Part shown: positions 1 through 64,000 of the stretch, piece after piece
How positions within the stretch are numbered: position 1 is the stretch's first letter
Layout of the letters: each line of letters begins with the position of its first letter
Made by a program: the position numbers and the translations under genes
Source: Cytophagales bacterium
GTDB lineage: Bacteria > Bacteroidota > Bacteroidia > Cytophagales > Cytophagaceae
Direction of reading: 5' to 3'
Length of the DNA stretch: 64,000 nucleotides
Assembly: GCA_004294225.1 (NCBI GenBank)
Contig: REBA01000018.1
Span: forward strand, 1 to 64,000
The notes under the pieces: model-generated
The model's database searches: none
What the model saw: the letters and a program-made list of their open reading frames with translations, nothing else
Told to the model about the DNA's origin: nothing

Positions 1-75
1 TACGTTTTCTGAACTGGCTATAGCATAGTGAAAGTAGGATACTATCAAGAATATGGCTGTAAAAATTGTTTTCAT
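1..75 (-). CDS. N-terminus of a secreted protein (cut by window edge)
   Basis: Reading leftward from an ATG at 75 there are 25 open codons to the window edge. They encode a basic start (MKT), a hydrophobic core (about residues 4-18) and an AIA-S type signal peptidase I site near residue 20. This is a textbook Sec signal peptide, so the gene probably continues off the left side as an exported protein. It lies 48 bp downstream of the broken lipoprotein gene on the same strand. Nothing can be said about function because only the signal peptide is visible. Confidence 0.55.
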   Translation of the reverse strand, partial: MKTIFTAIFLIVSYFHYAIASSENV

Positions 76-123
76 TGTTGTTAGTTTAAATGCAGTTTCG
101 TATAAAATCTTGTCTTATACAGA

Positions 124-721
124 TTATTGAACTATATTATATTTAATTAAATTCCATTTTTTATTTCCTCTATAACTTTCCCGATATATTATTCCAATAT
201 GCTTAGCATAATAAATATCTATACTACCATCTTTGAAATATCTTCTAAATAATTTAACATTTTTCAAAGTATAACCATTTAATAAATAAAAATTGAAAGA
301 TTTTAAATAAGCCAAATCCACTATACTATCTTTATCAAACATTGATGAAAAATATATATTTACAAAACTTTCACTATAAGATTGAGGAGAAGAAAATCCC
401 CCCCCCACCTCTTAAAAAAACTGTATCTAAAAAGGTGCTTTTAAGTTTCATAGAACTGTTCTCTGAGCCATTAGATGACTTATCACAATCATATATATCA
501 ATAGTACTACTAAATACATAGACACAGTCTTTTGCCTTAGTTTGTTCCTCTTCATACACCCACCAAGTACCTAGTTGAAATACACAATAATCTTTGAGGT
601 CTTGCTCCATATATATCACTGGGCAAGGGGTTTTCTTTCGGTCGTGGCAAGTACAGGTACTACCCATACTCACCGTAAAGAGAAACACCACAATATAGTA
701 GATATAGGTTTTTCTTGGCAT
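124..721 (-). pseudogene. Lipoprotein-like secreted protein, split by a frameshift at a G9 tract
   Basis: Two frames together form one protein of about 198 residues. The first (from ATG at 721) has a hydrophobic leader followed by a Cys-rich start (GSTCTC near residue 25, a poor lipobox) and a GTWWVYEE segment near residue 51. It runs into a tract of nine G and stops seven codons later. The second frame begins at that tract and ends with a GIIYRE...WNLIKYNI tail. A short N-terminal GxWWVY and a C-terminal giGiikre/WnLi+Y signature are typical ends of one Bacteroidota lipoprotein family, so the halves belong together. Removing one G restores the frame exactly. Function unknown. The break may be a sequencing error, a phase-variable tract or a real pseudogene. 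Confidence 0.7.
398..406. repeat. Homopolymer of nine C (+ strand) / nine G (coding strand)
   Basis: Nine consecutive C on the + strand, inside the codons for a Gly run of the split lipoprotein-like gene. With eight G the coding frame reads Gly-Gly-Gly-Gly-Phe-Ser-Ser-Pro and continues to the second half; with nine it terminates after seven codons. No other mononucleotide G/C run this long was noticed in this AT-rich window. Confidence 0.9.
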
Positions 722-847
722 AAATAATGTATTTTAATATGTGAATATAAGTCGTTTATTTTAAACCACTAAAGAAATTCTGGTTTTAATTTTATTCTTA
801 TACATGGTCGTATACCCTTTTATTATAGCAGATTTAGAGGTATTTAT

Positions 848-893
848 AAAAAAAACCAATTAAATCATCATTGCAATGATGATTTAATTGGTT
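848..893 (-). terminator. Terminator of the outer-membrane protein gene (40-bp perfect palindrome plus T-run)
   Basis: Positions 854-893 form a perfect palindrome with 20-bp arms (AACCAATTAAATCATCATTG and its complement, no spacer). On the minus strand it is followed by six T (853-848). It begins 22 bp after the stop codon of the gene at 916-1686, which is the expected place for a Rho-independent terminator. The stem is AT-rich but very long. Confidence 0.75.
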
Positions 894-915
894 CGTGAAG
901 CTTTAATATTAAAAT

Positions 916-1686
916 CTAGAAAGCGTATCCTATCGTTAATCCTCCTCTAAAAGCTAATCCAGGCAATGTTAATTCAGCCCTGATTTCTTTGTCATCAGCA
1001 TATCCTTTAGCATTAATCAATGGGCTGTCAAAACTATTTATTTCATTTACTGAATTGCTTAGGTCAAGTTTTGAAAAATCACCTCGGCTTACTAGTTCCA
1101 TTTTAGTAGAATTGAAGCCTAATCCCAATATCCACCAATCAATTGAGATTTTGTTTATAATTAACCACTGAGCACCTATCATCACACCACCTCCAATAGA
1201 CGTATATTTTCCTTCTCCAACAAAGTTTTTTTCTACATTTTTTTGTCCTGTTTTCAAATTCACTCGAGAATCAACATCAAAATCCATAGAATAATTGTTA
1301 TACCTCATATAAGGTGCTATATAAAATCCTCTAGGTGCGTCTTTCTTTCCTAAATAAAATCTTACTTCTGGAGTAAGCGAAAATCCTGAAAGATTAGATT
1401 CGTTGATTCGAGTACTATCAAATTCATAATACTTAGCTATTGGAAGACTTCTTGGAATTAAATAACTAGCACCCAGAGCTACAGATATTTTACTAGTAAG
1501 TGCTCTTTCGTATTGAAAATGTAAAGCACCAAAAAACAAGGAACCTAATTGAAGTTTTACCACGTTCTTAGGGTCATCATTCTTTTTTCTCAATAAGCTT
1601 GAACCCCCTTCGGCATTGACCAAACTATAAGAGGAAATAAATAATAGTCCAGTCAATATTAGCGTATAAGTAATTTTGTTTCTCAT
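916..1686 (-). CDS. Outer-membrane beta-barrel protein, function unknown
   Basis: The protein is about 256 residues when started at the ATG at 1686. An in-frame start 15 codons upstream would put extra residues before the signal peptide and is less likely. It has an N-terminal Sec signal (MRNKITYTLILTGLLF, cleavage after VNA), alternating polar/aromatic strands such as GFYIAPYMRY and GGGVMIGAQW, and a C-terminal FRGGLTIGYAF ending in Phe, the usual last strand of a barrel inserted by Bam. This resembles small Bacteroidota outer-membrane proteins of the DUF3575 kind, but I do not assign a family firmly. It is monocistronic in appearance, with its own terminator downstream. No substrate or partner is indicated. 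Confidence 0.7.
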   Translation of the reverse strand: MRNKITYTLILTGLLFISSYSLVNAEGGSSLLRKKNDDPKNVVKLQLGSLFFGALHFQYERALTSKISVALGASYLIPRSLPIAKYYEFDSTRINESNLSGFSLTPEVRFYLGKKDAPRGFYIAPYMRYNNYSMDFDVDSRVNLKTGQKNVEKNFVGEGKYTSIGGGVMIGAQWLIINKISIDWWILGLGFNSTKMELVSRGDFSKLDLSNSVNEINSFDSPLINAKGYADDKEIRAELTLPGLAFRGGLTIGYAF

Positions 1687-1942
1687 AATGAATTTTGTTA
1701 AAATTTGTTTATAATAACACAAGCTAAGCAAAGGAGGCTATATTTTAAAGCATTAATACATTCATGTAATAAATATATAGTTTTTAAAGATTCCTAGTGC
1801 TTTTCATTGTTTTAAGGAGCAACGAAAGAAGGAGTTTTATTAATGAATTTAAAAAAAGACTCAAAAGTGAACATCGTTCAGTACCAAATTATCCAAACTC
1901 ACTAAGCTATCAACTGCAATTATCAATTAAGAGAAAATATAA

Positions 1943-2308
1943 TTATATTGATGTTATCCAAGCCATGGCTTTCTCCAAGGGATTGGCATTATAAATCGCA
2001 TGAGCATAGCCAATCCAGAGCAAAACAATAGCGATTAGGAACCCAAAAAATTGTCCAAAAAATTGATTACCAGTAATCTTTACTCCTTTTTTTAAGACGT
2101 TTCCTGAAAGTTTCTTTAGATATTTTTCTAAGAAATTAAGTATTGGGTAAAATACTCCTACTGCTACAAGCATCGTCAATGCTGCTGATTCATAGGGATG
2201 ATTATTTTTTCTAAAAAGGTTTAGTATGTTAAGTGCATACAAACTAATTAAATCAGCAAAAAGCACAGACAAAACTATAATGCTGTATTTAAAAAAAAAT
2301 TTATTCAT
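1943..2308 (-). CDS. Small integral membrane protein, unknown function
   Basis: A 121-residue protein with three hydrophobic segments (about residues 6-30, 42-60 and 88-108) separated by a basic loop (EKYLKKLSGNVLKKGVK). It has no motif I recognise. It starts 9 bp after the stop of the OmpH-like gene and so is probably co-transcribed with it. That position suggests an envelope role, but this is inference only. About 210 bp without a convincing gene separate it from the beta-barrel gene downstream. Confidence 0.65.
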   Translation of the reverse strand: MNKFFFKYSIIVLSVLFADLISLYALNILNLFRKNNHPYESAALTMLVAVGVFYPILNFLEKYLKKLSGNVLKKGVKITGNQFFGQFFGFLIAIVLLWIGYAHAIYNANPLEKAMAWITSI

Positions 2309-2317
2309 AGCAATAGG

Positions 2318-2953
2318 CTACTTTGCTCTATACTCTGCATTTAACCCTTCCACTACCTGCTTTGTAATATCTAAGCTATCACTTCCATAGACTACTCCTG
2401 GTATTCCTCTTTTGTAGGTTAGGATATAAGAAAAATTATTTTGCTTTGCCATTTTTCTGAAATAGCCATAGAGCTTATTAAGTAATTTCTCATTCAACTC
2501 CTGCTCTTGATTACTGAATTGACGGGTCTTCTCATCTCTAAGCTGCATTAATTCTGCATTTTGCTGTTGCAATTGTGCCTCTTTTGTTGCCTTATGTTGG
2601 TCTGTCATCATCGACTGACCTTGCATGTAAGCTTGGTAGTCTTCTTCTAATTTCTTTTGTTTAGAAACCATCTCAGACTCTGCATTTCTTAATTTAACTT
2701 CTAAATCTTTTTGAATCTTTTTAAAGAAATCATAATTCTGAACCAATGAATCATAATCAATAAAAACAACCTTTCCAGAGGTATTTCCTAAGTTATGGAA
2801 CTGTGGAATTGGTGCATTGATTTGATTGGTATCTTTCTCAAAAACTATGTTAGACTGGGAGTTGGAGTTAGGGCTAGCAAAAAAATGAAGATAGAACAAG
2901 ATGCCAACCAGAACAAATAAGACACCATTAAGAATTAAAGATAGATTTTTCAC
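2318..2953 (-). CDS. OmpH/Skp-family periplasmic protein
   Basis: A 211-residue protein with a GTG start (2953-2951) giving MKNLSL and a hydrophobic N-terminal anchor or signal (residues 4-26). It then has the OmpH entry motif GKVVFIDYDSLVQNYDF at about residues 59-75 and a long charged helical stretch rich in Lys/Glu/Gln (about 76-155) that would form the coiled-coil tentacles. Skp/OmpH proteins hold unfolded outer-membrane proteins in the periplasm. The family is usually 160-210 residues, so this is full length. Bacteroidota have several OmpH paralogues and which one this is cannot be told. It is divergent from pbp1A and followed 9 bp later by a small membrane protein gene. Confidence 0.8.
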   Translation of the reverse strand: MKNLSLILNGVLFVLVGILFYLHFFASPNSNSQSNIVFEKDTNQINAPIPQFHNLGNTSGKVVFIDYDSLVQNYDFFKKIQKDLEVKLRNAESEMVSKQKKLEEDYQAYMQGQSMMTDQHKATKEAQLQQQNAELMQLRDEKTRQFSNQEQELNEKLLNKLYGYFRKMAKQNNFSYILTYKRGIPGVVYGSDSLDITKQVVEGLNAEYRAK

Positions 2954-2988
2954 AAGGTTTGATTTATTTTTATTATTTCAATATTCTT

Positions 2989-2996
2989 CAAATTTA
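2989..2996 (-). promoter_or_regulatory. Candidate -7 element for the OmpH-like gene
   Basis: Read on the minus strand these eight bases are TAAATTTG, matching the Bacteroidota -7 consensus TAnnTTTG, and lie 36 bp before the GTG start. No TTG at the expected -33 spacing was found, so this is only a partial match. Confidence 0.35.
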
Positions 2997-3068
2997 AAAA
3001 AATATATTTAGGATTATCTTAAAACTAATAGGTTTATTGCAAGAATTCTTAAATTTTAAACAATAATT

Positions 3069-5453
3069 TTGGCAAAGAAAAACACTAAAATAGCATCAAA
3101 GACCAAAGCAAAAGGAAGTTCTACTCCATTCTTTAAAAAGTGGCTTATTCTTCTATTTTTATGGGGCTTGGCTTTTGCAACTCTATTTTCCTTTGGCTTC
3201 TATTATGTCATTGCCAATGGATGGATAGGCGACGTACCTTCAGAGAAACAATTAAGGGAGATTCAAAACTATACTGCATCAGAAGTATATAGTACTGATG
3301 GAATATTACTAGGTAAATATTTTATTGAAGACAGAACCAACGTAGCCTTTGAAGAAATCTCTGAATCTATGATTAATGCTTTAATAGCAACAGAAGATGC
3401 CCGTTTCTACGAACACCAAGGTATAGATAAAATTGGACTAATGAGAGTATTGGTAAAATCTGTACTCTTAGGCAACGATAATGCTGGAGGAGGAAGCACT
3501 CTTAGCCAGCAGTTGGTAAAAAATATATTTCCTAGAAAAAAATACTGGTTACTAACGCTACCTATCAATAAAATGAAGGAAGCCATTACTGCTCAAAAAT
3601 TGGAAGAAATATTTAGCAAAAAAGAAATCCTTACACTCTATCTGAACACCGTTCCATTTGGAGAAAATGCGTATGGAGTAGAATCTGCATCTAAGCGATA
3701 TTTCAACACTTCAGCCAAGAAATTATCTATTGCTCAATCTGCATTGCTAGTAGGTATGCTCAAAGCAACTAATAATTACAACCCTAGAAAATATCACCAG
3801 AAAGCATTGCAAAGAAGAAATACCGTTATTCAACAAATGCTCAAATACCAATACATCTCTCCTGAAGTGGCAAAAAAAGAAAAGGCAAAACCTATTCAAC
3901 TCGATTTTCAACCAGTAGCTCACAGTAAAGGCCTAGCTCCATATTTCAGGGAATATCTTCGATTAGAATTACATCAATGGTGCAACGAACACCAAAAACC
4001 TGATGGAAAAACATATAACCTCTATACAGATGGCCTAAAGATTTATACTTCTATCAACTCCAAAATGCAACTGTATGCCGAACAAGCAGTGATTGAGCAA
4101 ATGAATAGTCTTCAATCTGCTTTTGATGCACACTGGAAAAATCAGCAATCACCTTGGGGCAATAACACCAAAGTGCTTACTAGTGCTATTCATCGGTCTG
4201 AACCTTATAAATATTATAAAAATAAAGGTCTTTCTGAAAAAGAAATACTAGCAAAACTCAATATTAAAAACAAAATGGAAGTCTTCGGCTACCAAGGTAA
4301 GCTTAATAAAAACTGGAGCAGTATTGACTCCATAAAATACTACTTAAAATTCCTACATGCTGGTTTCTTTGCAATAGAACCAAATACTGGTATGGTAAGA
4401 GCTTGGGTAGGTGGAATCAATCACGAATATTTCCAATATGACCATGTCAATAAAAACACCAAGCGACAAGTAGGATCTACGTTCAAACCCATCGTATATG
4501 CAACAGCCCTTGAAAGGGGAACAGCTCCTTGTGAACATTTTGAGAATGTAAAACTAAGCTATTCGAATTACAACGATTGGAGCCCAAGTAATGCTGACAA
4601 TATTTATGGTGGCTACTATTCTATGAAAGGAGCCTTAACCAAATCAATAAATACAATTTCAGCCCAGCTAATAATGAGAGCTGGTATAAACCATGTAATT
4701 GAGCTAGCAAAAAACATGGGTATAGAAAGCGAGTTAGCACCAATTCCCTCTATTGCTCTTGGTTCAGCAGACATTTCATTATTTGAGATGACTAATGCTT
4801 ACGCTGTTTTTGCTAATAAAGGATTTTCAACAAAACCTCAGTACCTAATTTCTATCGAAGACCAAAATGGGAAAATAATCTTCAAGCCTAGCCATTCAAA
4901 ATACCGCAAGAAAGTTATAGCAAGTAGTACCGCAGACCTAATGGTAGAAATGATGAAAAACGTGGTGAATGAAGGAACTGCCGAAAGACTCCGTTCGCAA
5001 TATGGAATATATTGTGAAGTCGCAGGAAAAACAGGAACTACTCAATCTCAAGCCGACGGATGGTTTATAGGATTTACTCCGAAATTATTAGCAGGTGCTT
5101 GGGTCGGTGCCGAAGATAGAAGAATTCATTTTCGAACTACAACCCTTGGTCAAGGAGCGAATACAGCACTACCAATTTGGGGGCGTTTTTTCGCAAAACT
5201 TTCTAAAGACCCTAGCCTTAGCAAATATCTATATAGTTCTTTCTCACCATTATCTCCTGAACTCGTTTCAAAAATTGATTGTGAAGATTATTTACCCCCT
5301 AAAGATTCACTAAATTTTCTGCAAAAAATATTTGGCACAAAACCCAATATAGCAAAGAAAGAACTACCCCCTGCGGTAAAAGAAAAAAGCCCGAAATACC
5401 AAAATACTTGGTCTAAAATCAGAAATATGTTTAGAAGAAATAAAGACCAATAA
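3069..5453 (+). CDS. pbp1A: Penicillin-binding protein 1A (bifunctional transglycosylase/transpeptidase)
   Basis: A 794-residue class A PBP that polymerises and cross-links peptidoglycan in the periplasm. From the N-terminus: a basic tail, one membrane anchor (about residues 26-48), a GT51 glycosyltransferase domain with the catalytic Glu109 in EDARFYEHQG, GGSTLSQQLVKN and the NTVPFGENAYG motif. The transpeptidase domain follows with the SxxK serine Ser470 (GSTFKP), SIN at 526-528 and KTGTT at 654-658. A Lys/Arg-rich tail closes the protein. The start is TTG at 3069, chosen because it directly precedes AKKNTK and no ATG lies before the anchor. All key residues are present. It is followed 39 bp later by the Ate-like gene and may be co-transcribed with it. 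Confidence 0.95.
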   Translation: MAKKNTKIASKTKAKGSSTPFFKKWLILLFLWGLAFATLFSFGFYYVIANGWIGDVPSEKQLREIQNYTASEVYSTDGILLGKYFIEDRTNVAFEEISESMINALIATEDARFYEHQGIDKIGLMRVLVKSVLLGNDNAGGGSTLSQQLVKNIFPRKKYWLLTLPINKMKEAITAQKLEEIFSKKEILTLYLNTVPFGENAYGVESASKRYFNTSAKKLSIAQSALLVGMLKATNNYNPRKYHQKALQRRNTVIQQMLKYQYISPEVAKKEKAKPIQLDFQPVAHSKGLAPYFREYLRLELHQWCNEHQKPDGKTYNLYTDGLKIYTSINSKMQLYAEQAVIEQMNSLQSAFDAHWKNQQSPWGNNTKVLTSAIHRSEPYKYYKNKGLSEKEILAKLNIKNKMEVFGYQGKLNKNWSSIDSIKYYLKFLHAGFFAIEPNTGMVRAWVGGINHEYFQYDHVNKNTKRQVGSTFKPIVYATALERGTAPCEHFENVKLSYSNYNDWSPSNADNIYGGYYSMKGALTKSINTISAQLIMRAGINHVIELAKNMGIESELAPIPSIALGSADISLFEMTNAYAVFANKGFSTKPQYLISIEDQNGKIIFKPSHSKYRKKVIASSTADLMVEMMKNVVNEGTAERLRSQYGIYCEVAGKTGTTQSQADGWFIGFTPKLLAGAWVGAEDRRIHFRTTTLGQGANTALPIWGRFFAKLSKDPSLSKYLYSSFSPLSPELVSKIDCEDYLPPKDSLNFLQKIFGTKPNIAKKELPPAVKEKSPKYQNTWSKIRNMFRRNKDQ

Positions 5454-5492
5454 AGAGGTATGGTATTAAAAAAATGAAGTATTTTAAAGATC

Positions 5493-6539
5493 ATGTTTGG
5501 TAATATTGAAATTCCTGATGCTATAAGCCCACAAGAGCTAGACCTCTATCTAGAAGCTGGTTGGTTCCGAATGGGGCAAACCATATTTACTTGCAATTTT
5601 TTACATTTCGATAATACTTTCTATAGTGCCATTTGGTTAAGGCATAACTTAGAAAATTATTCAGAAGATGAATCTTTTGAAAAACTAAAAAAACAAAATA
5701 AAAAATTTTCAATCGTCATTCGCCCTGCAATAATAGATAAGGAGAAAGAGCAATTGTATGAATTATACAAAACAAATATAAAGTTCGAAACCGCCAATTC
5801 ACTTCAAGACTTACTTCTTGGGCAATCAACCAACTCTATATACTCCACTCAAGAAATTTCTATTTACCATAAGAATCTGTTGATTGCTGTTGGTTATTTT
5901 GATATTGGCGACTCTTCTGCAATGGGCATTGTAAGCTTTTATCATCCTGATTATAAAAAATACAGCTTGGGCAAATTTATAATCATGAATAAAATAGCCT
6001 ATTGCAAAAAGCTCGAATTAAAATATTTTTATCCAGGCTACTTTGCCCCTTCCTATTCTGCCTTTGATTACAAACTAAAAATAGCAAGCACCGATTTAGA
6101 ATTTCTTAACTTTTGCACCAACGAATGGATGGGTATCAGGTTCTTTTCTAAAGAGCATATTCTAATAAATATCATGGAAAAACAACTTGCTACCGCTAAG
6201 GACTACCTTGCTGACAATGGGTATAAGATCCTATATCGTAAATACGAATTTTACAATGCCAATCATACTCCTCAATTCAAAGGATATCAATTATTTGACT
6301 TCCCTATTTTTTTAATCATTGTAAGTGCTGATGAACAAGGTTTTGCACCAATCTTAGTGTATGATGTATCAGATAAATGTTATAAGATATTTAAATGTAT
6401 AGGTTATCCCTGTTCCGTGACTATACCTGCATCTGCGGAGTATTATAGAGCTTCATTACTGAAAGTAAGAGAGGAAATGATTGCCAGCCCTCATTTAGAA
6501 ATTATTTTAGCTCAATTACAAAAATTGAGTAAAGTCTAA
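5493..6539 (+). CDS. Aminoacyl-tRNA-protein transferase (Ate1/Bpt-like)
   Basis: A 348-residue protein whose C-terminal half has the Ate/Bpt GNAT-like signature: LLIAVGYFDIGDSS (129-142), VSFYHPDYKKYSLGKF (147-162) and LELKYFYPGYF (174-184). The N-terminal half has the family's KKFSIVIRPAII (70-81) followed by LYELYK (88-93), but not the clustered Cys pairs of eukaryotic Ate1. Enzymes of this family transfer Arg or Leu from tRNA to acidic N-termini in the N-degron pathway. Whether this one uses Arg or Leu cannot be read from sequence. It lies 39 bp after pbp1A on the same strand and ends convergently with the TPR/PBP-fold gene. Confidence 0.65.
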   Translation: MFGNIEIPDAISPQELDLYLEAGWFRMGQTIFTCNFLHFDNTFYSAIWLRHNLENYSEDESFEKLKKQNKKFSIVIRPAIIDKEKEQLYELYKTNIKFETANSLQDLLLGQSTNSIYSTQEISIYHKNLLIAVGYFDIGDSSAMGIVSFYHPDYKKYSLGKFIIMNKIAYCKKLELKYFYPGYFAPSYSAFDYKLKIASTDLEFLNFCTNEWMGIRFFSKEHILINIMEKQLATAKDYLADNGYKILYRKYEFYNANHTPQFKGYQLFDFPIFLIIVSADEQGFAPILVYDVSDKCYKIFKCIGYPCSVTIPASAEYYRASLLKVREEMIASPHLEIILAQLQKLSKV

Positions 6540-6607
6540 AGAATAACAGTTAATGTAAAAATAAATTTAGAGTCAATCTAGGTCTCAAAAAATCGAATCA
6601 GTTTACA

Positions 6608-8305
6608 CTATTCTATTTTGTTCAATACCTTTAAGCTAAGCTCTTCAAACTTCACTATCGGAGTATATAGATTGGTGTTGGAATTTTGGAAATCTTGTCC
6701 TTGAAGAAAAACACCTTTCTTTTTAGGAGAGTTTACTAATTTTGTTACCCAATCACTAGGGTTAGACTTTATAAGTTGACCAAAATAATAAACCATTTCA
6801 AAACCTAAATAAGAAAATTGACTTGGCAAATTATTAACTCTTTGCATATAGGCTTCGCTAAAGGAAACACTTGCAGCATTGTATTTATCCACAAACTCTG
6901 GAAAAATAAAATGAATATTTCTTTTCTCCATTTGCTCTAAGTTCAGTGTTGGCATCGTGAGCCAATCTGCTTTAGTAATCAACGGAATTGTTCCTAAAGA
7001 CTTTTCCAATGCACTGATTGCTGTAGCAGCTACTATTTCTTCAGAACTCATCACACAAATGTGGGTATAACCTTTCAGTTTATTAGAATCACTCAAGGAA
7101 CTAGAAAGCTTAAATAATTTATCTTTTTTTATTTTCTCAAAAATAGGAACTTGAATTTTTTGTTTCAGAAGCGAATCTTTATAATATTTAGCAAAGAGCG
7201 AGTCTCTAGCACTTTCACCATAAAAAATAGCAGCCTTACTTTTATCTTTATTTGCCCAAGCTTGTTTTACAAATCTACTCGCTCCGCCTGCTTGAGCTTC
7301 TAAACTTGGTTGGAATAAATAAACATATTTATTGCCTTCGTTTACCTTAGAATTATTAGAAAGCGGATTAAAAGTATATACTGCATTCTGAAGTGCATAT
7401 TTAGCAAGCTCTGTATTCTGATTGGGCAATAATGGCCCAATGATTAGATCAATGTTTTTAAGCTCGGGCAATTGCAATAAACTATTTAACTTATTATTCT
7501 CTTTTTCTGTATCATAAGCAACTAAATTTATATTTACCCCTTCTTTTTTCAAACTATCTATTGCCATTTGCATTCCCCAGTAGAGCTCATTGATATAATT
7601 ATTATTTTTAGAATAATTATCATAATCTGCACTCTGAAGCAGAAATGGGAATAAAGCTGCAATAGTATAAGAAGATTTTATAGAATTATTACTAATGCCC
7701 TTAGCAGTATTAGCTTCTGTTTTATATTCTTGAATCAAATAATTTAGAAGCATTCTTGTTTTTTCATTATTATTTGGGTTTTGCTTTAACCTTCCAATTA
7801 CAACTTTTGCCAGCGTAGTATCTTTAGGATATGATTTCTGAATGGCCAGTAAAGTATCTAGAGGTTGTATTTTTGAACAAAAATAGATTTTCATTGCCTG
7901 AATATCTTTTTGTAATTTCTCGTTCTTGTTTTTTAAGAAATTAAGTGCATAACGATATTTCTTCAGTTCAAAGGAAACAGCTGCTGCAAGGTATTCGGCT
8001 TCTTCTATGCTTTTCCACTGGCTGTATTTTTGGGTTAGCTGGAGCAACATATAATAGGCATCTTGCATCTTCTTTTCTTTGTATGCTGCTAAAGCATAAA
8101 AATAATGAGCAGGTTCTATATATTTATTTGCTTTGTTTTCTTTTGTAAGTGGCAATAAGGTATTCATTGCCTCATTATATTGGGCATTTACATACATTTG
8201 TTTTCCTAGGAGATATTGTTCTTCAAAAGTATCTTTTGCAGTCAATTGAAAAGACAAGAACAATAGCATTAAAAAATATAATTTTGTAAGGCTTAAGTAG
8301 GTCAT
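6608..8305 (-). CDS. TPR plus type-1 periplasmic-binding-fold protein (LpoA-like architecture)
   Basis: With the ATG at 8305 the protein is 565 residues and begins with a signal peptide (LTKLYFLMLLFLSFQLTA). An upstream in-frame start at 8440 would bury this signal and is rejected. Residues about 25-150 are TPR-like helices (QYNEAMNTLLPL, AHYFYALAAYKEKKMQDAYYML). From about residue 195 it has a Peripla_BP_6 fold: SYTIAALFPF, NINLVAYDT, DLIIGPLLPNQN, and a late FEMVYYFGQLI helix. No permease or ATPase gene is nearby, so classic import seems unlikely. The TPR plus binding-protein layout is that of LpoA, the activator of PBP1A in Gammaproteobacteria, and pbp1A is about 1.2 kb away. Homology to LpoA itself is not shown. 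Confidence 0.65.
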   Translation of the reverse strand: MTYLSLTKLYFLMLLFLSFQLTAKDTFEEQYLLGKQMYVNAQYNEAMNTLLPLTKENKANKYIEPAHYFYALAAYKEKKMQDAYYMLLQLTQKYSQWKSIEEAEYLAAAVSFELKKYRYALNFLKNKNEKLQKDIQAMKIYFCSKIQPLDTLLAIQKSYPKDTTLAKVVIGRLKQNPNNNEKTRMLLNYLIQEYKTEANTAKGISNNSIKSSYTIAALFPFLLQSADYDNYSKNNNYINELYWGMQMAIDSLKKEGVNINLVAYDTEKENNKLNSLLQLPELKNIDLIIGPLLPNQNTELAKYALQNAVYTFNPLSNNSKVNEGNKYVYLFQPSLEAQAGGASRFVKQAWANKDKSKAAIFYGESARDSLFAKYYKDSLLKQKIQVPIFEKIKKDKLFKLSSSLSDSNKLKGYTHICVMSSEEIVAATAISALEKSLGTIPLITKADWLTMPTLNLEQMEKRNIHFIFPEFVDKYNAASVSFSEAYMQRVNNLPSQFSYLGFEMVYYFGQLIKSNPSDWVTKLVNSPKKKGVFLQGQDFQNSNTNLYTPIVKFEELSLKVLNKIE

Positions 8306-8443
8306 ATAATCAATATTTGATTGGTAAAGATGTATAGTAGAATTCAAAAATGTTTTTACCAAAGGTTTGAAGGGCAACGATGTCGAGGGTTGAGAAGTGA
8401 TTAATTTCAATAGAGGATTAAACATCATTTGAAAAACCAATTT

Positions 8444-9454
8444 TCAATTTAGGACCGACTCCGACATTTTACCAAACTGTTGCTGTGCATAGCACATTTT
8501 ATTTTCAGGTTTTGGTTTTATATGTTTTAGTATTTGTTCTGCCACTTTTTCTATCACATTTACTGCAACGCTATTTCCAAATTGTTGATATGCTTGATTG
8601 TCAGAAACTGGAATCACAAAACTGTCAGGGAAACCTTGTAATCTACAAGCCTCCCTTGGTGTCAATTTTCTTGGATTTTTACCTACTTGCTCAACCAAAA
8701 TTTCGCTTCCATCTTTGTAATAACGAGCTGAAATTGTATTTGTATATTCAGAACTTTCATTTACAATTCCAAATCCAAAGCCTTTACCTTTTTCTTTATT
8801 TGCAATTTTTCTTCGTTGGTGTCCTTGCCAAAGCTTGTCTGAAATTGTGTACTTTTTATCCACATTTTTCTCTAAAATATCGCCAACTCTAGTGGATTTC
8901 TTAATCGGTTTCGGAAATTCAAATTTAATAGATTTGTCTAAAAATCCAACAATGTAAATCCTTTCCCTGTTTTGAGGAAGTCCAAATTCTCTTGCTTTCA
9001 AAATGTCATATTGAAGGTTTTCGTAACCAATATTTTTCAAATGTTCAATAATGATTGATAAAGTTTTTCCTTTATCGTGCCCTTTTAGTTGCTTTACATT
9101 CTCAAGTAAAAAAGCTTGTGGTTTTTTTGCTATTAAAATTCGTTCAATGTCAAAAAATAAAGTTCCTCTTGTGTCTGAAAAACCTTTCTTTAGACCAGCT
9201 TGAGAAAATGGTTGACAAGGAAAGCCTGCTAACAATATGTCATGTTCTGGAACTAATTGTTCATTAATTTGTGTAATATCTCCGTGAACTACCAAATCGT
9301 TAAAATTAGCGGTATAAGTTGCTACAGAATATTTATTCCACTCACTTGTGAAAACACATTCAATATTGTTTTTTGAAGCAATTTCAAAGCCAAGTCTAAT
9401 GCCACCAATTCCTGCAAAAAGGTCAATAATTTTTATTTTATCATTTGTTTTCAT
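8444..9454 (-). CDS. DNA (cytosine-5) methyltransferase of a type II R-M system
   Basis: A 336-residue C5-cytosine methyltransferase with all main motifs in order: motif I DLFAGIGGIRLGFE (11-24), motif IV GFPCQPFSQAG with the nucleophile Cys80, motif VI LLENVKQL (117-123), motif VIII QNRERIYIVG (161-170), a target-recognition region (about 200-265) and motif X QFGNSVAVNV (291-300). The recognition region contains KGFGFGIV and ISARYYKDGSEIL, very like the corresponding part of Dcm/M.EcoRII and M.SsoII, which modify CCWGG or CCNGG. Its ATG overlaps the last 14 bases of the endonuclease gene. It should protect the host genome from the partner enzyme. Confidence 0.93.
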   Translation of the reverse strand: MKTNDKIKIIDLFAGIGGIRLGFEIASKNNIECVFTSEWNKYSVATYTANFNDLVVHGDITQINEQLVPEHDILLAGFPCQPFSQAGLKKGFSDTRGTLFFDIERILIAKKPQAFLLENVKQLKGHDKGKTLSIIIEHLKNIGYENLQYDILKAREFGLPQNRERIYIVGFLDKSIKFEFPKPIKKSTRVGDILEKNVDKKYTISDKLWQGHQRRKIANKEKGKGFGFGIVNESSEYTNTISARYYKDGSEILVEQVGKNPRKLTPREACRLQGFPDSFVIPVSDNQAYQQFGNSVAVNVIEKVAEQILKHIKPKPENKMCYAQQQFGKMSESVLN

Positions 9455-10337
9455 TCCAAAATTTTAAAATGTTAGGAATTTCTTCAAATAAATACTCTTC
9501 AAAACTAATGATATTTTTCATTGATTTTAAAGTATCGGAATTAGCAACCCATTCATAAGCAACCACAATAATATTGTGATTTGCCATTTCTTGGGCTTTA
9601 CTTTTTGGTATACTTTCGTCTGCTGTTAAAAGATGTATTTCAGGTATTTTAGTTCGCTCAATTTCTTCTGCAACTTCCTGCCAACGTTCACGCAATGAAG
9701 TTTTCATTGTTCCAATGATGGTTTTGTTTCGTCTTTCAGCGTAACACTTTATATTTGGCAAAATACTATCTACTTTTTTCCCTAAACCCAAACTATCAAA
9801 GGTTTTACGACCAACTTTACTTTGGCTATCGTACTCGTAGCCTAAATTTTCATATATTTTGTAAATGATTGCTTCAAAACTTTTTCCAGCTCTTGAACGT
9901 CTTGATTGTGTATTGCTTAAAGAAAGTCTATAAATATAAGGAAAAACTCTTCCAGCATATTCTCCGCAAATTTCTTTTATGGTTTCAATGAGTTCATCAC
10001 CCTTTTTATCAATAATGTTTTTATAGAGTAAAACTTCTAAAATTTCTTTTGGGGTTTCTAAAATTTTGTATAAATCACGCATTAAAACAGCGTTGAAATT
10101 TACTTCATCCAAAAGATATTCTTGCCAAACAATTTCACGAAGTTCTGATATACATTTACTTACCTGTTTATATTTTATTTGTTTTAAATATTCTTGATTT
10201 TGATTAAGAGCAAATTCCACAATTTCTTGTGAAGTACGAATATACTTAGTTCTGTACTGTTTGATAAGTGAATCAAACTTGTCTAATTCTAGGCTAGGGA
10301 TGTCTATAATTACTGGTATTTCGTCAATTTTATTCAC
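9441..10337 (-). CDS. Type II restriction endonuclease, Ecl18kI/EcoRII-C-like
   Basis: A 298-residue protein starting with GTG at 10337. The C-terminal half holds a restriction fold: SRAGKSFEAIIYKIYENLG (Glu155), KKVDSILPN (Asp190), MKTSLRERW (Lys212, Arg216-Glu217-Arg218) and Glu225. From memory, Ecl18kI uses Glu125, Asp160, Lys182, Glu195 and reads its site with Arg186-Glu187-Arg188. The intervals 35, 22, 13 and +4/+5/+6 are the same here. This predicts a site of the CCNGG/CCWGG group, consistent with the Dcm-like methyltransferase. The N-terminal about 110 residues are helical and could be a DNA-binding or regulatory part. The endonuclease gene is upstream of, and overlaps, its methyltransferase. 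Confidence 0.85.
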   Translation of the reverse strand: MNKIDEIPVIIDIPSLELDKFDSLIKQYRTKYIRTSQEIVEFALNQNQEYLKQIKYKQVSKCISELREIVWQEYLLDEVNFNAVLMRDLYKILETPKEILEVLLYKNIIDKKGDELIETIKEICGEYAGRVFPYIYRLSLSNTQSRRSRAGKSFEAIIYKIYENLGYEYDSQSKVGRKTFDSLGLGKKVDSILPNIKCYAERRNKTIIGTMKTSLRERWQEVAEEIERTKIPEIHLLTADESIPKSKAQEMANHNIIVVAYEWVANSDTLKSMKNIISFEEYLFEEIPNILKFWNENK

Positions 10338-10364
10338 TTATAATCTTAATTATTTGGTTTATTG

Positions 10365-10372
10365 CAAATCTA
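10365..10372 (-). promoter_or_regulatory. Candidate -7 element of the R-M operon
   Basis: On the minus strand these bases read TAGATTTG, a full match to the Bacteroidota -7 consensus TAnnTTTG, 27 bp before the GTG start of the endonuclease. No clear -33 TTG is seen. No promoter was noticed between endonuclease and methyltransferase genes, though the long endonuclease gene could hide one. The rest of 10373-10515 holds nothing I recognise. Confidence 0.45.
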
Positions 10373-10515
10373 TGAAAAAATAGTTTAAGATTTTGTTGTC
10401 ATTCGATTTTTCCAGAATTATAGTCGTGTTACATATAACTCTAAAATATACTGAATAGTAGTAGGAATTAAAAAAATATTCAAATCATGTAGGCAATTGA
10501 AACCAATATCAAAAA

Positions 10516-11130
10516 TTACTGTTGGTATATAAATGAACCTCTATACTCTGCGTTGGTTACTGTTTTGACATTCGAAAAGTCTGTTCTTGCATAAAAATTA
10601 CAATTGAATCTACATAATATATTCACTTGGTACTGTCCTTTGCTGTTCATTCCATCTTCTTGAGCAACAATTCTAAAACTTCCTGGAGTTTGAAATGCGT
10701 TTACACCTTCAGTGGTATATTCTATGCCACCTTCTGAAAAAGCAATCGTAAAACCATTATTAATATAAGTAGGTGGTGAATAAGCAAATGAATAATTACC
10801 AATCAAGAAATAATTTCTAAAATCAAATTGTGAAGGAGCCACACCTACATGGGCTAGTCTTTTTCTTATCAATTCAATCCTTAACCTTCCTGGTTTCTCT
10901 AATCCAGAAATATAGGAATTAAAAGAAGAATCAGGAAAAACCTCCGAAAAAACAAAAGAAGTATCTAGATAACCTACAGAATCGGCTTTGTATAGTACTT
11001 TTCTGCCATCAATAGTTGCAGAGAAGTAAGTTTTTATTTCTGGCAGTGGTGTTTGATTCACCTTGGTATTATATGGCTTGCAAGCTACAACCAAAGCAAT
11101 AAGCACCATAAATAGATAAATTCTAAACAT
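10516..11130 (-). CDS. Lipoprotein, unknown function
   Basis: A 204-residue protein from the ATG at 11130. The alternative start at 11163 overlaps the antiporter gene and adds residues before the signal peptide. The N-terminus MFRIYLFMVLIALVVAC is a type II signal with lipobox VVA-C at Cys17. The mature part is beta-rich and begins with TYFSATIDGRKVLYKADS, a pattern (SATIDGKxxxF/Y) seen in several Bacteroidota surface or periplasmic lipoproteins. It contains two Cys close together (LCRFNC). It starts 9 bp after the antiporter stop codon and is likely in one operon with it. No function can be assigned. Confidence 0.65.
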   Translation of the reverse strand: MFRIYLFMVLIALVVACKPYNTKVNQTPLPEIKTYFSATIDGRKVLYKADSVGYLDTSFVFSEVFPDSSFNSYISGLEKPGRLRIELIRKRLAHVGVAPSQFDFRNYFLIGNYSFAYSPPTYINNGFTIAFSEGGIEYTTEGVNAFQTPGSFRIVAQEDGMNSKGQYQVNILCRFNCNFYARTDFSNVKTVTNAEYRGSFIYQQ

Positions 11131-11138
11131 TTGCCTTT

Positions 11139-12455
11139 TTAAAATATAAATATCAACCAACAAGCTATAATAGTAGGAAGCAATATAGGTAACGCATACA
11201 TATAAATATATTGCATAAAACTTGGCATTTTAATTCCTTCTTTCTCTGCCATCGCCTTAACTAAGAAATTGGGACCATTCCCCACATAAGTAAACGCTCC
11301 GAATATCACCGAAGCAAAAGAAATGGCTACTAAATAATGAGCAATTTCTCCAGATTTTTCCATTGCCAAGAAACTCAACACATCTTGGTAGGAGTTAATA
11401 TCTAAGCTATATTTTGCCATTGCCACGGTAAGTGCGTTGATGAAACTAGGTGCATTGTCTAATATTGCCGACATTCCTCCCGTTCCCCAGAAAGTAAAAG
11501 AAGGATTAATATAGCCAGCTATTTCTGGGGAAGAAGCCAAATGCTTCATGGATTCCAATGCGGGCATCATCGTAACAAATATTCCACAAAAAGCAAAGGC
11601 TACTTCTTCTATAGGTTCTAAAGAAAACTCGTTCATCTCTAACGCACCTGGGTTAGAGATTTTATAAAATACCAAAGCTGTAACAATTTGTATCAGTTCC
11701 CTTAAAAATGAAATATGATGATGACCAAGAGTAATTGTAGGAATCCAGTCAAATTTTCTAGGGTCTAAGAACAAACTTGCAAGAATAATCCCTAAGCCTA
11801 TAAAGTTTCTCTTCCCAATTATGATAGTTTTTTCGTGGCTTTTATCATTAATGATTTTAGCTTCTATCCCTTTATCGTTTTTAATATCAAAAACATAAAA
11901 GATTAAACAAAGCGTACTAACCACAAACAACCAAGGAAAAAATAAATTCTGCGTAAACCAAAAGAAGGGTACTCCTTTCAAATAACCCATAAACAGAGGG
12001 GGGTCGCCCAATGGAGTAATCAAACCAGCAGCATTGCTTATAATAAAAATAAAGAAAATAATATGATAAGTTTTTATCTTATACCTATTTAATCTTATAA
12101 ATGGCTTAAGCAATAACACCGAAGCACCTGTAGTACCAATTATATTGGTAATTAAGGCACCTAACATAAGAAATACAACATTTACTTTTGCAGTACCATT
12201 TCTATAGGGATGGATACAAATCCCACCTGCTACTACATACAATGCTCCTATAATACTGATAAAAGAAAAATATTCTGCTAAAGTCTCTATCAGTTCTAAT
12301 GATTTGCTTTGATAGACGTAAACCGCACCAACAATAAATGCCAACACCAAAGGGACTATCTTAGCATTTTTAGCCCACCATTTTGCAAAAAACAATGGTC
12401 CCGCAGAGAGTAAAAAAATAATAGTTACAAAGGGAAGCATTAATAATAAATCCAT
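11139..12455 (-). CDS. nhaD: Sodium:proton antiporter (NhaD / ion transporter superfamily)
   Basis: A 438-residue integral membrane protein with about eleven hydrophobic segments and the NhaD hallmark ITPLGDPPLFMGYLKGVPFFW near residues 150-170. It also has GALITNIIGTTGASVLLLKP at about 95-115, a re-entrant-type Asn/Thr/Gly stretch, and ILDNAPSFINALTVA near residue 340, which mirrors it. These enzymes exchange cytoplasmic Na+ (or Li+) for protons across the inner membrane and serve pH and sodium homeostasis. Length fits the family. The lipoprotein gene follows directly. Other ion-transporter-superfamily substrates (citrate, arsenite) are possible but the GDPP motif favours NhaD. Confidence 0.85.
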   Translation of the reverse strand: MDLLLMLPFVTIIFLLSAGPLFFAKWWAKNAKIVPLVLAFIVGAVYVYQSKSLELIETLAEYFSFISIIGALYVVAGGICIHPYRNGTAKVNVVFLMLGALITNIIGTTGASVLLLKPFIRLNRYKIKTYHIIFFIFIISNAAGLITPLGDPPLFMGYLKGVPFFWFTQNLFFPWLFVVSTLCLIFYVFDIKNDKGIEAKIINDKSHEKTIIIGKRNFIGLGIILASLFLDPRKFDWIPTITLGHHHISFLRELIQIVTALVFYKISNPGALEMNEFSLEPIEEVAFAFCGIFVTMMPALESMKHLASSPEIAGYINPSFTFWGTGGMSAILDNAPSFINALTVAMAKYSLDINSYQDVLSFLAMEKSGEIAHYLVAISFASVIFGAFTYVGNGPNFLVKAMAEKEGIKMPSFMQYIYMYALPILLPTIIACWLIFIF

Positions 12456-12583
12456 AAAAAGTGTTGTTTTTTCAGCTATAAAATGTTTTAAAAATATAAA
12501 ACCTCATAAAAAATGTTGTTTTTTGAAGCATTGTAAAATTCAAAAAATATAAGCTATTATCAAAATAAAAAAATAGAATCAGC

Positions 12584-13165
12584 TTAATTGAAGTAAAGTA
12601 TTTGATCGGGTGTAACCAAAATATTTATTTTTATATCGTGAGGTGCTATGCCCTTAAGCTCTGGCAATGGTTGAAAATAACTTAAACCTATCTTTAATAC
12701 ATCTGCTTTGCATTCGCTCAAGTATTGATCATAAAAGCCCTTGCCATAACCAACCCTATTACCAGCCATATCTGCAGCCAATAAAGGGATTAGCATAATG
12801 TCAATATCTTTAGGAGCTATGCTTTTTTCTATAGAAACTAGAGGTTCTGGTATTCCTAAAGCATTAGTTTGTAGGATGGTGTCTTCTTTCAGTAAAACAG
12901 AATACATCTTGTTATTACGAGCATCTACTATAGGAAGAGCTATTTTTAATTCCGGAAATAATATCTTGATATTATCAAGTATAAATGAAGTATTGATTTC
13001 ATTGAGCTTGGCAATAGGTAAAAAGCAATGCAATAAAGAAAAATTCTTGAATGAAATAGCTTTAAGTAAATTAGTAAGAATAAGCTGATCCTTGGCTACT
13101 CTATCTTCTTCGCTTAGCAAAGACCTTAGTTTTTTATAATGTTTTCTTGCTTCTTCTTTATTCAT
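12584..13165 (-). CDS. fthC: 5-formyltetrahydrofolate cyclo-ligase
   Basis: A 193-residue cytoplasmic enzyme that converts 5-formyl-THF to 5,10-methenyl-THF using ATP. It has the usual N-terminal basic helix (KEEARKHYKKLRSLL), the substrate-site stretch ALGIPEP (102-108) and the strongly conserved nucleotide motif RVGYGKGFYDQYL (137-149). Length is typical. Its start overlaps the end of bshC by 8 bp, so the two are translationally coupled. The link between folate recycling and bacillithiol synthesis is probably only operonic convenience. Confidence 0.92.
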   Translation of the reverse strand: MNKEEARKHYKKLRSLLSEEDRVAKDQLILTNLLKAISFKNFSLLHCFLPIAKLNEINTSFILDNIKILFPELKIALPIVDARNNKMYSVLLKEDTILQTNALGIPEPLVSIEKSIAPKDIDIMLIPLLAADMAGNRVGYGKGFYDQYLSECKADVLKIGLSYFQPLPELKGIAPHDIKINILVTPDQILYFN

Positions 13166-14717
13166 TTTCAGAAATCAAATAAAAAGAAAAGTTCAAGGGG
13201 TCAAAAGCTGACATCATTTGGGCAATAAAATCAGGATTGTTGATAGCAAAATTCAAATAATTATCAGAGCGTTCTTGAAGACTGCCATTGGGAAATAATT
13301 TTGCTTTTACAGCAAAGAGTTGTTGAAGCAATGCTTCATTTTTTCTTTCTTCGGCTTTCTTAAATTTCTTTTCAATCTCTTCCAAAAGTTTTTGTGCCTT
13401 ATGTTGCTCTGATTTTATAAAACCATCAAGGGTTTTATCCAACAAATTGGCTTTATCTGCAAGTTTATTAAATACGTCATTGATAGCTTGCACTTCTTCT
13501 TGTATTTCTGTATTTGAAATCCCTTGTTGAAGGAAAGCCTTTGATTTTAGCACATCATCATTCTCAAAAAAATCAGTGGGCGACAAATCTATTTTTCTAA
13601 TCTTTTGTAAAATAGATTTAGAATAAACCATTGCAAAGTTACGAGGAATAAGCACTGGAAAAGAAATCTTATGAAATTCAAAAAGTGATTTCAATTGTAA
13701 CCAATAAATAATCTCAGAGGGGCCGCCAACATAGGCAATATTAGGCAAAACTAGCTCTTGATATAAGGGCCTGAGAATCACATTCGGACTAAACCGTTCT
13801 GGATAACGATCTAGTTCTTCCATAATTTCTGCTTCTGAAAACTCAATAGCTGTTTGATGAACTTTAAACAGTTCTCCTTCTTTTATAATACGCTCCCTAA
13901 CATCATCTTTCATGTAGAATAAGTTGATAGGTCGAACGTAAGCTTGAGCTTTGTATCCTCTAGAGGATAATTCTTGATTGGTTTGGCTTACCAATCTGAA
14001 AGATTCATGATGAAGAAGTTCTGATTTGGCTATTGGAATAAAAGCTGATTTAGAAACTTTATTATCACCATCAAATACTATCAACCCATATTTGCCAAAA
14101 ATTTCATTGACAAAGTACCTTGTTGCTTTGGCTAATGTTGGTTGCGACCTATAGGCTTCTGAGAAACAATTAGGCAAATCTTTGATTTGCTCAATAATTT
14201 CTTCTAAACCATCTAAACAAAATCTGCCCACTGCTCCTTTTTGCGAAGATGCCCAAGTGTGTAATTTTCCAAAAAGTATAAAATGATTAATTTCTTCAAA
14301 ATCGTGATCTTCAGATGCCATCCAATAAACAGGGACTATCTTCTTATCAGGACGTATAGAATTTATTCGCTTAGCTAGATTAATCGTTGTAACTATTTTA
14401 TAAATAAAATAAAGTGGTCCAGTAAAAATATTAAGCTGATGGCCTGTAACAACAGAATAAGTATTACCATCATTCAAAGCGAAAATATTTTGTAAAAGAC
14501 TTTCGTGCTTTTCTAAATCTTTATATTGAGCATTAATGGTCTCGACCAATTGCGATCTTTGATCACTAGATAGTGTTCTTTCCTGAACTATAGCTTTTAA
14601 ACCCTCTTCATTAGGAGTATATTTAAAAAAAGGTTCAAGAGACTTGTTTTGCTTTATATAATCAAGAAAAAAATCAGAAAATTGATTGGTCTTTTCTAAT
14701 GGTATCTGCTGTGTCAT
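13158..14717 (-). CDS. bshC: Bacillithiol biosynthesis cysteine-adding enzyme BshC
   Basis: A 519-residue protein matching BshC: VVTGHQLNIFTGPLYFIYKI (about 93-112), YWMASEDHDFEEINHF (131-146), a central QxxLVLPNIAYVGGPSEIIYW-type stretch, and a long coiled-coil insertion (about 395-465, ALNDVFNKL to KAEERKNEALL). BshC adds cysteine to glucosaminyl-malate to finish bacillithiol, the low-molecular-weight thiol used in place of glutathione in Bacillota and many Bacteroidota. bshA and bshB are not in this window. It sits between the beta-CASP nuclease gene (11 bp away) and fthC (overlapping). Confidence 0.93.
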   Translation of the reverse strand: MTQQIPLEKTNQFSDFFLDYIKQNKSLEPFFKYTPNEEGLKAIVQERTLSSDQRSQLVETINAQYKDLEKHESLLQNIFALNDGNTYSVVTGHQLNIFTGPLYFIYKIVTTINLAKRINSIRPDKKIVPVYWMASEDHDFEEINHFILFGKLHTWASSQKGAVGRFCLDGLEEIIEQIKDLPNCFSEAYRSQPTLAKATRYFVNEIFGKYGLIVFDGDNKVSKSAFIPIAKSELLHHESFRLVSQTNQELSSRGYKAQAYVRPINLFYMKDDVRERIIKEGELFKVHQTAIEFSEAEIMEELDRYPERFSPNVILRPLYQELVLPNIAYVGGPSEIIYWLQLKSLFEFHKISFPVLIPRNFAMVYSKSILQKIRKIDLSPTDFFENDDVLKSKAFLQQGISNTEIQEEVQAINDVFNKLADKANLLDKTLDGFIKSEQHKAQKLLEEIEKKFKKAEERKNEALLQQLFAVKAKLFPNGSLQERSDNYLNFAINNPDFIAQMMSAFDPLNFSFYLISENE

Positions 14718-14728
14718 AAATTAAAATT

Positions 14729-16135
14729 TTATAATTCCCAAGCTTGACCTTTTTCAGGAATGATGATATTTCTATACCCTATTTCATGAAGGGTAGTTTG
14801 AAAATGCAACATGCTTTCCTCTTCTCCATGAACTAAAAAAACCTTTTCAAGAGTAGCCTTATTTTGCATACCAACAAAGTTAATCAAATCATTCTTATCG
14901 GCGTGCCCACTGAATACATCTGTCTTAACAATTCTTGCTGCTACTGGTATATCTTTCCCTGCAAGGCGAATAGAGTTAGTGTCTGGAACAATCTGAGCCC
15001 CTGGAGTACCTTCTGCAGAATAACCTATAGTTAGAATTGTACAATACGGATTATTAATATTTTTTTGAATATGGTGCTGTATTCTTCCGCCAGTAATCAT
15101 GCCAGATGAAGAGACGATTACGCACGGCTGAGCATAATTGGAAATTGCCTTACTATCTTTGAAATTGAAAATATCTATTAAATTGTCAAAATCAAAAATA
15201 TTTCCTTTTTCCTGATAACTCTCTTTTGCTTCACTATTTAGAGATGCAATATATTTTTGGTAAATTTTAGTACCTTCTCTTGCTAATGGACTATCGGCAA
15301 ATACTTTTATCTTACCAAATTTTGATTTGAAGTTTAATTTATTCAACACATAGAGTAAGGTCTGCGTACGCCCAATACTAAAAGCAGGTATGATTAGCCT
15401 TCCAGATTTTTTTATACAGGTCTCATAAATAATTTTATCAATTTCTTCTTGAGGGGAAGAAGTAGCAGTATGTACTCTATTTCCATAAGTGGTTTCGCAA
15501 ATCAGTACATCTACCTCAGGCATAATTGCAGGATCTTCTAACAGAGGATAGTTATTTCGACCTATATCTCCGCTAAAGCCAATTTTTTTTCTTTTGCCAT
15601 TCTCTTCTACTTCCAAGACCACCATAGCTGCTCCAAGCAGGTGGCCAGCATTATATAAAGTTAGCTTTAGGAAATCTGTAACTTGATATAGTTTATTATA
15701 TTCAACGCTTATAAAATGAGTAAGTGCTTCATCTACTTGTTTTTCTAGATACATCCCTGCATCTATTAGAGCATTTACTAGAGCCGCACTTTTCTTTACC
15801 TTCGGGTTAGAAAGCAATTTAGTTTTGTTGATACTTGCGTAATCAGAAAGCAATAATTTAGACAAATCTAACGTAGCTGCTGTAGATAGTATATTGCCTT
15901 TAAAGCCCCTCTGAACAAGTAATGGTATGTTCCCCGAATGATCAAGATGAGCGTGAGTAAGAACTACTAAATTAATCTGAGAGGCATCAAATGGAATAGG
16001 GTCGTAATCTTGTTTGAACGATTGATTTGAAAAATCAGCTCCACAATCAATCAGAATCTTGTATCCATTAGCTAATTCTAGAAGATGCATACTACCCGTT
16101 ACTTGCTTGGCTGCACCCCAAATTGTCAAAAACAT
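14729..16135 (-). CDS. MBL-fold/beta-CASP RNA-processing exonuclease
   Basis: A 468-residue cytoplasmic protein with the metallo-beta-lactamase zinc motif LTHAHLDHSG (His61, His63, Asp65, His66), a GHLLGAAMVVLE strand, the GDIGRNNYPLLEDP motif, and a beta-CASP insert with PAFSIGRTQTLLYVL and SSSGMITGGRI. The C-terminus has FSGHADKNDL, the last metal-binding His of the CPSF73-like group. Such proteins act as RNA exo- or endonucleases in mRNA and rRNA maturation. It is the first gene of the block transcribed leftward toward bshC and fthC. Confidence 0.88.
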   Translation of the reverse strand: MFLTIWGAAKQVTGSMHLLELANGYKILIDCGADFSNQSFKQDYDPIPFDASQINLVVLTHAHLDHSGNIPLLVQRGFKGNILSTAATLDLSKLLLSDYASINKTKLLSNPKVKKSAALVNALIDAGMYLEKQVDEALTHFISVEYNKLYQVTDFLKLTLYNAGHLLGAAMVVLEVEENGKRKKIGFSGDIGRNNYPLLEDPAIMPEVDVLICETTYGNRVHTATSSPQEEIDKIIYETCIKKSGRLIIPAFSIGRTQTLLYVLNKLNFKSKFGKIKVFADSPLAREGTKIYQKYIASLNSEAKESYQEKGNIFDFDNLIDIFNFKDSKAISNYAQPCVIVSSSGMITGGRIQHHIQKNINNPYCTILTIGYSAEGTPGAQIVPDTNSIRLAGKDIPVAARIVKTDVFSGHADKNDLINFVGMQNKATLEKVFLVHGEEESMLHFQTTLHEIGYRNIIIPEKGQAWEL

Positions 16136-16347
16136 ATCAATAATTTATTTACAAACTTAGCTTTATTATCTAAAATGCGAAACAGTACTTCAAATATTCC
16201 AAACCAAGTGCAAGGTTCCTCCTCAGATTCTTTCCAAATTACTTACATTCGCCAGGAAGAATATATTCTTAGAACAAGGAAAAATTTTTGCTATTATCTT
16301 ATTAATAAAGAGATATAGACTCAAAGAGTATTTACAAAATATTAGTA

Positions 16348-16378
16348 TTTGTAGGCTATTGCTAATTGTTTAAATTTG
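16348..16378 (+). promoter_or_regulatory. Bacteroidota-type promoter of kup
   Basis: TTTG at 16348-16351, a 19-bp spacer, and TAAATTTG at 16371-16378 form an almost perfect match to TTTG-N17..23-TAnnTTTG. Transcription would begin near 16384, giving a leader of about 30 nt that contains a short CTCG/CGAG hairpin (16394-16406). This is one of the two clearest promoters in the window. The flanking 16136-16347 segment holds no gene I accept. Confidence 0.7.
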
Positions 16379-16415
16379 ATTTTTAAATAATAGCTCGATA
16401 AACGAGTAATGATAA

Positions 16416-18365
16416 ATGGGAAAACAAAAACATGCGCATAAAATTAGCGGAGCTGCCTTACTGGTAACACTTGGTATTATCTATGGCGATATTGGAACTT
16501 CTCCATTGTATGTTTTCAAAGCTATTATAGGAGAAGATATTATTAGTGAACAACTAATTTTAGGCAGCCTTTCCTGTGTGTTCTGGACACTCACCCTTCA
16601 AACCACGATAAAATATGTCATCATCACCCTAAGAGCAGATAATAATGGAGAAGGAGGAATTTTTTCCCTCTTTGCCTTAGTAAGAAGAAGAGCTCCCGGA
16701 TTAGTTTGGGTAGCCATACTAGGCGGTAGTGCCTTGTTAGCAGATGGAATAATTACCCCACCAATATCAGTTTCTTCCGCAGTAGAGGGACTATTGATTC
16801 ACAATCCTAATTTGCAAACTATACCCATTGTTATTGCTATTCTTATTGCGATATTTTTATTCCAATCTTTTGGCACGAAAATGATAGGCAGTGCATTTGG
16901 ACCTATTATGTTTATTTGGTTTGCCATGCTTGCTATACTTGGCTTGAATCAAATTGTTCACGATTTGAGCGTATTTAAAGCAATTAACCCTTATTATGCA
17001 ATAGACTTATTGGCCAATTACCCTGGAGGATTTTGGTTGCTTTCGGCGGTATTTCTTTGTACTACAGGTGCCGAAGCCTTATATTCTGATTTAGGGCATT
17101 GTGGAAGAGCAAACATCAGATACACTTGGTTTTTTGTGAAAATCTGTTTGCTTATCAATTACTTTGGACAAGGAGTGTGGGCTCTTTCTCTAGTAGGACA
17201 AAAACTAGACAATAGAAATCCTTTTTATTCTCTCATGCCCGATTGGTTCTTAATCATTGGTATCGTTATAGCTACCTTAGCAGCAATAATTGCCAGTCAG
17301 GCACTAATTACTGGGTCTTTCACTCTTATTAGTGAAGCAATACGCCTAAATTTATGGCCTAAAGTAAGAATAAAATATCCCACTATTTTAAAAGGGCAAA
17401 TTTATGTGCCAAGTATCAATTGGCTACTAATGTTAGGTTGTATAGGCGTGGTGCTATATTTCAAAGAATCCGCTAACATGGAAGGTGCTTATGGTTTGGC
17501 TATTAGTCTTACCATGATGATGACAAGCATTCTGCTAAGCTTTTATTTATTATATGTCAAAAAAATAAGCTCAATTTTCATTATCAATGGCTTTATCTTT
17601 TATTTCATTATAGAATTTGCATTTCTTATTGCCAACCTCAGCAAATTCCTTCATGGTGGGTACGTAACACTTATTATTGGTGTTGTATTAATTATTATCA
17701 TGTGGGTTTGGTATGCTGCAAGAAAAGTGAAAAATAGACTTACAGAATTTGTAAAGCTAAGCGAATATTATCCATTATTAAAAGAAATTAGCGGAGACCT
17801 TACCGTACCCAAATATGCCACACACCTTGTTTACCTTACAAGTGCCGACAATCCAAACGAAATAGAATCAAAAATTATTTATTCTATTTTTCAAAAACAA
17901 CCCAAGCGAGCTGATATCTACTGGTTTATTCATATCGATGTGGTAGATGAACCCTACACAATGGAATACTCTGTTAAGATTCTAATACCAGACGATGTGG
18001 TAAGGGTAGAATTCAAACTAGGATTCAGAGTAGAACAGAAAATTAACTTATTTTTTAGAAGAGTTGTTGAAGACTTAGTCAATAAAAAAGAAGTTGATTT
18101 TACCAGCCGTTACACATCGCTCAACAAAAGAAATGTGATTGGTGATTTCAGATTCGTAGTATTAGAAAAACACCTAAGCTATGACAATCAACTTCCAAAA
18201 TATGAGCAAATAGTAATGGACTTATATTTTCTTATGAAAGAAATGAGCTTGTCAGAAACAAGTGCATTTGGCTTAGACACCAGCTCTGTTACCATAGAAA
18301 AAGTACCCATGGTAATCTCTCCAATGGAACATATCAATTTAATTAGGATGACGCAGAAATTTTAA
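16416..18365 (+). CDS. kup: Kup-family potassium uptake permease
   Basis: A 649-residue membrane protein of the KUP/HAK/KT family. It starts with GAALLVTLGIIYGDIGTSPLYV, the classic first-helix motif, then shows NNGEGGIFSLFALVRRRAPG, GDGIITPPISVSSAVEGL-type helix 3 (LADGIITPPIS), about twelve transmembrane segments to about residue 440 and a soluble C-terminal domain of about 200 residues. Kup proteins carry K+ with protons into the cytoplasm, most useful at low external K+. The gene has its own promoter upstream and stands alone. Confidence 0.94.
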   Translation: MGKQKHAHKISGAALLVTLGIIYGDIGTSPLYVFKAIIGEDIISEQLILGSLSCVFWTLTLQTTIKYVIITLRADNNGEGGIFSLFALVRRRAPGLVWVAILGGSALLADGIITPPISVSSAVEGLLIHNPNLQTIPIVIAILIAIFLFQSFGTKMIGSAFGPIMFIWFAMLAILGLNQIVHDLSVFKAINPYYAIDLLANYPGGFWLLSAVFLCTTGAEALYSDLGHCGRANIRYTWFFVKICLLINYFGQGVWALSLVGQKLDNRNPFYSLMPDWFLIIGIVIATLAAIIASQALITGSFTLISEAIRLNLWPKVRIKYPTILKGQIYVPSINWLLMLGCIGVVLYFKESANMEGAYGLAISLTMMMTSILLSFYLLYVKKISSIFIINGFIFYFIIEFAFLIANLSKFLHGGYVTLIIGVVLIIIMWVWYAARKVKNRLTEFVKLSEYYPLLKEISGDLTVPKYATHLVYLTSADNPNEIESKIIYSIFQKQPKRADIYWFIHIDVVDEPYTMEYSVKILIPDDVVRVEFKLGFRVEQKINLFFRRVVEDLVNKKEVDFTSRYTSLNKRNVIGDFRFVVLEKHLSYDNQLPKYEQIVMDLYFLMKEMSLSETSAFGLDTSSVTIEKVPMVISPMEHINLIRMTQKF

Positions 18366-18774
18366 TTATTTAATAATCAATTATAAAATAATTTAAAAAA
18401 AATCTCTACTAAATATATAGGAATAGTATATTTTTATTAATTTTACCACATCATTATAAAAGAATTTACCAAAAAATTAATATCAAAATGAATGAGGGTA
18501 GCATACTATTTTTCTTAATAAAAACCATCTTACTACGATGTTGTGCCTAGCATAATAGCTCTCAGTGTGAATCAATATTGTTTGTGATAAGTATTTTTAA
18601 AACCACTTACAGATTAATTCAAACAAAAACAATCCCAATAATTAAAAAACTGAATGAGACATTAAAATGTATCTCATTCAGCTAACTAGTAGAATTAAAA
18701 TTTTACAAAAAACATAACTATAAATAAGTAAATGCTTTTTGTGAATTCTCACACAAATTAAAACATCAATACAC
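18366..18774. other. Intergenic region between kup and the TonB receptor gene (409 bp)
   Basis: No gene of convincing length is present. The only structured element seen is the hairpin at 18650-18681. The very AT-rich 3' part (18690-18774) should contain the receptor promoter, but no full TTTG/TAnnTTTG pair could be picked. An ATG at 18488 opens only a 20-codon frame and is not called. Confidence 0.6.
18650..18681. repeat. Inverted repeat upstream of the TonB receptor gene
   Basis: CTGAATGAGA (18650-18659) is repeated inverted as TCTCATTCAG (18672-18681), and ACAT/ATGT extend the stem past a two-base bulge. A run of six A lies just left of it (18644-18649), i.e. T on the minus strand, so on that strand it looks like a Rho-independent terminator although no leftward gene starts between here and 18775. 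It may end a short leftward RNA or be a leader structure. Confidence 0.45.
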
Positions 18775-21345
18775 ATGAAAAACTCTAAAATACTAAATAT
18801 AAAACTTTTAGGACTTGTCTTATTTCCAATCTACTTAATTGCTCAAAATAATCCTGAAATAAATGCAACAGTATCAGGCAAAATAATAGATGCCAAAACT
18901 AATGAAACACTTATAGGAGCTAATATCAATATAAAAGGAACAACCAATGGTGCAGTTACGGATGCCAATGGAGAGTTTGCCTTAATCACTGGTCAAAAAT
19001 TACCATTTACTATAATTATAACCTACGTAGGATATGAAAAGCAAGAGCTTATTATCAATGAAAACAAAATAGAAATAAGACTAGAACCCAACCTAACCGA
19101 GTTAGGAGAAGTAGTGGTAACTTCTAGACGAAGAAGCGAATCAGTTCAGGAAATACCTATTCCAATTTCTGTAATCAGTGGAACTAAAGCAGAAGATGCT
19201 GGTGCATTCAATGTGAACCGTTTGAAAGAACTAGTGCCTACTGTACAACTCTATTCATCAAACCCAAGAAATACTACTTTAAATATAAGAGGATTAGGTT
19301 CTACTTTTGGTTTAACAAATGATGGAATAGACCAAGGAGTAGGATTTTATGTAGATGGTGTATATTATGCTAGACCAGCAGCTACTGCCCTTGATTTTAT
19401 TGATATTGATAAAATAGAAGTTTTACGTGGCCCACAAGGAACATTGTTCGGAAAAAACACCAGTGCAGGAGCATTCAATATCACCTCTAGAGCCGCAAGC
19501 TTTGACCCAACCGCCAATTTAGAGCTTAGCTATGGCAATTATGGTTTTATACAGGCAAAAGGTTCAATCTCTGGTCCAATAACTAAAAAGCTTGCAGCAA
19601 GAATCTCATTCACGGGTACTCAAAGGGATGGACTTTTATACAATACTCGTACAAAACTCAACATCAACGATATAAACAATATAGGATTAAGAACTCAATT
19701 GCTTTTCACACCCTCAGAAAGAATAAAAATCACTTTGATTGGAGATATTACAGACCAAAAGCCTAGTGGATATGGCTGGTCTGTAGCAGGTGTAGTTAGA
19801 ACCAAACGGGCAGATTATCGACAGTTCAATGCCATTATCGCAGATTTGGGTTACAAACTACCCTATCAAAGTGCTTTTGATAGAATAGTAGATCACGATA
19901 CCCCCTCAAAAGCAGACAATCAATTAGGTGGTATATCATTGAATACAGATATTAAAATTGGTAAAGGTACACTCACTTCTACAACTGCCTGGAGATACTG
20001 GATTTGGGAGCCGCTCAACGATAGAGACTATATTGGTTTACCAGTATTTACTATTTCAGCGGGTAATTCTGTTCATGACCAATATTCTCAAGAAATTAGA
20101 TATTCAGGTAAAATAAACTCGAAAATTTCTGGAGTTATTGGAGCATTCGGTCTATGGCAAGACTTAAAGTCCGACCCATTTCAGACAGAAGAAGTGGGCT
20201 CTGCTCAATGGCGTTTTGCACAAAACTCTACAAGTCCTTTATGGCAAACCCAAGGACTTTTTGATAATTTTGGAATACGAACAAAAAACAGAATTCAATC
20301 AAGAAGTCTTGCTGTCTTTGCACAAGCAGATTGGGCAATCACAGAAAAAATTCATCTGTTACCCGGAATAAGATATAATTCAGACAGTAAAGACGCCAAC
20401 TTCAAAAGAGAAGTATATGGAGGCTTGCAAACCTCTGACCCTGCTCTCTTAGCTCTAAAAAATGGTATATACACCAATCAAGCATTCGATATCAAAGTCA
20501 ATGAAGAAAACCTGTCTGGTCAATTAACCTTACAATATAAGTTCAATAAAAATATTAACGGTTTTGGTACCTATTCAATAAGCTATAAACCAGTTGGTAT
20601 TAATATCGGGGGTCTTCCTACACAAAGTGGAAGAGTAATGATTGAGTTGGCAAAAGTAAAGCCAGAATTTGTATCTCATTATGAATTTGGAATCAAAACA
20701 AAGCCAAGTGCTAAGTCTGTATTCAATATAGTATTTCATAACACCGAGATAAAAGACTTCCAGACCCAAGTGCAAACTCCAGAACCAGGTGTAAATAGAG
20801 GTTATCTAGCCAACGCAGAAAGAGTTCGTGTAATGGGTTTTGAAATAGATGGGAACATTCGTGTACAAAACTTTCTTAGCTTGAACGCTGCATTTGCTTA
20901 TACCGATGGCAAATATATCTCATTTAAAAACGCACCTGTTCCCCTAGAAGAAGTCGGTGGAACTTTAGCTTTCAAAGATATCTCTAACACCATTCTACCT
21001 GGTATTTCTAAATATGCCATTTCATCTGGAGCAGAAGTAAGCACAAAAGGTAATCTACTAGGGCTAAAAGGAAACTATTTTGTAGCCATTGATGTATATT
21101 ATAGGTCTTCATTCTCTTCAAGCCCTTCTCTTTCTCAATACCTAAATATAGATGGCTATGCCCTAATTAATAGCCGAATTGGCTTCAGGGCTTCAAATGG
21201 GATATCATTCTTTGTGTGGGGAAGAAACCTTGGGAATAAAAATTATTTCGAACAATTGTTAGCTGCACCAGGCAGTGCAGGACAATACGCAGGAATTGTG
21301 GGAGACCCAAGAACCTATGGAATTACAATAAGATACTCTTACTAA
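18775..21345 (+). CDS. TonB-dependent outer-membrane receptor
   Basis: An 856-residue receptor. It has a signal peptide (to about residue 23, ending LIAQ), a CarboxypepD_reg-like beta-sandwich (about 32-108: GKIIDAKTNETLIGANINIKG, TYVGYEKQELII), and a TonB box region around ELGEVVVTSRRR. A plug domain follows (about 122-235, with LNIRGLGS, VDGVYYARPAA, VLRGPQGTLFGKNTSAGAFNI), then a 22-strand type barrel ending in GITIRYSY. No SusD-like gene follows, so it is not a Sus-type polysaccharide locus. The barrel pattern (YANAERVRVMGFE, Fe-complex receptor-like) is compatible with siderophore or other small-ligand uptake, but substrate is unknown. Confidence 0.93.
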   Translation: MKNSKILNIKLLGLVLFPIYLIAQNNPEINATVSGKIIDAKTNETLIGANINIKGTTNGAVTDANGEFALITGQKLPFTIIITYVGYEKQELIINENKIEIRLEPNLTELGEVVVTSRRRSESVQEIPIPISVISGTKAEDAGAFNVNRLKELVPTVQLYSSNPRNTTLNIRGLGSTFGLTNDGIDQGVGFYVDGVYYARPAATALDFIDIDKIEVLRGPQGTLFGKNTSAGAFNITSRAASFDPTANLELSYGNYGFIQAKGSISGPITKKLAARISFTGTQRDGLLYNTRTKLNINDINNIGLRTQLLFTPSERIKITLIGDITDQKPSGYGWSVAGVVRTKRADYRQFNAIIADLGYKLPYQSAFDRIVDHDTPSKADNQLGGISLNTDIKIGKGTLTSTTAWRYWIWEPLNDRDYIGLPVFTISAGNSVHDQYSQEIRYSGKINSKISGVIGAFGLWQDLKSDPFQTEEVGSAQWRFAQNSTSPLWQTQGLFDNFGIRTKNRIQSRSLAVFAQADWAITEKIHLLPGIRYNSDSKDANFKREVYGGLQTSDPALLALKNGIYTNQAFDIKVNEENLSGQLTLQYKFNKNINGFGTYSISYKPVGINIGGLPTQSGRVMIELAKVKPEFVSHYEFGIKTKPSAKSVFNIVFHNTEIKDFQTQVQTPEPGVNRGYLANAERVRVMGFEIDGNIRVQNFLSLNAAFAYTDGKYISFKNAPVPLEEVGGTLAFKDISNTILPGISKYAISSGAEVSTKGNLLGLKGNYFVAIDVYYRSSFSSSPSLSQYLNIDGYALINSRIGFRASNGISFFVWGRNLGNKNYFEQLLAAPGSAGQYAGIVGDPRTYGITIRYSY

Positions 21346-21361
21346 AACTTAATAAATATAA

Positions 21362-21403
21362 AACATCAATAAAATTAGATTCTATTCTAATTTTATTGAT
21401 GTT
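21362..21403. terminator. Hairpin after the TonB receptor gene
   Basis: Two perfect 18-bp arms (21362-21379 AACATCAATAAAATTAGA and 21386-21403 its complement) enclose a six-base loop, starting 17 bp after the receptor stop codon. There is no clear T-run on either side, so it is a likely but atypical terminator, serving the receptor and possibly the convergent small gene at 21436-21600. Confidence 0.6.
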
Positions 21404-21435
21404 CCTAACAAAAAGCAAAATTCAAGAAACCAAAA

Positions 21436-21600
21436 CTACAATACCTTAGTCAATACATATATAATACCTCCAATAGCAAAAGCTACAGCAAATAGACCAG
21501 AATAAACCCCCCAAGCATACATATCTTGATCGGCACGGCATCCGGTGGTAAGGACGAAAGTAAACAAGAGAATAGAAATAGAATAAAGAAAATTTTTCAT
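21436..21600 (-). CDS. 54-residue small lipoprotein-like membrane peptide
   Basis: An ATG at 21600 opens a 54-codon frame ending TAG at 21436. The start MKNFLYSISILLFTFVLTTGC is a clean type II signal with Cys21, and the remainder is a short polar piece (RADQDMYAWG) followed by one hydrophobic helix (VYSGLFAVAFAIGGIIYVL) and TKVL. The order basic end, hydrophobic core, Cys, then a second helix is unlikely by chance. It sits alone between the TonB receptor (convergent) and prfC (same strand). I recognise no family. It could be an exported peptide with a lipid anchor and a transmembrane helix. Confidence 0.6.
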   Translation of the reverse strand: MKNFLYSISILLFTFVLTTGCRADQDMYAWGVYSGLFAVAFAIGGIIYVLTKVL

Positions 21601-21706
21601 TGTGTATATAGATTTAAATTAGAAACAGCAAACTAAAAGTAGGCTTTATTTTTTAAGCAATTTAATAAATGTGTATGAATGTAAAAACATAGTTTTTATA
21701 AATCTG

Positions 21707-23311
21707 CTAAGAAATTGCGGGAGCAGCTATTTTAAACTCTGAGGTAGTGTGGAATGTAATTTCAGGAAAATTCTCTTTTTGTGTTCTTAATGTCCACTCT
21801 GAATCTGCCATAAATACTGGGTTGTCATCTTTATCATAAAGTATTTGATTAGATTTTCGCAGAATAAATTCTTCTAGCCTTTTTTTATCTGTTGTAGTGA
21901 GCCAACAAGCTTTGTAGTAATTCATATGATGGTAATTACAAGAAGCCCCATATTCATTGAGCAGTCTGTGCTGAATTACTTCAAACTGAAGCTCGCCTAC
22001 AGTACCTATAATTTTTCTGTTTCCAATTTTTTGAATAAATAATTGGGCTACTCCTTCGTCTGTTAATTGCATCAATCCCTTTTCTAATTGCTTAGACTTC
22101 ATAGGGTCTGCATTCACAACCTCTTTAAATAATTCTGGAGAAAAACTTGGGATACCTTTAAAAAAGAATTTCTCTCCCTCAGTAAGCGTATCGCCAATCT
22201 TAAAATTACCAGTGTCATACAAACCTATAACATCTCCTGGATAAGCTTCATCAATTACGTTTTTATCTTGTGCTAAAAAAGTATAGGGATTTGAAAATTT
22301 AAATTGCTTATTTAATCTTACATGATGAAAGAATTTATTTCTTTCAAACTTTCCTGAGCAAACTCTTAAAAAAGCAATCCTATCTCTATGCTTAGGGTCA
22401 AGATTAGCATGAATTTTGAATATAAAACCACTCAATTTATCTTCAGTAGGAAGCACTTCTCTTTTATCAGTAATTCTAGGCTTAGGTGTAGGTGCAATTT
22501 CAATAAAAGTATCAAGAAGTTCTTGAACCCCAAAATTATTAACACCACTCCCAAAGAAAACTGGAGCCAGCAGAGCTTCTTGATAAAGCTCTTTGTCGAA
22601 AGGTTCAAACAAACCTTCTATCATTTCTACATCTTCTATTAAACTTTGGGTGGCTTTTTCTCCAATTTCTTTTGCTAAAGCTGGGTCATCAAGGTGTTCT
22701 ATTTTTATTTTATCTTTTGCAATCGTTGTTTTAGAAACTTGAAACAAGTTTAATGTTTTTTCATGCAAATTATACACTCCTTTGAAAGTGCTTCCCATGC
22801 CTATTGGCCATGCAAGAGGACGAAGTTTTATGAACAACTTTTCTTCTAATTCATCCAACAAATCGAAGGGTTCTCTTCCATCCCTATCCATTTTATTGAT
22901 AAATACAATAACTGGCGTATTCCGCATCCTACACACTTCCATCAATCTTTCTGTCTGAGCTTCTACACCTTTTACGCAATCTATTACCAATATTACACTA
23001 TCTACAGCGGTAAGTGTGCGATAAGTATCTTCGGCAAAGTCTTTATGCCCAGGGGTATCTAATAAATTTATTCTTACGCCTTTATAATCAAAAACCATAA
23101 CAGAAGTTGCTACAGATATCCCTCTTTGCTTTTCGATTTCCATAAAATCAGAGGTGGCAGTTTTCTTTATTTTGTTAGACTTTACTGCACCAGCTGTTTG
23201 AATGGCCCCACCAAAAAGGAGTAATTTTTCAGTAAGTGTGGTTTTTCCTGCATCTGGGTGGCTTATAATAGCAAATGTTCTACGTTTTTGAATTTCAGAA
23301 TTTGTACTCAT
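21707..23311 (-). CDS. prfC: Peptide chain release factor 3
   Basis: A 534-residue translational GTPase from the ATG at 23311 ([20 protein letters not shown]); the longer start at 23341 adds ten unlikely residues. Motifs: G1 [11 protein letters not shown]2 QRGISV, G3 DTPGHKDF, G4 NKMDRDGR, and the RF3-specific continuation ([21 protein letters not shown]). RF3 recycles RF1/RF2 from the ribosome after peptide release and takes part in quality control. Length fits. It is preceded by a -7 element at 23331-23338 and appears to be transcribed alone. Confidence 0.95.
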
Positions 23312-23330
23312 TTCAAGGTTTAATAAATAG

Positions 23331-23338
23331 CAAAGATA
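23331..23338 (-). promoter_or_regulatory. Candidate -7 element of prfC
   Basis: Minus-strand TATCTTTG, a full TAnnTTTG match, 19 bp before the prfC ATG chosen here. This close spacing supports the start at 23311 over the one at 23341, which would lie upstream of the element. No -33 TTG at the usual distance. Confidence 0.45.
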
Positions 23339-23389
23339 CAAAATTTAGCTTGTAGCACTATTGAATTTCTGCGATAATACATCAGCAAT

Positions 23390-24496
23390 TTACTTCCACC
23401 ATGGAGACTGAGGTAGAATGCTATCTAAAACCATTGCCTCACCAATCATAGGGCTTGCAATTACTATCTGAGATTGCTCAACTTCTTTGTAATAATGAAG
23501 CTTTGTAATAGATTCATTCCATGGATGAACAGCCAATGTGAATTTCGCCCAATGCACTGGAAGTAATACTTTAGTTTTTAGATCTATCGCAGCTTTTAAG
23601 GTTTGGTGAGGTAGCATATGAATATATTTCCAATACTCATTGTATTGACCACATTCTAATATAGCTAAATCAAAAGGGCCGTACTTATTTCCAATTTCAG
23701 TAAAATGATTGTCGTAACCAGAATCACCACCTAGAAACAAAACATATCCATCGCAACTAAGTACAAAAGATGCCCAAAGGGTCTGATTCCTTTTCAAACC
23801 CCTTCCTGAGAAATGACGAGCAGGTGTACAGGTAATAACTAAACTATCTATAAATCTAGTTTCTTGCCACCAATCAAGTTCCTCGATACTAGAGGTAGGA
23901 ACTCCCCAATGCTCTAAATGAGCTCCCACACCTAATGGACAAATAAATTTCTTAGTATGGTCTTTCAATTTTAATATACTATGGTAATCAAGGTGATCAT
24001 AATGGTCATGTGATAATACTACGAGGTCTATCGAGGGAAGGTCTTCTATGGTGTATTCATTGCTTCCATCATAACTTTTAGCACCTATAGATTCAAATGG
24101 AGAGGCAAACCCACAGAACACAGGATCTACAAGGATATTTATATTGCTGATTTGTAATAAATAGCTTGAGTGTCCGAACCAAGTAATTATTGGTTTAGTT
24201 CCTTTTTCCAAAGGGCTTTTAAGATTTCTTTTTATCGAAGGGATTTTTTTGGGTGGGGCTGTTACTTGTTTATTCCATGTGTACCAACCTATCATTTTCC
24301 AATAAGAAGCCTCCTCTGCCATCATTTTTGTTGGGCTGAGGTTTTGGAAACTGCCCTCTAAATAATTGGGGGATTGTTCTATTCTTTTTTGCCTATCTCC
24401 TCTTGGTTTTTTCCCAAATTGGGGTAAATCTAACATCATACAGCCTATTAAACTAAAAACCAAAAGAAAAATAAACAATAAGCCTATTAATTTCAA
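23390..24496 (-). CDS. Lipoprotein MBL-fold hydrolase (NAPE-PLD/UlaG-like)
   Basis: A 368-residue protein with a type II signal ending in SLIG-C (Cys19), then a metallo-beta-lactamase domain: TWFGHSSYLLQI (105-116), NILVDPVF (120-127), LSHDHYDHLD (161-170, zinc ligands His163, His165, Asp167, His168), TPARHFSGRG, FLGGDSGYD and a late LLPVHWAKFTLA. The WxGHSS and ARHWSGR-type motifs are those of the NAPE-hydrolysing phospholipase D-like branch. The lipid anchor places it at the periplasmic or outer face of a membrane, so a lipid or lactone substrate is plausible but not shown. It follows dedA by 11 bp and is the last gene of the run TPR-comA-dedA-MBL. Confidence 0.8.
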   Translation of the reverse strand: MKLIGLLFIFLLVFSLIGCMMLDLPQFGKKPRGDRQKRIEQSPNYLEGSFQNLSPTKMMAEEASYWKMIGWYTWNKQVTAPPKKIPSIKRNLKSPLEKGTKPIITWFGHSSYLLQISNINILVDPVFCGFASPFESIGAKSYDGSNEYTIEDLPSIDLVVLSHDHYDHLDYHSILKLKDHTKKFICPLGVGAHLEHWGVPTSSIEELDWWQETRFIDSLVITCTPARHFSGRGLKRNQTLWASFVLSCDGYVLFLGGDSGYDNHFTEIGNKYGPFDLAILECGQYNEYWKYIHMLPHQTLKAAIDLKTKVLLPVHWAKFTLAVHPWNESITKLHYYKEVEQSQIVIASPMIGEAMVLDSILPQSPWWK

Positions 24497-24507
24497 AATC
24501 TGAACCT

Positions 24508-25152
24508 TTAAGGTGTTTTTTGAAATTTAGCTCTAAGAATCTCTATAATAGGAGGTAGAATTGAAATAAAAATAATCGCAAGTACTACTGTTTCGAAGTG
24601 TTTCTGAACAAAGTCAAGTTGCCCAAAATAGTATCCTAATAAGGTAAGCCCTACCACCCATATAGCTCCGCCAATGATATTATAAGAAATAAATTTCATG
24701 TAATTCATATTACCAATACCGGCTACAAAAGGAGCAAATGTTCTCACGATAGGGATAAATCTGGCAAGAATAATCGTTTTACCACCATGTTTTTCATAAA
24801 AATCTTGAGTCTTTTGCAAATGGCTTCTTTTAATTAATTTATAATCTCTGCTAAAAACCTTAGGACCTATATATTTTCCTATAAAATAGTTCAGCGTATC
24901 TCCTAATACCGCAGCTATAAATAATAATATAATCAAATAATAAATATTCAAAGAGCCTTTGTAAGCAAATGTTCCTGCTGCGAATAACAATGAATCGCCA
25001 GGTAACAAAGGCATAATTACTAAGCCTGTTTCTACAAAAATAATGAGAAATAATATCAGATAGGTAGCGAAGCCATATTGTAAGATAATTTCATTCAGGT
25101 ATTTATCTATGTGTAAGATAAAATCTATCAGCTCTTTAAAATAATGTATCAT
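24508..25152 (-). CDS. DedA-family membrane protein
   Basis: A 214-residue inner-membrane protein of the DedA (SNARE-associated/VTT) family. Visible motifs are FVETGLVIMPLLPGDSLLFAAG (about 40-61), GDTLNYFIGKYIGPK (84-98), a mid-protein HGGKTIILARFIPIVRTFAPFVAGIGNM (about 120-147) with the conserved FxPxxRxFxPxxAG, and further helices. DedA proteins help recycle undecaprenyl phosphate or scramble lipids between leaflets. It starts 6 bp after the comA stop codon and is followed 11 bp later by the MBL lipoprotein gene, so these are probably one transcript. Confidence 0.92.
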   Translation of the reverse strand: MIHYFKELIDFILHIDKYLNEIILQYGFATYLILFLIIFVETGLVIMPLLPGDSLLFAAGTFAYKGSLNIYYLIILLFIAAVLGDTLNYFIGKYIGPKVFSRDYKLIKRSHLQKTQDFYEKHGGKTIILARFIPIVRTFAPFVAGIGNMNYMKFISYNIIGGAIWVVGLTLLGYYFGQLDFVQKHFETVVLAIIFISILPPIIEILRAKFQKTP

Positions 25153-25158
25153 AACAAA

Positions 25159-25923
25159 TTAAGAAATAAAAAAATCAAAAGTATCGCTGCGTAAACCTAA
25201 TCTGAGAGTTTCTAGTGGTATAATCTCTGTAGGGGCTATATTGCCAAGATTGACATTGTTTCCAAGTAGTTTTATGAACCAAACTTGTTGCTCTTTTTGA
25301 GGTGCTTCCCAAATTATTTTTTCTGAAGGGATTTTGGTAAGAATTTCTTCTACTAAACCTGACCTCACTTCTCCAGTAGAACGGAAAAGACCCACAGTGC
25401 CTCCTTCTCTAGCTTCGCCAATAACTTTCCAAGCACCTGCATCTAATTCTTTCTGCATAAGTTCTATCCATTTGTATGGAGGAATTATTTTCTGGACATC
25501 TTTAGAACCCACTTCTGAGAGCACAGTAACATATTTAGAAAGCTTTTGGATATATTCACACTTCACTGCATGGTCTAAAGTAATAGAACCATCAGATACT
25601 TCCGCAAAAGTCATTTTATATTTATCTATCAGTCTGAGATAATCTTCAAATTGATTTCTAACGACATAGGCTTCAAAAAGAGTACCACCAAAGTAAACAG
25701 GAATTTGGTTAGAACGGTAAACTTGTAATTTTTTATCAAAATTTTGTGTTACATAAGAGGTTGCCCAGCCTAACTTCACAATGTCAATAAAATTAGATGA
25801 TCTTTCAAGCATATCTTCTGCTTGACGTGAGCTCAATCCTTTGTCCATAACCATTGTAAAACCAGCTTCTCTGGGTTTTATAGTTCTATCAGGAAGTTGT
25901 TTTAAGAAAAAATCGTTATACAT
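25159..25923 (-). CDS. comA: Phosphosulfolactate synthase (ComA)
   Basis: A 254-residue TIM-barrel protein. Family features seen are KPREAGFTMVMDKGLS (17-32), DIVKLGWATSYV (48-59), VYFGGTLFEAY (76-86), FAEVSDGSI (105-113), VLSEVGSKD (134-142), KVIGEAREGGTVGLF (165-179), IIWEAPQKEQQVWFI and LRLGLRSDT. ComA adds sulfite to phosphoenolpyruvate, the first step to sulfolactate and coenzyme M in methanogens. Bacteria with comA use the product for other sulfonates, such as sulfolactate in Bacillus spores. In Bacteroidota a role in cysteate and sulfonolipid supply is a reasonable guess. It is flanked within 6 bp by a TPR gene and dedA. Confidence 0.9.
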   Translation of the reverse strand: MYNDFFLKQLPDRTIKPREAGFTMVMDKGLSSRQAEDMLERSSNFIDIVKLGWATSYVTQNFDKKLQVYRSNQIPVYFGGTLFEAYVVRNQFEDYLRLIDKYKMTFAEVSDGSITLDHAVKCEYIQKLSKYVTVLSEVGSKDVQKIIPPYKWIELMQKELDAGAWKVIGEAREGGTVGLFRSTGEVRSGLVEEILTKIPSEKIIWEAPQKEQQVWFIKLLGNNVNLGNIAPTEIIPLETLRLGLRSDTFDFFIS

Positions 25924-25927
25924 AAGT

Positions 25928-27322
25928 CTATTTTCGGTATTGTTCTATTATTTTATATAAGGCTTTTTGAGTTTCCAAATTAGGAAAAAAATCAAACAAC
26001 ACCGTATGTTTATCAAAATCTAATATAAGTGCATTCTCTAAATAACTAAAAGCTTCTTTGTACTTACCAGCATTGATAAGATATGCAGCTGCTCTATAAT
26101 GCAAGTCTGCATCGTCTGGAATTTCGTCTAATCCACTAATGATTATATCCACAGCTTTTTCTGTATCTCCTTGCTCATGATGAACAAATGACCAATTTAG
26201 CCATAATAAGTTGTCATTGGAATTAAGAAAACTAGCCTCTTCGTAGGCCTCTAAGCATGAGATAATATTGCCAGTATGATATTCTGCTTCTGCTAGGTCA
26301 AACCAAAAGATGTAATTATCTTTCTCGAGTTTAATTGCTTTTTTTAAGAAATGGATGGCTTCGTATGCTTTGTTTTGCTTTTGTAAACATTTCCCTATAG
26401 CATGCCAAGCATCTGAATAAGTGTTATCAATCTTTATGGCTTTTCTATAATTTTCTATGGCTTTAGAATAATTGTCTAATCTTTCGTGGCAAAGACCTAT
26501 ATTAAAATATATTTCTGGATCTGGCTCTTCAAAATCTTGGGTGTTTTCAAAATTCTCAATTGCTTTTTGATAATCTTGAAGCACTATGTAGCAATTGCCA
26601 ATATTATAATATGCTGAGGAAAACTCGCTATTGATAGCTACTGCAAACTCATATGCCCAAATTGCTTTCTCTACTTCCCCTAATTTGAAATATACTATTC
26701 CTAGATTGTACCATGCAACTTCAGAATAAGGGTCATTATCGATAAATTTTTGATAATAATCTATGCTTTCTTCTAATTGCCCCAAAACATCAAGACAATA
26801 GGCCATTTCATAAATAGCATCTTCGTTGTTGAGGTTTTCTTGTAAGCATTTTTTATAGTTTTCTATAGCTTCTTCAAATTTACCCCACTCTTGGTAGGAA
26901 TTACCTAAAGCAAAATAAAGACTAGCTCTTTCATCTGTTTCGTCAATTACAGAGAAGAGCATGGTTATAGCTTCATGATACAACTCTTTTTTTGTATAAA
27001 TACTCGCTCTTAATAAAACAATCTCTATTTCTCCAGGTTGAATATTTTCTGCTTTTTCAAGAACTTCTAGTGCTTCTTCTAATTTGTCTTTTCTGACAAG
27101 AATATGTGCCTTCAAAACAATCATCTCAAAAGAATAAGGATGTTGCTCTAGAGCTAATTGACATGCTTTTTGAGCTTTGTTTATTTTCCCTTCGTCAAGA
27201 AAGTAATTAATGATAAATTCATAAGTTGATAAATCTAGAAAAGCAAAACTTCCTGATTTTAGATTTTCTTCAAACTTTCGAATCGTATTCTTTCCTTGTT
27301 GTTTATTAAATCTACTAGCCAT
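25928..27322 (-). CDS. Tetratricopeptide-repeat protein
   Basis: A 464-residue protein from the ATG at 27322 (MASRFNKQQGKN); the longer frame from 27406 adds 28 residues with no counterpart expected. It has no signal peptide and consists almost wholly of about twelve TPRs of the xxAxxxYxxAIxxxP form, e.g. AIENYKKCLQENLNNEDAIY, AWYNLGIVYFKLGEVEKAIW and DAWHAIGKCLQKQNKAYEA. It is cytoplasmic, probably a protein-interaction scaffold. Such TPR genes are common in Cytophagales beside comA-like genes only as far as this window shows. The stop lies 4 bp before the comA start, implying co-transcription. No partner is known. Confidence 0.85.
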   Translation of the reverse strand: MASRFNKQQGKNTIRKFEENLKSGSFAFLDLSTYEFIINYFLDEGKINKAQKACQLALEQHPYSFEMIVLKAHILVRKDKLEEALEVLEKAENIQPGEIEIVLLRASIYTKKELYHEAITMLFSVIDETDERASLYFALGNSYQEWGKFEEAIENYKKCLQENLNNEDAIYEMAYCLDVLGQLEESIDYYQKFIDNDPYSEVAWYNLGIVYFKLGEVEKAIWAYEFAVAINSEFSSAYYNIGNCYIVLQDYQKAIENFENTQDFEEPDPEIYFNIGLCHERLDNYSKAIENYRKAIKIDNTYSDAWHAIGKCLQKQNKAYEAIHFLKKAIKLEKDNYIFWFDLAEAEYHTGNIISCLEAYEEASFLNSNDNLLWLNWSFVHHEQGDTEKAVDIIISGLDEIPDDADLHYRAAAYLINAGKYKEAFSYLENALILDFDKHTVLFDFFPNLETQKALYKIIEQYRK

Positions 27323-27475
27323 AATAAGTTCACGATTCCCTTTAGTTGATAGATATATTGTAACTAAAATACGTGTTTTCTGATAAAAATATACTACAAA
27401 AAGCATTAAAAACTTTCATCAATCAATAAATCAAAATAAAACAATTAAGCATTCATTAATTCCATATACTCTAAT

Positions 27476-28633
27476 TTACACTTCTAGTTTTGTCCACTGA
27501 GCATTTTCTTTGCTAGATTTCACTACGGCATTAATAAATGCCATACCTCTTACTCCTTCTGATACAGTAGGAAAATCTAAATATTCAGCTTTTGGAGCTT
27601 CATTGCTCAAGATTGACTGAAGTGTAAATGCGAAATTTCTATAAATATTCGCAAAAGCCTCTAAATATCCTTCTGGATGTCCGGCAGGTACTCTTGTATT
27701 GAAATTGGAAAAGGGTGATGCTCCAATACCCCCAGTACGTCTTATTTCCAATGGTTTATCTAACCATTTTATTCTTAAAGTATTGCATTCTTCTTGGTAC
27801 CATTCTAATCCTGCTTTTTCGCCATAAACTTTTATGCGTACATTATTCTCTTCACCTGTAGAAATTTGGCTTGCAGTTAGAATTCCCTTTGCCCCGCCTT
27901 GAAACCTAAGCAAAACGCTACCATCATCATCTAACAATCTCCCTTCTACAAAAGTAGATAAGTCAGCGGCTACTTCTTCTATTTTTAGGCCAGTAACATA
28001 TTCTGCTAAATGCCAAACGTGCGTACCTATGTCTCCCATACAGCAACTAATACCAGCTTTCTTAGGGTCAGTCCTCCAATCTGCTTGTTTGTGCCCAGTA
28101 AATTCAATAGGTTTTGCTAACCAGCTTTGGGGATATTCCACCATTACTTTTTTTACTTTGCCAATTACTCCAGTACTAATTAAATATTTGGCTTCTTTAA
28201 TCATTGGGTAACCAGAATAGGTATGGGTAAGTGCAAATAACTTATCTGTACTATTAACTACCTTTTCTAAAGCAATTGCTTCCTCTAAATTTAATGCCAA
28301 TGGCTTATCACACACAACATGAAACCCATTTTCTAAAGCTAGTTTTGCTGGCTCGAAGTGAAGATGGTTAGGGGTAACAATAGCTACAAAATCCATGCGA
28401 ACATCTGGTGCTAAAGCCAATTCTTGTTCTATCATCTGGTGACATGTTGAATAAACCCTTTTAGGGTCTAAGTAGAGTTCTTTTCCGGCATCAGCAGATT
28501 TCTCTGGATTACTACTAAAAGCTCCACATACAAGTTCTATATGGCCATCCATGATTGCTGCTATTCTATGAATAGAACCTATAAAAGCTCCAGGACCACC
28601 GCCTACCATGCCCATTCTAATTTTTCTTTTCAT
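27476..28633 (-). CDS. Gfo/Idh/MocA-family NAD(P)-dependent oxidoreductase
   Basis: A 385-residue oxidoreductase with an N-terminal Rossmann motif GMVGGGPGAFIGSIHR (8-23), VAIVTPNHLHF (about 82-92), the catalytic-Lys loop CDKPLALN (108-115, DKP in place of the usual EKP) and a C-terminal beta-sheet domain with GTHVWHLAEYVTGL and PAGHPEGYLEAF. The last two resemble inositol/sugar dehydrogenases that bind large polyol substrates. Substrate is unknown, probably a sugar or sugar derivative. It stands between an AT-rich terminator on one side and the TPR gene on the other and looks monocistronic. Confidence 0.9.
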   Translation of the reverse strand: MKRKIRMGMVGGGPGAFIGSIHRIAAIMDGHIELVCGAFSSNPEKSADAGKELYLDPKRVYSTCHQMIEQELALAPDVRMDFVAIVTPNHLHFEPAKLALENGFHVVCDKPLALNLEEAIALEKVVNSTDKLFALTHTYSGYPMIKEAKYLISTGVIGKVKKVMVEYPQSWLAKPIEFTGHKQADWRTDPKKAGISCCMGDIGTHVWHLAEYVTGLKIEEVAADLSTFVEGRLLDDDGSVLLRFQGGAKGILTASQISTGEENNVRIKVYGEKAGLEWYQEECNTLRIKWLDKPLEIRRTGGIGASPFSNFNTRVPAGHPEGYLEAFANIYRNFAFTLQSILSNEAPKAEYLDFPTVSEGVRGMAFINAVVKSSKENAQWTKLEV

Positions 28634-28672
28634 TTTGGAATTAAGATTTTTTCTTTTTTATGATAAATATAT

Positions 28673-28680
28673 CAAATTTA
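28673..28680 (-). promoter_or_regulatory. Candidate -7 element of the Gfo/Idh gene
   Basis: Minus-strand TAAATTTG, matching TAnnTTTG, 39 bp before the start codon at 28633. No clear -33 element. Confidence 0.35.
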
Positions 28681-28720
28681 TTTTTTGATTTTAAGAGATT
28701 TCTCTTTAGAACTTTATCAT

Positions 28721-28767
28721 AAAAAAATAAAGAGAAATAATAACTTGAAAAGCTTTATTTCTCTTTA
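28721..28767 (-). terminator. Rho-independent terminator of the bcp-containing operon
   Basis: Thirteen-base arms TAAAGAGAAATAA (28728-28740) and its complement (28755-28767) with a 14-base loop, followed on the minus strand by seven T (28727-28721). It is 40 bp after the bcp stop codon. Confidence 0.75.
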
Positions 28768-28806
28768 TGCTTATTTAAATCCTTAAAATAATCGAGCAGT
28801 AAGATA

Positions 28807-29256
28807 TTACTTTAATATCTGAGCAACGTGATTATCTGTTTTTACTGCATCAATAATTTCTTCAATAATTCCTTTTTCATTAATGATAAAAGTTGTTCTT
28901 GCAGTGCCCATATATTTTCTTCCGTACATAGATTTTTCTACCCAAGTTCCAAACTGCTCGTGAATAGTTTTATCGGTATCAGCTATAAGCGGGAAAGGAA
29001 GGTTATATTTGTTGATAAATTTGATGTGAGACTTCTCATCATCAGAGCTTATTCCTACTACAGCATAACCTTTGCTCAGCATTAAATCATAATTATCTCT
29101 AAGGTTACAAGCTTCCTTTGTACAACCTGGTGTGTCATCTTTGGGATAAAAATAAAGCACCAATTTTTTGCCTTTAAAATCAGAGAGGCTAATTGAGTTT
29201 CCGTTTTGGTCTTTTCCTTTGAATGAAGGGGCTTTAGATCCTTGTTCTAGTTTCAT
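28807..29256 (-). CDS. bcp: Thioredoxin-dependent thiol peroxidase (Bcp/PrxQ)
   Basis: A 149-residue peroxiredoxin that reduces hydroperoxides with thioredoxin. It has GSKAPSFKGKDQNG near the start, the active-site PKDDTPGCTKEACNLRD with the peroxidatic Cys45 and resolving Cys50, and ARTTFIINEKGII near the end. Length is typical. Its ATG directly follows the M23 peptidase stop (1 bp), and it ends before a strong terminator, so it is the last gene of that transcript. Confidence 0.95.
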   Translation of the reverse strand: MKLEQGSKAPSFKGKDQNGNSISLSDFKGKKLVLYFYPKDDTPGCTKEACNLRDNYDLMLSKGYAVVGISSDDEKSHIKFINKYNLPFPLIADTDKTIHEQFGTWVEKSMYGRKYMGTARTTFIINEKGIIEEIIDAVKTDNHVAQILK

Positions 29257-29257
29257 A

Positions 29258-31153
29258 TTAATAAGTTTTTGAGAATGTTTTAATGTTTCCTGATTTATCT
29301 TTTACCTCTAGTACAAAATCTCCTTTAATTTGTTGTTGAGGTTCTTTTACCTCTGACCAGAGCAATCTTCTTTTATGATCAAAGTTCATTAACAACCATT
29401 TTCCATCTAAAGTTGCCCTAAAGGATTCTATGCCCGATTGGCCATCTGATACAAGAAAATAAAGTGTGTTATTTATCTTAGGTTTTGGTGTTATTATTGG
29501 AGGTATTGTATCTTTCAAGACTGTGAATTTACCAAAATATTTGGTTTTAAAACTCAAAGTATTTCCCTCCCAAGTTCCTCCTTCACATTTAGGCCATCTA
29601 TTCGCTTGATAGCCCATGGTTCTACTTTTGTTTTCAATAGGAATAGTGGGAGTTAGTGAGATAGTAGGTTGAGAAAACAATGGTATTGTTTGGTCGTTGA
29701 ATTGGAAAACCTCTCTTTTCTGTACGTCTAAATAATGTTCATAAGTAGTATAGAGTGTATCAAACAATGCATCTGCGGGGAAATTAATTTTCATATGGGG
29801 TAATATATAGGTATATAATTTACCTGAAGGAATCATGCCTATATAATTTGTTCTTGTTATCTTTTCGTTGATTTCTAGAGAATCTGCCACTCCTTTTCTC
29901 ATGTCATAGAGATATATGGCTTGACCATTTTTGAAATAATCTGGGTAGATCAATTGCACTTTCCCTTTGCTATATATTCTACAGAAATTATCTTGAATTT
30001 GTATGGATGATATTTTTAATATATTTTCAAACAATTCAATACTAGGCTTTACAATCTGCTTTGATGATTTTGGGATTGTAGGTGGAATTGGATCTGCTGG
30101 TCTTTTACCTTGTAGATTCAGGGTGAGTATCGATTTATTTCCCATGATGTCTGCAATGACAATTTCTACAGAATGGTTGTTTTGATCAGAAATATTTATT
30201 TTTCCTGAGTTGAAGTGATTTTTATAAGTCGACAACTTGTCTCCATCAGCAATATAGCATCGTTCGAACCTAAGTCCTTTTTTTATCAATGTTTCATAAT
30301 CTAGTTTAACATTGATGTACTTATTTTCCTCAAAATTGAAAGTACTAATATCATGCTGGAATATTTCTTTATTATCTAATCTCAAGCTAATGTAGGAAAT
30401 ACCCATCATAAAGGAGGCCAAATTCATTTTATCATAAGTTTGGATTTCGATACCAATATTTCCCCATACTTGAATAGGCGGAGTTATTTTATAAATTCCA
30501 TTTTTAAGAATTGGCTTAATTTCTGTCCTCCCAAAGCCATCATTAATTCTAGATTTTTTATCAAAGGTGCGTATTGCTATTTTATTAAAGACAGGTGCAA
30601 TATTATCTTTAATTTCAGGAAAGCCCCATAATAATGGGTTGTAGAGTTTATTTTTAGCATCCCTGATTTCAAAATGCAAATGAGGGCCTCTTGAAGCTCC
30701 TGTATTTCCTGACAATCCTATGGTATCTCCTTTCTTTACTAGAAGTAAATCTTTAGAAGGATTAAGCTCTACCTCAAAAGACTCTATATTATACTGAGCT
30801 TCCCGAGTGTAATTTGCAATTTTATTATAGAATTTATCAAGGTGAGCATAGTGTGTTATAAAGCCATTGGGATGAGTAATTTGAATAGTATTTCCGTAGC
30901 TATAGCTGGTTACAATTATTTTTGATACATAACCATCGGCTGCTGCAAGTATTGGTAAGCCTATAGTTCCAGAGGTTCTCACATCTATACCTCCATGAAA
31001 ATGATTGCTTCTCAATTCTCCCATGCTACCTGACAATGTCTGGTTTGTGCCAGGATTGAAAGGGTATTGAAAATATCCTTTTTGAATTGTTTGAGCATTT
31101 AAATTGATAATTATAGCCAAAAACGAAAAAACACAACTACTGAAACCCTTCAT
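29258..31153 (-). CDS. M23 (LytM-type) peptidase with long C-terminal domain
   Basis: A 631-residue exported protein with a signal peptide (cleavage near residue 21, NAQ). The zinc peptidase domain is at residues about 35-180: NHFHGGIDVRT with His53 and Asp57, PILAAADGYVSKI, ITHYAHLDKF and GASRGPHLHFEIRD with His158 and His160. All zinc ligands are present, so it should cut peptidoglycan cross-bridges. The 440-residue C-terminal part is beta-rich with no recognised domain and is typical of a Bacteroidota-specific M23 subgroup. It is followed without gap by bcp and preceded by the FAH-family gene. Confidence 0.9.
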   Translation of the reverse strand: MKGFSSCVFSFLAIIINLNAQTIQKGYFQYPFNPGTNQTLSGSMGELRSNHFHGGIDVRTSGTIGLPILAAADGYVSKIIVTSYSYGNTIQITHPNGFITHYAHLDKFYNKIANYTREAQYNIESFEVELNPSKDLLLVKKGDTIGLSGNTGASRGPHLHFEIRDAKNKLYNPLLWGFPEIKDNIAPVFNKIAIRTFDKKSRINDGFGRTEIKPILKNGIYKITPPIQVWGNIGIEIQTYDKMNLASFMMGISYISLRLDNKEIFQHDISTFNFEENKYINVKLDYETLIKKGLRFERCYIADGDKLSTYKNHFNSGKINISDQNNHSVEIVIADIMGNKSILTLNLQGKRPADPIPPTIPKSSKQIVKPSIELFENILKISSIQIQDNFCRIYSKGKVQLIYPDYFKNGQAIYLYDMRKGVADSLEINEKITRTNYIGMIPSGKLYTYILPHMKINFPADALFDTLYTTYEHYLDVQKREVFQFNDQTIPLFSQPTISLTPTIPIENKSRTMGYQANRWPKCEGGTWEGNTLSFKTKYFGKFTVLKDTIPPIITPKPKINNTLYFLVSDGQSGIESFRATLDGKWLLMNFDHKRRLLWSEVKEPQQQIKGDFVLEVKDKSGNIKTFSKTY

Positions 31154-31184
31154 GAATTTTTAAAATATTTTAAATAAAAGTATA

Positions 31185-31796
31185 TTATTTTATTTCGCAA
31201 ATAAGCATTTTCTGACCCTCTATATATGCCTCTAACAAATCACCCACAGCTATAGAACCTACCCCAGAAGGTGTACCTGTAAAGATAACATCGCCTTTTT
31301 TTAGCGTAAAATATTTAGAAATATAAGCCACCAAATAACTAAAATCAAAAATCATTTGTTTAGAATTTCCTACTTGTTTTAATTCTTTGTTCTGATAAAT
31401 ACTAAAATTGATATTCTTATCCTCTGGAAATTGTGCAAGTGGAACAAATAAAGAAAGAGGTGCAGAACCATTGAATCCTTTTGCTATATCCCAAGGCAAA
31501 CCTTTTTTCTTAGCAATAGTTTGTAAGTCCCTTGCCGTAAAATCAATACCTATACCAATTTCATTAAAATATTTATTAGCAAATCTCGGGCTTATATTTT
31601 TTCCTTCTTTTGAAATTCGAATCAGCAATTCCACCTCAAAATGGATATCCTGACTAAAAGTAGGATAATAAAATGGTGCATCATTTTTGAGAACTGCAGT
31701 TTCTGGTTTTGTAAATATTATAGGCTCATCGGGTATTTCATTTCCCAATTCTTTCGCATGGTCTGCATAGTTTCTTCCAACACCAAATATTTTCAT
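31185..31796 (-). CDS. Fumarylacetoacetate hydrolase-family protein
   Basis: A 203-residue enzyme with GVGRNYADHAKELG (5-18), KPETAVLKNDAPFYYP (31-46), the metal ligands in HFEVELLIRI (52-61), GIGIDFTARDLQ, KGLPWDIAKGFNGSAP, and VIFTGTPSGVGSI near the C-terminus. This is the short FahA-like branch (acylpyruvase, oxaloacetate tautomerase or similar), which acts on 2,4-diketo acids or oxaloacetate with a divalent metal. It is 17 bp from the TrpF-like gene upstream and shares its strand with M23 and bcp. Confidence 0.9.
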   Translation of the reverse strand: MKIFGVGRNYADHAKELGNEIPDEPIIFTKPETAVLKNDAPFYYPTFSQDIHFEVELLIRISKEGKNISPRFANKYFNEIGIGIDFTARDLQTIAKKKGLPWDIAKGFNGSAPLSLFVPLAQFPEDKNINFSIYQNKELKQVGNSKQMIFDFSYLVAYISKYFTLKKGDVIFTGTPSGVGSIAVGDLLEAYIEGQKMLICEIK

Positions 31797-31812
31797 ATAT
31801 CTAATCTTTTTA

Positions 31813-32421
31813 TTAGGCTTCTTGTTCTAATTTTTCAAGCAGGTCTGCCATTTCATCAAAAGTCTTGTAACCTGGCTTCTCTTCTTCACCGCCAGTAATA
31901 GCTATGCCCCAAGGTTTTGCTATTTCAATAATTCTTTCAATATTTTGGGCATTGATATTGCCCGCCAAAAGTATCTTTTTTGATTCTGACAAACGATTAA
32001 AAAATTCCGCTTGTACTAAAATTTCATTTTCATTTAATCCTTCTATAAGCAAATAGGATGCAGGCGAGTCTTTTGCTGTCTCTTTGTAACTCTTGTTTTG
32101 CAGTGCATCAATTCTATGAATAACACTAACCCCTAAGCCAATAATTGATTCCCAGTTTTCAATAGTACAAACCTCTATATAATCTGGTTGAATTTCTTGA
32201 GAAACAATATCAAATATTTCTTGGTTAACCGTATCGAATTCAAAAACTATAGACACCCCAGAAACCCACTGAATAATAGCATTTATTTTCTTCAAATCAA
32301 TCTGAGAATCGCTGTTAGGATCAACACAAAATCCCAACATATTCACCCCCATACCTGCACAATATCTAGCATCACTCAAATTGTTTACAGCATTAATCTT
32401 TACTTCGATAATTAGCGACAT
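31813..32421 (-). CDS. TrpF-fold protein lacking the catalytic Cys and Asp
   Basis: A 202-residue protein with the TIM-barrel layout of phosphoribosylanthranilate isomerase: the family's KICG start appears as KINA (8-11), GxNMLGF as GVNMLGF (25-31), LLLD as LLIE (124-127), LAGGL as LAGNI, and the C-terminal SSGVE..PG.KD as TGGEEEKPGYKTF. In TrpF the Cys of KICG is the general base and the Asp of LLLD the general acid, and both are replaced here. No other trp gene is near. It is probably not an active PRA isomerase, and a different role is likely. It is the first gene of the leftward run with the FAH-family gene. Confidence 0.7.
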   Translation of the reverse strand: MSLIIEVKINAVNNLSDARYCAGMGVNMLGFCVDPNSDSQIDLKKINAIIQWVSGVSIVFEFDTVNQEIFDIVSQEIQPDYIEVCTIENWESIIGLGVSVIHRIDALQNKSYKETAKDSPASYLLIEGLNENEILVQAEFFNRLSESKKILLAGNINAQNIERIIEIAKPWGIAITGGEEEKPGYKTFDEMADLLEKLEQEA

Positions 32422-32518
32422 AGAAATAGGTAATTATAATTTAATACTGATTCAAAATTAACAAAAGCGAATTAATAGTGTTCTTAAATTTCAATAAATC
32501 ATTAACAATATTTTATAT

Positions 32519-32526
32519 TATCTTTG
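32519..32526 (+). promoter_or_regulatory. Candidate -7 element of the thioredoxin gene
   Basis: TATCTTTG matches TAnnTTTG and lies 13 bp before the ATG at 32539, implying a very short leader of about 6 nt. No -33 TTG found at the usual distance. Confidence 0.5.
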
Positions 32527-32538
32527 TAAAAAAACGAT

Positions 32539-32862
32539 ATGGCTACCATTACTAGTGATGATAATTCTATACACAACGACTTGACTCAACACCCTCTAAG
32601 TATTGTAAAATATTATGCAGAATGGTGTGGATCTTGCAAATTATTTGCTCCTAAATATAAGCGACTTTCTAATGAAGAGCGTTTTCAGAATATTGCATTT
32701 TTAGATGTTAACGCCGAAACCAATCCTGATGCACGAAAATTAGGCAATGTAAATAACCTTCCTTCTTTTGCAATTTTTAAGAATGGAATATTGGTGGCTA
32801 CAATTGCTAGTTCTAAAGAAGAAGCAGTAATAGAGCTCATAGAACAACTCCAAAATAATTAA
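32539..32862 (+). CDS. Thioredoxin-like protein
   Basis: A 107-residue cytoplasmic protein with the thioredoxin fold: VKYYAEWCGSCKLFAPKY with active-site Cys30 and Cys33 (CGSC rather than the classic CGPC), FLDVNAETNPD, and the cis-Pro segment NNLPSFAIFKNG. It probably reduces disulfides of nearby peroxidases or acts as a specialised thioredoxin; CGSC raises uncertainty about its redox potential. The small acidic protein gene follows at 30 bp and mnmA after it. Confidence 0.88.
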   Translation: MATITSDDNSIHNDLTQHPLSIVKYYAEWCGSCKLFAPKYKRLSNEERFQNIAFLDVNAETNPDARKLGNVNNLPSFAIFKNGILVATIASSKEEAVIELIEQLQNN

Positions 32863-32891
32863 TCTCCACCAATGATTAATCATTTATCGAC

Positions 32892-33134
32892 ATGAAAATA
32901 CCTGCCATAAAAAAACTAGTGGAAATATACTCCATAGAAGAATTAAAAAAAGCCGAAGATGCTATTGTTGAAGGATTAACATTACCCATTGACATTGAAG
33001 GTGAAGATGAAGGCGAACAGCTTACCCATGCATTAGCTGCTTCTTGGATAAAAAATGAGATGCAAACTAGAGACTTGGAATTCAAGGATGCTTTAAGAGA
33101 ATACACCAAAAGAGTTAGAGCATCTATAAGTTAA
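32892..33134 (+). CDS. Small acidic protein (DUF6952-like)
   Basis: An 80-residue, mostly helical protein with KIPAIKKLVEIYSIEELKKAE at the start, an acidic DIEGEDEGEQLTHALAA core and a charged helix ending EYTKRVRASIS. I believe this is the small protein found beside thioredoxin genes in Bacteroidota (DUF6952), but the identification is from memory. Its place between thioredoxin and mnmA (4 bp before mnmA) points to a thiol- or tRNA-thiolation-related role, which is inference. Confidence 0.6.
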   Translation: MKIPAIKKLVEIYSIEELKKAEDAIVEGLTLPIDIEGEDEGEQLTHALAASWIKNEMQTRDLEFKDALREYTKRVRASIS

Positions 33135-33138
33135 TACA

Positions 33139-34195
33139 ATGAGCAAACACGGAAGAATACTAGTAGCAATGAGTGGTGGAATAGATAGTTCTGTTGCCGC
33201 TGTGATGCTTCATGAGCAAGGCTATGAAGTAATAGGAATGACTATGAAAACTTGGGACTATGCATTCTCAGGAGGAACAAAAAAAGAAACAGGTTGCTGT
33301 AGCTTGGATTCTATCAACGACGCTAGAAACATAGCTGTAAGCCTTGGTTTTCCTCATTATATACTAGATATCAGAAATGAGTTTGGCGACTCTGTTATCG
33401 ATCATTTCACCAATGAATACTTAGAAGGAAGAACACCTAACCCATGTGTATTGTGTAATACCCATATCAAATGGGATGCTCTTCTTAGAAGAGCCGACAA
33501 ACTAGACTGTGAATTAATTGCTACAGGTCATTATGCTAATATAAGAACAGAAAACAATAGACATATTATCTCTAAAGGTATAGATGAAGACAAAGATCAA
33601 TCTTATGCCTTATGGGGTATTTCACAGCAAAGTTTAAGTAGAACTATATTCCCACTTGGAAAACTCAAAAAAACCGAAATCAGGGCCTATGCTACTGAGA
33701 AAGAATTTCATGAGCTGGTAAATAAATCTGAATCCTATGAGATTTGCTTTGTTCCTGACAATGATTACAGGGGTTTCTTGAAACGGAGAGTTCCTGGCTT
33801 AGCAAAAAGCGTAAAAGGAGGAGAGTTTATATTAACAGACGGAACAGTAGTAGGAAACCATGAAGGTTATCCATTTTATACTGTAGGCCAAAGGAAAGGA
33901 CTTGGTATTGCTTTAGGCTATCCTTCTAGCCAGAAACGGAATGTGGGTAAGCCAACTCAACTTATCCAAATACGAAAATTTGCAAGGCAAAACATTAGAC
34001 ACCATTACCAAAGTAAGATACAACGACAGTGGTACACCAGCCTTTATCAGTCAAATAGACGATAAAATCAAGGTAGATTTTAAAATTAATGTAGCCTCAA
34101 TAGCACCAGGTCAAGCTGCTGTGTTTTATGAAGGCGATGATGTCATTGGTGGTGGATGGATCGAAAAGAGTTATCTTCAAGATGATGACTTGTAA
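33139..34195 (+). pseudogene. mnmA: tRNA-specific 2-thiouridylase, disrupted by an internal deletion and frameshift
   Basis: MnmA thiolates U34 of Lys, Glu and Gln tRNAs. The first 262 residues are intact: ATP loop AMSGGIDSSVAAV, NPCVLCNTHIKW with the catalytic Cys, SYEICFVPDND with the second Cys, and GQRKGLGIALGYP. Then the frame runs 47 unrelated residues to a stop at 34065. The missing C-terminal domain is found one base out of frame from about 33926 to 34195 (ARNGMWVSQLNL, TKVRYNDSGTPA, IAPGQAAVFYEGDDVIGGGWI). About 15-20 family residues that normally lie between GYP and ARNGMW (the VTEI...NEVVLG strand) are absent from all frames, so this is a deletion of about 60 bases (2 mod 3), not a single miscalled base. 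Confidence 0.85.
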
Positions 34196-34199
34196 AATA

Positions 34200-34565
34200 C
34201 TAATTGACTAGATGGCTATCTAAAGCATTATTATCAAATGAACTTCCTCCTTTGGGATCTTCTCCATAACTATTTGCACCTGAATCTCCAGAAGTAGCCA
34301 ATAGTATTATGTTATAAATTGGAATAAGCAGAAACCATCCACTTTTATTTATATCATGAAGCCTACGAACACCTACAGCTATAGAGGGAAGCAATACTCC
34401 GAGAGAATATATCGAATTTAAAAAAGGAACAGAAATAAGATATTCTAAAAACATTAGGACAAAAGTAATTATCGTACTAACCAAAGTAAACATCCAATAT
34501 TCCTGTCTTCTTGCCCTTCCATTAAATTCAGAATATTTTTTCAAAACTTCAATATACCAGTTCAT
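34200..34565 (-). CDS. DUF805 membrane protein
   Basis: A 121-residue inner-membrane protein with the DUF805 pattern: FNGRARRQEYWMFTL near the start (residues 14-28), two or three transmembrane segments, VGVRRLHDINKSGWFLLIPI (about 66-85) and a polar GDSGANSYGEDPKG end. The function of the family is unknown. It ends only 4 bp from mnmA, which comes from the other strand, and seems to be a single-gene unit. Confidence 0.9.
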   Translation of the reverse strand: MNWYIEVLKKYSEFNGRARRQEYWMFTLVSTIITFVLMFLEYLISVPFLNSIYSLGVLLPSIAVGVRRLHDINKSGWFLLIPIYNIILLATSGDSGANSYGEDPKGGSSFDNNALDSHLVN

Positions 34566-34641
34566 AATTTTAAGATTTAATTAAACAATGTGATTAATGT
34601 ATAATATATATTTTTATTATACAAGAAATTAAACATTTAAC

Positions 34642-35970
34642 TTAAAACATTCCTTTAGATTTTATTTGTAAATATTTATTAATAACAGTAAGTGACAGAT
34701 TGCTTGGATTACATCTAATGGCTATAATACCATGCTTTTGAAGCTCTTTCATTATTAAATTATTTTCTAAAATAAATTTCTTAGCAATAGTAATCTGATG
34801 TATCTCTAATAAATTTTCGGCTTCTTTTTGTGCGAAATTCTCTAACTCGGCATCTTGAAAAAACACCACAATTAGCAAATGATTTTTATTAATTAACCTT
34901 AATGTTTTTAAATTTCTTTCTAAAGAATAAATACTATCAAAATTGGTGTATAAAAATAAAAGGCTACGATTTGGTAAGTTCTTTCTTATATGTGCATATA
35001 GATTCCCATAATCAGCTTCTGAATAATCATACTTGTCTTTATATAAAGCATGAGTGATTCTTTTCAATTGAATCTTTCCACTACTTGCTTTCAAATTGGT
35101 AGATACTTCTTTAGAAAAAGTAATCAAGCCAGCATTATCTTGTTTTTTTATTACAATATTTGAGAAAGCAAGACTGGCATTCACTGCATAATCAAACAAT
35201 GTTAGTTCGTTGAATGGCATTTTCATCACCCTACTCTTATCTATTATTGAGTATATATTCTGTGAACGCTCATCTTCATAGCAATTAATCATCACTTCAT
35301 TGATTGTGCTACTTGCTTTCCAGTTGATATTTCTTACATCGTCTCCTGATGTATAAAGTTTTATTTGCTCTAATTCATAACTTTGGCCTAGTTTCTTTAC
35401 TTTATTATCCCCATTAAGTAAAGCTGACTGCCTCATAAATATTAGCTCTTGCTTTGCCATTTGGTATATTGAAGGGTAAACAGCTATATTTTGAGAACAA
35501 AAGAAGGTTTCTTTCTTTAAAACCAAACCTATAGCAGTACTCATGAAAAGATGTAAATCTCCAAATTGATAATTCCCTCGAAAATTAGGCACAATCGAAT
35601 ATGAAATTTCTTGATTTTTACCCTGTTCAATAACTGCCGTAACTTTGAAATCTTTTGCAAAAACTTGATGAGGAACCTCATCTAAAACGCTTATTTTTAA
35701 TTTTAATTTAGAAAGATTCTCTATGTTAATAATAACACTATTGTCATCATGCAATGATAGTATATCAGCAACTTTTCTTATCGCCTTTGTGTTGGATGTT
35801 CTAAATAAAAGTATTATGTCTGTAACTAACAAAAACAATATAATTACAATAAATCCAATAGCAATGTAAAAGACTTGACTGTATAAAAATGCTAGAAATA
35901 ACAAAAAAACGCAGCCTCCTAATAAATAGAAAATCTTATCTTGAAGAAAAAGGTGCTTAAATAGTTTCAT
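34642..35970 (-). CDS. DUF58 protein (MoxR-associated)
   Basis: A 442-residue protein with two N-terminal transmembrane segments (about 14-50), a beta-rich middle and the DUF58 motif YTSGDDVRNINWKASSTIN near residue 215, followed by a von Willebrand A-like C-terminal region (RSLLFLYTNFDSI, LLIVVFFQD). DUF58 proteins are partners of MoxR AAA+ ATPases, thought to act in assembly or activation of membrane or periplasmic complexes. It overlaps the MoxR gene by 1 bp and ends the five-gene leftward cluster. Confidence 0.92.
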   Translation of the reverse strand: MKLFKHLFLQDKIFYLLGGCVFLLFLAFLYSQVFYIAIGFIVIILFLLVTDIILLFRTSNTKAIRKVADILSLHDDNSVIINIENLSKLKLKISVLDEVPHQVFAKDFKVTAVIEQGKNQEISYSIVPNFRGNYQFGDLHLFMSTAIGLVLKKETFFCSQNIAVYPSIYQMAKQELIFMRQSALLNGDNKVKKLGQSYELEQIKLYTSGDDVRNINWKASSTINEVMINCYEDERSQNIYSIIDKSRVMKMPFNELTLFDYAVNASLAFSNIVIKKQDNAGLITFSKEVSTNLKASSGKIQLKRITHALYKDKYDYSEADYGNLYAHIRKNLPNRSLLFLYTNFDSIYSLERNLKTLRLINKNHLLIVVFFQDAELENFAQKEAENLLEIHQITIAKKFILENNLIMKELQKHGIIAIRCNPSNLSLTVINKYLQIKSKGMF

Positions 35971-37049
35971 TACCTTGGTACTTCCACATTTTTAATCATT
36001 TCTAAGATTATATTTTCCATAGACACTCCTTCCATTTCTTTTTCTGGAGATAATATTATTCTATGACATAACACTGGGTAACATACCGTTTGAATATCAT
36101 CTGGCGTTACATAATCTCTTTTTTGCAATGCTGCTAATGCTTTAGATGTTTTTAAGATTGCTAATGACGCTCTAGGAGAAGCCCCTAAAAACAAATCAGC
36201 GTTATTTCTAGTCTGATTAACTATAGTGGCTATGTAATTAATGAGTTCATCCTTTATATGAACTTTTTCTACTATGGCAATACATTTTTCTATATCTAAA
36301 GCAGTTAATATTGCTTGGGTACTATGGGTTGTTTTTTGAGTAAAGTCTTCTTTGAATCTATGGAGTATGGCTATTTCATCAGTTAGATTTGGGTATGGAA
36401 TATTGAGTTTCAACAAAAATCTATCTAACTGTGCTTCGGGAAGCTTATAAGTCCCTTCTTGTTCAATTGGATTCTGAGTAGCAATTACAAAAAAAGGTTT
36501 GGCCAAAAGATACGTTTCTCCATCAATAGTAATTTGTTTTTCTTCCATTGCTTCAAACAAAGCAGCTTGGGTTTTAGCTGGTGATCGATTAATCTCATCT
36601 ATTAAAATAAGGTTAGAAAAAATAGGACCTTTTTTAAATACAAATTCTGTTTTTTGCATATTAAAAAGATTCACACCGAGAAGGTCTGAGGGTAGTAAGT
36701 CAGGTGTAAATTGAATTCTTTTAAACTCAATATTCATACATTGTGCTATGAGTTTAGCCATTAATGTTTTGGCTACTCCAGGAACGCCTTCGAGTAATAT
36801 ATGCCCTCCGCTAAACAGAGCAGCAAGTATTAACATAATCTGGTTGTCATTACCAATAATTATTTTCTGAATTTCTGTTCTAGTACGCTCATAGATTGTA
36901 CTAATATATTGTATATCATCTTCTTGAATTGAAGCATCAAAAGACTCTTTTTCTGCTAGAGAGTCAGATTTATTTTCTTGAGGACTATTTTGCTCTGAAG
37001 AATTAAGATTCTCTTCAGAATTGTTTTCTGGGTAGTTTGGTGTGTTCAT
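35970..37049 (-). CDS. MoxR-family AAA+ ATPase
   Basis: A 359-residue cytoplasmic ATPase. After an acidic, poorly conserved N-terminal tail (about 1-45) come Walker A EGVPGVAKTLMAK, LPSDLLGV, Walker B NLILIDEINRSPAKTQAALFEAMEE, sensor 1 VIATQNPIEQEGTY and arginine-finger LPEAQLDRF, then the helical lid (ASPRASLAILKTSKALA). MoxR enzymes work as chaperone-like remodelers of protein complexes with VWA-type partners. One-base overlaps with both flanking genes show strong translational coupling within the DUF4129-DUF4350-MoxR-DUF58 run. Confidence 0.95.
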   Translation of the reverse strand: MNTPNYPENNSEENLNSSEQNSPQENKSDSLAEKESFDASIQEDDIQYISTIYERTRTEIQKIIIGNDNQIMLILAALFSGGHILLEGVPGVAKTLMAKLIAQCMNIEFKRIQFTPDLLPSDLLGVNLFNMQKTEFVFKKGPIFSNLILIDEINRSPAKTQAALFEAMEEKQITIDGETYLLAKPFFVIATQNPIEQEGTYKLPEAQLDRFLLKLNIPYPNLTDEIAILHRFKEDFTQKTTHSTQAILTALDIEKCIAIVEKVHIKDELINYIATIVNQTRNNADLFLGASPRASLAILKTSKALAALQKRDYVTPDDIQTVCYPVLCHRIILSPEKEMEGVSMENIILEMIKNVEVPR

Positions 37050-38287
37050 TATTTCCTTCTTTTGTGATAATTATTAATCATATTATAGAGTGAGATGACA
37101 TCTTCAGATCGGGCATTCTCATTAAACCTTACTTTATTGAATTGCCTGAACAAATTATTAATGACATTTTTATCAACTTTAGAAACATCAGATAAAACAG
37201 AGATGAGGCTTTTCTCATCTGTATCAGTTTGAATATTGTATCTTGTTCGTGCTTCTGTTAAAAAGATGAGATACATTTCGGTTCCAATATAGTGTTTGTT
37301 TTTGTTTTGATGATATAATGTCCCAATCGCTTTAATCAAGCCTATTGTAGAATTTTTGTTTTTAGGGGTAATTGGAATAACTCTTTGCATTCGTTTAGAC
37401 CTAAATATTATATATAAGAGAATAGAAAGTAACAAAAGATACCAAGCATATCTTAAATAAGGACTTGAAAATAGAAACTTCAATGGATAAGTACCCTGAG
37501 TATTCTGAATAGAATTATTTTCATTAGGCTCATTCCAATAAATAGGGCCTTTATTTAATAAACTAAGTACTTGCTTATGATGCAAAAAACCTTCTTTTTT
37601 TATGAAATAATAATTAGTAAACAATATAGGATTAGCATGGATAATTAGTTTCCCTTTGCCATAAGGCACATAAAATATATTTACAAGAGAATCATTTAGA
37701 TGACAATAAGAAATAAATCCATATTTAGTTAGGGTGTCTTTAAAATATACATTGTTATATCCTGCCCAATTATAAGCTATTGTATCTTTCTGATATTGAA
37801 AATGAAATTTAAGAGGGTTTATCGAGATTGAACCTGGATTATCAAAATTAATCTTAATAATACTATCCGTCTTTTCATCAAATCCATAAATAGTATCTGC
37901 TATCGGAACAAAAAAACGAAGGAGTTCTAAAGGACTATAACTAGAGGCAATCAAAGCGTTATTTCCTTTATTAATATATTTTAAAAGGTGTAAAGCAGTA
38001 ATGGAATCAAAACTAATTCCATTATTAACAGAAATATAATTGGTATTGGTCTGATTGGTATCTAATAAATCAACAAATTGCTGATTATTAATGATTTTTA
38101 TTGGTTGTGCTTGCTTCTTTATTAGTTCAAAAAACAACTTCTGACCATAAGGTTCTTCGCTATTCTTAGTGAATTGATCTTGCCAATTATACTTAGGCAA
38201 ATAATATTGTTTATAAAATATAATCGCAAAAACGACAATACTCACAAAAATCAAAACGCCTAAAAAAATGAGCTTATTGTTTTTCAT
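37049..38287 (-). CDS. DUF4350 membrane protein
   Basis: A 412-residue protein with an N-terminal transmembrane segment (8-26), a soluble region of about 240 residues (DUF4350-like GATase-type fold, with NDGISFDS..LLKYINKGNNALIA and GKGKLIIHANP), a second transmembrane segment (about 283-300) and a cytoplasmic C-terminal region. It is the usual member of the MoxR/DUF58 cluster in Bacteroidota. Role unknown, possibly an accessory periplasmic sensor for the MoxR unit. It overlaps DUF4129 upstream by 14 bp and MoxR downstream by 1 bp. Confidence 0.8.
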   Translation of the reverse strand: MKNNKLIFLGVLIFVSIVVFAIIFYKQYYLPKYNWQDQFTKNSEEPYGQKLFFELIKKQAQPIKIINNQQFVDLLDTNQTNTNYISVNNGISFDSITALHLLKYINKGNNALIASSYSPLELLRFFVPIADTIYGFDEKTDSIIKINFDNPGSISINPLKFHFQYQKDTIAYNWAGYNNVYFKDTLTKYGFISYCHLNDSLVNIFYVPYGKGKLIIHANPILFTNYYFIKKEGFLHHKQVLSLLNKGPIYWNEPNENNSIQNTQGTYPLKFLFSSPYLRYAWYLLLLSILLYIIFRSKRMQRVIPITPKNKNSTIGLIKAIGTLYHQNKNKHYIGTEMYLIFLTEARTRYNIQTDTDEKSLISVLSDVSKVDKNVINNLFRQFNKVRFNENARSEDVISLYNMINNYHKRRK

Positions 38288-38957
38288 TTCTTATAAGTTG
38301 TGTTTTTAAGCTCAAATAATCAGGCACTAAACCAACATACTGGGGCTCAGACAAGACTATTTCTTTATACCATATAGACTCAAAAGTCAAGATAATTTTC
38401 TTGAATTGGCTACTTAAGTTAGGATCTCTTATTTCTGAAAAATATTCCCAATTGGTTTTCTCTTTTGACCATTTAATCTGTCCTTTTTCGGAAAGCAATT
38501 TGATAATGATTAGAAAATGAATTCTCAAAGCCATATTAAAAGAGTTGGCTGACAATGCCTCTTCGAGAAGCTTCTCTAAATCTAACTCATGAATTTTATC
38601 CTCAATTTTATCAATGGGTTTAGAGGTAATATTTTTAGCTTTTTGATTTATGTTTACTTTATTTCTACTACTACTAACAATTATTTTTATCAATAAAAGC
38701 AGAATAGATAAAAAAACAATGATATAGATAATATCTTCAAGGTATTCAAAAGAAAAATTTGGCAAATTTATCCCTGAGCTGGTACTTGTTTTTTGATCAT
38801 TCTTCTGCTCACGCTCAATGTATGTCTCGATATAGGACTGGTCTTGTGAAAGCTCTTTCCATTCTTTTTCAGAAACATTTATAGCCATGCATTTACATTG
38901 GATAAAAATACAACCAATAGTAAAAATAAATACAATGACGTAGTTTCTGAAATGCAT
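38274..38957 (-). CDS. DUF4129 membrane protein
   Basis: A 227-residue protein with a signal or anchor (about residues 7-25, several Cys), a second transmembrane segment (about 75-95) and a C-terminal DUF4129-like helical region (LEKLLEEALSANSFNMALRIHFLIIIKLL, WSKEKTNWEY). DUF4129 is frequently found with SpoIIM, MoxR and DUF58 proteins and with transglutaminase-like membrane proteins. Its function is unknown. It overlaps the SpoIIM gene by one base and DUF4350 by 14. Confidence 0.75.
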   Translation of the reverse strand: MHFRNYVIVFIFTIGCIFIQCKCMAINVSEKEWKELSQDQSYIETYIEREQKNDQKTSTSSGINLPNFSFEYLEDIIYIIVFLSILLLLIKIIVSSSRNKVNINQKAKNITSKPIDKIEDKIHELDLEKLLEEALSANSFNMALRIHFLIIIKLLSEKGQIKWSKEKTNWEYFSEIRDPNLSSQFKKIILTFESIWYKEIVLSEPQYVGLVPDYLSLKTQLIRNEKQ

Positions 38958-40783
38958 TATTTCCTGAATGTTATTTTCTGAATATTAGCTATTAAATTTT
39001 CTGCAGTATATGTTTCTTTTAAGCTGAAATATAAAAAAAAGTTAGCCACAAAAGTGATACTCATATAAGCCAAAATACTAATGAATGTTTGGAAAACCAT
39101 AATCCCTAAAGAAATTCTTTCTGCTGTTATTCCTTCATCAGTAACCATCCAAACCAATGCTTTGTCTATAAATAATAGTTCTAAACCATATAAAAAAGTA
39201 AAATACAAAATAGAAATAACCAATAAAAAAAATAAATGTGTGGTAATAAATTTATTAAGATTAGAATTAATCAAGCGAAAAGTATAAGCAATAGATTGAT
39301 AAATATTAATATTTGCTGCAATACTAACAATACTGACCAAAGTAAAAAAAGGAAATATAAAAAAGAATACCCAAATCAGGCTTTGATTAAAGAGAAAGAA
39401 AAAAATACTACTTGCAATTACTAATGGTAAAAGTGCTAGCATAAAATCAAAGTATTCAAAAACAGCTTTTTTATCTTCAGTTATTAATTTGTCTTTTATA
39501 GAACCAATTAGGTAAGATATAACATTTACTCCTAATATAGATATAACAGATAAGCACAAAACCCCCATTAAAGGATAATCAGAAATTCCGAAAAAAATAT
39601 TCGCTAAAGAATAAGTATTATCATCTTCTAATCGAAATAATTTCATTGGATTATAAACATATGCTAAAGCAAAAAACAATGCTATTATGAATAGATATTT
39701 ACCAAAAAATAAAAAATGATTAAAGACAAAGCGAAAAGATTCTGAAATTATTTTGCCTGATGAAAATATCTGGGTTAAATCTACTTCAGCCGCTGAATTA
39801 CTAACCATTGACAAATAAAGGCGATCTGCTTCTAAAGGATACTTTTTAGCCATTTTTCTTGGGTAAAAGAAAAAATAGAAAAACACAAAAGCAAATGAAA
39901 TAATAATAAATAACAGTCTAATTATATCAGGTATCTCTGTTTGCCTTGTTAAAAAACCCTCAATAAATGCTGCTACTAAAGTTATCGGGATAACCCCAAC
40001 GATGATTACTAAACCATTCATAGCACTCATTTTAAAAGCAGAAAATCTTGAATATTCTCCAGGAAAAAGAAAGCCCTTACCTAAAGTAAGCCCCGCACCT
40101 CCACTTATGATTATGGCAGATATTTCTAGAGCACCGTGAGTCCATATCCCTAGAAAAGATTCCCAAAAAACGTCTCTTTGTATGAAAAAATATTGAAACA
40201 CGCCCACCATTACTCCATTTGAAATAATAACTACTAGAGTGCCGAGAGAGATAAAAATCCCAGAAAAGAAGGTGATAAAATCTACTTTTAAATTATTTAA
40301 AAATATAGGAACAAATGTATTTAATTCACTTTCGGTCTTATACACCGCCATAGGGTCGCCATTCTCTATATTCTTCTCAGTCATGTTTACATAGTCTTTA
40401 CTTAATATCATAGCGGCAAAATTTTCATCTTGAATACTTGAAACCACACCAAGTATAAAACATAGTGAAAATACAATCATAGAAATAAGCATTGGTCTCC
40501 TTGCCTGAAACATTGCCAAAGGAAGTTCTTTTTTCCAAAATTCAAGAAAAGTAGAGATGGTATTCTTTGTGTTAAAATTTAAGCTATTATGTAATATCCC
40601 TACAATACCTCCCAAATATAGTCTTACTGACCTATTTTTATAAAAAGTATTGGCATAAGAGAGGTCTTCTGTAATTTGAATAAACAATTTGCTTATTTTA
40701 GAGGGATTGCTTTTTTCTAGCAAGTTATTTTCAAATTCTTTCCACTTTACTTTATTTTGTTGTATAAATTCTGATTCTTTCAT
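38957..40783 (-). CDS. SpoIIM-family membrane protein fused to a second multi-pass domain
   Basis: A 608-residue protein. The N-terminal half (about 1-320) is SpoIIM/DUF95: a soluble helical start (KVKWKEFENNLLEK, DLSYANTFYKNRSVRLYLGG), transmembrane helices, and FWESFLGIWTHGALEISAIIISGGAGLTLG, the family core. The C-terminal half (about 345-605) has at least six more transmembrane helices without a familiar motif (IANINIYQSIAYTF), similar in layout to the separate membrane gene usually next to SpoIIM in Bacteroidota. So two neighbouring genes appear joined. It is the first gene of the leftward cluster and lies 36 bp from the divergent RDD gene. Confidence 0.8.
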   Translation of the reverse strand: MKESEFIQQNKVKWKEFENNLLEKSNPSKISKLFIQITEDLSYANTFYKNRSVRLYLGGIVGILHNSLNFNTKNTISTFLEFWKKELPLAMFQARRPMLISMIVFSLCFILGVVSSIQDENFAAMILSKDYVNMTEKNIENGDPMAVYKTESELNTFVPIFLNNLKVDFITFFSGIFISLGTLVVIISNGVMVGVFQYFFIQRDVFWESFLGIWTHGALEISAIIISGGAGLTLGKGFLFPGEYSRFSAFKMSAMNGLVIIVGVIPITLVAAFIEGFLTRQTEIPDIIRLLFIIISFAFVFFYFFFYPRKMAKKYPLEADRLYLSMVSNSAAEVDLTQIFSSGKIISESFRFVFNHFLFFGKYLFIIALFFALAYVYNPMKLFRLEDDNTYSLANIFFGISDYPLMGVLCLSVISILGVNVISYLIGSIKDKLITEDKKAVFEYFDFMLALLPLVIASSIFFFLFNQSLIWVFFFIFPFFTLVSIVSIAANINIYQSIAYTFRLINSNLNKFITTHLFFLLVISILYFTFLYGLELLFIDKALVWMVTDEGITAERISLGIMVFQTFISILAYMSITFVANFFLYFSLKETYTAENLIANIQKITFRK

Positions 40784-40819
40784 GTTGAAATTTTATAAAA
40801 AAATTAATATAATTAAAAT

Positions 40820-41542
40820 ATGAAGAATATAGAAATAAATACACCACAAAACGTAGTCATAAAATACACTTTAACCTCAGTTTGGGAAAGAGCAATAGCT
40901 TTTGGTATAGACGCTTTCATTATCTTTCTAACTTCAATTATATTGTGGTTCTTTTTTAACTCAATTTCCACAATTATTGTCGGTATTGTCACCCTGATTC
41001 TTATTTTACCCTTAGTATTATTTTATAACCTATTGTTTGAATATTTTAATAACGGTCAATCCATCGGCAAAAAACTACTAAAAATAAGAGTAATCAGAAT
41101 AGATGGTGAGTCCGCTGGTTTTAAAGATTATTTTATGAGATGGATATTTAGAGGATTAGATTTATATTTTTCTATAGGTGGGCTTGCACTCTTAAGCTCC
41201 CTATGTTCTGCAAATAGTCAAAGAATTGGAGACATATTGGCTGGAACTGTAGTTGTCAATATCAATCATAACAATAGATTGAAATTTGAAAATTTATTAA
41301 AACTAGACAAAATGGATACCCACATAGTAAGCTATCCTCAAGTCTCAAAACTTTCCGAAACTTCTATATTAACTATAAAAGAAACCATTATTAGGTATGG
41401 TAAATTTAACAATGAAGCACATCAATCTGCAATAAATATACTGGTCAAAAAACTATCGTTTGACATGAAAATCAAACGTCCGAAGGATAAAATAAACTTT
41501 TTAAAAACTATTATTAAAGATTATGTATTCTTGACACGATAA
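40820..41542 (+). CDS. RDD-family membrane protein
   Basis: A 240-residue protein with the RDD pattern: SVWERAIAFGIDAFIIF (R/D/D-like first helix, about residues 19-35), second helix (47-70), FNNGQSIGKKLLKIRVIRIDG (77-97), a third helix and NSQRIGDILAGTVVVN (126-141). The 90-residue soluble tail is charged. RDD proteins are suspected ion/solute carriers. It is divergent from the SpoIIM gene, as is usual for this cluster, and is presumably co-regulated with it. Confidence 0.88.
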   Translation: MKNIEINTPQNVVIKYTLTSVWERAIAFGIDAFIIFLTSIILWFFFNSISTIIVGIVTLILILPLVLFYNLLFEYFNNGQSIGKKLLKIRVIRIDGESAGFKDYFMRWIFRGLDLYFSIGGLALLSSLCSANSQRIGDILAGTVVVNINHNNRLKFENLLKLDKMDTHIVSYPQVSKLSETSILTIKETIIRYGKFNNEAHQSAINILVKKLSFDMKIKRPKDKINFLKTIIKDYVFLTR

Positions 41543-41588
41543 CTTATTTTAAGTTTACCTTTTTTTGATACCTTTTGAGTAGTATAAC

Positions 41589-43103
41589 TTACCTAGAAGG
41601 AATCAAATATTTTTCTAGAATATCATCTATATATGTCCTATCATTAGCAAGTCTTGGCACTTTGTTTTGGGCTCCGATTTTATTCCTACTCTTCATCCAT
41701 TGGTAAAAAGTTCCTTGAGGTGCTACATGAATTACAGGGGGAAGAAGTACGTAGCTTTTATACCTTTTAGACTCATAATCTGAATTGAGTTTCTGCAAAT
41801 GTTGATCTAAGATATCAGCAAACTGCTCAATACTTTCGGGAGGAGTAAGAAATTCTATCACCCACTCGTGTGCTCCTTTCTTTTGATTATCCATATATAA
41901 TGGGGCAGCTGTAAAATTGACTACTTTGGAGCCAGTATATTCACAGGCAGAGGCAATAGCAGATTCTGCATTTTCAATAATCAACTCTTCTCCAAATGCG
42001 TTGATAAAATGCTTCGTTCTTCCAGTAATCTTTATTCTATGTGGATAGAGTGAGGTAAATTTAATCGTGTCGCCAATTTGATATCGCCAAAGCCCTCCAT
42101 TGGTAGTAATGAGCATAATGTAATTGGTATTTAATGCTACCTGAGCTAAGCCTATTGCTTGAGCATTGCTTTGGTTGGCAGGAATAAATTCATAATATAC
42201 TCCATTATCAAGCATAAGCAACATATCGTCTCTACCAAACTGGTCTTGCATTGCAAAAAATCCCTCAGAAGCATTGTATGTTTCCATATAACGAACTTCC
42301 TTCTTTGGAAAGAGTTTATAGAACAGCTCTTTGTAGGGATGGAATGCTACTGCTCCATGAAAAAACACTTCAAAGTTGGGCCATACTTCTAACATGTTTT
42401 CTTTCTTTGTTTTTTCTAATATCTTTTCAAGCAATACCATTGTCCATGTAGGTACACCTGATATATTGGTTACATTTTGCCCAATCGTAACATTGCTTAT
42501 TCTTTCTAATTTCTCTTCCCATTCACTCATCAGAGATATAGAAGTATCAGGAGTGCTAGCATATCCAGCCCATTTAGGAAGATTGGCCATAATTACAGCG
42601 GAAACATCTCCATAATAAGAGTCAGGAAAAAGATTATTATTTTTATAACTTCCGCCTATAGCTAAGCCCTTTCCATCAAACATTTTACTGGAAGGGTTAT
42701 TGTGAAAATATAGGGCAATTAAATCTTTCCCTCCCTTGTAATGACAATCGTGAAGCGATTCAGTAGATACTGGTATGAACTTGCTCTTATCATTAGTAGT
42801 TCCTGATGATTTAGAAAACCACCGAATTCTTCCTGGCCAAAGGACATTAGATTCGCCTCTCATCATCTTATCAATTAGAGGAAAAATTTCTTCATAAGTA
42901 AATTTGGGAACCTTGTTACGAAAATCTTCTATGGATTTGATGCTAGAGAAACCATATTGCTTTCCAACTTGGGTGTTTTGAGCATGTTTAAGTAGTTGAA
43001 ACAACAACCTTTGTTGCACTTCATGCGGATGTGCAATAAAACGCTCAATTTGCTTGACTCTAGTGCTTAGGGCTAGCTTAGTTATGGCATTGAATATTCC
43101 CAA
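41589..43103 (-). CDS. GH3-family acyl-adenylate-forming (amido synthetase-like) enzyme
   Basis: A 504-residue protein of the GH3 superfamily, first known from plant auxin-conjugating enzymes. ATP-binding motifs are present: WFSKSSGTTNDKSKFIP (about 92-108, P-loop type), YMETYNASEGFFAMQ (about 275-289), and YQIGDTIKF..RIKITGRTKHFINAFGEEL. It should adenylate a carboxylic acid and pass it to an amine. The substrate is unknown in Bacteroidota. It starts 12 bp after lptB, so it is probably in the same transcript. Confidence 0.88.
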   Translation of the reverse strand: MGIFNAITKLALSTRVKQIERFIAHPHEVQQRLLFQLLKHAQNTQVGKQYGFSSIKSIEDFRNKVPKFTYEEIFPLIDKMMRGESNVLWPGRIRWFSKSSGTTNDKSKFIPVSTESLHDCHYKGGKDLIALYFHNNPSSKMFDGKGLAIGGSYKNNNLFPDSYYGDVSAVIMANLPKWAGYASTPDTSISLMSEWEEKLERISNVTIGQNVTNISGVPTWTMVLLEKILEKTKKENMLEVWPNFEVFFHGAVAFHPYKELFYKLFPKKEVRYMETYNASEGFFAMQDQFGRDDMLLMLDNGVYYEFIPANQSNAQAIGLAQVALNTNYIMLITTNGGLWRYQIGDTIKFTSLYPHRIKITGRTKHFINAFGEELIIENAESAIASACEYTGSKVVNFTAAPLYMDNQKKGAHEWVIEFLTPPESIEQFADILDQHLQKLNSDYESKRYKSYVLLPPVIHVAPQGTFYQWMKSRNKIGAQNKVPRLANDRTYIDDILEKYLIPSR

Positions 43104-43115
43104 ATGTATTCTATA

Positions 43116-43847
43116 TTAAATTTTTCTCTTCAATTCGAAATGTTTCCCCAAATAAACTCTTCTTACTTGTTCGTCACCCGCTAATTCTTCCGCTGTTCCT
43201 GATTTGAATATTTTACCATCTACTAGAAGATAGGCTCTATCTGTTATAGACAAGGTTTCGTTCACATTATGGTCTGTGATAAGAATACCAATATTTTTGT
43301 TTTTTAATTTGGCAACTATTCCTTGAATTTCTTCTACTGCTATAGGGTCTACCCCTGCAAATGGCTCGTCTAACAACACAAATTTAGGATCTACCGCTAG
43401 GGCTCGAGCTATCTCGGTTCGTCTTCGTTCACCTCCAGAGAGAACCATACCTTTGTTTTTACGAACATGGGTAAGACTGAATTCTTCAAGAAGTTCTTCC
43501 ATTTTTTCTTTTTGGGCGATTTTATTGAGATCAGTCATCTCTAGCACTGCCATAATATTTTCTTCAACGGTAAGTGCTCTAAAAACAGATGCTTCTTGAG
43601 CAAGATACCCCACACCCCTCCTTGCTCTTTGGTACATTGGTAGGTGGGTAATTTCTTCGTTATCTAAATATATATTTCCCTTATTAGGCCTTATTAAGCC
43701 TACAATCATATAGAAAGTTGTGGTTTTACCAGCTCCATTAGGGCCAAGCAAACCTACTATTTCTCCTTGATTTACTTCTACAGATACATTATTTACTACT
43801 GTCCTAGATTTATATATCTTTAATAAATTTTCTCCCCTCAGCTGCAT
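43116..43847 (-). CDS. lptB: LPS export ABC transporter ATPase LptB
   Basis: A 243-residue cytoplasmic ATPase: Walker [13 protein letters not shown] (33-44), Q-loop [18 protein letters not shown] (78-95), signature LSGGERRR (about 137-144), Walker [14 protein letters not shown] and switch His in [10 protein letters not shown]. The order and the QEASVF stretch are those of LptB, which with LptF/LptG extracts lipopolysaccharide from the inner membrane. An LptF/LptG permease gene lies elsewhere in this window (56264). Confidence 0.95.
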
Positions 43848-44002
43848 AATTTAATTTTATTGAGCAATTGTTTAAAATTAAAGTTTTTTAAGTGGATATG
43901 GAAAATTTATTTTATCTAAGAAAAACATATTAAACCACTAATTATAGAATGCTCGAATTGGAAAAAATAAAGCACTGAAAATCTAATATATAGAATAGTA
44001 TA

Positions 44003-44062
44003 TTCTTTTTTTCATTTCAAGTTCTTAATGATTCTTAATAAGAACTTGAAATGAAAAAAGAA
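44003..44062. repeat. Long inverted repeat after ssb
   Basis: A 25-base arm (44003-44027) and a 24-base arm (44039-44062) pair almost perfectly, including an outer T7/A6 tract, with an 11-base loop. It ends 3 bp from the ssb stop codon. It should end ssb transcription on the minus strand, although the T-tract is inside the stem rather than after it; a T5 run follows it on the plus strand. Confidence 0.65.
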
Positions 44063-44065
44063 TTT

Positions 44066-44521
44066 TTAAAAAGGTAAATCGTCGGTTTCGTCAATAGAAC
44101 TCTTCTCAAAGCTTGGTTCAGAAGAAGCTTTTGAACTAGAACTTCCAGAGTTTTGATAATTTCCTGAGCTAGCACTTTGATCTTGATTGCGTGGGCTACC
44201 CAACAGGGTCATGCTTTCGCCTAATACTTCGGTAATATATTTTTTTACCCCTTCTTTAGATTCATAAGAACGAGTTCTTAACTTACCTTCAATATAAATT
44301 TGCGTTCCTTTTTTTACATATTTCTCAAAGACATCCACAACAGGACCCCAAAAAACCACATTGTGCCATTCGGTATTTTCTACTTTTTCTCCATTTTTGT
44401 CTTTGTAACTTTCTGTAGTTGCTAAAGTGAAGCTACAAACCCTTCTCCCGCTTTCTACAGCTCTGATTTCAGGGTCTTTCCCTAAATGTCCTAATAAGAT
44501 AACTTTGTTTACTCCTGCCAT
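44066..44521 (-). CDS. ssb: Single-stranded DNA-binding protein
   Basis: A 151-residue SSB: OB-fold with NKVILLGHLGKDPEIR, GRRVCSFTLAT, TEWHNVVFWG, KGTQIYIEGKLRTRSY (residues about 5-105), a Ser/Gln/Asn-rich linker and the protein-docking tip DETDDLPF. It coats ssDNA in replication, repair and recombination. It is on the same strand as mutY and ruvB upstream (70 bp from mutY) and has a large inverted repeat as terminator just after the stop codon. Confidence 0.96.
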   Translation of the reverse strand: MAGVNKVILLGHLGKDPEIRAVESGRRVCSFTLATTESYKDKNGEKVENTEWHNVVFWGPVVDVFEKYVKKGTQIYIEGKLRTRSYESKEGVKKYITEVLGESMTLLGSPRNQDQSASSGNYQNSGSSSSKASSEPSFEKSSIDETDDLPF

Positions 44522-44590
44522 GATAATTATAGTTTAAGATGAATGAATATTACAGCAAAACAATTTGCTTATTTCGCTAGTTTTTCAAAT

Positions 44591-45658
44591 CTAAGTAAAA
44601 ATTTTGTGTTCTAAAAATCTAGTAATCAATATCGGTTTTGGCAAATTAAAAATTTCATCAATTGGATAAAAGTCTATCTTAAGTAGAGATAATATTTTAT
44701 TGACATCCTGAATTTCAACCAAAAAATACTTTACAAATAAATTCTGATGTGTTAATAGATGTTTAAAAGTTTGCGAAGTATAATTGAGTGTGTGCTCTAA
44801 CCCTATTGAATTAAGGAAATTCATTATATCTTCTTCGTTTGCTTCATACTTAATAGGTTCTGCTATATAAAAATCATAAAGACCTTCCCAAATATCTCCT
44901 GCTAAACGTTTGTTCATAGCATAAGTGTCGTCTGATTTAAAAACAATGTAATTAATATATCTATTTGTCTTAACTACTTTTTTTGATTTAAAAGGCAGAA
45001 TATCTTGAGTATTGTTTGCATAGGCTGAACATATAGATTGTATATCACAGGTCGCACAAAATGGTTTTCGTGGGGTGCAATGGGTAGCACCAAATTCCAT
45101 TATAGCTTGATTATAGATAGAGTGGTTTTTATCTGGCAATAATTGATTGGCAATTTCCTGAAAAAACTTTACCCCTTTTGAGGTACTAATGTCTTCTTCT
45201 ATTCCGAATACTCTAGCCAATACCCTATAAACATTGCCATCTACAACTGCATATGGCAATTGAAAAGCAAAGGATGCTATTGCAGATGCAGTATAGATTC
45301 CTATTCCTTTTAGTGATAGTAATTGATTGAAATCATCAGGGATTATTCCTTGAAATCTCTGTTGAATTTGCTTTGCGGTTTGATGTAGGTTTCTTGCTCT
45401 TGAATAATAACCTAAGCCCTGCCATAATCTAAGAATTTCCTCTTCTTCAGCATTTGCTAAGGCATTAAGCGTAGGGTAGTTTTCAATAAATCTATGATAA
45501 TAAGGCAAGCCTTGTTCTACTCTTGTTTGCTGCAAAATTACTTCTGACAACAAAATAAAATAGGGGTTTGTAGTGTTTCTCCAAGGCAGGTCTCTTTTAT
45601 GGATACTATACCAATGAAATAATTGATCTAGAAATATTTTTCTTACAGCAGTATCCAA
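44591..45658 (-). CDS. mutY: A/G-specific adenine DNA glycosylase
   Basis: A 355-residue base-excision enzyme that removes A mispaired with 8-oxoG. It has the catalytic Glu in SEVILQQTRVEQGLPYY, the helix-hairpin-helix LKGIGIYTASAIASFAF, catalytic Asp in AVVDGNVYRVLARVFG, the 4Fe-4S ligands C-X6-C-X2-C-X5-C (CTPRKPFCATCDIQSIC) and a C-terminal NUDIX-like domain. The mutY-ssb order is usual in Bacteroidota. All key residues are present. Confidence 0.95.
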   Translation of the reverse strand: MDTAVRKIFLDQLFHWYSIHKRDLPWRNTTNPYFILLSEVILQQTRVEQGLPYYHRFIENYPTLNALANAEEEEILRLWQGLGYYSRARNLHQTAKQIQQRFQGIIPDDFNQLLSLKGIGIYTASAIASFAFQLPYAVVDGNVYRVLARVFGIEEDISTSKGVKFFQEIANQLLPDKNHSIYNQAIMEFGATHCTPRKPFCATCDIQSICSAYANNTQDILPFKSKKVVKTNRYINYIVFKSDDTYAMNKRLAGDIWEGLYDFYIAEPIKYEANEEDIMNFLNSIGLEHTLNYTSQTFKHLLTHQNLFVKYFLVEIQDVNKILSLLKIDFYPIDEIFNLPKPILITRFLEHKIFT

Positions 45659-45685
45659 GATTAAAGGAGATAAATATATTTAAAA

Positions 45686-46711
45686 TTAAAAAAGCATACC
45701 TGTTTTTCCTGGAGGAACAATTTTTAGATGTTTATAAGCAAGCTCTGTGGCTTCTCTTCCCCTTGAGGTTCTTTTGATGTATCCTTCTTGGATAAGAAAT
45801 GGTTCATATACCTCTTCAATAGTCTCTGCTTCTTCACTGCAAGCTGTGGCAATTGTAGTAAGCCCTACAGGGCCTCCTTTAAATTTCTCAATAATCGTCT
45901 GTAGGATTCTATTGTCCATTTCGTCCAAGCCATTATAGTCTACATTCAATGCTTCAAGGGCAATTTTGGCGATTTCTATGGTTATGGTTCCGTTGCCTTT
46001 CATTTGGGCAAAATCTCTGGTTCGTCTCAGCAGGTTATTGGCTATCCTTGGAGTACCTCTGCTTCTTCGAGCGATTTCAAAGGCAGCAACTTCATCTATA
46101 GGTGTTTTCAAAATAGAAGAAGAGCGTTTCAATATAGAACTCAATAACTTTGCATCATAATATTCTAATCTAGCATTGATGCCAAAGCGGGCTCTAAGCG
46201 GAGAAGTGAGTAAGCCTGCTCTTGTAGTAGCACCGATAAGTGTAAAAGGATTCAATCCTATTTGAACAGTTCTTGCATTTGGACCAGAATCTAGCATGAT
46301 ATCTATGCGAAAATCTTCCATTGCCGAATACAAATATTCTTCTACTACTGGATTAAGGCGATGTATTTCATCTATAAACAATACATCATTAGTTCCAAGA
46401 TTGGTAAGCAAACCAGCCAAATCTCCAGGTTTTTCTAATACTGGCCCTGAAGTTATTTTTATATTAGATTGTAGTTCATTAGCGATAATATTTGACAAAG
46501 TAGTCTTCCCCAAGCCAGGAGGGCCGTGAAGTAAAACATGGTCTAGGGGTTCAGATCGTTTTTTTGCTGCACCAACAAAAACCTTGAGATTTTCAAGAAT
46601 TTTATCTTGTCCTGCGAAGTCTGAAAACGACAAGGGTCTTAGAGCTTTGTCAATCTCTTTCTCTATTGGGGAAAGACTTTCTTCTTCGGCATTCAAATAA
46701 TCTTCTCTCAT
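45686..46711 (-). CDS. ruvB: Holliday junction ATP-dependent helicase RuvB
   Basis: A 341-residue AAA+ motor that drives branch migration with RuvA. It has [19 protein letters not shown], Walker [13 protein letters not shown], Walker [19 protein letters not shown], sensor [19 protein letters not shown] and winged-helix C-terminal [15 protein letters not shown]. Typical length. It stands 27 bp upstream of mutY on the same strand. Confidence 0.96.
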
Positions 46712-46743
46712 AAAGCTTAGGTAATGCTAAAATTGTTTAAAAG

Positions 46744-46790
46744 AAACACCTCCTTTTATAGAAAATAAGCCTATATAAAAGGAGGTGTTT
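46744..46790 (-). terminator. Terminator of ilvD
   Basis: Perfect 17-bp arms AAACACCTCCTTTTATA (46744-46760) and its complement (46774-46790) with a 13-base loop, ending 3 bp from the ilvD stop codon. On the minus strand the stem is followed by a T-rich stretch. Confidence 0.75.
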
Positions 46791-46793
46791 GTA

Positions 46794-48476
46794 TTAGAAT
46801 TCGTCAGTTACACAACCTTCAGAAGCAGTAGATACCGATTTGTAGTATTTATATAAAATTCCTTGAGTAGCTTTATAAATGGGCTGAACCCAAGATTTCT
46901 TTCTTTCATTAAGTTCTTCTGGAGATATCAATACATCCATTAAATTATTAATTGCATCAATTTTAATTTTATCTCCTGATTTTAGTAGAGCTATAGTACC
47001 ACCTTCTTGAGCTTCGGGAGTAATATGACCTACTACAAACCCGTGTGTACCTCCAGAGAATCTTCCATCGGTGATAAGACCAACCGATTTCCCAAGACCA
47101 GCTCCCATAATGGTAGAAGTAAGCTTGAGCATTTCTGGCATACCTGGTCCTCCTTTAGGCCCTACATATCTTACTACTACTACATCTCCAGCAACTACCT
47201 CTCCTTTTTTAACACCTTCTATGGCCAAATCTTCAGAATCATATACTTTTGCTGTACCTTCAAATACTTCCCCTTCTTTACCTGTTATCTTGGCTACTGC
47301 TCCTTCTGTTGCAAGATTTCCATAAAGAATCTGAAGGTGTCCTGTTTTTTTCAAGGGCTTATCTACAGGCATAAGTATGTCTTGACCTTCTGCTAGTTCG
47401 TTAATACTTGCTAGATTTTCTTTCACCGTTTTTCCTGTAACAGTTAAGCAATCTCCATGAAGGAAGCCTTCTTTTAACATCATTTTCATTACCGAAGGGA
47501 TTCCACCTTTATAGTGAAGGTCTTCCATCATGTATTTTCCACTTGGCTTCAAATCTGCAAGAAGTGGGGTTTTGTCGCTAATTCTCTGTACATCCTTTAA
47601 TGTAAATTTTATTCCAACCGATTTTGCCATTGCAATCATGTGCATAACAGCATTGGTAGAACCTCCTAAAATCATAATTGTGGACATTGCATTTTCAAAT
47701 GCTTCAAAGGTCATGATGTCCTTTGGTTTGATGTCTTTTTCTAATAACAATTTAATGGCTGAGCCAATCGTTTCACATTCTCTTTTTTTATCTACGCTTA
47801 CGGCTGGGTTTGAAGCACTATATGGCAAACTCATTCCTAAAGCTTCTATAGCTGATGACATAGTATTGGCTGTGTACATACCACCACAAGCACCTGCACC
47901 TGGACAAGCATGTTGTATAATGCCTTTGAAATCTTCTGGTGTAATTGTACCAGCAAATTTTTGACCTAATGCCTCAAATGCTGAAACAATATTTAAATCT
48001 TGCCCTTTCCATTTTCCAGGAGCGATAGTACCTCCATAAAGCATAATACCTGGTCTATTAAGTCTTCCCATTCCGATTATAGCACCAGGCATATTTTTAT
48101 CACATCCTACTACTGCTACCACTGCATCATACCACTGAGCACTTACCACTGTCTCAATGGAGTCTGCAATAATATCTCTTGAAGGTAAAGAATATCTCAT
48201 ACCATCTGTACCCATAGAAATTCCATCACTTACTCCAATAGCATGAAAACAAAGTCCAACCATGCCATTTTTATTTACGCTTCCTTTTACATCTTTTCCT
48301 AAGTCATTAAGGTGCATATTACAAGGATTGCCATCGTAGCCTGTACTTACAATACCTACTTGTGCCTTACCCATGTCTTCCTCAGTCATACCTATGGCAT
48401 ATAGCATAGCTTGAGAAGCTGGCTGTGATTCGTCTTGCGTAATTTTAGAGCTGTATTTATTTAATTTCATTTCCAT
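46794..48476 (-). CDS. ilvD: Dihydroxy-acid dehydratase
   Basis: A 560-residue Fe-S enzyme for the third step of valine/isoleucine synthesis. Cluster and metal ligands sit in [21 protein letters not shown] and [40 protein letters not shown] is the C-terminal signature. Typical length. No ilvB, ilvN, ilvC or leu genes are next to it, so it is separated from the usual operon. The start may be residue 1 or residue 3 (MKLNKYSS), which differ by two codons. Confidence 0.95.
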
Positions 48477-48566
48477 GGAATTGTGTTCTGTATATTTATT
48501 GGATTTATTGAATTAAGGTCTAATTTCTATATTTTTGAAACTCTTTGCAAATTGAATATTCAATAC

Positions 48567-50196
48567 TTAATGAATGTTTAAAAGTTCTTTTGCATTAACT
48601 ATAGCAGATGCAGTCGGTTGAGCTCCACTTAACATCTGTGCCAGTTCTAGAATCCGCTCTTCTTGACTCAGTTCTTTCATTTTACTAATAGATTTTTCTT
48701 CACTATTGTCTTTATAAACAAAATAATGTTTATCTCCCTGAGCTGCTATTTGAGGCAGATGAGATATAGAAACAACTTGGTGTTTAGAAGCCATTTGTTT
48801 CATCATACTTCCCACTTTTCTTGCTATTTCTCCTGAAATTCCTGTATCTATCTCATCAAAGATTATGGTAGGCAATGCTGTTTTGTCTGCTAAAAGGTAT
48901 TTTATACAGAGCATTAATCTAGAAAACTCTCCTCCAGAGGCAACATTTTTAAGTTCTTGAGGTGCCACTCCTTTGTTGGCACTAAATAATATCACTATCT
49001 CATCTGCTCCAGTATTATTTGGCTTCACTTTTTTGTGATCTATTTTTATACTTGCATTAATAATTCCTACTTCTTTCAACAAAGTTTCTAATTCTTCAAC
49101 TATACGAGGAATGATGGCAAGTCTGGTTTCGCTAAGCTTTCCAGCAGATACTAAAAGCTCTTTTTCTAGACTGGAAAATTGTTTTTGAACGTCTTGAATT
49201 TTTTCTTCTAAATTTTCTATTTCTCCTATTAAGCAAAGTAGTTATATCATTAGCAGAATGTTTCTTCAATAAATGATAAATAAGGCTTAGTCTGCTCTCT
49301 ATTAATGGCAGTTCTTCGGGACTATATTCTTTGCTTTGTTCAAAATTTTCTATCTCAAAACTTAGGTCTTTTATTTCTGCCAAACAGCTTTTTAATCTTT
49401 GTTGAATAGGGTAAAGCGAGGCGTCTAACGAAGAAAGCTGAGCTATCAACTTTTCAGCCAAAACTAGGTTAGCAACAATATTATTGTCTTCACCCTGAAA
49501 CAAAGAAGAAAGTTGAACGAGCTTAGTCTTTATTTCTTCACTATTCTCCAATACTTTAAGCTTTTGCTCTAAAGTGGCTTGCTCATTGAGCTGTAATTGT
49601 GCTTCTTCTAATTCATCATGTAAAAAAGTATTAAAACTAAGCTGAGCTTTATCTTGGTTTGATTTTGAATTTAAATTTTCAAGTAATGCTTCCGTCTGTC
49701 TGTATTTCTTATATAACTCTTTATAGGTTTCTAGCTCTAATTTATTAGCTGCAAAGGCATCAATAATAGAAAGCTGAAATGTAGCATTGCCCAATGCTAA
49801 AGTTTCGTGTTGAGAATGAATATCCATCAATTTAGCTCCGATTTTTTTTATAAAATCTAGCGTAACTGGGGTGTCATTTACAAAAGCCCTTGATTTACCT
49901 ATTGTGTTAATTTCTCTTCTGATAATACAGCTGTGTTCATAATCTATATCTTCTAATTCAAATAATTCTTGAAGATGATAGTCTTGAATCTCAAACTGTG
50001 CTTCTATAATACATTTATCTTCCGCATTATGAAGCGATTTGGTGTCTGCTCTATTTCCAAGCAAAAGACCTATCGCACCGAGCATTATAGATTTTCCAGC
50101 TCCTGTCTCGCCTGTGATAATATTAAGGCGAGAAGAAGGGTTCATCTCTAAATGTTTTATCAAAGCATAATTTCTAATTAATAGGCTTTTAAGCAT
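48567..50196 (-). pseudogene. recN: DNA repair protein RecN, interrupted by a one-base frameshift
   Basis: RecN is an SMC-like ATPase for double-strand break repair. The N-terminal part (50196 to about 49231) has the Walker A NIITGETGAGKSIMLGAIGLLLG and the coiled-coil start. In a region reading LLKKHSANDITTLL the frame then loses sense and stops at 49132. One base further on, the next frame continues without loss (IGEIENLEEKIQDVQ, LLVSAGKLSETRLAII) to the C-terminal signature NVASGGEFSRLMLCIKYLL, FDEIDTGISGEIARKVG and SHLPQIAAQGDKHYFV. Skipping one base among 49230-49236 restores about 543 residues. No homopolymer is present at the site. Confidence 0.88.
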
Positions 50197-50198
50197 AG

Positions 50199-50426
50199 TC
50201 AGTAGGGGGATTCGTAGTCTTTTATAACCTCTATTATTTCGCTAAGTTGGAATTTTAATTGATGGGTATGGGTATCATTAATCACTAACTGTTCTGTATT
50301 TATTTGACTAATAATACCAGCATATACTTTATTATCTGCAAGAAGTAGATTTACCATTTGCCCAAGCAGTTCTGATTTGTTTTCTAAAATTATAGAATTT
50401 AAATATCGTTTTTGTCGCTTACTCAT
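50199..50426 (-). CDS. Small Sm-like protein (75 residues)
   Basis: A 75-residue protein. After a basic N-terminal helix (KRQKRYLNSIILENKSE) it has a five-strand pattern ELLGQMVNLLLADNKVYAGI / ISQINTEQLVIND / HQLKFQLSEIIEVIKDY that resembles the Sm/LSm beta-fold (G and D positions of an Sm1-like DNKVYAGI and an Sm2-like terminal segment). I recognise no named family, and this fold guess is mine. It ends 2 bp before the recN start, so the two are co-transcribed. A nucleic-acid-binding function would fit, but is unproven. Confidence 0.6.
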   Translation of the reverse strand: MSKRQKRYLNSIILENKSELLGQMVNLLLADNKVYAGIISQINTEQLVINDTHTHQLKFQLSEIIEVIKDYESPY

Positions 50427-50639
50427 TTATTATTTAAAATTAGCACTATTTGTAATTCTTTAAAGGGTCAAATAGCATCAAATCATTTTTTAATTTTTGT
50501 TGTATTTAAAAAACAATTTTATAATCAGTAAATTTATATAGTAATAAGGGCTAATACTATTTCTTGTATACAAAATTCTAATGCCCTTAATTTATATTTT
50601 ATACAGCAGAGCAGAATAAGTATTTAAAAAATATTTTTT

Positions 50640-52115
50640 ATGAATAGCAAAGACAAACAAGGGTGGAACTTCGATAATTCCTACATTAAACTACCAAGTA
50701 TACTCTATTCATTATCAGTTCCTACACCAGTATCTAAACCTGATTTACTTCTCTTTAATGATGATTTAGCAAAATATTTAGGAATAAATTTTAAAAATCA
50801 TGACAAAGAATATCTTGCTCAATACTTGACTGGAAACATGATTATTGAAGGGGCTCAACCTTTGGCACAAGCTTATGCTGGCCATCAATTTGGGCACTTT
50901 ACGAAATTAGGTGACGGTAGGGCTATATTGTTGGGCGAACATATTAACCCAGAGAAAATAAGGTTTGACATACAACTCAAAGGAGCGGGAGAAACCCAAT
51001 ATTCAAGAAGAGGAGATGGAAGGGCTACCTTAAGGTCAATGCTCAGAGAATACATAATTAGTGAAGCAATGCATGGGCTAAGAATACCTACTTCTAGAAG
51101 TCTAGCGGTAGTTACTACTGGTGACGAGGTTTACAGAGAGCAAGTCCATGAAGGAGCGATACTTACCAGAATAGCCTCTAGCCATATTCGAGTGGGTACA
51201 TTTGAATATATCAGCAATTTTTTGCCTGTGGAAATTCTAAAGACATTCCAAAGCTATGTTATTCAAAGACATTACCCAGAATTAGTAGATACTCAAAATC
51301 CATCTATTGAACTTTTAAAATCTGTAATGTTAAAGCAGATTGATTTAGTGATTGACTGGATGAGGGTAGGATTTATTCATGGAGTGATGAATACCGATAA
51401 CATGTCAATTGCTGGTGAGACCTTTGATTATGGACCTTGTGCATTCATGAACGCTTATCACCCCAATACAGTGTTTAGTTCTATAGATACTCAAGGCAGA
51501 TACGCTTTTGGTAATCAAGCAAGAATTGCTCATTGGAATATCACTCGCTTTGCTGAAACACTCATACCACTTATTCACGATAACAGTTCAGAAGCTATTC
51601 AGATGGCAGAAGATGTATTAAATTCTTTTCCTTTAATATACAATGAAAGATGGACAAGAATGATGATGTCTAAGATAGGAATAGCTCTAAACATCAATTC
51701 CTCTGAAGAAATATTTGAACTAATAGAAAAGCTTCTGGCATGGATGATTGCTGAAAAAGCAGATTATACAAATACATTTCTTCAACTAACTATAAAAGAA
51801 GAGAATTTTAAAGGAATCTATGCTTCTGATGACTTTAAAGTATGGTATAATGAGTGGAACTTAGTATTAAAAAAACTAGGGATAAACCATGAAATGGCAA
51901 TAGAAACGATGAACTATTATAATCCACAATTTATTCCAAGGAATCATATTGTCGAAAAAATATTAGATGAGGTCAGTAATGATAGAGATTTTACACTCTT
52001 CAATCAAACTTTGGCTGCATTAAAAAATCCTTACCAATATAAGGTAGAGTATGATTTCTTAAGAAACACCCCTACTGGCAGTGACTTGGCTTATAAAACC
52101 TACTGTGGTACTTAA
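50640..52115 (+). CDS. selO: SelO-family protein adenylyltransferase
   Basis: A 491-residue pseudokinase-fold protein that AMPylates other proteins. It shows AQAYAGHQFGHFTKLGDGRAILLGE (about 78-102), RFDIQLKGAGETQYSRRGDGRATL, PTSRSLAVVTTGDEVYRE, GAILTRIASSHIRVGTFE and VMNTDNMSIAGETFDYGPCAF. The last residues are KTYCGT, with Cys at the place where vertebrate SELENOO has selenocysteine. Typical length. It lies alone on the plus strand, convergent with the DUF1501 gene. Confidence 0.93.
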   Translation: MNSKDKQGWNFDNSYIKLPSILYSLSVPTPVSKPDLLLFNDDLAKYLGINFKNHDKEYLAQYLTGNMIIEGAQPLAQAYAGHQFGHFTKLGDGRAILLGEHINPEKIRFDIQLKGAGETQYSRRGDGRATLRSMLREYIISEAMHGLRIPTSRSLAVVTTGDEVYREQVHEGAILTRIASSHIRVGTFEYISNFLPVEILKTFQSYVIQRHYPELVDTQNPSIELLKSVMLKQIDLVIDWMRVGFIHGVMNTDNMSIAGETFDYGPCAFMNAYHPNTVFSSIDTQGRYAFGNQARIAHWNITRFAETLIPLIHDNSSEAIQMAEDVLNSFPLIYNERWTRMMMSKIGIALNINSSEEIFELIEKLLAWMIAEKADYTNTFLQLTIKEENFKGIYASDDFKVWYNEWNLVLKKLGINHEMAIETMNYYNPQFIPRNHIVEKILDEVSNDRDFTLFNQTLAALKNPYQYKVEYDFLRNTPTGSDLAYKTYCGT

Positions 52116-52119
52116 GGAT

Positions 52120-52147
52120 TCTTAAAAGGATTTAAAATTTTTTAAGA
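52120..52147. terminator. Possible short terminator between selO and the DUF1501 gene
   Basis: TCTTAAAA (52120-52127) and TTTTAAGA (52140-52147) form eight-base AT-rich arms with a 12-base loop, in the 32-bp gap between convergent genes. It is weak because it contains little G/C. Confidence 0.35.
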
Positions 52148-53380
52148 TTAAATAAAATCTAAATACCCATATTCTCTGCCCAAGACCAGTTTATCTTCTG
52201 CATTTAACCATCTTTTTATAATCGTAGAGTAGATGGTCTTAAAATCTACACTAGATCTTAAACAAAAATCGTCTAACTGTTCATTCGCCAACGAAGGCAT
52301 AGGGTTATAAAGCCCTTTCTTCTTTAGTGAACCACTCAATAAAAACACGTTGTTTGCCAGACCATGGTCTGTACCTTCACTTTCATTTTCTTTAACCGTT
52401 CTTCCAAATTCAGAAAATACCATTACCATCACGTCTTCTAACCTTCTATTGGCTTTAAGATCTTTTATGAAGGATTTCATTCCATCCGAAAATTTTGCTA
52501 GAATTTTTTCATGTTTAGGCAACTGGTCAACATGAGTATCAAAACCTGGCAAGGATACATAATAGACTTTAGTTTCCATATTAGAAATAATTAGTTCAGC
52601 TACAGTACGCAGGTCTACTCCAAACTGAGTAAGCGGATAGGGTGTTTTGGTTTTAAAAACTTTAGATCTTTCATAAATATGATTCACAGAGGCTAGAGAA
52701 TCTCCAAGTGTTTTATAAAGAAAGTGGAGAGGTGTGCCCTCTAAAGCATCTTCTCTAATCTTTGCTACCTCTTTAAAGAAAGTATTATTAAAATTATTAT
52801 AGGTTCTTGTAGGGTCTATGAATGCCAACCCTTTTGTCTTATCACCTTTCAGAGCTAAGTTTAAAGAATCGTCCATTTCTAGAGCCATGTATGGCTTCCT
52901 ACAAGCAGCATTTTGACAACCATGATCTAAATACCTGCCTATCCATCCGCTTCTATTGATATAATCTCCTGTACCGCTGGCTGTTTGCCAAGTTTCCATT
53001 GCTCTTATGTGAGTTTTCTCTACGTTCTGAAAACCTACGGTATTAATGACCGATAGAATGCCTTGGTCATAAAAATCTTTAAATATTCTCAGTTCAGAAT
53101 GAAAGCCCATTTCATCATTTACCTCATAGACCTCATCTCTAGGAATACTAATTTTGGGTCTTAGTTTGTAATAATTGTCATTCCTAAAAGGCACCAAACA
53201 ATTTAACCCATCGTTTCCTCCTGATAATTGTATAACTACTAAAACTTTATTATCAATATTTGCCCTACTAATAGCTTCTGCTAATTGGCTTTGCGATGCA
53301 CTAAGAAACTCGGGCAGCAATGCAGTTCCAGCTGTTGCTAAGGTTGCATTCTTTATAAATTTTCTTCTTGATTGAGTCAT
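52148..53380 (-). CDS. DUF1501 protein (sulfatase-fold, Tat-type signal)
   Basis: A 410-residue exported protein. The N-terminus SRRKFIKNATLATAG resembles a twin-arginine signal (SRRxF). It then has VLVVIQLSGGNDGLNCLVPF (about 45-64), EKTHIRAMETWQTAS, GDYINRSGWIGRYLD, VYYVSLPGFDTHVDQ and MVFSEFGRTVKENESEGTDHGLANNVFLL, the DUF1501 signature with its His/Asp metal-like residues. The fold is alkaline phosphatase-like. Substrate unknown. It is partnered by a DUF1800 gene 22 bp upstream, an association common in Bacteroidota, Planctomycetota and Proteobacteria. Confidence 0.9.
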   Translation of the reverse strand: MTQSRRKFIKNATLATAGTALLPEFLSASQSQLAEAISRANIDNKVLVVIQLSGGNDGLNCLVPFRNDNYYKLRPKISIPRDEVYEVNDEMGFHSELRIFKDFYDQGILSVINTVGFQNVEKTHIRAMETWQTASGTGDYINRSGWIGRYLDHGCQNAACRKPYMALEMDDSLNLALKGDKTKGLAFIDPTRTYNNFNNTFFKEVAKIREDALEGTPLHFLYKTLGDSLASVNHIYERSKVFKTKTPYPLTQFGVDLRTVAELIISNMETKVYYVSLPGFDTHVDQLPKHEKILAKFSDGMKSFIKDLKANRRLEDVMVMVFSEFGRTVKENESEGTDHGLANNVFLLSGSLKKKGLYNPMPSLANEQLDDFCLRSSVDFKTIYSTIIKRWLNAEDKLVLGREYGYLDFI

Positions 53381-53402
53381 GAGTTTGTAGATTCGAGATG
53401 AA

Positions 53403-54809
53403 TTAGCACAATTGGTATTCTGGCAATGAAGTAATTTTTAAGGCTATGATAAGAATTGGGTTTGATTTCTCGATTTTATCGGTCTCCTTTACAATTAATT
53501 CAACTTGTTTTTTATTGAGTGGATGTTGAAGCAAAAAGTTAGCCATTCCTTCTAGCATCTTTTCTTGACCTTGCCCCATAAATGGTTTCCCAAATTCTGC
53601 CCAGTTAATAAGAGGGCGAAGCACTTCAAAGTCTTTTTCCGACAGATAATCTGTTTCTATATCTCCATCTTCTTTGGGAAACAATTTTATTTCTGCAGCA
53701 TTAAAAATATATTCAGGAAGTCTAAGCCGAAGCATTAAGCTAGAGCTATCAATAAGCTCCTTTCCAGAACTCCATCCTGCTGCGTTAGTTGGGTAGAGCA
53801 GTACTTGACCCAATACTTTTTGAAGAAACAACATGTGTTTGTTGTCTTCAAAGGTGATACCAAAAGTGCGTTTCATATTCACCAATAGTTCAATTGGTGA
53901 CTTTATCAATACACCAATATTTTTATCTTCATAAAACCAGCTTGAAGTAAATATTTCTTTCATTAGAGCACTTAAGTCATATCCTGATTTAAAAAAATTC
54001 TCAGAAAGGGTATAAATATGATTACCATCAATATTTTCATTTACAAAATAACGATAGATTTTGGTCGTAATAAATTTAGCTGTTTGTTTTTGCTGAAGTA
54101 TAATATTTATAATCTCTTCACCAGTGAAGTTACCTCTTATGCCTAGAAAAATTTTTGCATCGGCATCATGACTTGCCTCGTTGTATAAGAAATTTCCATT
54201 AGGGTCAAAACCCCATCCAGTAAATGCTCTAGCTACGTCTTTGGTGTCTTTTTCAGAGTGTGTGCCACGACCTAAAGTAAACACATTGAGTAGCTCTCTA
54301 GCAAATCCAACATCTACTTTCCCTTTGATGTTTTTATGATTGCTCAGGTAAAGCAACATAGCAGGGTCTTTACACATTGCCAAAAGTAAATCACTGAATT
54401 TACCAAGTGCATGCTTTCTGATGGTGTTTAATTGGTTTTGCATAAAATAGGCATTAATGCCTTTGCAAGAAAAATGGCTATGCCAAAATAAAACCATCTT
54501 TTCTCTTAGTTGAGCATCGTCGCTTACCAACTTCTCCATCCAGCCCAAATTAAGCTGCTTCAATCTTTCTTGTGAACGCTTGAATATACCTGCTTTCTCT
54601 TCTTTATTCTTAACACCACCTACTTGAAACATTTCGTCGGCTTCCTCAAACAATCTTAACTCTGTATAGTTTTTTGACTTTTTGAAAAGCTCGTTTACTA
54701 TATCATTGGGTTTTCGTGAACTGTTTTTTACAATATATGTTGGCGTATCGCCAAAACCAGCACGAAGCAATAGGTGTTGAATTTTTCTCTGATTATTGAT
54801 TACCGCCAT
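53403..54809 (-). CDS. DUF1800 protein
   Basis: A 468-residue protein beginning with KIQHLLLRAGFGDTPT, the usual HLLxRxGFG of DUF1800. Further segments are MVLFWHSHFSCKG, LLAMCKDPAMLLYLSNHKN, ARELLNVFTLGRG, DVARAFTGWGFDPNG and AAGWSSGKELIDSS. The family's function is unknown, and it nearly always travels with DUF1501. It has no obvious signal peptide here, unlike its partner. An ATTACGA/TCGTAAT palindrome lies 55 bp upstream of its start. Confidence 0.88.
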   Translation of the reverse strand: MAVINNQRKIQHLLLRAGFGDTPTYIVKNSSRKPNDIVNELFKKSKNYTELRLFEEADEMFQVGGVKNKEEKAGIFKRSQERLKQLNLGWMEKLVSDDAQLREKMVLFWHSHFSCKGINAYFMQNQLNTIRKHALGKFSDLLLAMCKDPAMLLYLSNHKNIKGKVDVGFARELLNVFTLGRGTHSEKDTKDVARAFTGWGFDPNGNFLYNEASHDADAKIFLGIRGNFTGEEIINIILQQKQTAKFITTKIYRYFVNENIDGNHIYTLSENFFKSGYDLSALMKEIFTSSWFYEDKNIGVLIKSPIELLVNMKRTFGITFEDNKHMLFLQKVLGQVLLYPTNAAGWSSGKELIDSSSLMLRLRLPEYIFNAAEIKLFPKEDGDIETDYLSEKDFEVLRPLINWAEFGKPFMGQGQEKMLEGMANFLLQHPLNKKQVELIVKETDKIEKSNPILIIALKITSLPEYQLC

Positions 54810-54863
54810 AATTAAAATATTGTTTAATAAGTCTTAATATAATGCTAGACAAAATACATATTC

Positions 54864-54878
54864 ATTACGATTCGTAAT
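54864..54878. promoter_or_regulatory. Palindrome upstream of the DUF1800-DUF1501 genes (possible operator)
   Basis: ATTACGATTCGTAAT: two 7-bp arms around one base, a typical dimeric-regulator size, 55 bp before the DUF1800 start. No regulator gene is nearby and the motif family is not recognised. It may be chance, but it is unusually GC-containing for this AT-rich intergenic region. Confidence 0.35.
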
Positions 54879-54990
54879 AAACGACAAAAAGCATTTTTAT
54901 ATATTCTTTACTAGCCAATATATTGCTAAGCAAATTAAATATTTTTTTAATACTCACAAACATAAAGTAATGTTTCACAATAATTAAATA

Positions 54991-55022
54991 AAAAAGCCCT
55001 TTAATTTAAGAAAGGGCTTTTT
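54991..55022. terminator. Terminator after gap
   Basis: A classic GC-core hairpin, AAAAAGCCCTTT (54991-55002) and AAAGGGCTTTTT (55011-55022), with an eight-base loop and T-runs on either strand, 20 bp after the gap stop codon. It can serve as a bidirectional terminator. Confidence 0.8.
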
Positions 55023-55042
55023 TGTTTAATTATTATAATAGA

Positions 55043-56053
<1,011 letters not shown>

Positions 56054-56080
56054 TTAAGTTTGATTATAAAAATTCTTTCA

Positions 56081-56111
56081 CAAACATACAATTTGTGTTC
56101 TTTAAAATCAA
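56081..56111 (-). promoter_or_regulatory. Bacteroidota-type promoter of gap
   Basis: On the minus strand TTG (56111-56109), a 20-bp spacer and TATGTTTG (56088-56081) match the TTG/TAnnTTTG consensus. The start codon is 33 bp beyond the -7 element. This is one of the two best promoters in the window. Confidence 0.7.
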
Positions 56112-56211
56112 TATAGGTTAAAAAAAGAACTTAATTATTGATAATACCAGAAAAAAGCTACCTCATATATAGGCTAGATAAAATGACTATAGTGAATAGT
56201 GGTATTTATCT

Positions 56212-56219
56212 TATATTTG
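56212..56219 (+). promoter_or_regulatory. Candidate -7 element of the LptF/LptG permease gene
   Basis: TATATTTG matches TAnnTTTG, 44 bp before the ATG at 56264. No TTG at the usual -33 distance. Confidence 0.4.
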
Positions 56220-56263
56220 CTAAACAAATACTTTTTAAATATTAAATTATTTTTCTAAGGATA

Positions 56264-57343
56264 ATGAAAATTCTGGATTTATATATATTAAAACGCTTCC
56301 TAACTTCCTTTTTCTTTGTAGTACTTTTACTTTTAGCTATCATAGTGATGATAGATTATACTGAAAAAAATGAAGACTTTATAAAAAGTGGTTTGTCCTT
56401 CTTTGAGATTACTAAACAATTTTACATCTACTTTATTCCTTATATAGCAAATACCATTAGCCCTCTTATCATATTTATTGCTGCTGTATTTGTAACCTCT
56501 CGAATGTCTTCTCATACAGAGATTATAGCTATTCTTAATAGCGGAGTCAGTTTTAGGCGTTTCTTATTTCCCTTTTTTGTAGGTTCTTCTATCATTGCTA
56601 TTGCTACTTTCTTCCTAATTGGTTGGGTAATCCCTAAATCAAATAAAGCAATGGTAGCATTTGAAAATAAGTATTTAAAAAATAAATTCTATTTTGAAGG
56701 GAGGGACGTACATATTAAAATATCGCCCACCGATTATATCTATCTAGAAAGTTACAACAATCATATCCTTACTGGATACTCATTTACTCTAGAAAAAATA
56801 GAAGATGGATTATTAAAAAGTAAATTAAAAGCTTCAAGAATTGTATGGAACAATGAAAAAAACAAATGGACTTTAGAAGATTATCAAATCAGAAATTTTT
56901 CTGGAATGGGTAAACAAAAAATACTCAGTGGAAATCTATTAGATACGCTAATTGACCTTAAACCTTCTGATTTTGAAAGTAAATATATGCATCAAGAAAT
57001 TTTAAACTTTTCTGAGTTAAATGATTATATAAATACACTGAAAGAACGAGGAGCTGAAAATATAGAAATGTATGAAATAGAGAAATACGAAAGATATGCC
57101 TACCCCTTCGCTGTAATTATATTAACCATCTTCGGAGTAATAGTATCTGCAAAAAAATCTAGGGGCGGAACTGGATTTCAAATTGCTTTCGGCTTTATTT
57201 TAGCTTTTGTATATCTCATCTTTGTGATACTAAGCAGAAGCTTCGCCACTTCTGGGGTTATCAGCTCAATGATGGCTGCTTGGACACCCAATATTCTGTT
57301 TTCAATCATTGGTTTATTAATGTATAAGTTCATGCCTAGATAA
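56264..57343 (+). CDS. LptF/LptG-family LPS export permease
   Basis: A 359-residue inner-membrane protein: LYILKRFLTSFFFVVLLLLAIIV (about 6-28) with the FTEKNED-type segment after it, three helices in the N-terminal half, a periplasmic beta-jellyroll (about 140-250, KIEDGLLKSKLKASRIVWNN) and a C-terminal group of helices (VIILTIFGVIVSAKKSRGG, IGFILAFVYLIFVILS). This is the YjgP/YjgQ fold that with LptB extracts LPS for transport to LptC/A. LptF and LptG cannot be told apart with certainty; the opening TEKNEDFI resembles LptG of this phylum. Nine bases separate it from the M1 peptidase gene. Confidence 0.88.
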   Translation: MKILDLYILKRFLTSFFFVVLLLLAIIVMIDYTEKNEDFIKSGLSFFEITKQFYIYFIPYIANTISPLIIFIAAVFVTSRMSSHTEIIAILNSGVSFRRFLFPFFVGSSIIAIATFFLIGWVIPKSNKAMVAFENKYLKNKFYFEGRDVHIKISPTDYIYLESYNNHILTGYSFTLEKIEDGLLKSKLKASRIVWNNEKNKWTLEDYQIRNFSGMGKQKILSGNLLDTLIDLKPSDFESKYMHQEILNFSELNDYINTLKERGAENIEMYEIEKYERYAYPFAVIILTIFGVIVSAKKSRGGTGFQIAFGFILAFVYLIFVILSRSFATSGVISSMMAAWTPNILFSIIGLLMYKFMPR

Positions 57344-57352
57344 TCTTTTTTT

Positions 57353-60300
57353 ATGAAGAACTTTCTAATCTTTTTTATCCTTTTCACAAATTTTCTTTCC
57401 ATCGCTATAGCTCAACAATGGAACCACTTATCGCCTGAAATTCCTTACAGAAGTTCTCAAAACCAATATTATTGGAAAAACAGAATTCACAACCCTATCT
57501 ACTGGCAGCAAGATGTTCATTATACCATCAATGCTTTAATTGATGACGAAACAGACATTATTTCAGGAGACTATCAATTAGTATATTGGAACAATTCACC
57601 ATTTCCGCTCAAAGAGCTTTTCTTTCATTTACATCAGAATGCTTTTCAACCTAATTCTTATTATGACAATCTGAATAAAAACAACAATGTAAAAGTAAAG
57701 TTTGGAAAATATGAACAACAGGGGCTAGGCACATCTTGCGATAGCATAAGAATTAACAACAAACCAGCAATGGTAGAGCTAGACAACACAATAATGAAAA
57801 TCCCTCTCTTTGAAACCTTAAAATCAGGGGACTCTATTGTGATTACAATGAAGTTCAAAACCTACTTTGATACTGGCACGATGAGAAGAAGAATGAAAAA
57901 GTTTGATTCCTTCAATACAAAACATTTTGATGGAGTACAGTGGTATCCAGCAATAGCAGTATATGATGCTAAATTTGGTTGGAATACAGACCAAGATTTA
58001 GATAAAGAATACTACGGAGATTTCGGAGTATTTGATGTAAAATTAACTTTCCCTCAAGAATATATTGTAGAGGCTACCGGTGTTCTTCAAAACAAAGAGG
58101 AAGTAATGCCAGACTCGCTAAGAAAAAAATTAGACCTTAGCAACTTTGTAAAAAAATCTCCTGCCGAACCCATTTCCCAAATCATTGCAAAAGAAAAAGG
58201 AAAAACAAAGACCTGGTACTTTCATGCTAAAAATGTTCACAATTTTGCTTTCACCGCAGACCCATTATACAGGATAAGCGAACTAGAGTGGAACGGGATA
58301 AAAGTAATAGCTCTAGCCCAAGAAAATCATGCTGCTGGTTGGCAACAGTCAGCTATGTTCACCATGAATGTTATAAAAGTATATTCAAAAGATTTTGGAA
58401 TGTATGCTTGGCCCAAAATTATTGTAGCCGATGCCAAAGATGGCATGGAGTACCCTATGCTTACTCTTGATGGAGGAACCTACCCTCAACATCAAGGGCT
58501 ATTAGCCCACGAAGTTGGTCATATGTGGTTTTACGGAATGCTTGGAAGCAACGAAACATACAGAGCCTACTTAGATGAAGGTTTTACACAATTTCTTACT
58601 GTATGGTCTATGGATAGAATAGTAGGTGAGAAAAGGGCTAGATTTCACAAAAACAAATACATTTCAAAATACCTAGACTCTTCTGATACTCGTTATGAAA
58701 ACTTATACTACCCTTATTTAAATCATGTCAATGAAGGATTCGACGAACAACTAAATACGCACTCTTCTGCATTCAATGGAGCAATTAGACATGGAGGAAA
58801 TTATGGGCTTGTTTATTATAAAACTGGCGTAATGCTATACAATCTTAGGTATGTTCTAGGCGAAGAATTGTTTCTTAATGCTATGAAGTACTATGTCGAA
58901 AAATGGAAATTCAAACACCCCTACCCAGAAGATTTCAGACAATCAATTATAGAATACACCCAAGTAGATTTGAATTGGTTTTTTGACCAATGGCTAGAAA
59001 CCAATAAAAGCATAGATTATGGGATAGAAAAAGTGAAGAGAATTTCTAAAAACAATAATTATGAAATCACTTTCTCAAGAAAAGGCAGAATGCAAATGCC
59101 CATAGATTTTACTGTAATAGATGAGCAAGACGTCAAACATAATTATCATATCCCAAACACTTGGTTTACAAAGCAAACTCAAGCTACTGTATTACCCAAA
59201 TGGTATGGTTGGGACTTGCTTCAACCTACTTATACTGCAACTGTTAATATCCCCAATAAAATAAAATCTATTGAAATCGACCCCGAAAAATATTTAGCAG
59301 ATGCAGATTTGAGAAATAACAAAGTAGGCGAAGGGGGCATTTGCAGCTTTGAATTCGACCATAGAGTACCATCTATGCCTAGCTGGACAAGAGCAAAGAA
59401 TTTTTGGAGACCAGACGTGTGGTACAATAGCTACGATGGCCTGCAACTTGGTCTCCACGCCGAAGGAGCTTATCTTAACAAAAACACCTACTCTATTTCG
59501 GCTTGGTACAACTCAAGATTGCTACAAAACAATGTTTTCGGCGATTTATCTAATAAAAATCAACCTGTCGCTTTTGAAATATTCAACAAAAATTCCACCA
59601 ATAAAATTTGGCACAACTCCAACCTTTCTCAACACTCCTTCTATAATGCTGGTGTTACAAAAGTAGCACTCAATTTTGAAAAAATATTTAGAACTCAAGA
59701 CACTAGAAACCCTAGGTATTCAAAGCTGTTTGCTGAGCTAAAATATTTAGTCAATGCTCAAAACATAGCCCCTTATTTACTATTCCCCTCTAACTGGGCT
59801 ATGAATAACCAAAATACAAACAATGCCAACTATATTAATGCTAGCTTTAATATAGGTTATAGCAAATATTATGTCTATGAAAAAGGCAACGGAGAATTAA
59901 CATTTACAGTAAGAACACCAGCTCCAAAATCTAGTTATAACTACTCCTACCTCCTTCTAAATTCATTGAATAAAATCAACTGGAAAAAGTTTGAAATCAA
60001 ATCAAGAATATTTGGACAATGGATTTTTGGAGACGAAATCCCAAGTGCTTCAGCACTGTATCTTGCAGGAGCAAACCCAGAAGCTTTGATAGAAAACAAA
60101 TTCACCAGAGCTAGAGGATTTGTTCCTGATCAGTGGATGGGTTATGGAGCTAATACCAATCATTTTCATGCAGGAGGTGGGCTGAACCTTAGAGGATATG
60201 CTGGTTATTGGGCTGTTCAAGAAAACAATGGCATACTAAATACTTCATATATTGGTAAAGGTGGAGCAAGCTATAATATCGAAATTGACTTTGACAAATA

Positions 60301-60580
60301 TTTCAAAATTCCTGCTAAGGGAATTACTAAAAATCTGAAAGTAGACACCTATTTCTTTGGTGATATTGGCACAATAGCCTATAATTTCGAGAAAAAAACC
60401 TACCCAAGTGCATTAAGAATGGATGCAGGAATAGGCACATCTGTAACTATAAAATTCTCTCCTCTAGATATCAAGCCATTGGTGATTAGATTTGATATGC
60501 CTCTCTGGCTCAACACGCCACCAGCAACAGAAGAGTATTTTCAATTTAGATATCTTGTTGGAATTAATAGAGCGTTCTAA
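57353..60580 (+). CDS. M1-family metallopeptidase with C-terminal beta-barrel-like domain
   Basis: A 1075-residue exported protein (signal peptide, LSIAIAQ near residue 22). Residues about 50-570 form an M1 aminopeptidase-like domain: the GxMEN-type segment DGMEYPMLTLDGG, zinc site HEVGH (386-390) and Glu409 in YLDEGF, so HExxH-X18-E is complete. Beyond about residue 640 the rest is beta-rich with aromatic alternation (YSISAWYNSRLL, YLVNAQNIAPYLLFP). It contains GGGLNLRGYAGYW with L946-RGY, the Omp85 L6-loop type motif, and ends FRYLVGINRAF with a terminal Phe. The tail probably forms an outer-membrane barrel carrying the peptidase. It follows the LptF/G gene by nine bases. Confidence 0.8.
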   Translation: MKNFLIFFILFTNFLSIAIAQQWNHLSPEIPYRSSQNQYYWKNRIHNPIYWQQDVHYTINALIDDETDIISGDYQLVYWNNSPFPLKELFFHLHQNAFQPNSYYDNLNKNNNVKVKFGKYEQQGLGTSCDSIRINNKPAMVELDNTIMKIPLFETLKSGDSIVITMKFKTYFDTGTMRRRMKKFDSFNTKHFDGVQWYPAIAVYDAKFGWNTDQDLDKEYYGDFGVFDVKLTFPQEYIVEATGVLQNKEEVMPDSLRKKLDLSNFVKKSPAEPISQIIAKEKGKTKTWYFHAKNVHNFAFTADPLYRISELEWNGIKVIALAQENHAAGWQQSAMFTMNVIKVYSKDFGMYAWPKIIVADAKDGMEYPMLTLDGGTYPQHQGLLAHEVGHMWFYGMLGSNETYRAYLDEGFTQFLTVWSMDRIVGEKRARFHKNKYISKYLDSSDTRYENLYYPYLNHVNEGFDEQLNTHSSAFNGAIRHGGNYGLVYYKTGVMLYNLRYVLGEELFLNAMKYYVEKWKFKHPYPEDFRQSIIEYTQVDLNWFFDQWLETNKSIDYGIEKVKRISKNNNYEITFSRKGRMQMPIDFTVIDEQDVKHNYHIPNTWFTKQTQATVLPKWYGWDLLQPTYTATVNIPNKIKSIEIDPEKYLADADLRNNKVGEGGICSFEFDHRVPSMPSWTRAKNFWRPDVWYNSYDGLQLGLHAEGAYLNKNTYSISAWYNSRLLQNNVFGDLSNKNQPVAFEIFNKNSTNKIWHNSNLSQHSFYNAGVTKVALNFEKIFRTQDTRNPRYSKLFAELKYLVNAQNIAPYLLFPSNWAMNNQNTNNANYINASFNIGYSKYYVYEKGNGELTFTVRTPAPKSSYNYSYLLLNSLNKINWKKFEIKSRIFGQWIFGDEIPSASALYLAGANPEALIENKFTRARGFVPDQWMGYGANTNHFHAGGGLNLRGYAGYWAVQENNGILNTSYIGKGGASYNIEIDFDKYFKIPAKGITKNLKVDTYFFGDIGTIAYNFEKKTYPSALRMDAGIGTSVTIKFSPLDIKPLVIRFDMPLWLNTPPATEEYFQFRYLVGINRAF

Positions 60581-60706
60581 TCGGCAAATTTTGCTAAAGA
60601 ATTATTACTCTATTCAGCAAAACAATTATCGTTGTTTTGTATATTCCATTTGTATCCCTTACTCTCGCTAATTATATTTGATAGAAACATCTTTAAAAAT
60701 AATCAA

Positions 60707-60934
60707 GTGCTCGAAAAAAATCTTTCCCAATTAGAAATAGGAGAAAAAGGGATTATTAGTAATTTCAAAGATGAAGAAATGTCACTAAAGTTAATAGAAA
60801 TGGGATGTCTTCCTGGAGTTGATGTAGAAGTATTATTTAAAGCTCCTTGGGGTGGGCCTATCTGTATAGCTGTTTCGGGCTATAATTTATCGCTAAGGAG
60901 AGACGAGGCGGCTACAATCGTTCTGCAAAACTAA
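60707..60934 (+). CDS. feoA: Ferrous iron transport protein FeoA
   Basis: A 76-residue SH3-like protein when started at the GTG at 60707 (VLEKNLSQLEIGEKG). A further in-frame TTG at 60632 would add 25 residues that FeoA proteins lack. Motifs: LSQLEIGEKGIIS, LKLIEMGCLPGVDVEVLFKAPWGGP and VSGYNLSLRRDEAATI. FeoA helps the Feo complex import Fe2+. The stop codon is separated from the feoB ATG by one base. Confidence 0.9.
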   Translation: MLEKNLSQLEIGEKGIISNFKDEEMSLKLIEMGCLPGVDVEVLFKAPWGGPICIAVSGYNLSLRRDEAATIVLQN

Positions 60935-60935
60935 T

Positions 60936-63053
60936 ATGAGAGAAAAAACAATAGAAATTGCTCTTATAGGGAACCCTAATAGCGGAAAATCTTCTCTTTT
61001 CAACCACCTCACTAGGCTTAATCAAAAAATAGGAAACTTCCCTGGAGTTACTGTAGATAAAAAAACAGGAAATTCAAATCTAACAAGCGATATAGTAGCA
61101 GAAATAATAGATCTCCCAGGCACTTATAGTTTATATCCCAAATCTCTTGACGAACAGGTAGTATTAGATTTTATTATCAATGCCAAGAAAACTCAATCCC
61201 TAGATTTAATTATTGTAGCCATAGATGCTTCTAATATTAAACGTAATCTACTTCTTTATACCCAACTTGCAGACCTAGATATTCCTCTGCTCATAGTATT
61301 AAACATGATGGATTTGGCAACTTTAGCTGGTATCAATATAGATGTTGCTCTGCTAAGTGCTAAATTAAAAACTCCTGTAATTTGCTTCAATGGAAGAACC
61401 GGAGAAGGAATAGAAAAACTCAAAACCGCTATTCTGGAAAGATTATCTTTCACTTCCTTGCCTACAAAATTCATCGACTCCCATAGCCTAGCTGGTTCTG
61501 TGATTGCAGACCTTAAATCAAAACTTAGCCTTGATAACGATTACCAAGCTCTTATTCTTGCTCATCAATTTAGAAAAAAACTTAGCTGCCTGAATATTGA
61601 TGAAAAAGATATTATTCAAAAAATCACCAACGAACATAATTTTCAAAGTGCTACACTTCAAATACAAGAGACCTACCAAAGGTATGATCAAATAAATACC
61701 CTTCTCAATACCTGTATAGAAAACAAATCAATAACTAACATACAACAGTATAGTATAAAAATAGATCGACTGCTGACACATCCAGTCTGGGGTTATGCTA
61801 TATTTTTTGGATTGCTATTTCTAATTTTTCAATCTGTATTCTCATGGGCGTCTATACCCATGAATCTTATAGATGAAGGAATTGCCACTTTGAATGCTTA
61901 TTTAAAGCAAATACTACCAAATTCAATGCTTACAGACTTATTTACAGATGGGCTAATTGCTGGATTGGGTGGTATTCTTATTTTCATTCCTCAGATTGCT
62001 ATATTATTTTTCTTTATTGCTTTACTTGAAGAGTCTGGCTACATGTCTAGAGTAATGTTCATAATGGATAGATTTCTTAGAAAATTCGGAATGAACGGAC
62101 GAAGTGTGGTACCACTTATTTCTGGTGTAGCTTGTGCAGTACCCGCAATTATGGCAACTAGAAGTATAGATAATTGGAAAAACAGATTGATTACCATATT
62201 TGTTACTCCATTAATGAGTTGCTCTGCTCGTATTCCAGTATTTACAATCATCATTGCACTTGCTGTTCCAGAAGACAAAGTCTTTGGTATATTTAACCTT
62301 CAAGGGCTTACCTTAATGGGGCTTTACACTTTAGGGTTCTTAGCTGCAGTGTTAACTGGATGGATACTGAATATAATATTAGAAAACAATCAGCGTAGCT
62401 TTCTAATAATGGAGTTGCCTTCTTATAAAATGCCTCGCTGGAATAATATAGGCTTTACCATTATTGAAAAAATAAAAACATTTGTATTCGATGCAGGAAA
62501 AGTAATTATATCAATAGCAATTATTTTATGGGTATTGGCATCTTATGGGCCTAGTGATCAAATAAACAATGCCATTAATGAAACTCAAAATTACGCAAAG
62601 ATCAATCATTTGAATAAAGAAGAAGAGGCAAACCTCTTAGCTACCAAAAAACTTGAAGCTTCTTATGCAGGTCATCTCGGCAAAATAATTGAGCCTGCCA
62701 TAAAGCCATTGGGTTTTGACTGGAAAATAGGAATTGCCCTAATCACATCATTTGCGGCAAGAGAAGTATTTGTCAGCACCATGTCCACCATTTATAGTGT
62801 AGGAAGTGAAAATCAATATACCATAAAAGAAAGAATGAAAGCAGAAATAAATCCTGAAACAGGAAAACCAATGTATTCATTAGCGCTGTCATTATCCCTT
62901 CTTGTTTTCTATGTATTTGCAATGCAATGTATGAGTACAATTGCGGTAGTTTATCGCGAAACCAAGACTTGGAAATGGCCACTGCTTCAGTTTGCCTACA
63001 TGAGTTGCTTGGCCTACTTAGCTAGTTTTGCAGTTTATAGCCTTCTAAAATAA
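60936..63053 (+). CDS. feoB: Ferrous iron transporter FeoB
   Basis: A 705-residue inner-membrane protein with an N-terminal GTPase domain (G1 LIGNPNSGKSSLFN, G2 GVTVDKK, G3 DLPGTYSLYP, G4 LNMMD), a linker domain, and about 10 transmembrane helices with the two gate motifs (SGVACAVPAIMATRSIDNWKNR with Cys, and ASFAAREVFVSTM). FeoB carries Fe2+ across the inner membrane. It forms a two-gene operon with feoA. Its C-terminal half ends in the usual FAMQCMSTIAVVYRET stretch. Complete. Confidence 0.95.
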   Translation: MREKTIEIALIGNPNSGKSSLFNHLTRLNQKIGNFPGVTVDKKTGNSNLTSDIVAEIIDLPGTYSLYPKSLDEQVVLDFIINAKKTQSLDLIIVAIDASNIKRNLLLYTQLADLDIPLLIVLNMMDLATLAGINIDVALLSAKLKTPVICFNGRTGEGIEKLKTAILERLSFTSLPTKFIDSHSLAGSVIADLKSKLSLDNDYQALILAHQFRKKLSCLNIDEKDIIQKITNEHNFQSATLQIQETYQRYDQINTLLNTCIENKSITNIQQYSIKIDRLLTHPVWGYAIFFGLLFLIFQSVFSWASIPMNLIDEGIATLNAYLKQILPNSMLTDLFTDGLIAGLGGILIFIPQIAILFFFIALLEESGYMSRVMFIMDRFLRKFGMNGRSVVPLISGVACAVPAIMATRSIDNWKNRLITIFVTPLMSCSARIPVFTIIIALAVPEDKVFGIFNLQGLTLMGLYTLGFLAAVLTGWILNIILENNQRSFLIMELPSYKMPRWNNIGFTIIEKIKTFVFDAGKVIISIAIILWVLASYGPSDQINNAINETQNYAKINHLNKEEEANLLATKKLEASYAGHLGKIIEPAIKPLGFDWKIGIALITSFAAREVFVSTMSTIYSVGSENQYTIKERMKAEINPETGKPMYSLALSLSLLVFYVFAMQCMSTIAVVYRETKTWKWPLLQFAYMSCLAYLASFAVYSLLK

Positions 63054-63117
63054 AAACTTCTTTAGCGAACCTTTAGGTAGCTAATAAAATCTTAGGATTA
63101 ACTTTAATTTCTTATTC

Positions 63118-63693
63118 ATGAATATTTATCAATTTTTAGAATTAGTAAGTACAGTGTTTAGCTTATTCTATTTGATATTCTTGATTAAAGAAAAGAAAGT
63201 ATGTTGGATATTTGGAATATTAGCTTCCAGCCTTAGTATAATTATTCTAGCTCATAGCACTCTTTATGCTGAAGCCATATTAGCCCTCTATTATGTTGTT
63301 ATAGGATTTTACGGATGGTGGCATTGGAACAAAAAAAATCCCGATGAAATAAAAATACAAACTTGGGGAATCATTAATCATGTCTGGGCTATATCTATAG
63401 GTATTGTTCTAAGTCTTGTTCTGGCATATACCTTATCAAAATTTACTAATTCCAAAAATCCATTTGCAGATTCATTCATCACCATCTTTAGCTTTATCGC
63501 CTCGTACAAAGAAGCTAAAAAAGTACTTAGTGGTTGGATATATTGGTTTTTTATCAATGGATTCAGCGTAGGGCTTTACTTTCAGCGGTCTCTGAACTAT
63601 TACGCTTTTCTTGCAATCATTTATACATTAATGACGGTTTGGGGATACCTAGATTGGTATAAAAAAATAGCTACAGAAAAATCAAGCCTTTAG
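63118..63693 (+). CDS. pnuC: PnuC-type vitamin transporter
   Basis: A 191-residue inner-membrane protein with about seven hydrophobic segments and the family motifs YYVVIGFYGWWHWNKK (about 59-74) and, near the C-terminus, WGYLDWYKK. PnuC-type proteins carry nicotinamide riboside, riboflavin or thiamine by facilitated diffusion. The substrate here is undetermined. No thiamine or other riboswitch was recognised in the 64 bp upstream. It ends 4 bp inside the converging gldB gene. Confidence 0.9.
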   Translation: MNIYQFLELVSTVFSLFYLIFLIKEKKVCWIFGILASSLSIIILAHSTLYAEAILALYYVVIGFYGWWHWNKKNPDEIKIQTWGIINHVWAISIGIVLSLVLAYTLSKFTNSKNPFADSFITIFSFIASYKEAKKVLSGWIYWFFINGFSVGLYFQRSLNYYAFLAIIYTLMTVWGYLDWYKKIATEKSSL

Positions 63694-64000
63694 GGTTTGT
63701 ATTTAGATACACTAAATATTTTTTGAGCATCTTTTTCTGCCATTAGTTCTTGCAGTTTCAAAGAAGGATTGGCTTCCATATATTTTTTAACTATCTCCCA
63801 ACCCAACCATCTGCCTATTCTACCGGGGCATTTTTCCCCGATTTCACTAACCTTAGGACTTTCGCCCACATATTTATCTATTAAATGTCGATTAGTTTCA
63901 AAAATCAATTTTTTATCAATAAAATGTGCCCAAATCGTTTTGGCATGAGCATTTACATCTTTCATTTGCTCAGCGGTGTACATTGTTATCAAAGAATCGG
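63690..64000 (-). CDS. gldB: C-terminal part of the gliding motility lipoprotein GldB (cut by window edge)
   Basis: The frame is open to the right edge; the first visible codons read DSLITMYTAEQM, so a start at 63992 would be artificial. Seen are HAKTIWAHFIDKKLIFETN, LIDKYVGESP, CPGRIGRWLGWEIVKKYME and LQELMAEKDAQKIFSVSKYKP. The PGRIGxWxGWxIVxxYM and DAQxIFxxSxYKP stretches are the well-conserved end of GldB, an essential lipoprotein of type IX secretion/gliding bacteria. The upstream part is not available. Confidence 0.85.
   Translation of the reverse strand, partial: DSLITMYTAEQMKDVNAHAKTIWAHFIDKKLIFETNRHLIDKYVGESPKVSEIGEKCPGRIGRWLGWEIVKKYMEANPSLKLQELMAEKDAQKIFSVSKYKP

Follow-up and report, generated by a model that had tools for sequence, protein, structure and literature searches.

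The gene at 57353-60580 on the plus strand encodes a protein of 1075 residues. Full-length homologues and the AlphaFold2 (AF2) model support one chain made of a signal peptide, an intact zinc aminopeptidase of family M1 and a BamA/Omp85-type outer-membrane barrel of its own. The gene lies in a window of 64,000 nucleotides, the whole stretch of Cytophagales DNA that was analysed, and all its features given below are on the plus strand. A new enzyme-Omp85 architecture is our best reading of this protein. The model describes what is probably a periplasmic zinc aminopeptidase, anchored in the outer membrane on an Omp85-type barrel that lacks POTRA domains. An earlier note on this DNA had proposed that a peptidase and a barrel are fused here. 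The open reading frame is indeed uninterrupted, with 1075 codons from an ATG start. The fusion itself is borne out by the AF2 strands and L6 loop, by a Foldseek top 50 composed only of BamA and by an Omp85-specific profile match.

The chain begins with a Sec signal peptide of about residues 1-20 or 1-21 (57353..57415), as read from the sequence and the Bacteroidetes Q-rule. In this group a glutamine follows the cleavage site of signal peptidase I (PMC5837995). Cleavage between AIA and QQ, before Q21 or Q22, fits the rule and is probable. The M1 region covers residues 51-651 (57503..59305), according to Pfam, Foldseek and the secondary structure. It consists of an N-terminal beta domain, a thermolysin-like catalytic domain and a beta-sandwich. 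Judged by position, the helical domain IV is absent. Peptidase_M1 (PF01433) is the only Pfam match in the protein, at residues 381-547 (E = 1.7e-12; 47.9 bits against a cut-off of 27.7). With the full-length AF2 model as the Foldseek query, the top 50 matches were all M1 aminopeptidases (IRAP, ERAP and others), with a best E-value of 1.8e-23.

The catalytic site is supported computationally. The complete zinc site claimed earlier is present as HEVGH-x18-E at residues 386-409 (58508..58579), with all ligands conserved in 78 of 78 full-length homologues. H386, E387, H390, E409, E366, Y488 and K490 are invariant in this set. Likewise, the GxMEN-like aminopeptidase motif DGMEYP (363-368; 58439..58456) keeps D363, G364, E366 and Y367 in all 78. 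We take Y488-Y-K490 (58814..58822) to be the 'VYxK' catalytic-tyrosine motif of M1, by analogy with VYEKG in PepN; Y488 and K490 are present in every homologue. The asparagine of GxMEN is replaced by tyrosine at residue 367 in 78/78, with the glycine and the key glutamate equally invariant and the methionine conserved in 75/78. Going by the motif, this substitution may alter the substrate specificity. Compared with the M1 aminopeptidases LTA4H, PepN and ERAP/IRAP, the protein has in common HExxH-x18-E, a motif resembling GxMEN, the catalytic tyrosine and the domain order I-II-III. It differs in having tyrosine for the GxMEN asparagine and a barrel in place of the C-terminal helical domain.

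The tail (residues 655-1075) had no match by sequence or HMM search in Pfam, NCBIfam or the PDB, and the Omp85 Pfam model PF01103 did not recognise it. AF2 was run with the alignment of 78 homologues and reached a pLDDT of 89.6 and a pTM of 0.86 for the full chain; modelled by itself, the tail gave 85.7 and 0.84. The modelled tail has 16 strands, the last one short, and a 76-residue L6 loop joins strands 11 and 12. This Omp85-type barrel occupies residues 681-1075 (59393..60577), as seen by AF2, Foldseek and hhalign; its closure was judged from the strands, topology and fold matches of the model. BamA accounts for every one of the 50 best Foldseek matches of the tail in the PDB, with E-values from 4e-11, a probability of 1.00 and 426-480 columns. 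Although BamA is abundant in the PDB, the tail's top 50 includes no porin, FadL or TonB receptor, which are heavily represented there as well. The TM-scores are moderate (0.36-0.50 by query length; rmsd 8-16), so the barrel is unlike BamA in detail.

In hhalign, where each E-value is that of a single comparison, the tail alignment (A2) matched the Omp85 barrels of 24 related genomes with an E of 9.6e-5. With the distant tails added, this became 9.7e-9, and the nearest single set was the TamL-type one (3.2e-8). The match to the BamA-type subset alone was weak (0.003-0.14). The FadL, PorP/SprF and TonB barrels of related genomes were not matched (0.19-0.75 overall, and 0.19-0.72 with the combined tail profile). 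The earlier suspicion of an Omp85-like barrel holds in structure prediction (16 strands and an L6 loop of the Omp85 kind) and in profiles, which match Omp85 at about 1e-8 and not FadL, PorP or TonB. These computations support the fold and topology of the barrel, which is too diverged for sequence models such as Pfam to recognise.

A soluble beta-rich tail without a membrane barrel, either a sandwich or a T9SS C-terminal domain, is very improbable. The barrel-like alternation that the earlier note had pointed to is real, with a value of 0.48 in the tail against 0.20 after within-strand shuffling, and 0 of 2000 shuffles attained 0.48. Yet this measure also gives 0.50 for the beta strands of the peptidase half, which is soluble. 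Alternation alone is thus no proof of a membrane barrel and leaves room for a soluble tail. What argues against the latter is the topology and confidence of the AF2 model, the BamA-only structural matches, the Omp85-specific profile match, the motif pair described below and the terminal phenylalanine. Neither a soluble sandwich nor a T9SS domain was seen in AF2 or Foldseek.

The AF2 model contains no POTRA domain, a typical part of Omp85 proteins, and there is no room for one between residues 643 and 680. This is no bar to Omp85 membership because the superfamily is defined by its barrel, and its 'Metallo', 'WD40' and 'noNterm' subfamilies have no POTRA (Heinz and Lithgow, PMC4104836).

Two signatures mark the superfamily: the tip of L6 carries (V/I)RG(Y/F), and strand 13 carries (F/G)xDxG (PMC4490367). 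The L6 loop comprises residues 894-969 in the AF2 model (60032..60259) and is 65-80 residues long in 78/78 homologues. Its tip carries LRGY (946-949; 60188..60199), which confirms the L6-like motif noticed earlier near the end of the tail. R947 is invariant (78/78), and the residue preceding RGY is aliphatic (L, I, M or V). Strand 13, at 995-1012, holds FGDIG (1002-1006; 60356..60370), the counterpart of FxDxG, with F1002 and D1004 in 78/78. The terminal phenylalanine, also remarked on before, is kept in 76/78. The lid-lock motifs are in this way supported by the computational analysis.

More distant fusions are less uniform at these positions. We scored 37 of them, which are related sequences, by eye from the motif position: six have both the arginine and the aspartate, 11 the aspartate only and 18 neither; none has the arginine only, and two were undecidable. 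A strict covariation of the lid-lock arginine and aspartate was considered and rejected, as only 'R implies D' holds among the 37. A second branch of M1 fusions of about 970-1060 aa (loci L161, L163, L162, L166, L164, L165, L158 and L159) shows no L6 RGY at the usual place. Its strand-13 aspartate is mostly kept, and a C-terminal extension follows the last strand.

For the topology, we took as premise the Omp85 arrangement, in which strand 1 has its N-terminus on the periplasmic side and the odd connectors are outside. Their mean lengths over the 78 homologues are 3, 19, 2, 20, 7, 77, 11 and 13 residues. The even connectors average 4, 7, 5, 2, 2, 15 and 11. The long, variable connectors (means 19, 20 and 77) are thus among the outer ones. 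These lengths are consistent with long loops outside and short periplasmic turns, which would place the peptidase in the periplasm. By this Omp85 topology it should face the same side as in PlpD, the best-studied enzyme-Omp85 fusion, whose enzyme domain stays periplasmic (PMC11116518). The earlier note had the peptidase presented by its own outer-membrane barrel. The barrel stands, but its topology implies the periplasmic side and not the surface.

We regard it as improbable that the barrel carries the M1 domain across the outer membrane, in a type Vd-like manner, to cut environmental peptides outside. Such a display was long assumed for PlpD and appears as the earlier model in PMC4104836, and an aminopeptidase outside the cell would be useful for scavenging nutrients. 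Nevertheless, PlpD itself does not export its enzyme domain (PMC11116518). The Omp85 strand order also sets the N-terminus of strand 1 in the periplasm, and the conserved L6 implies a closed extracellular side.

As we infer it for the anchored periplasmic enzyme, the precursor would be exported by Sec and lose its signal peptide before the glutamine (Q21 or Q22). The C-terminal 16-stranded barrel would then enter the outer membrane, where BAM presumably inserts it. The L6 loop, fixed by the LRGY/FxDxG lid lock, would shut its extracellular side. On the periplasmic face, the M1 domain, connected to strand 1 through a short linker free of POTRA, would act as a zinc aminopeptidase. Candidate substrates near the outer membrane are peptides or partly degraded proteins, whose N-termini it would trim. 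At a guess, the peptides could come from imported nutrients or from envelope-protein debris. The main role of the barrel would be to anchor and position the enzyme.

The barrel might instead be an active Omp85 insertase or translocase, with the M1 domain replacing POTRA as a substrate-binding or quality-control module, which we consider unlikely. Where the function of an Omp85 protein is known, it is that of an insertase or translocase, PlpD excepted, and the lid lock is intact in this protein. Quality control was also proposed for the 'Metallo' Omp85 proteins by Heinz and Lithgow (PMC4104836). On the other hand, POTRA is missing. Related fusions have lost the lid-lock arginine, and often the aspartate, yet keep the peptidase, and peptidase-only forms nest among the fused ones. 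The loss of the lid lock with the peptidase kept, and the existence of peptidase-only forms, suggest that the peptidase is the constant function. It is likewise doubtful that conduit and protease are coupled, so that the barrel would bind or pass polypeptides and deliver them, at its periplasmic mouth, to the aminopeptidase, in place of POTRA. The polypeptides in that case, no less doubtfully, would be an OMP substrate or a peptide on its way into or out of the cell.

The putative anchored aminopeptidase is not peculiar to this genome, whose closest relatives also have the fusion. At least 582 relatives occur in the genome collection, and almost all of the best 80 are full-length fusions with a Bacteroidota label. 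A few records carry other labels and are probably mis-binned. In the phylum sample, the family profile matched in 219 of 297 genomes, and at least 41 of the 297 have an M1 match whose frame is 930 aa or longer. The tail was found in 34 of 195 genomes of the order sample, one copy each, in frames of about 1040-1170 aa except for four short ones. One genome has an additional small tail fragment. Short contigs and frames aside, the tail in this sample always occurs in M1-sized frames. The tails of distant fusions are homologous to it (hhalign of A2 against the far tails, E = 1.8e-39). With this computational support for its conservation, the M1-Omp85 fusion appears old and widespread, phylum-wide in Bacteroidota.

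In a tree of 62 M1 domains, whose root is a midpoint guess, fused forms are on all main branches. The peptidase-only forms (about 615-670 aa) are nested in a clade of fused forms that has a support of 100/100. The simplest reading is an early fusion, with the barrel lost later in these forms. One homologue (L020:4435-7665) is broken by a single stop at about query residues 425-439, just past the zinc site. It is likely an error of the metagenome-assembled genome (MAG) or a broken gene.

An LptF/G gene (56264-57343) is the upstream neighbour, on the same strand and 9 bp away, and downstream are feoA and feoB. The earlier note had correctly seen this neighbour and read it as fitting an envelope role. 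However, BLAST found LptF/G in only 1 of 77 homologous loci, that of the closest relative (L005), so the neighbour is lineage-specific and gives no evidence for such a role. Homologues in other lineages lie near BrkB, NadC, DUF4783, DprA or flippase genes. The 77 loci thus show no gene neighbourhood that the family as a whole conserves. The context holds no functional clue for the family.

Other genes of the window were also observed. A RecN-like gene with an SMC/AAA_23 domain (48567-50241, minus strand) appears to be split into two overlapping frames, an N-terminal one of 369 aa and a C-terminal one of 224 aa. It probably reflects an assembly frameshift or a pseudogene. At 52148-54809 (minus strand), DUF1501 and DUF1800 genes adjoin on one strand with a 22 bp gap, a recurring pair. 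A SelO protein adenylyltransferase (PF02696) is encoded at 50640-52115 (plus strand).

The earlier note knew of no such architecture for M1, and we found no published M1-Omp85 protein in the open-access literature. The Pfam family PF00149 has a metallophosphoesterase-type fold, unrelated to M1. It appears as a 'metalloprotease' among the ten bacterial Omp85 architectures of Heinz and Lithgow (PMC4104836), which include POTRA-less and patatin forms and none with M1. Those 'Metallo' proteins share with ours a metal-dependent hydrolase before a POTRA-less Omp85 barrel. In contrast, they are conserved at the genus level only, whereas the gluzincin M1 form is phylum-wide in Bacteroidota.

With BamA, TamA and TamL, the protein has in common the barrel fold, an L6 that joins strands 11 and 12 and the LRGY + FxDxG lid lock, and its profile is nearest to the TamL-type set. 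It differs from them in having a peptidase instead of POTRA domains, and the sequence identity is very low. The BamA of F. johnsoniae likewise has LRGY (PMC12611786). Identity with a BAM subunit of that species, especially BamP, whose name hinted at a peptidase, was considered and rejected: BamP is a periplasmic linker protein, and that paper has no peptidase (PMC12611786).

Proteins exported in this phylum often bear an N-terminal pyroglutamate, a residue that ordinary aminopeptidases leave in place, and the protein described here is a candidate aminopeptidase of the outer membrane. A possible protection of such N-termini from the cell's own periplasmic proteases has been raised (PMC5837995). 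The subfamilies with and without the lid lock, together with the peptidase-only relatives, make the purpose of the barrel testable. Finally, PlpD and the patatin-like Omp85 proteins share with ours an enzyme domain N-terminal to a 16-strand Omp85 barrel in a single chain (PMC11116518). PlpD is a patatin lipase with POTRA that forms a homodimer (PMC11116518), whereas here an M1 peptidase precedes the barrel and POTRA is absent. It would be the second type of enzyme, PlpD being the first, to support the idea that evolution reuses the Omp85 scaffold as an enzyme platform.
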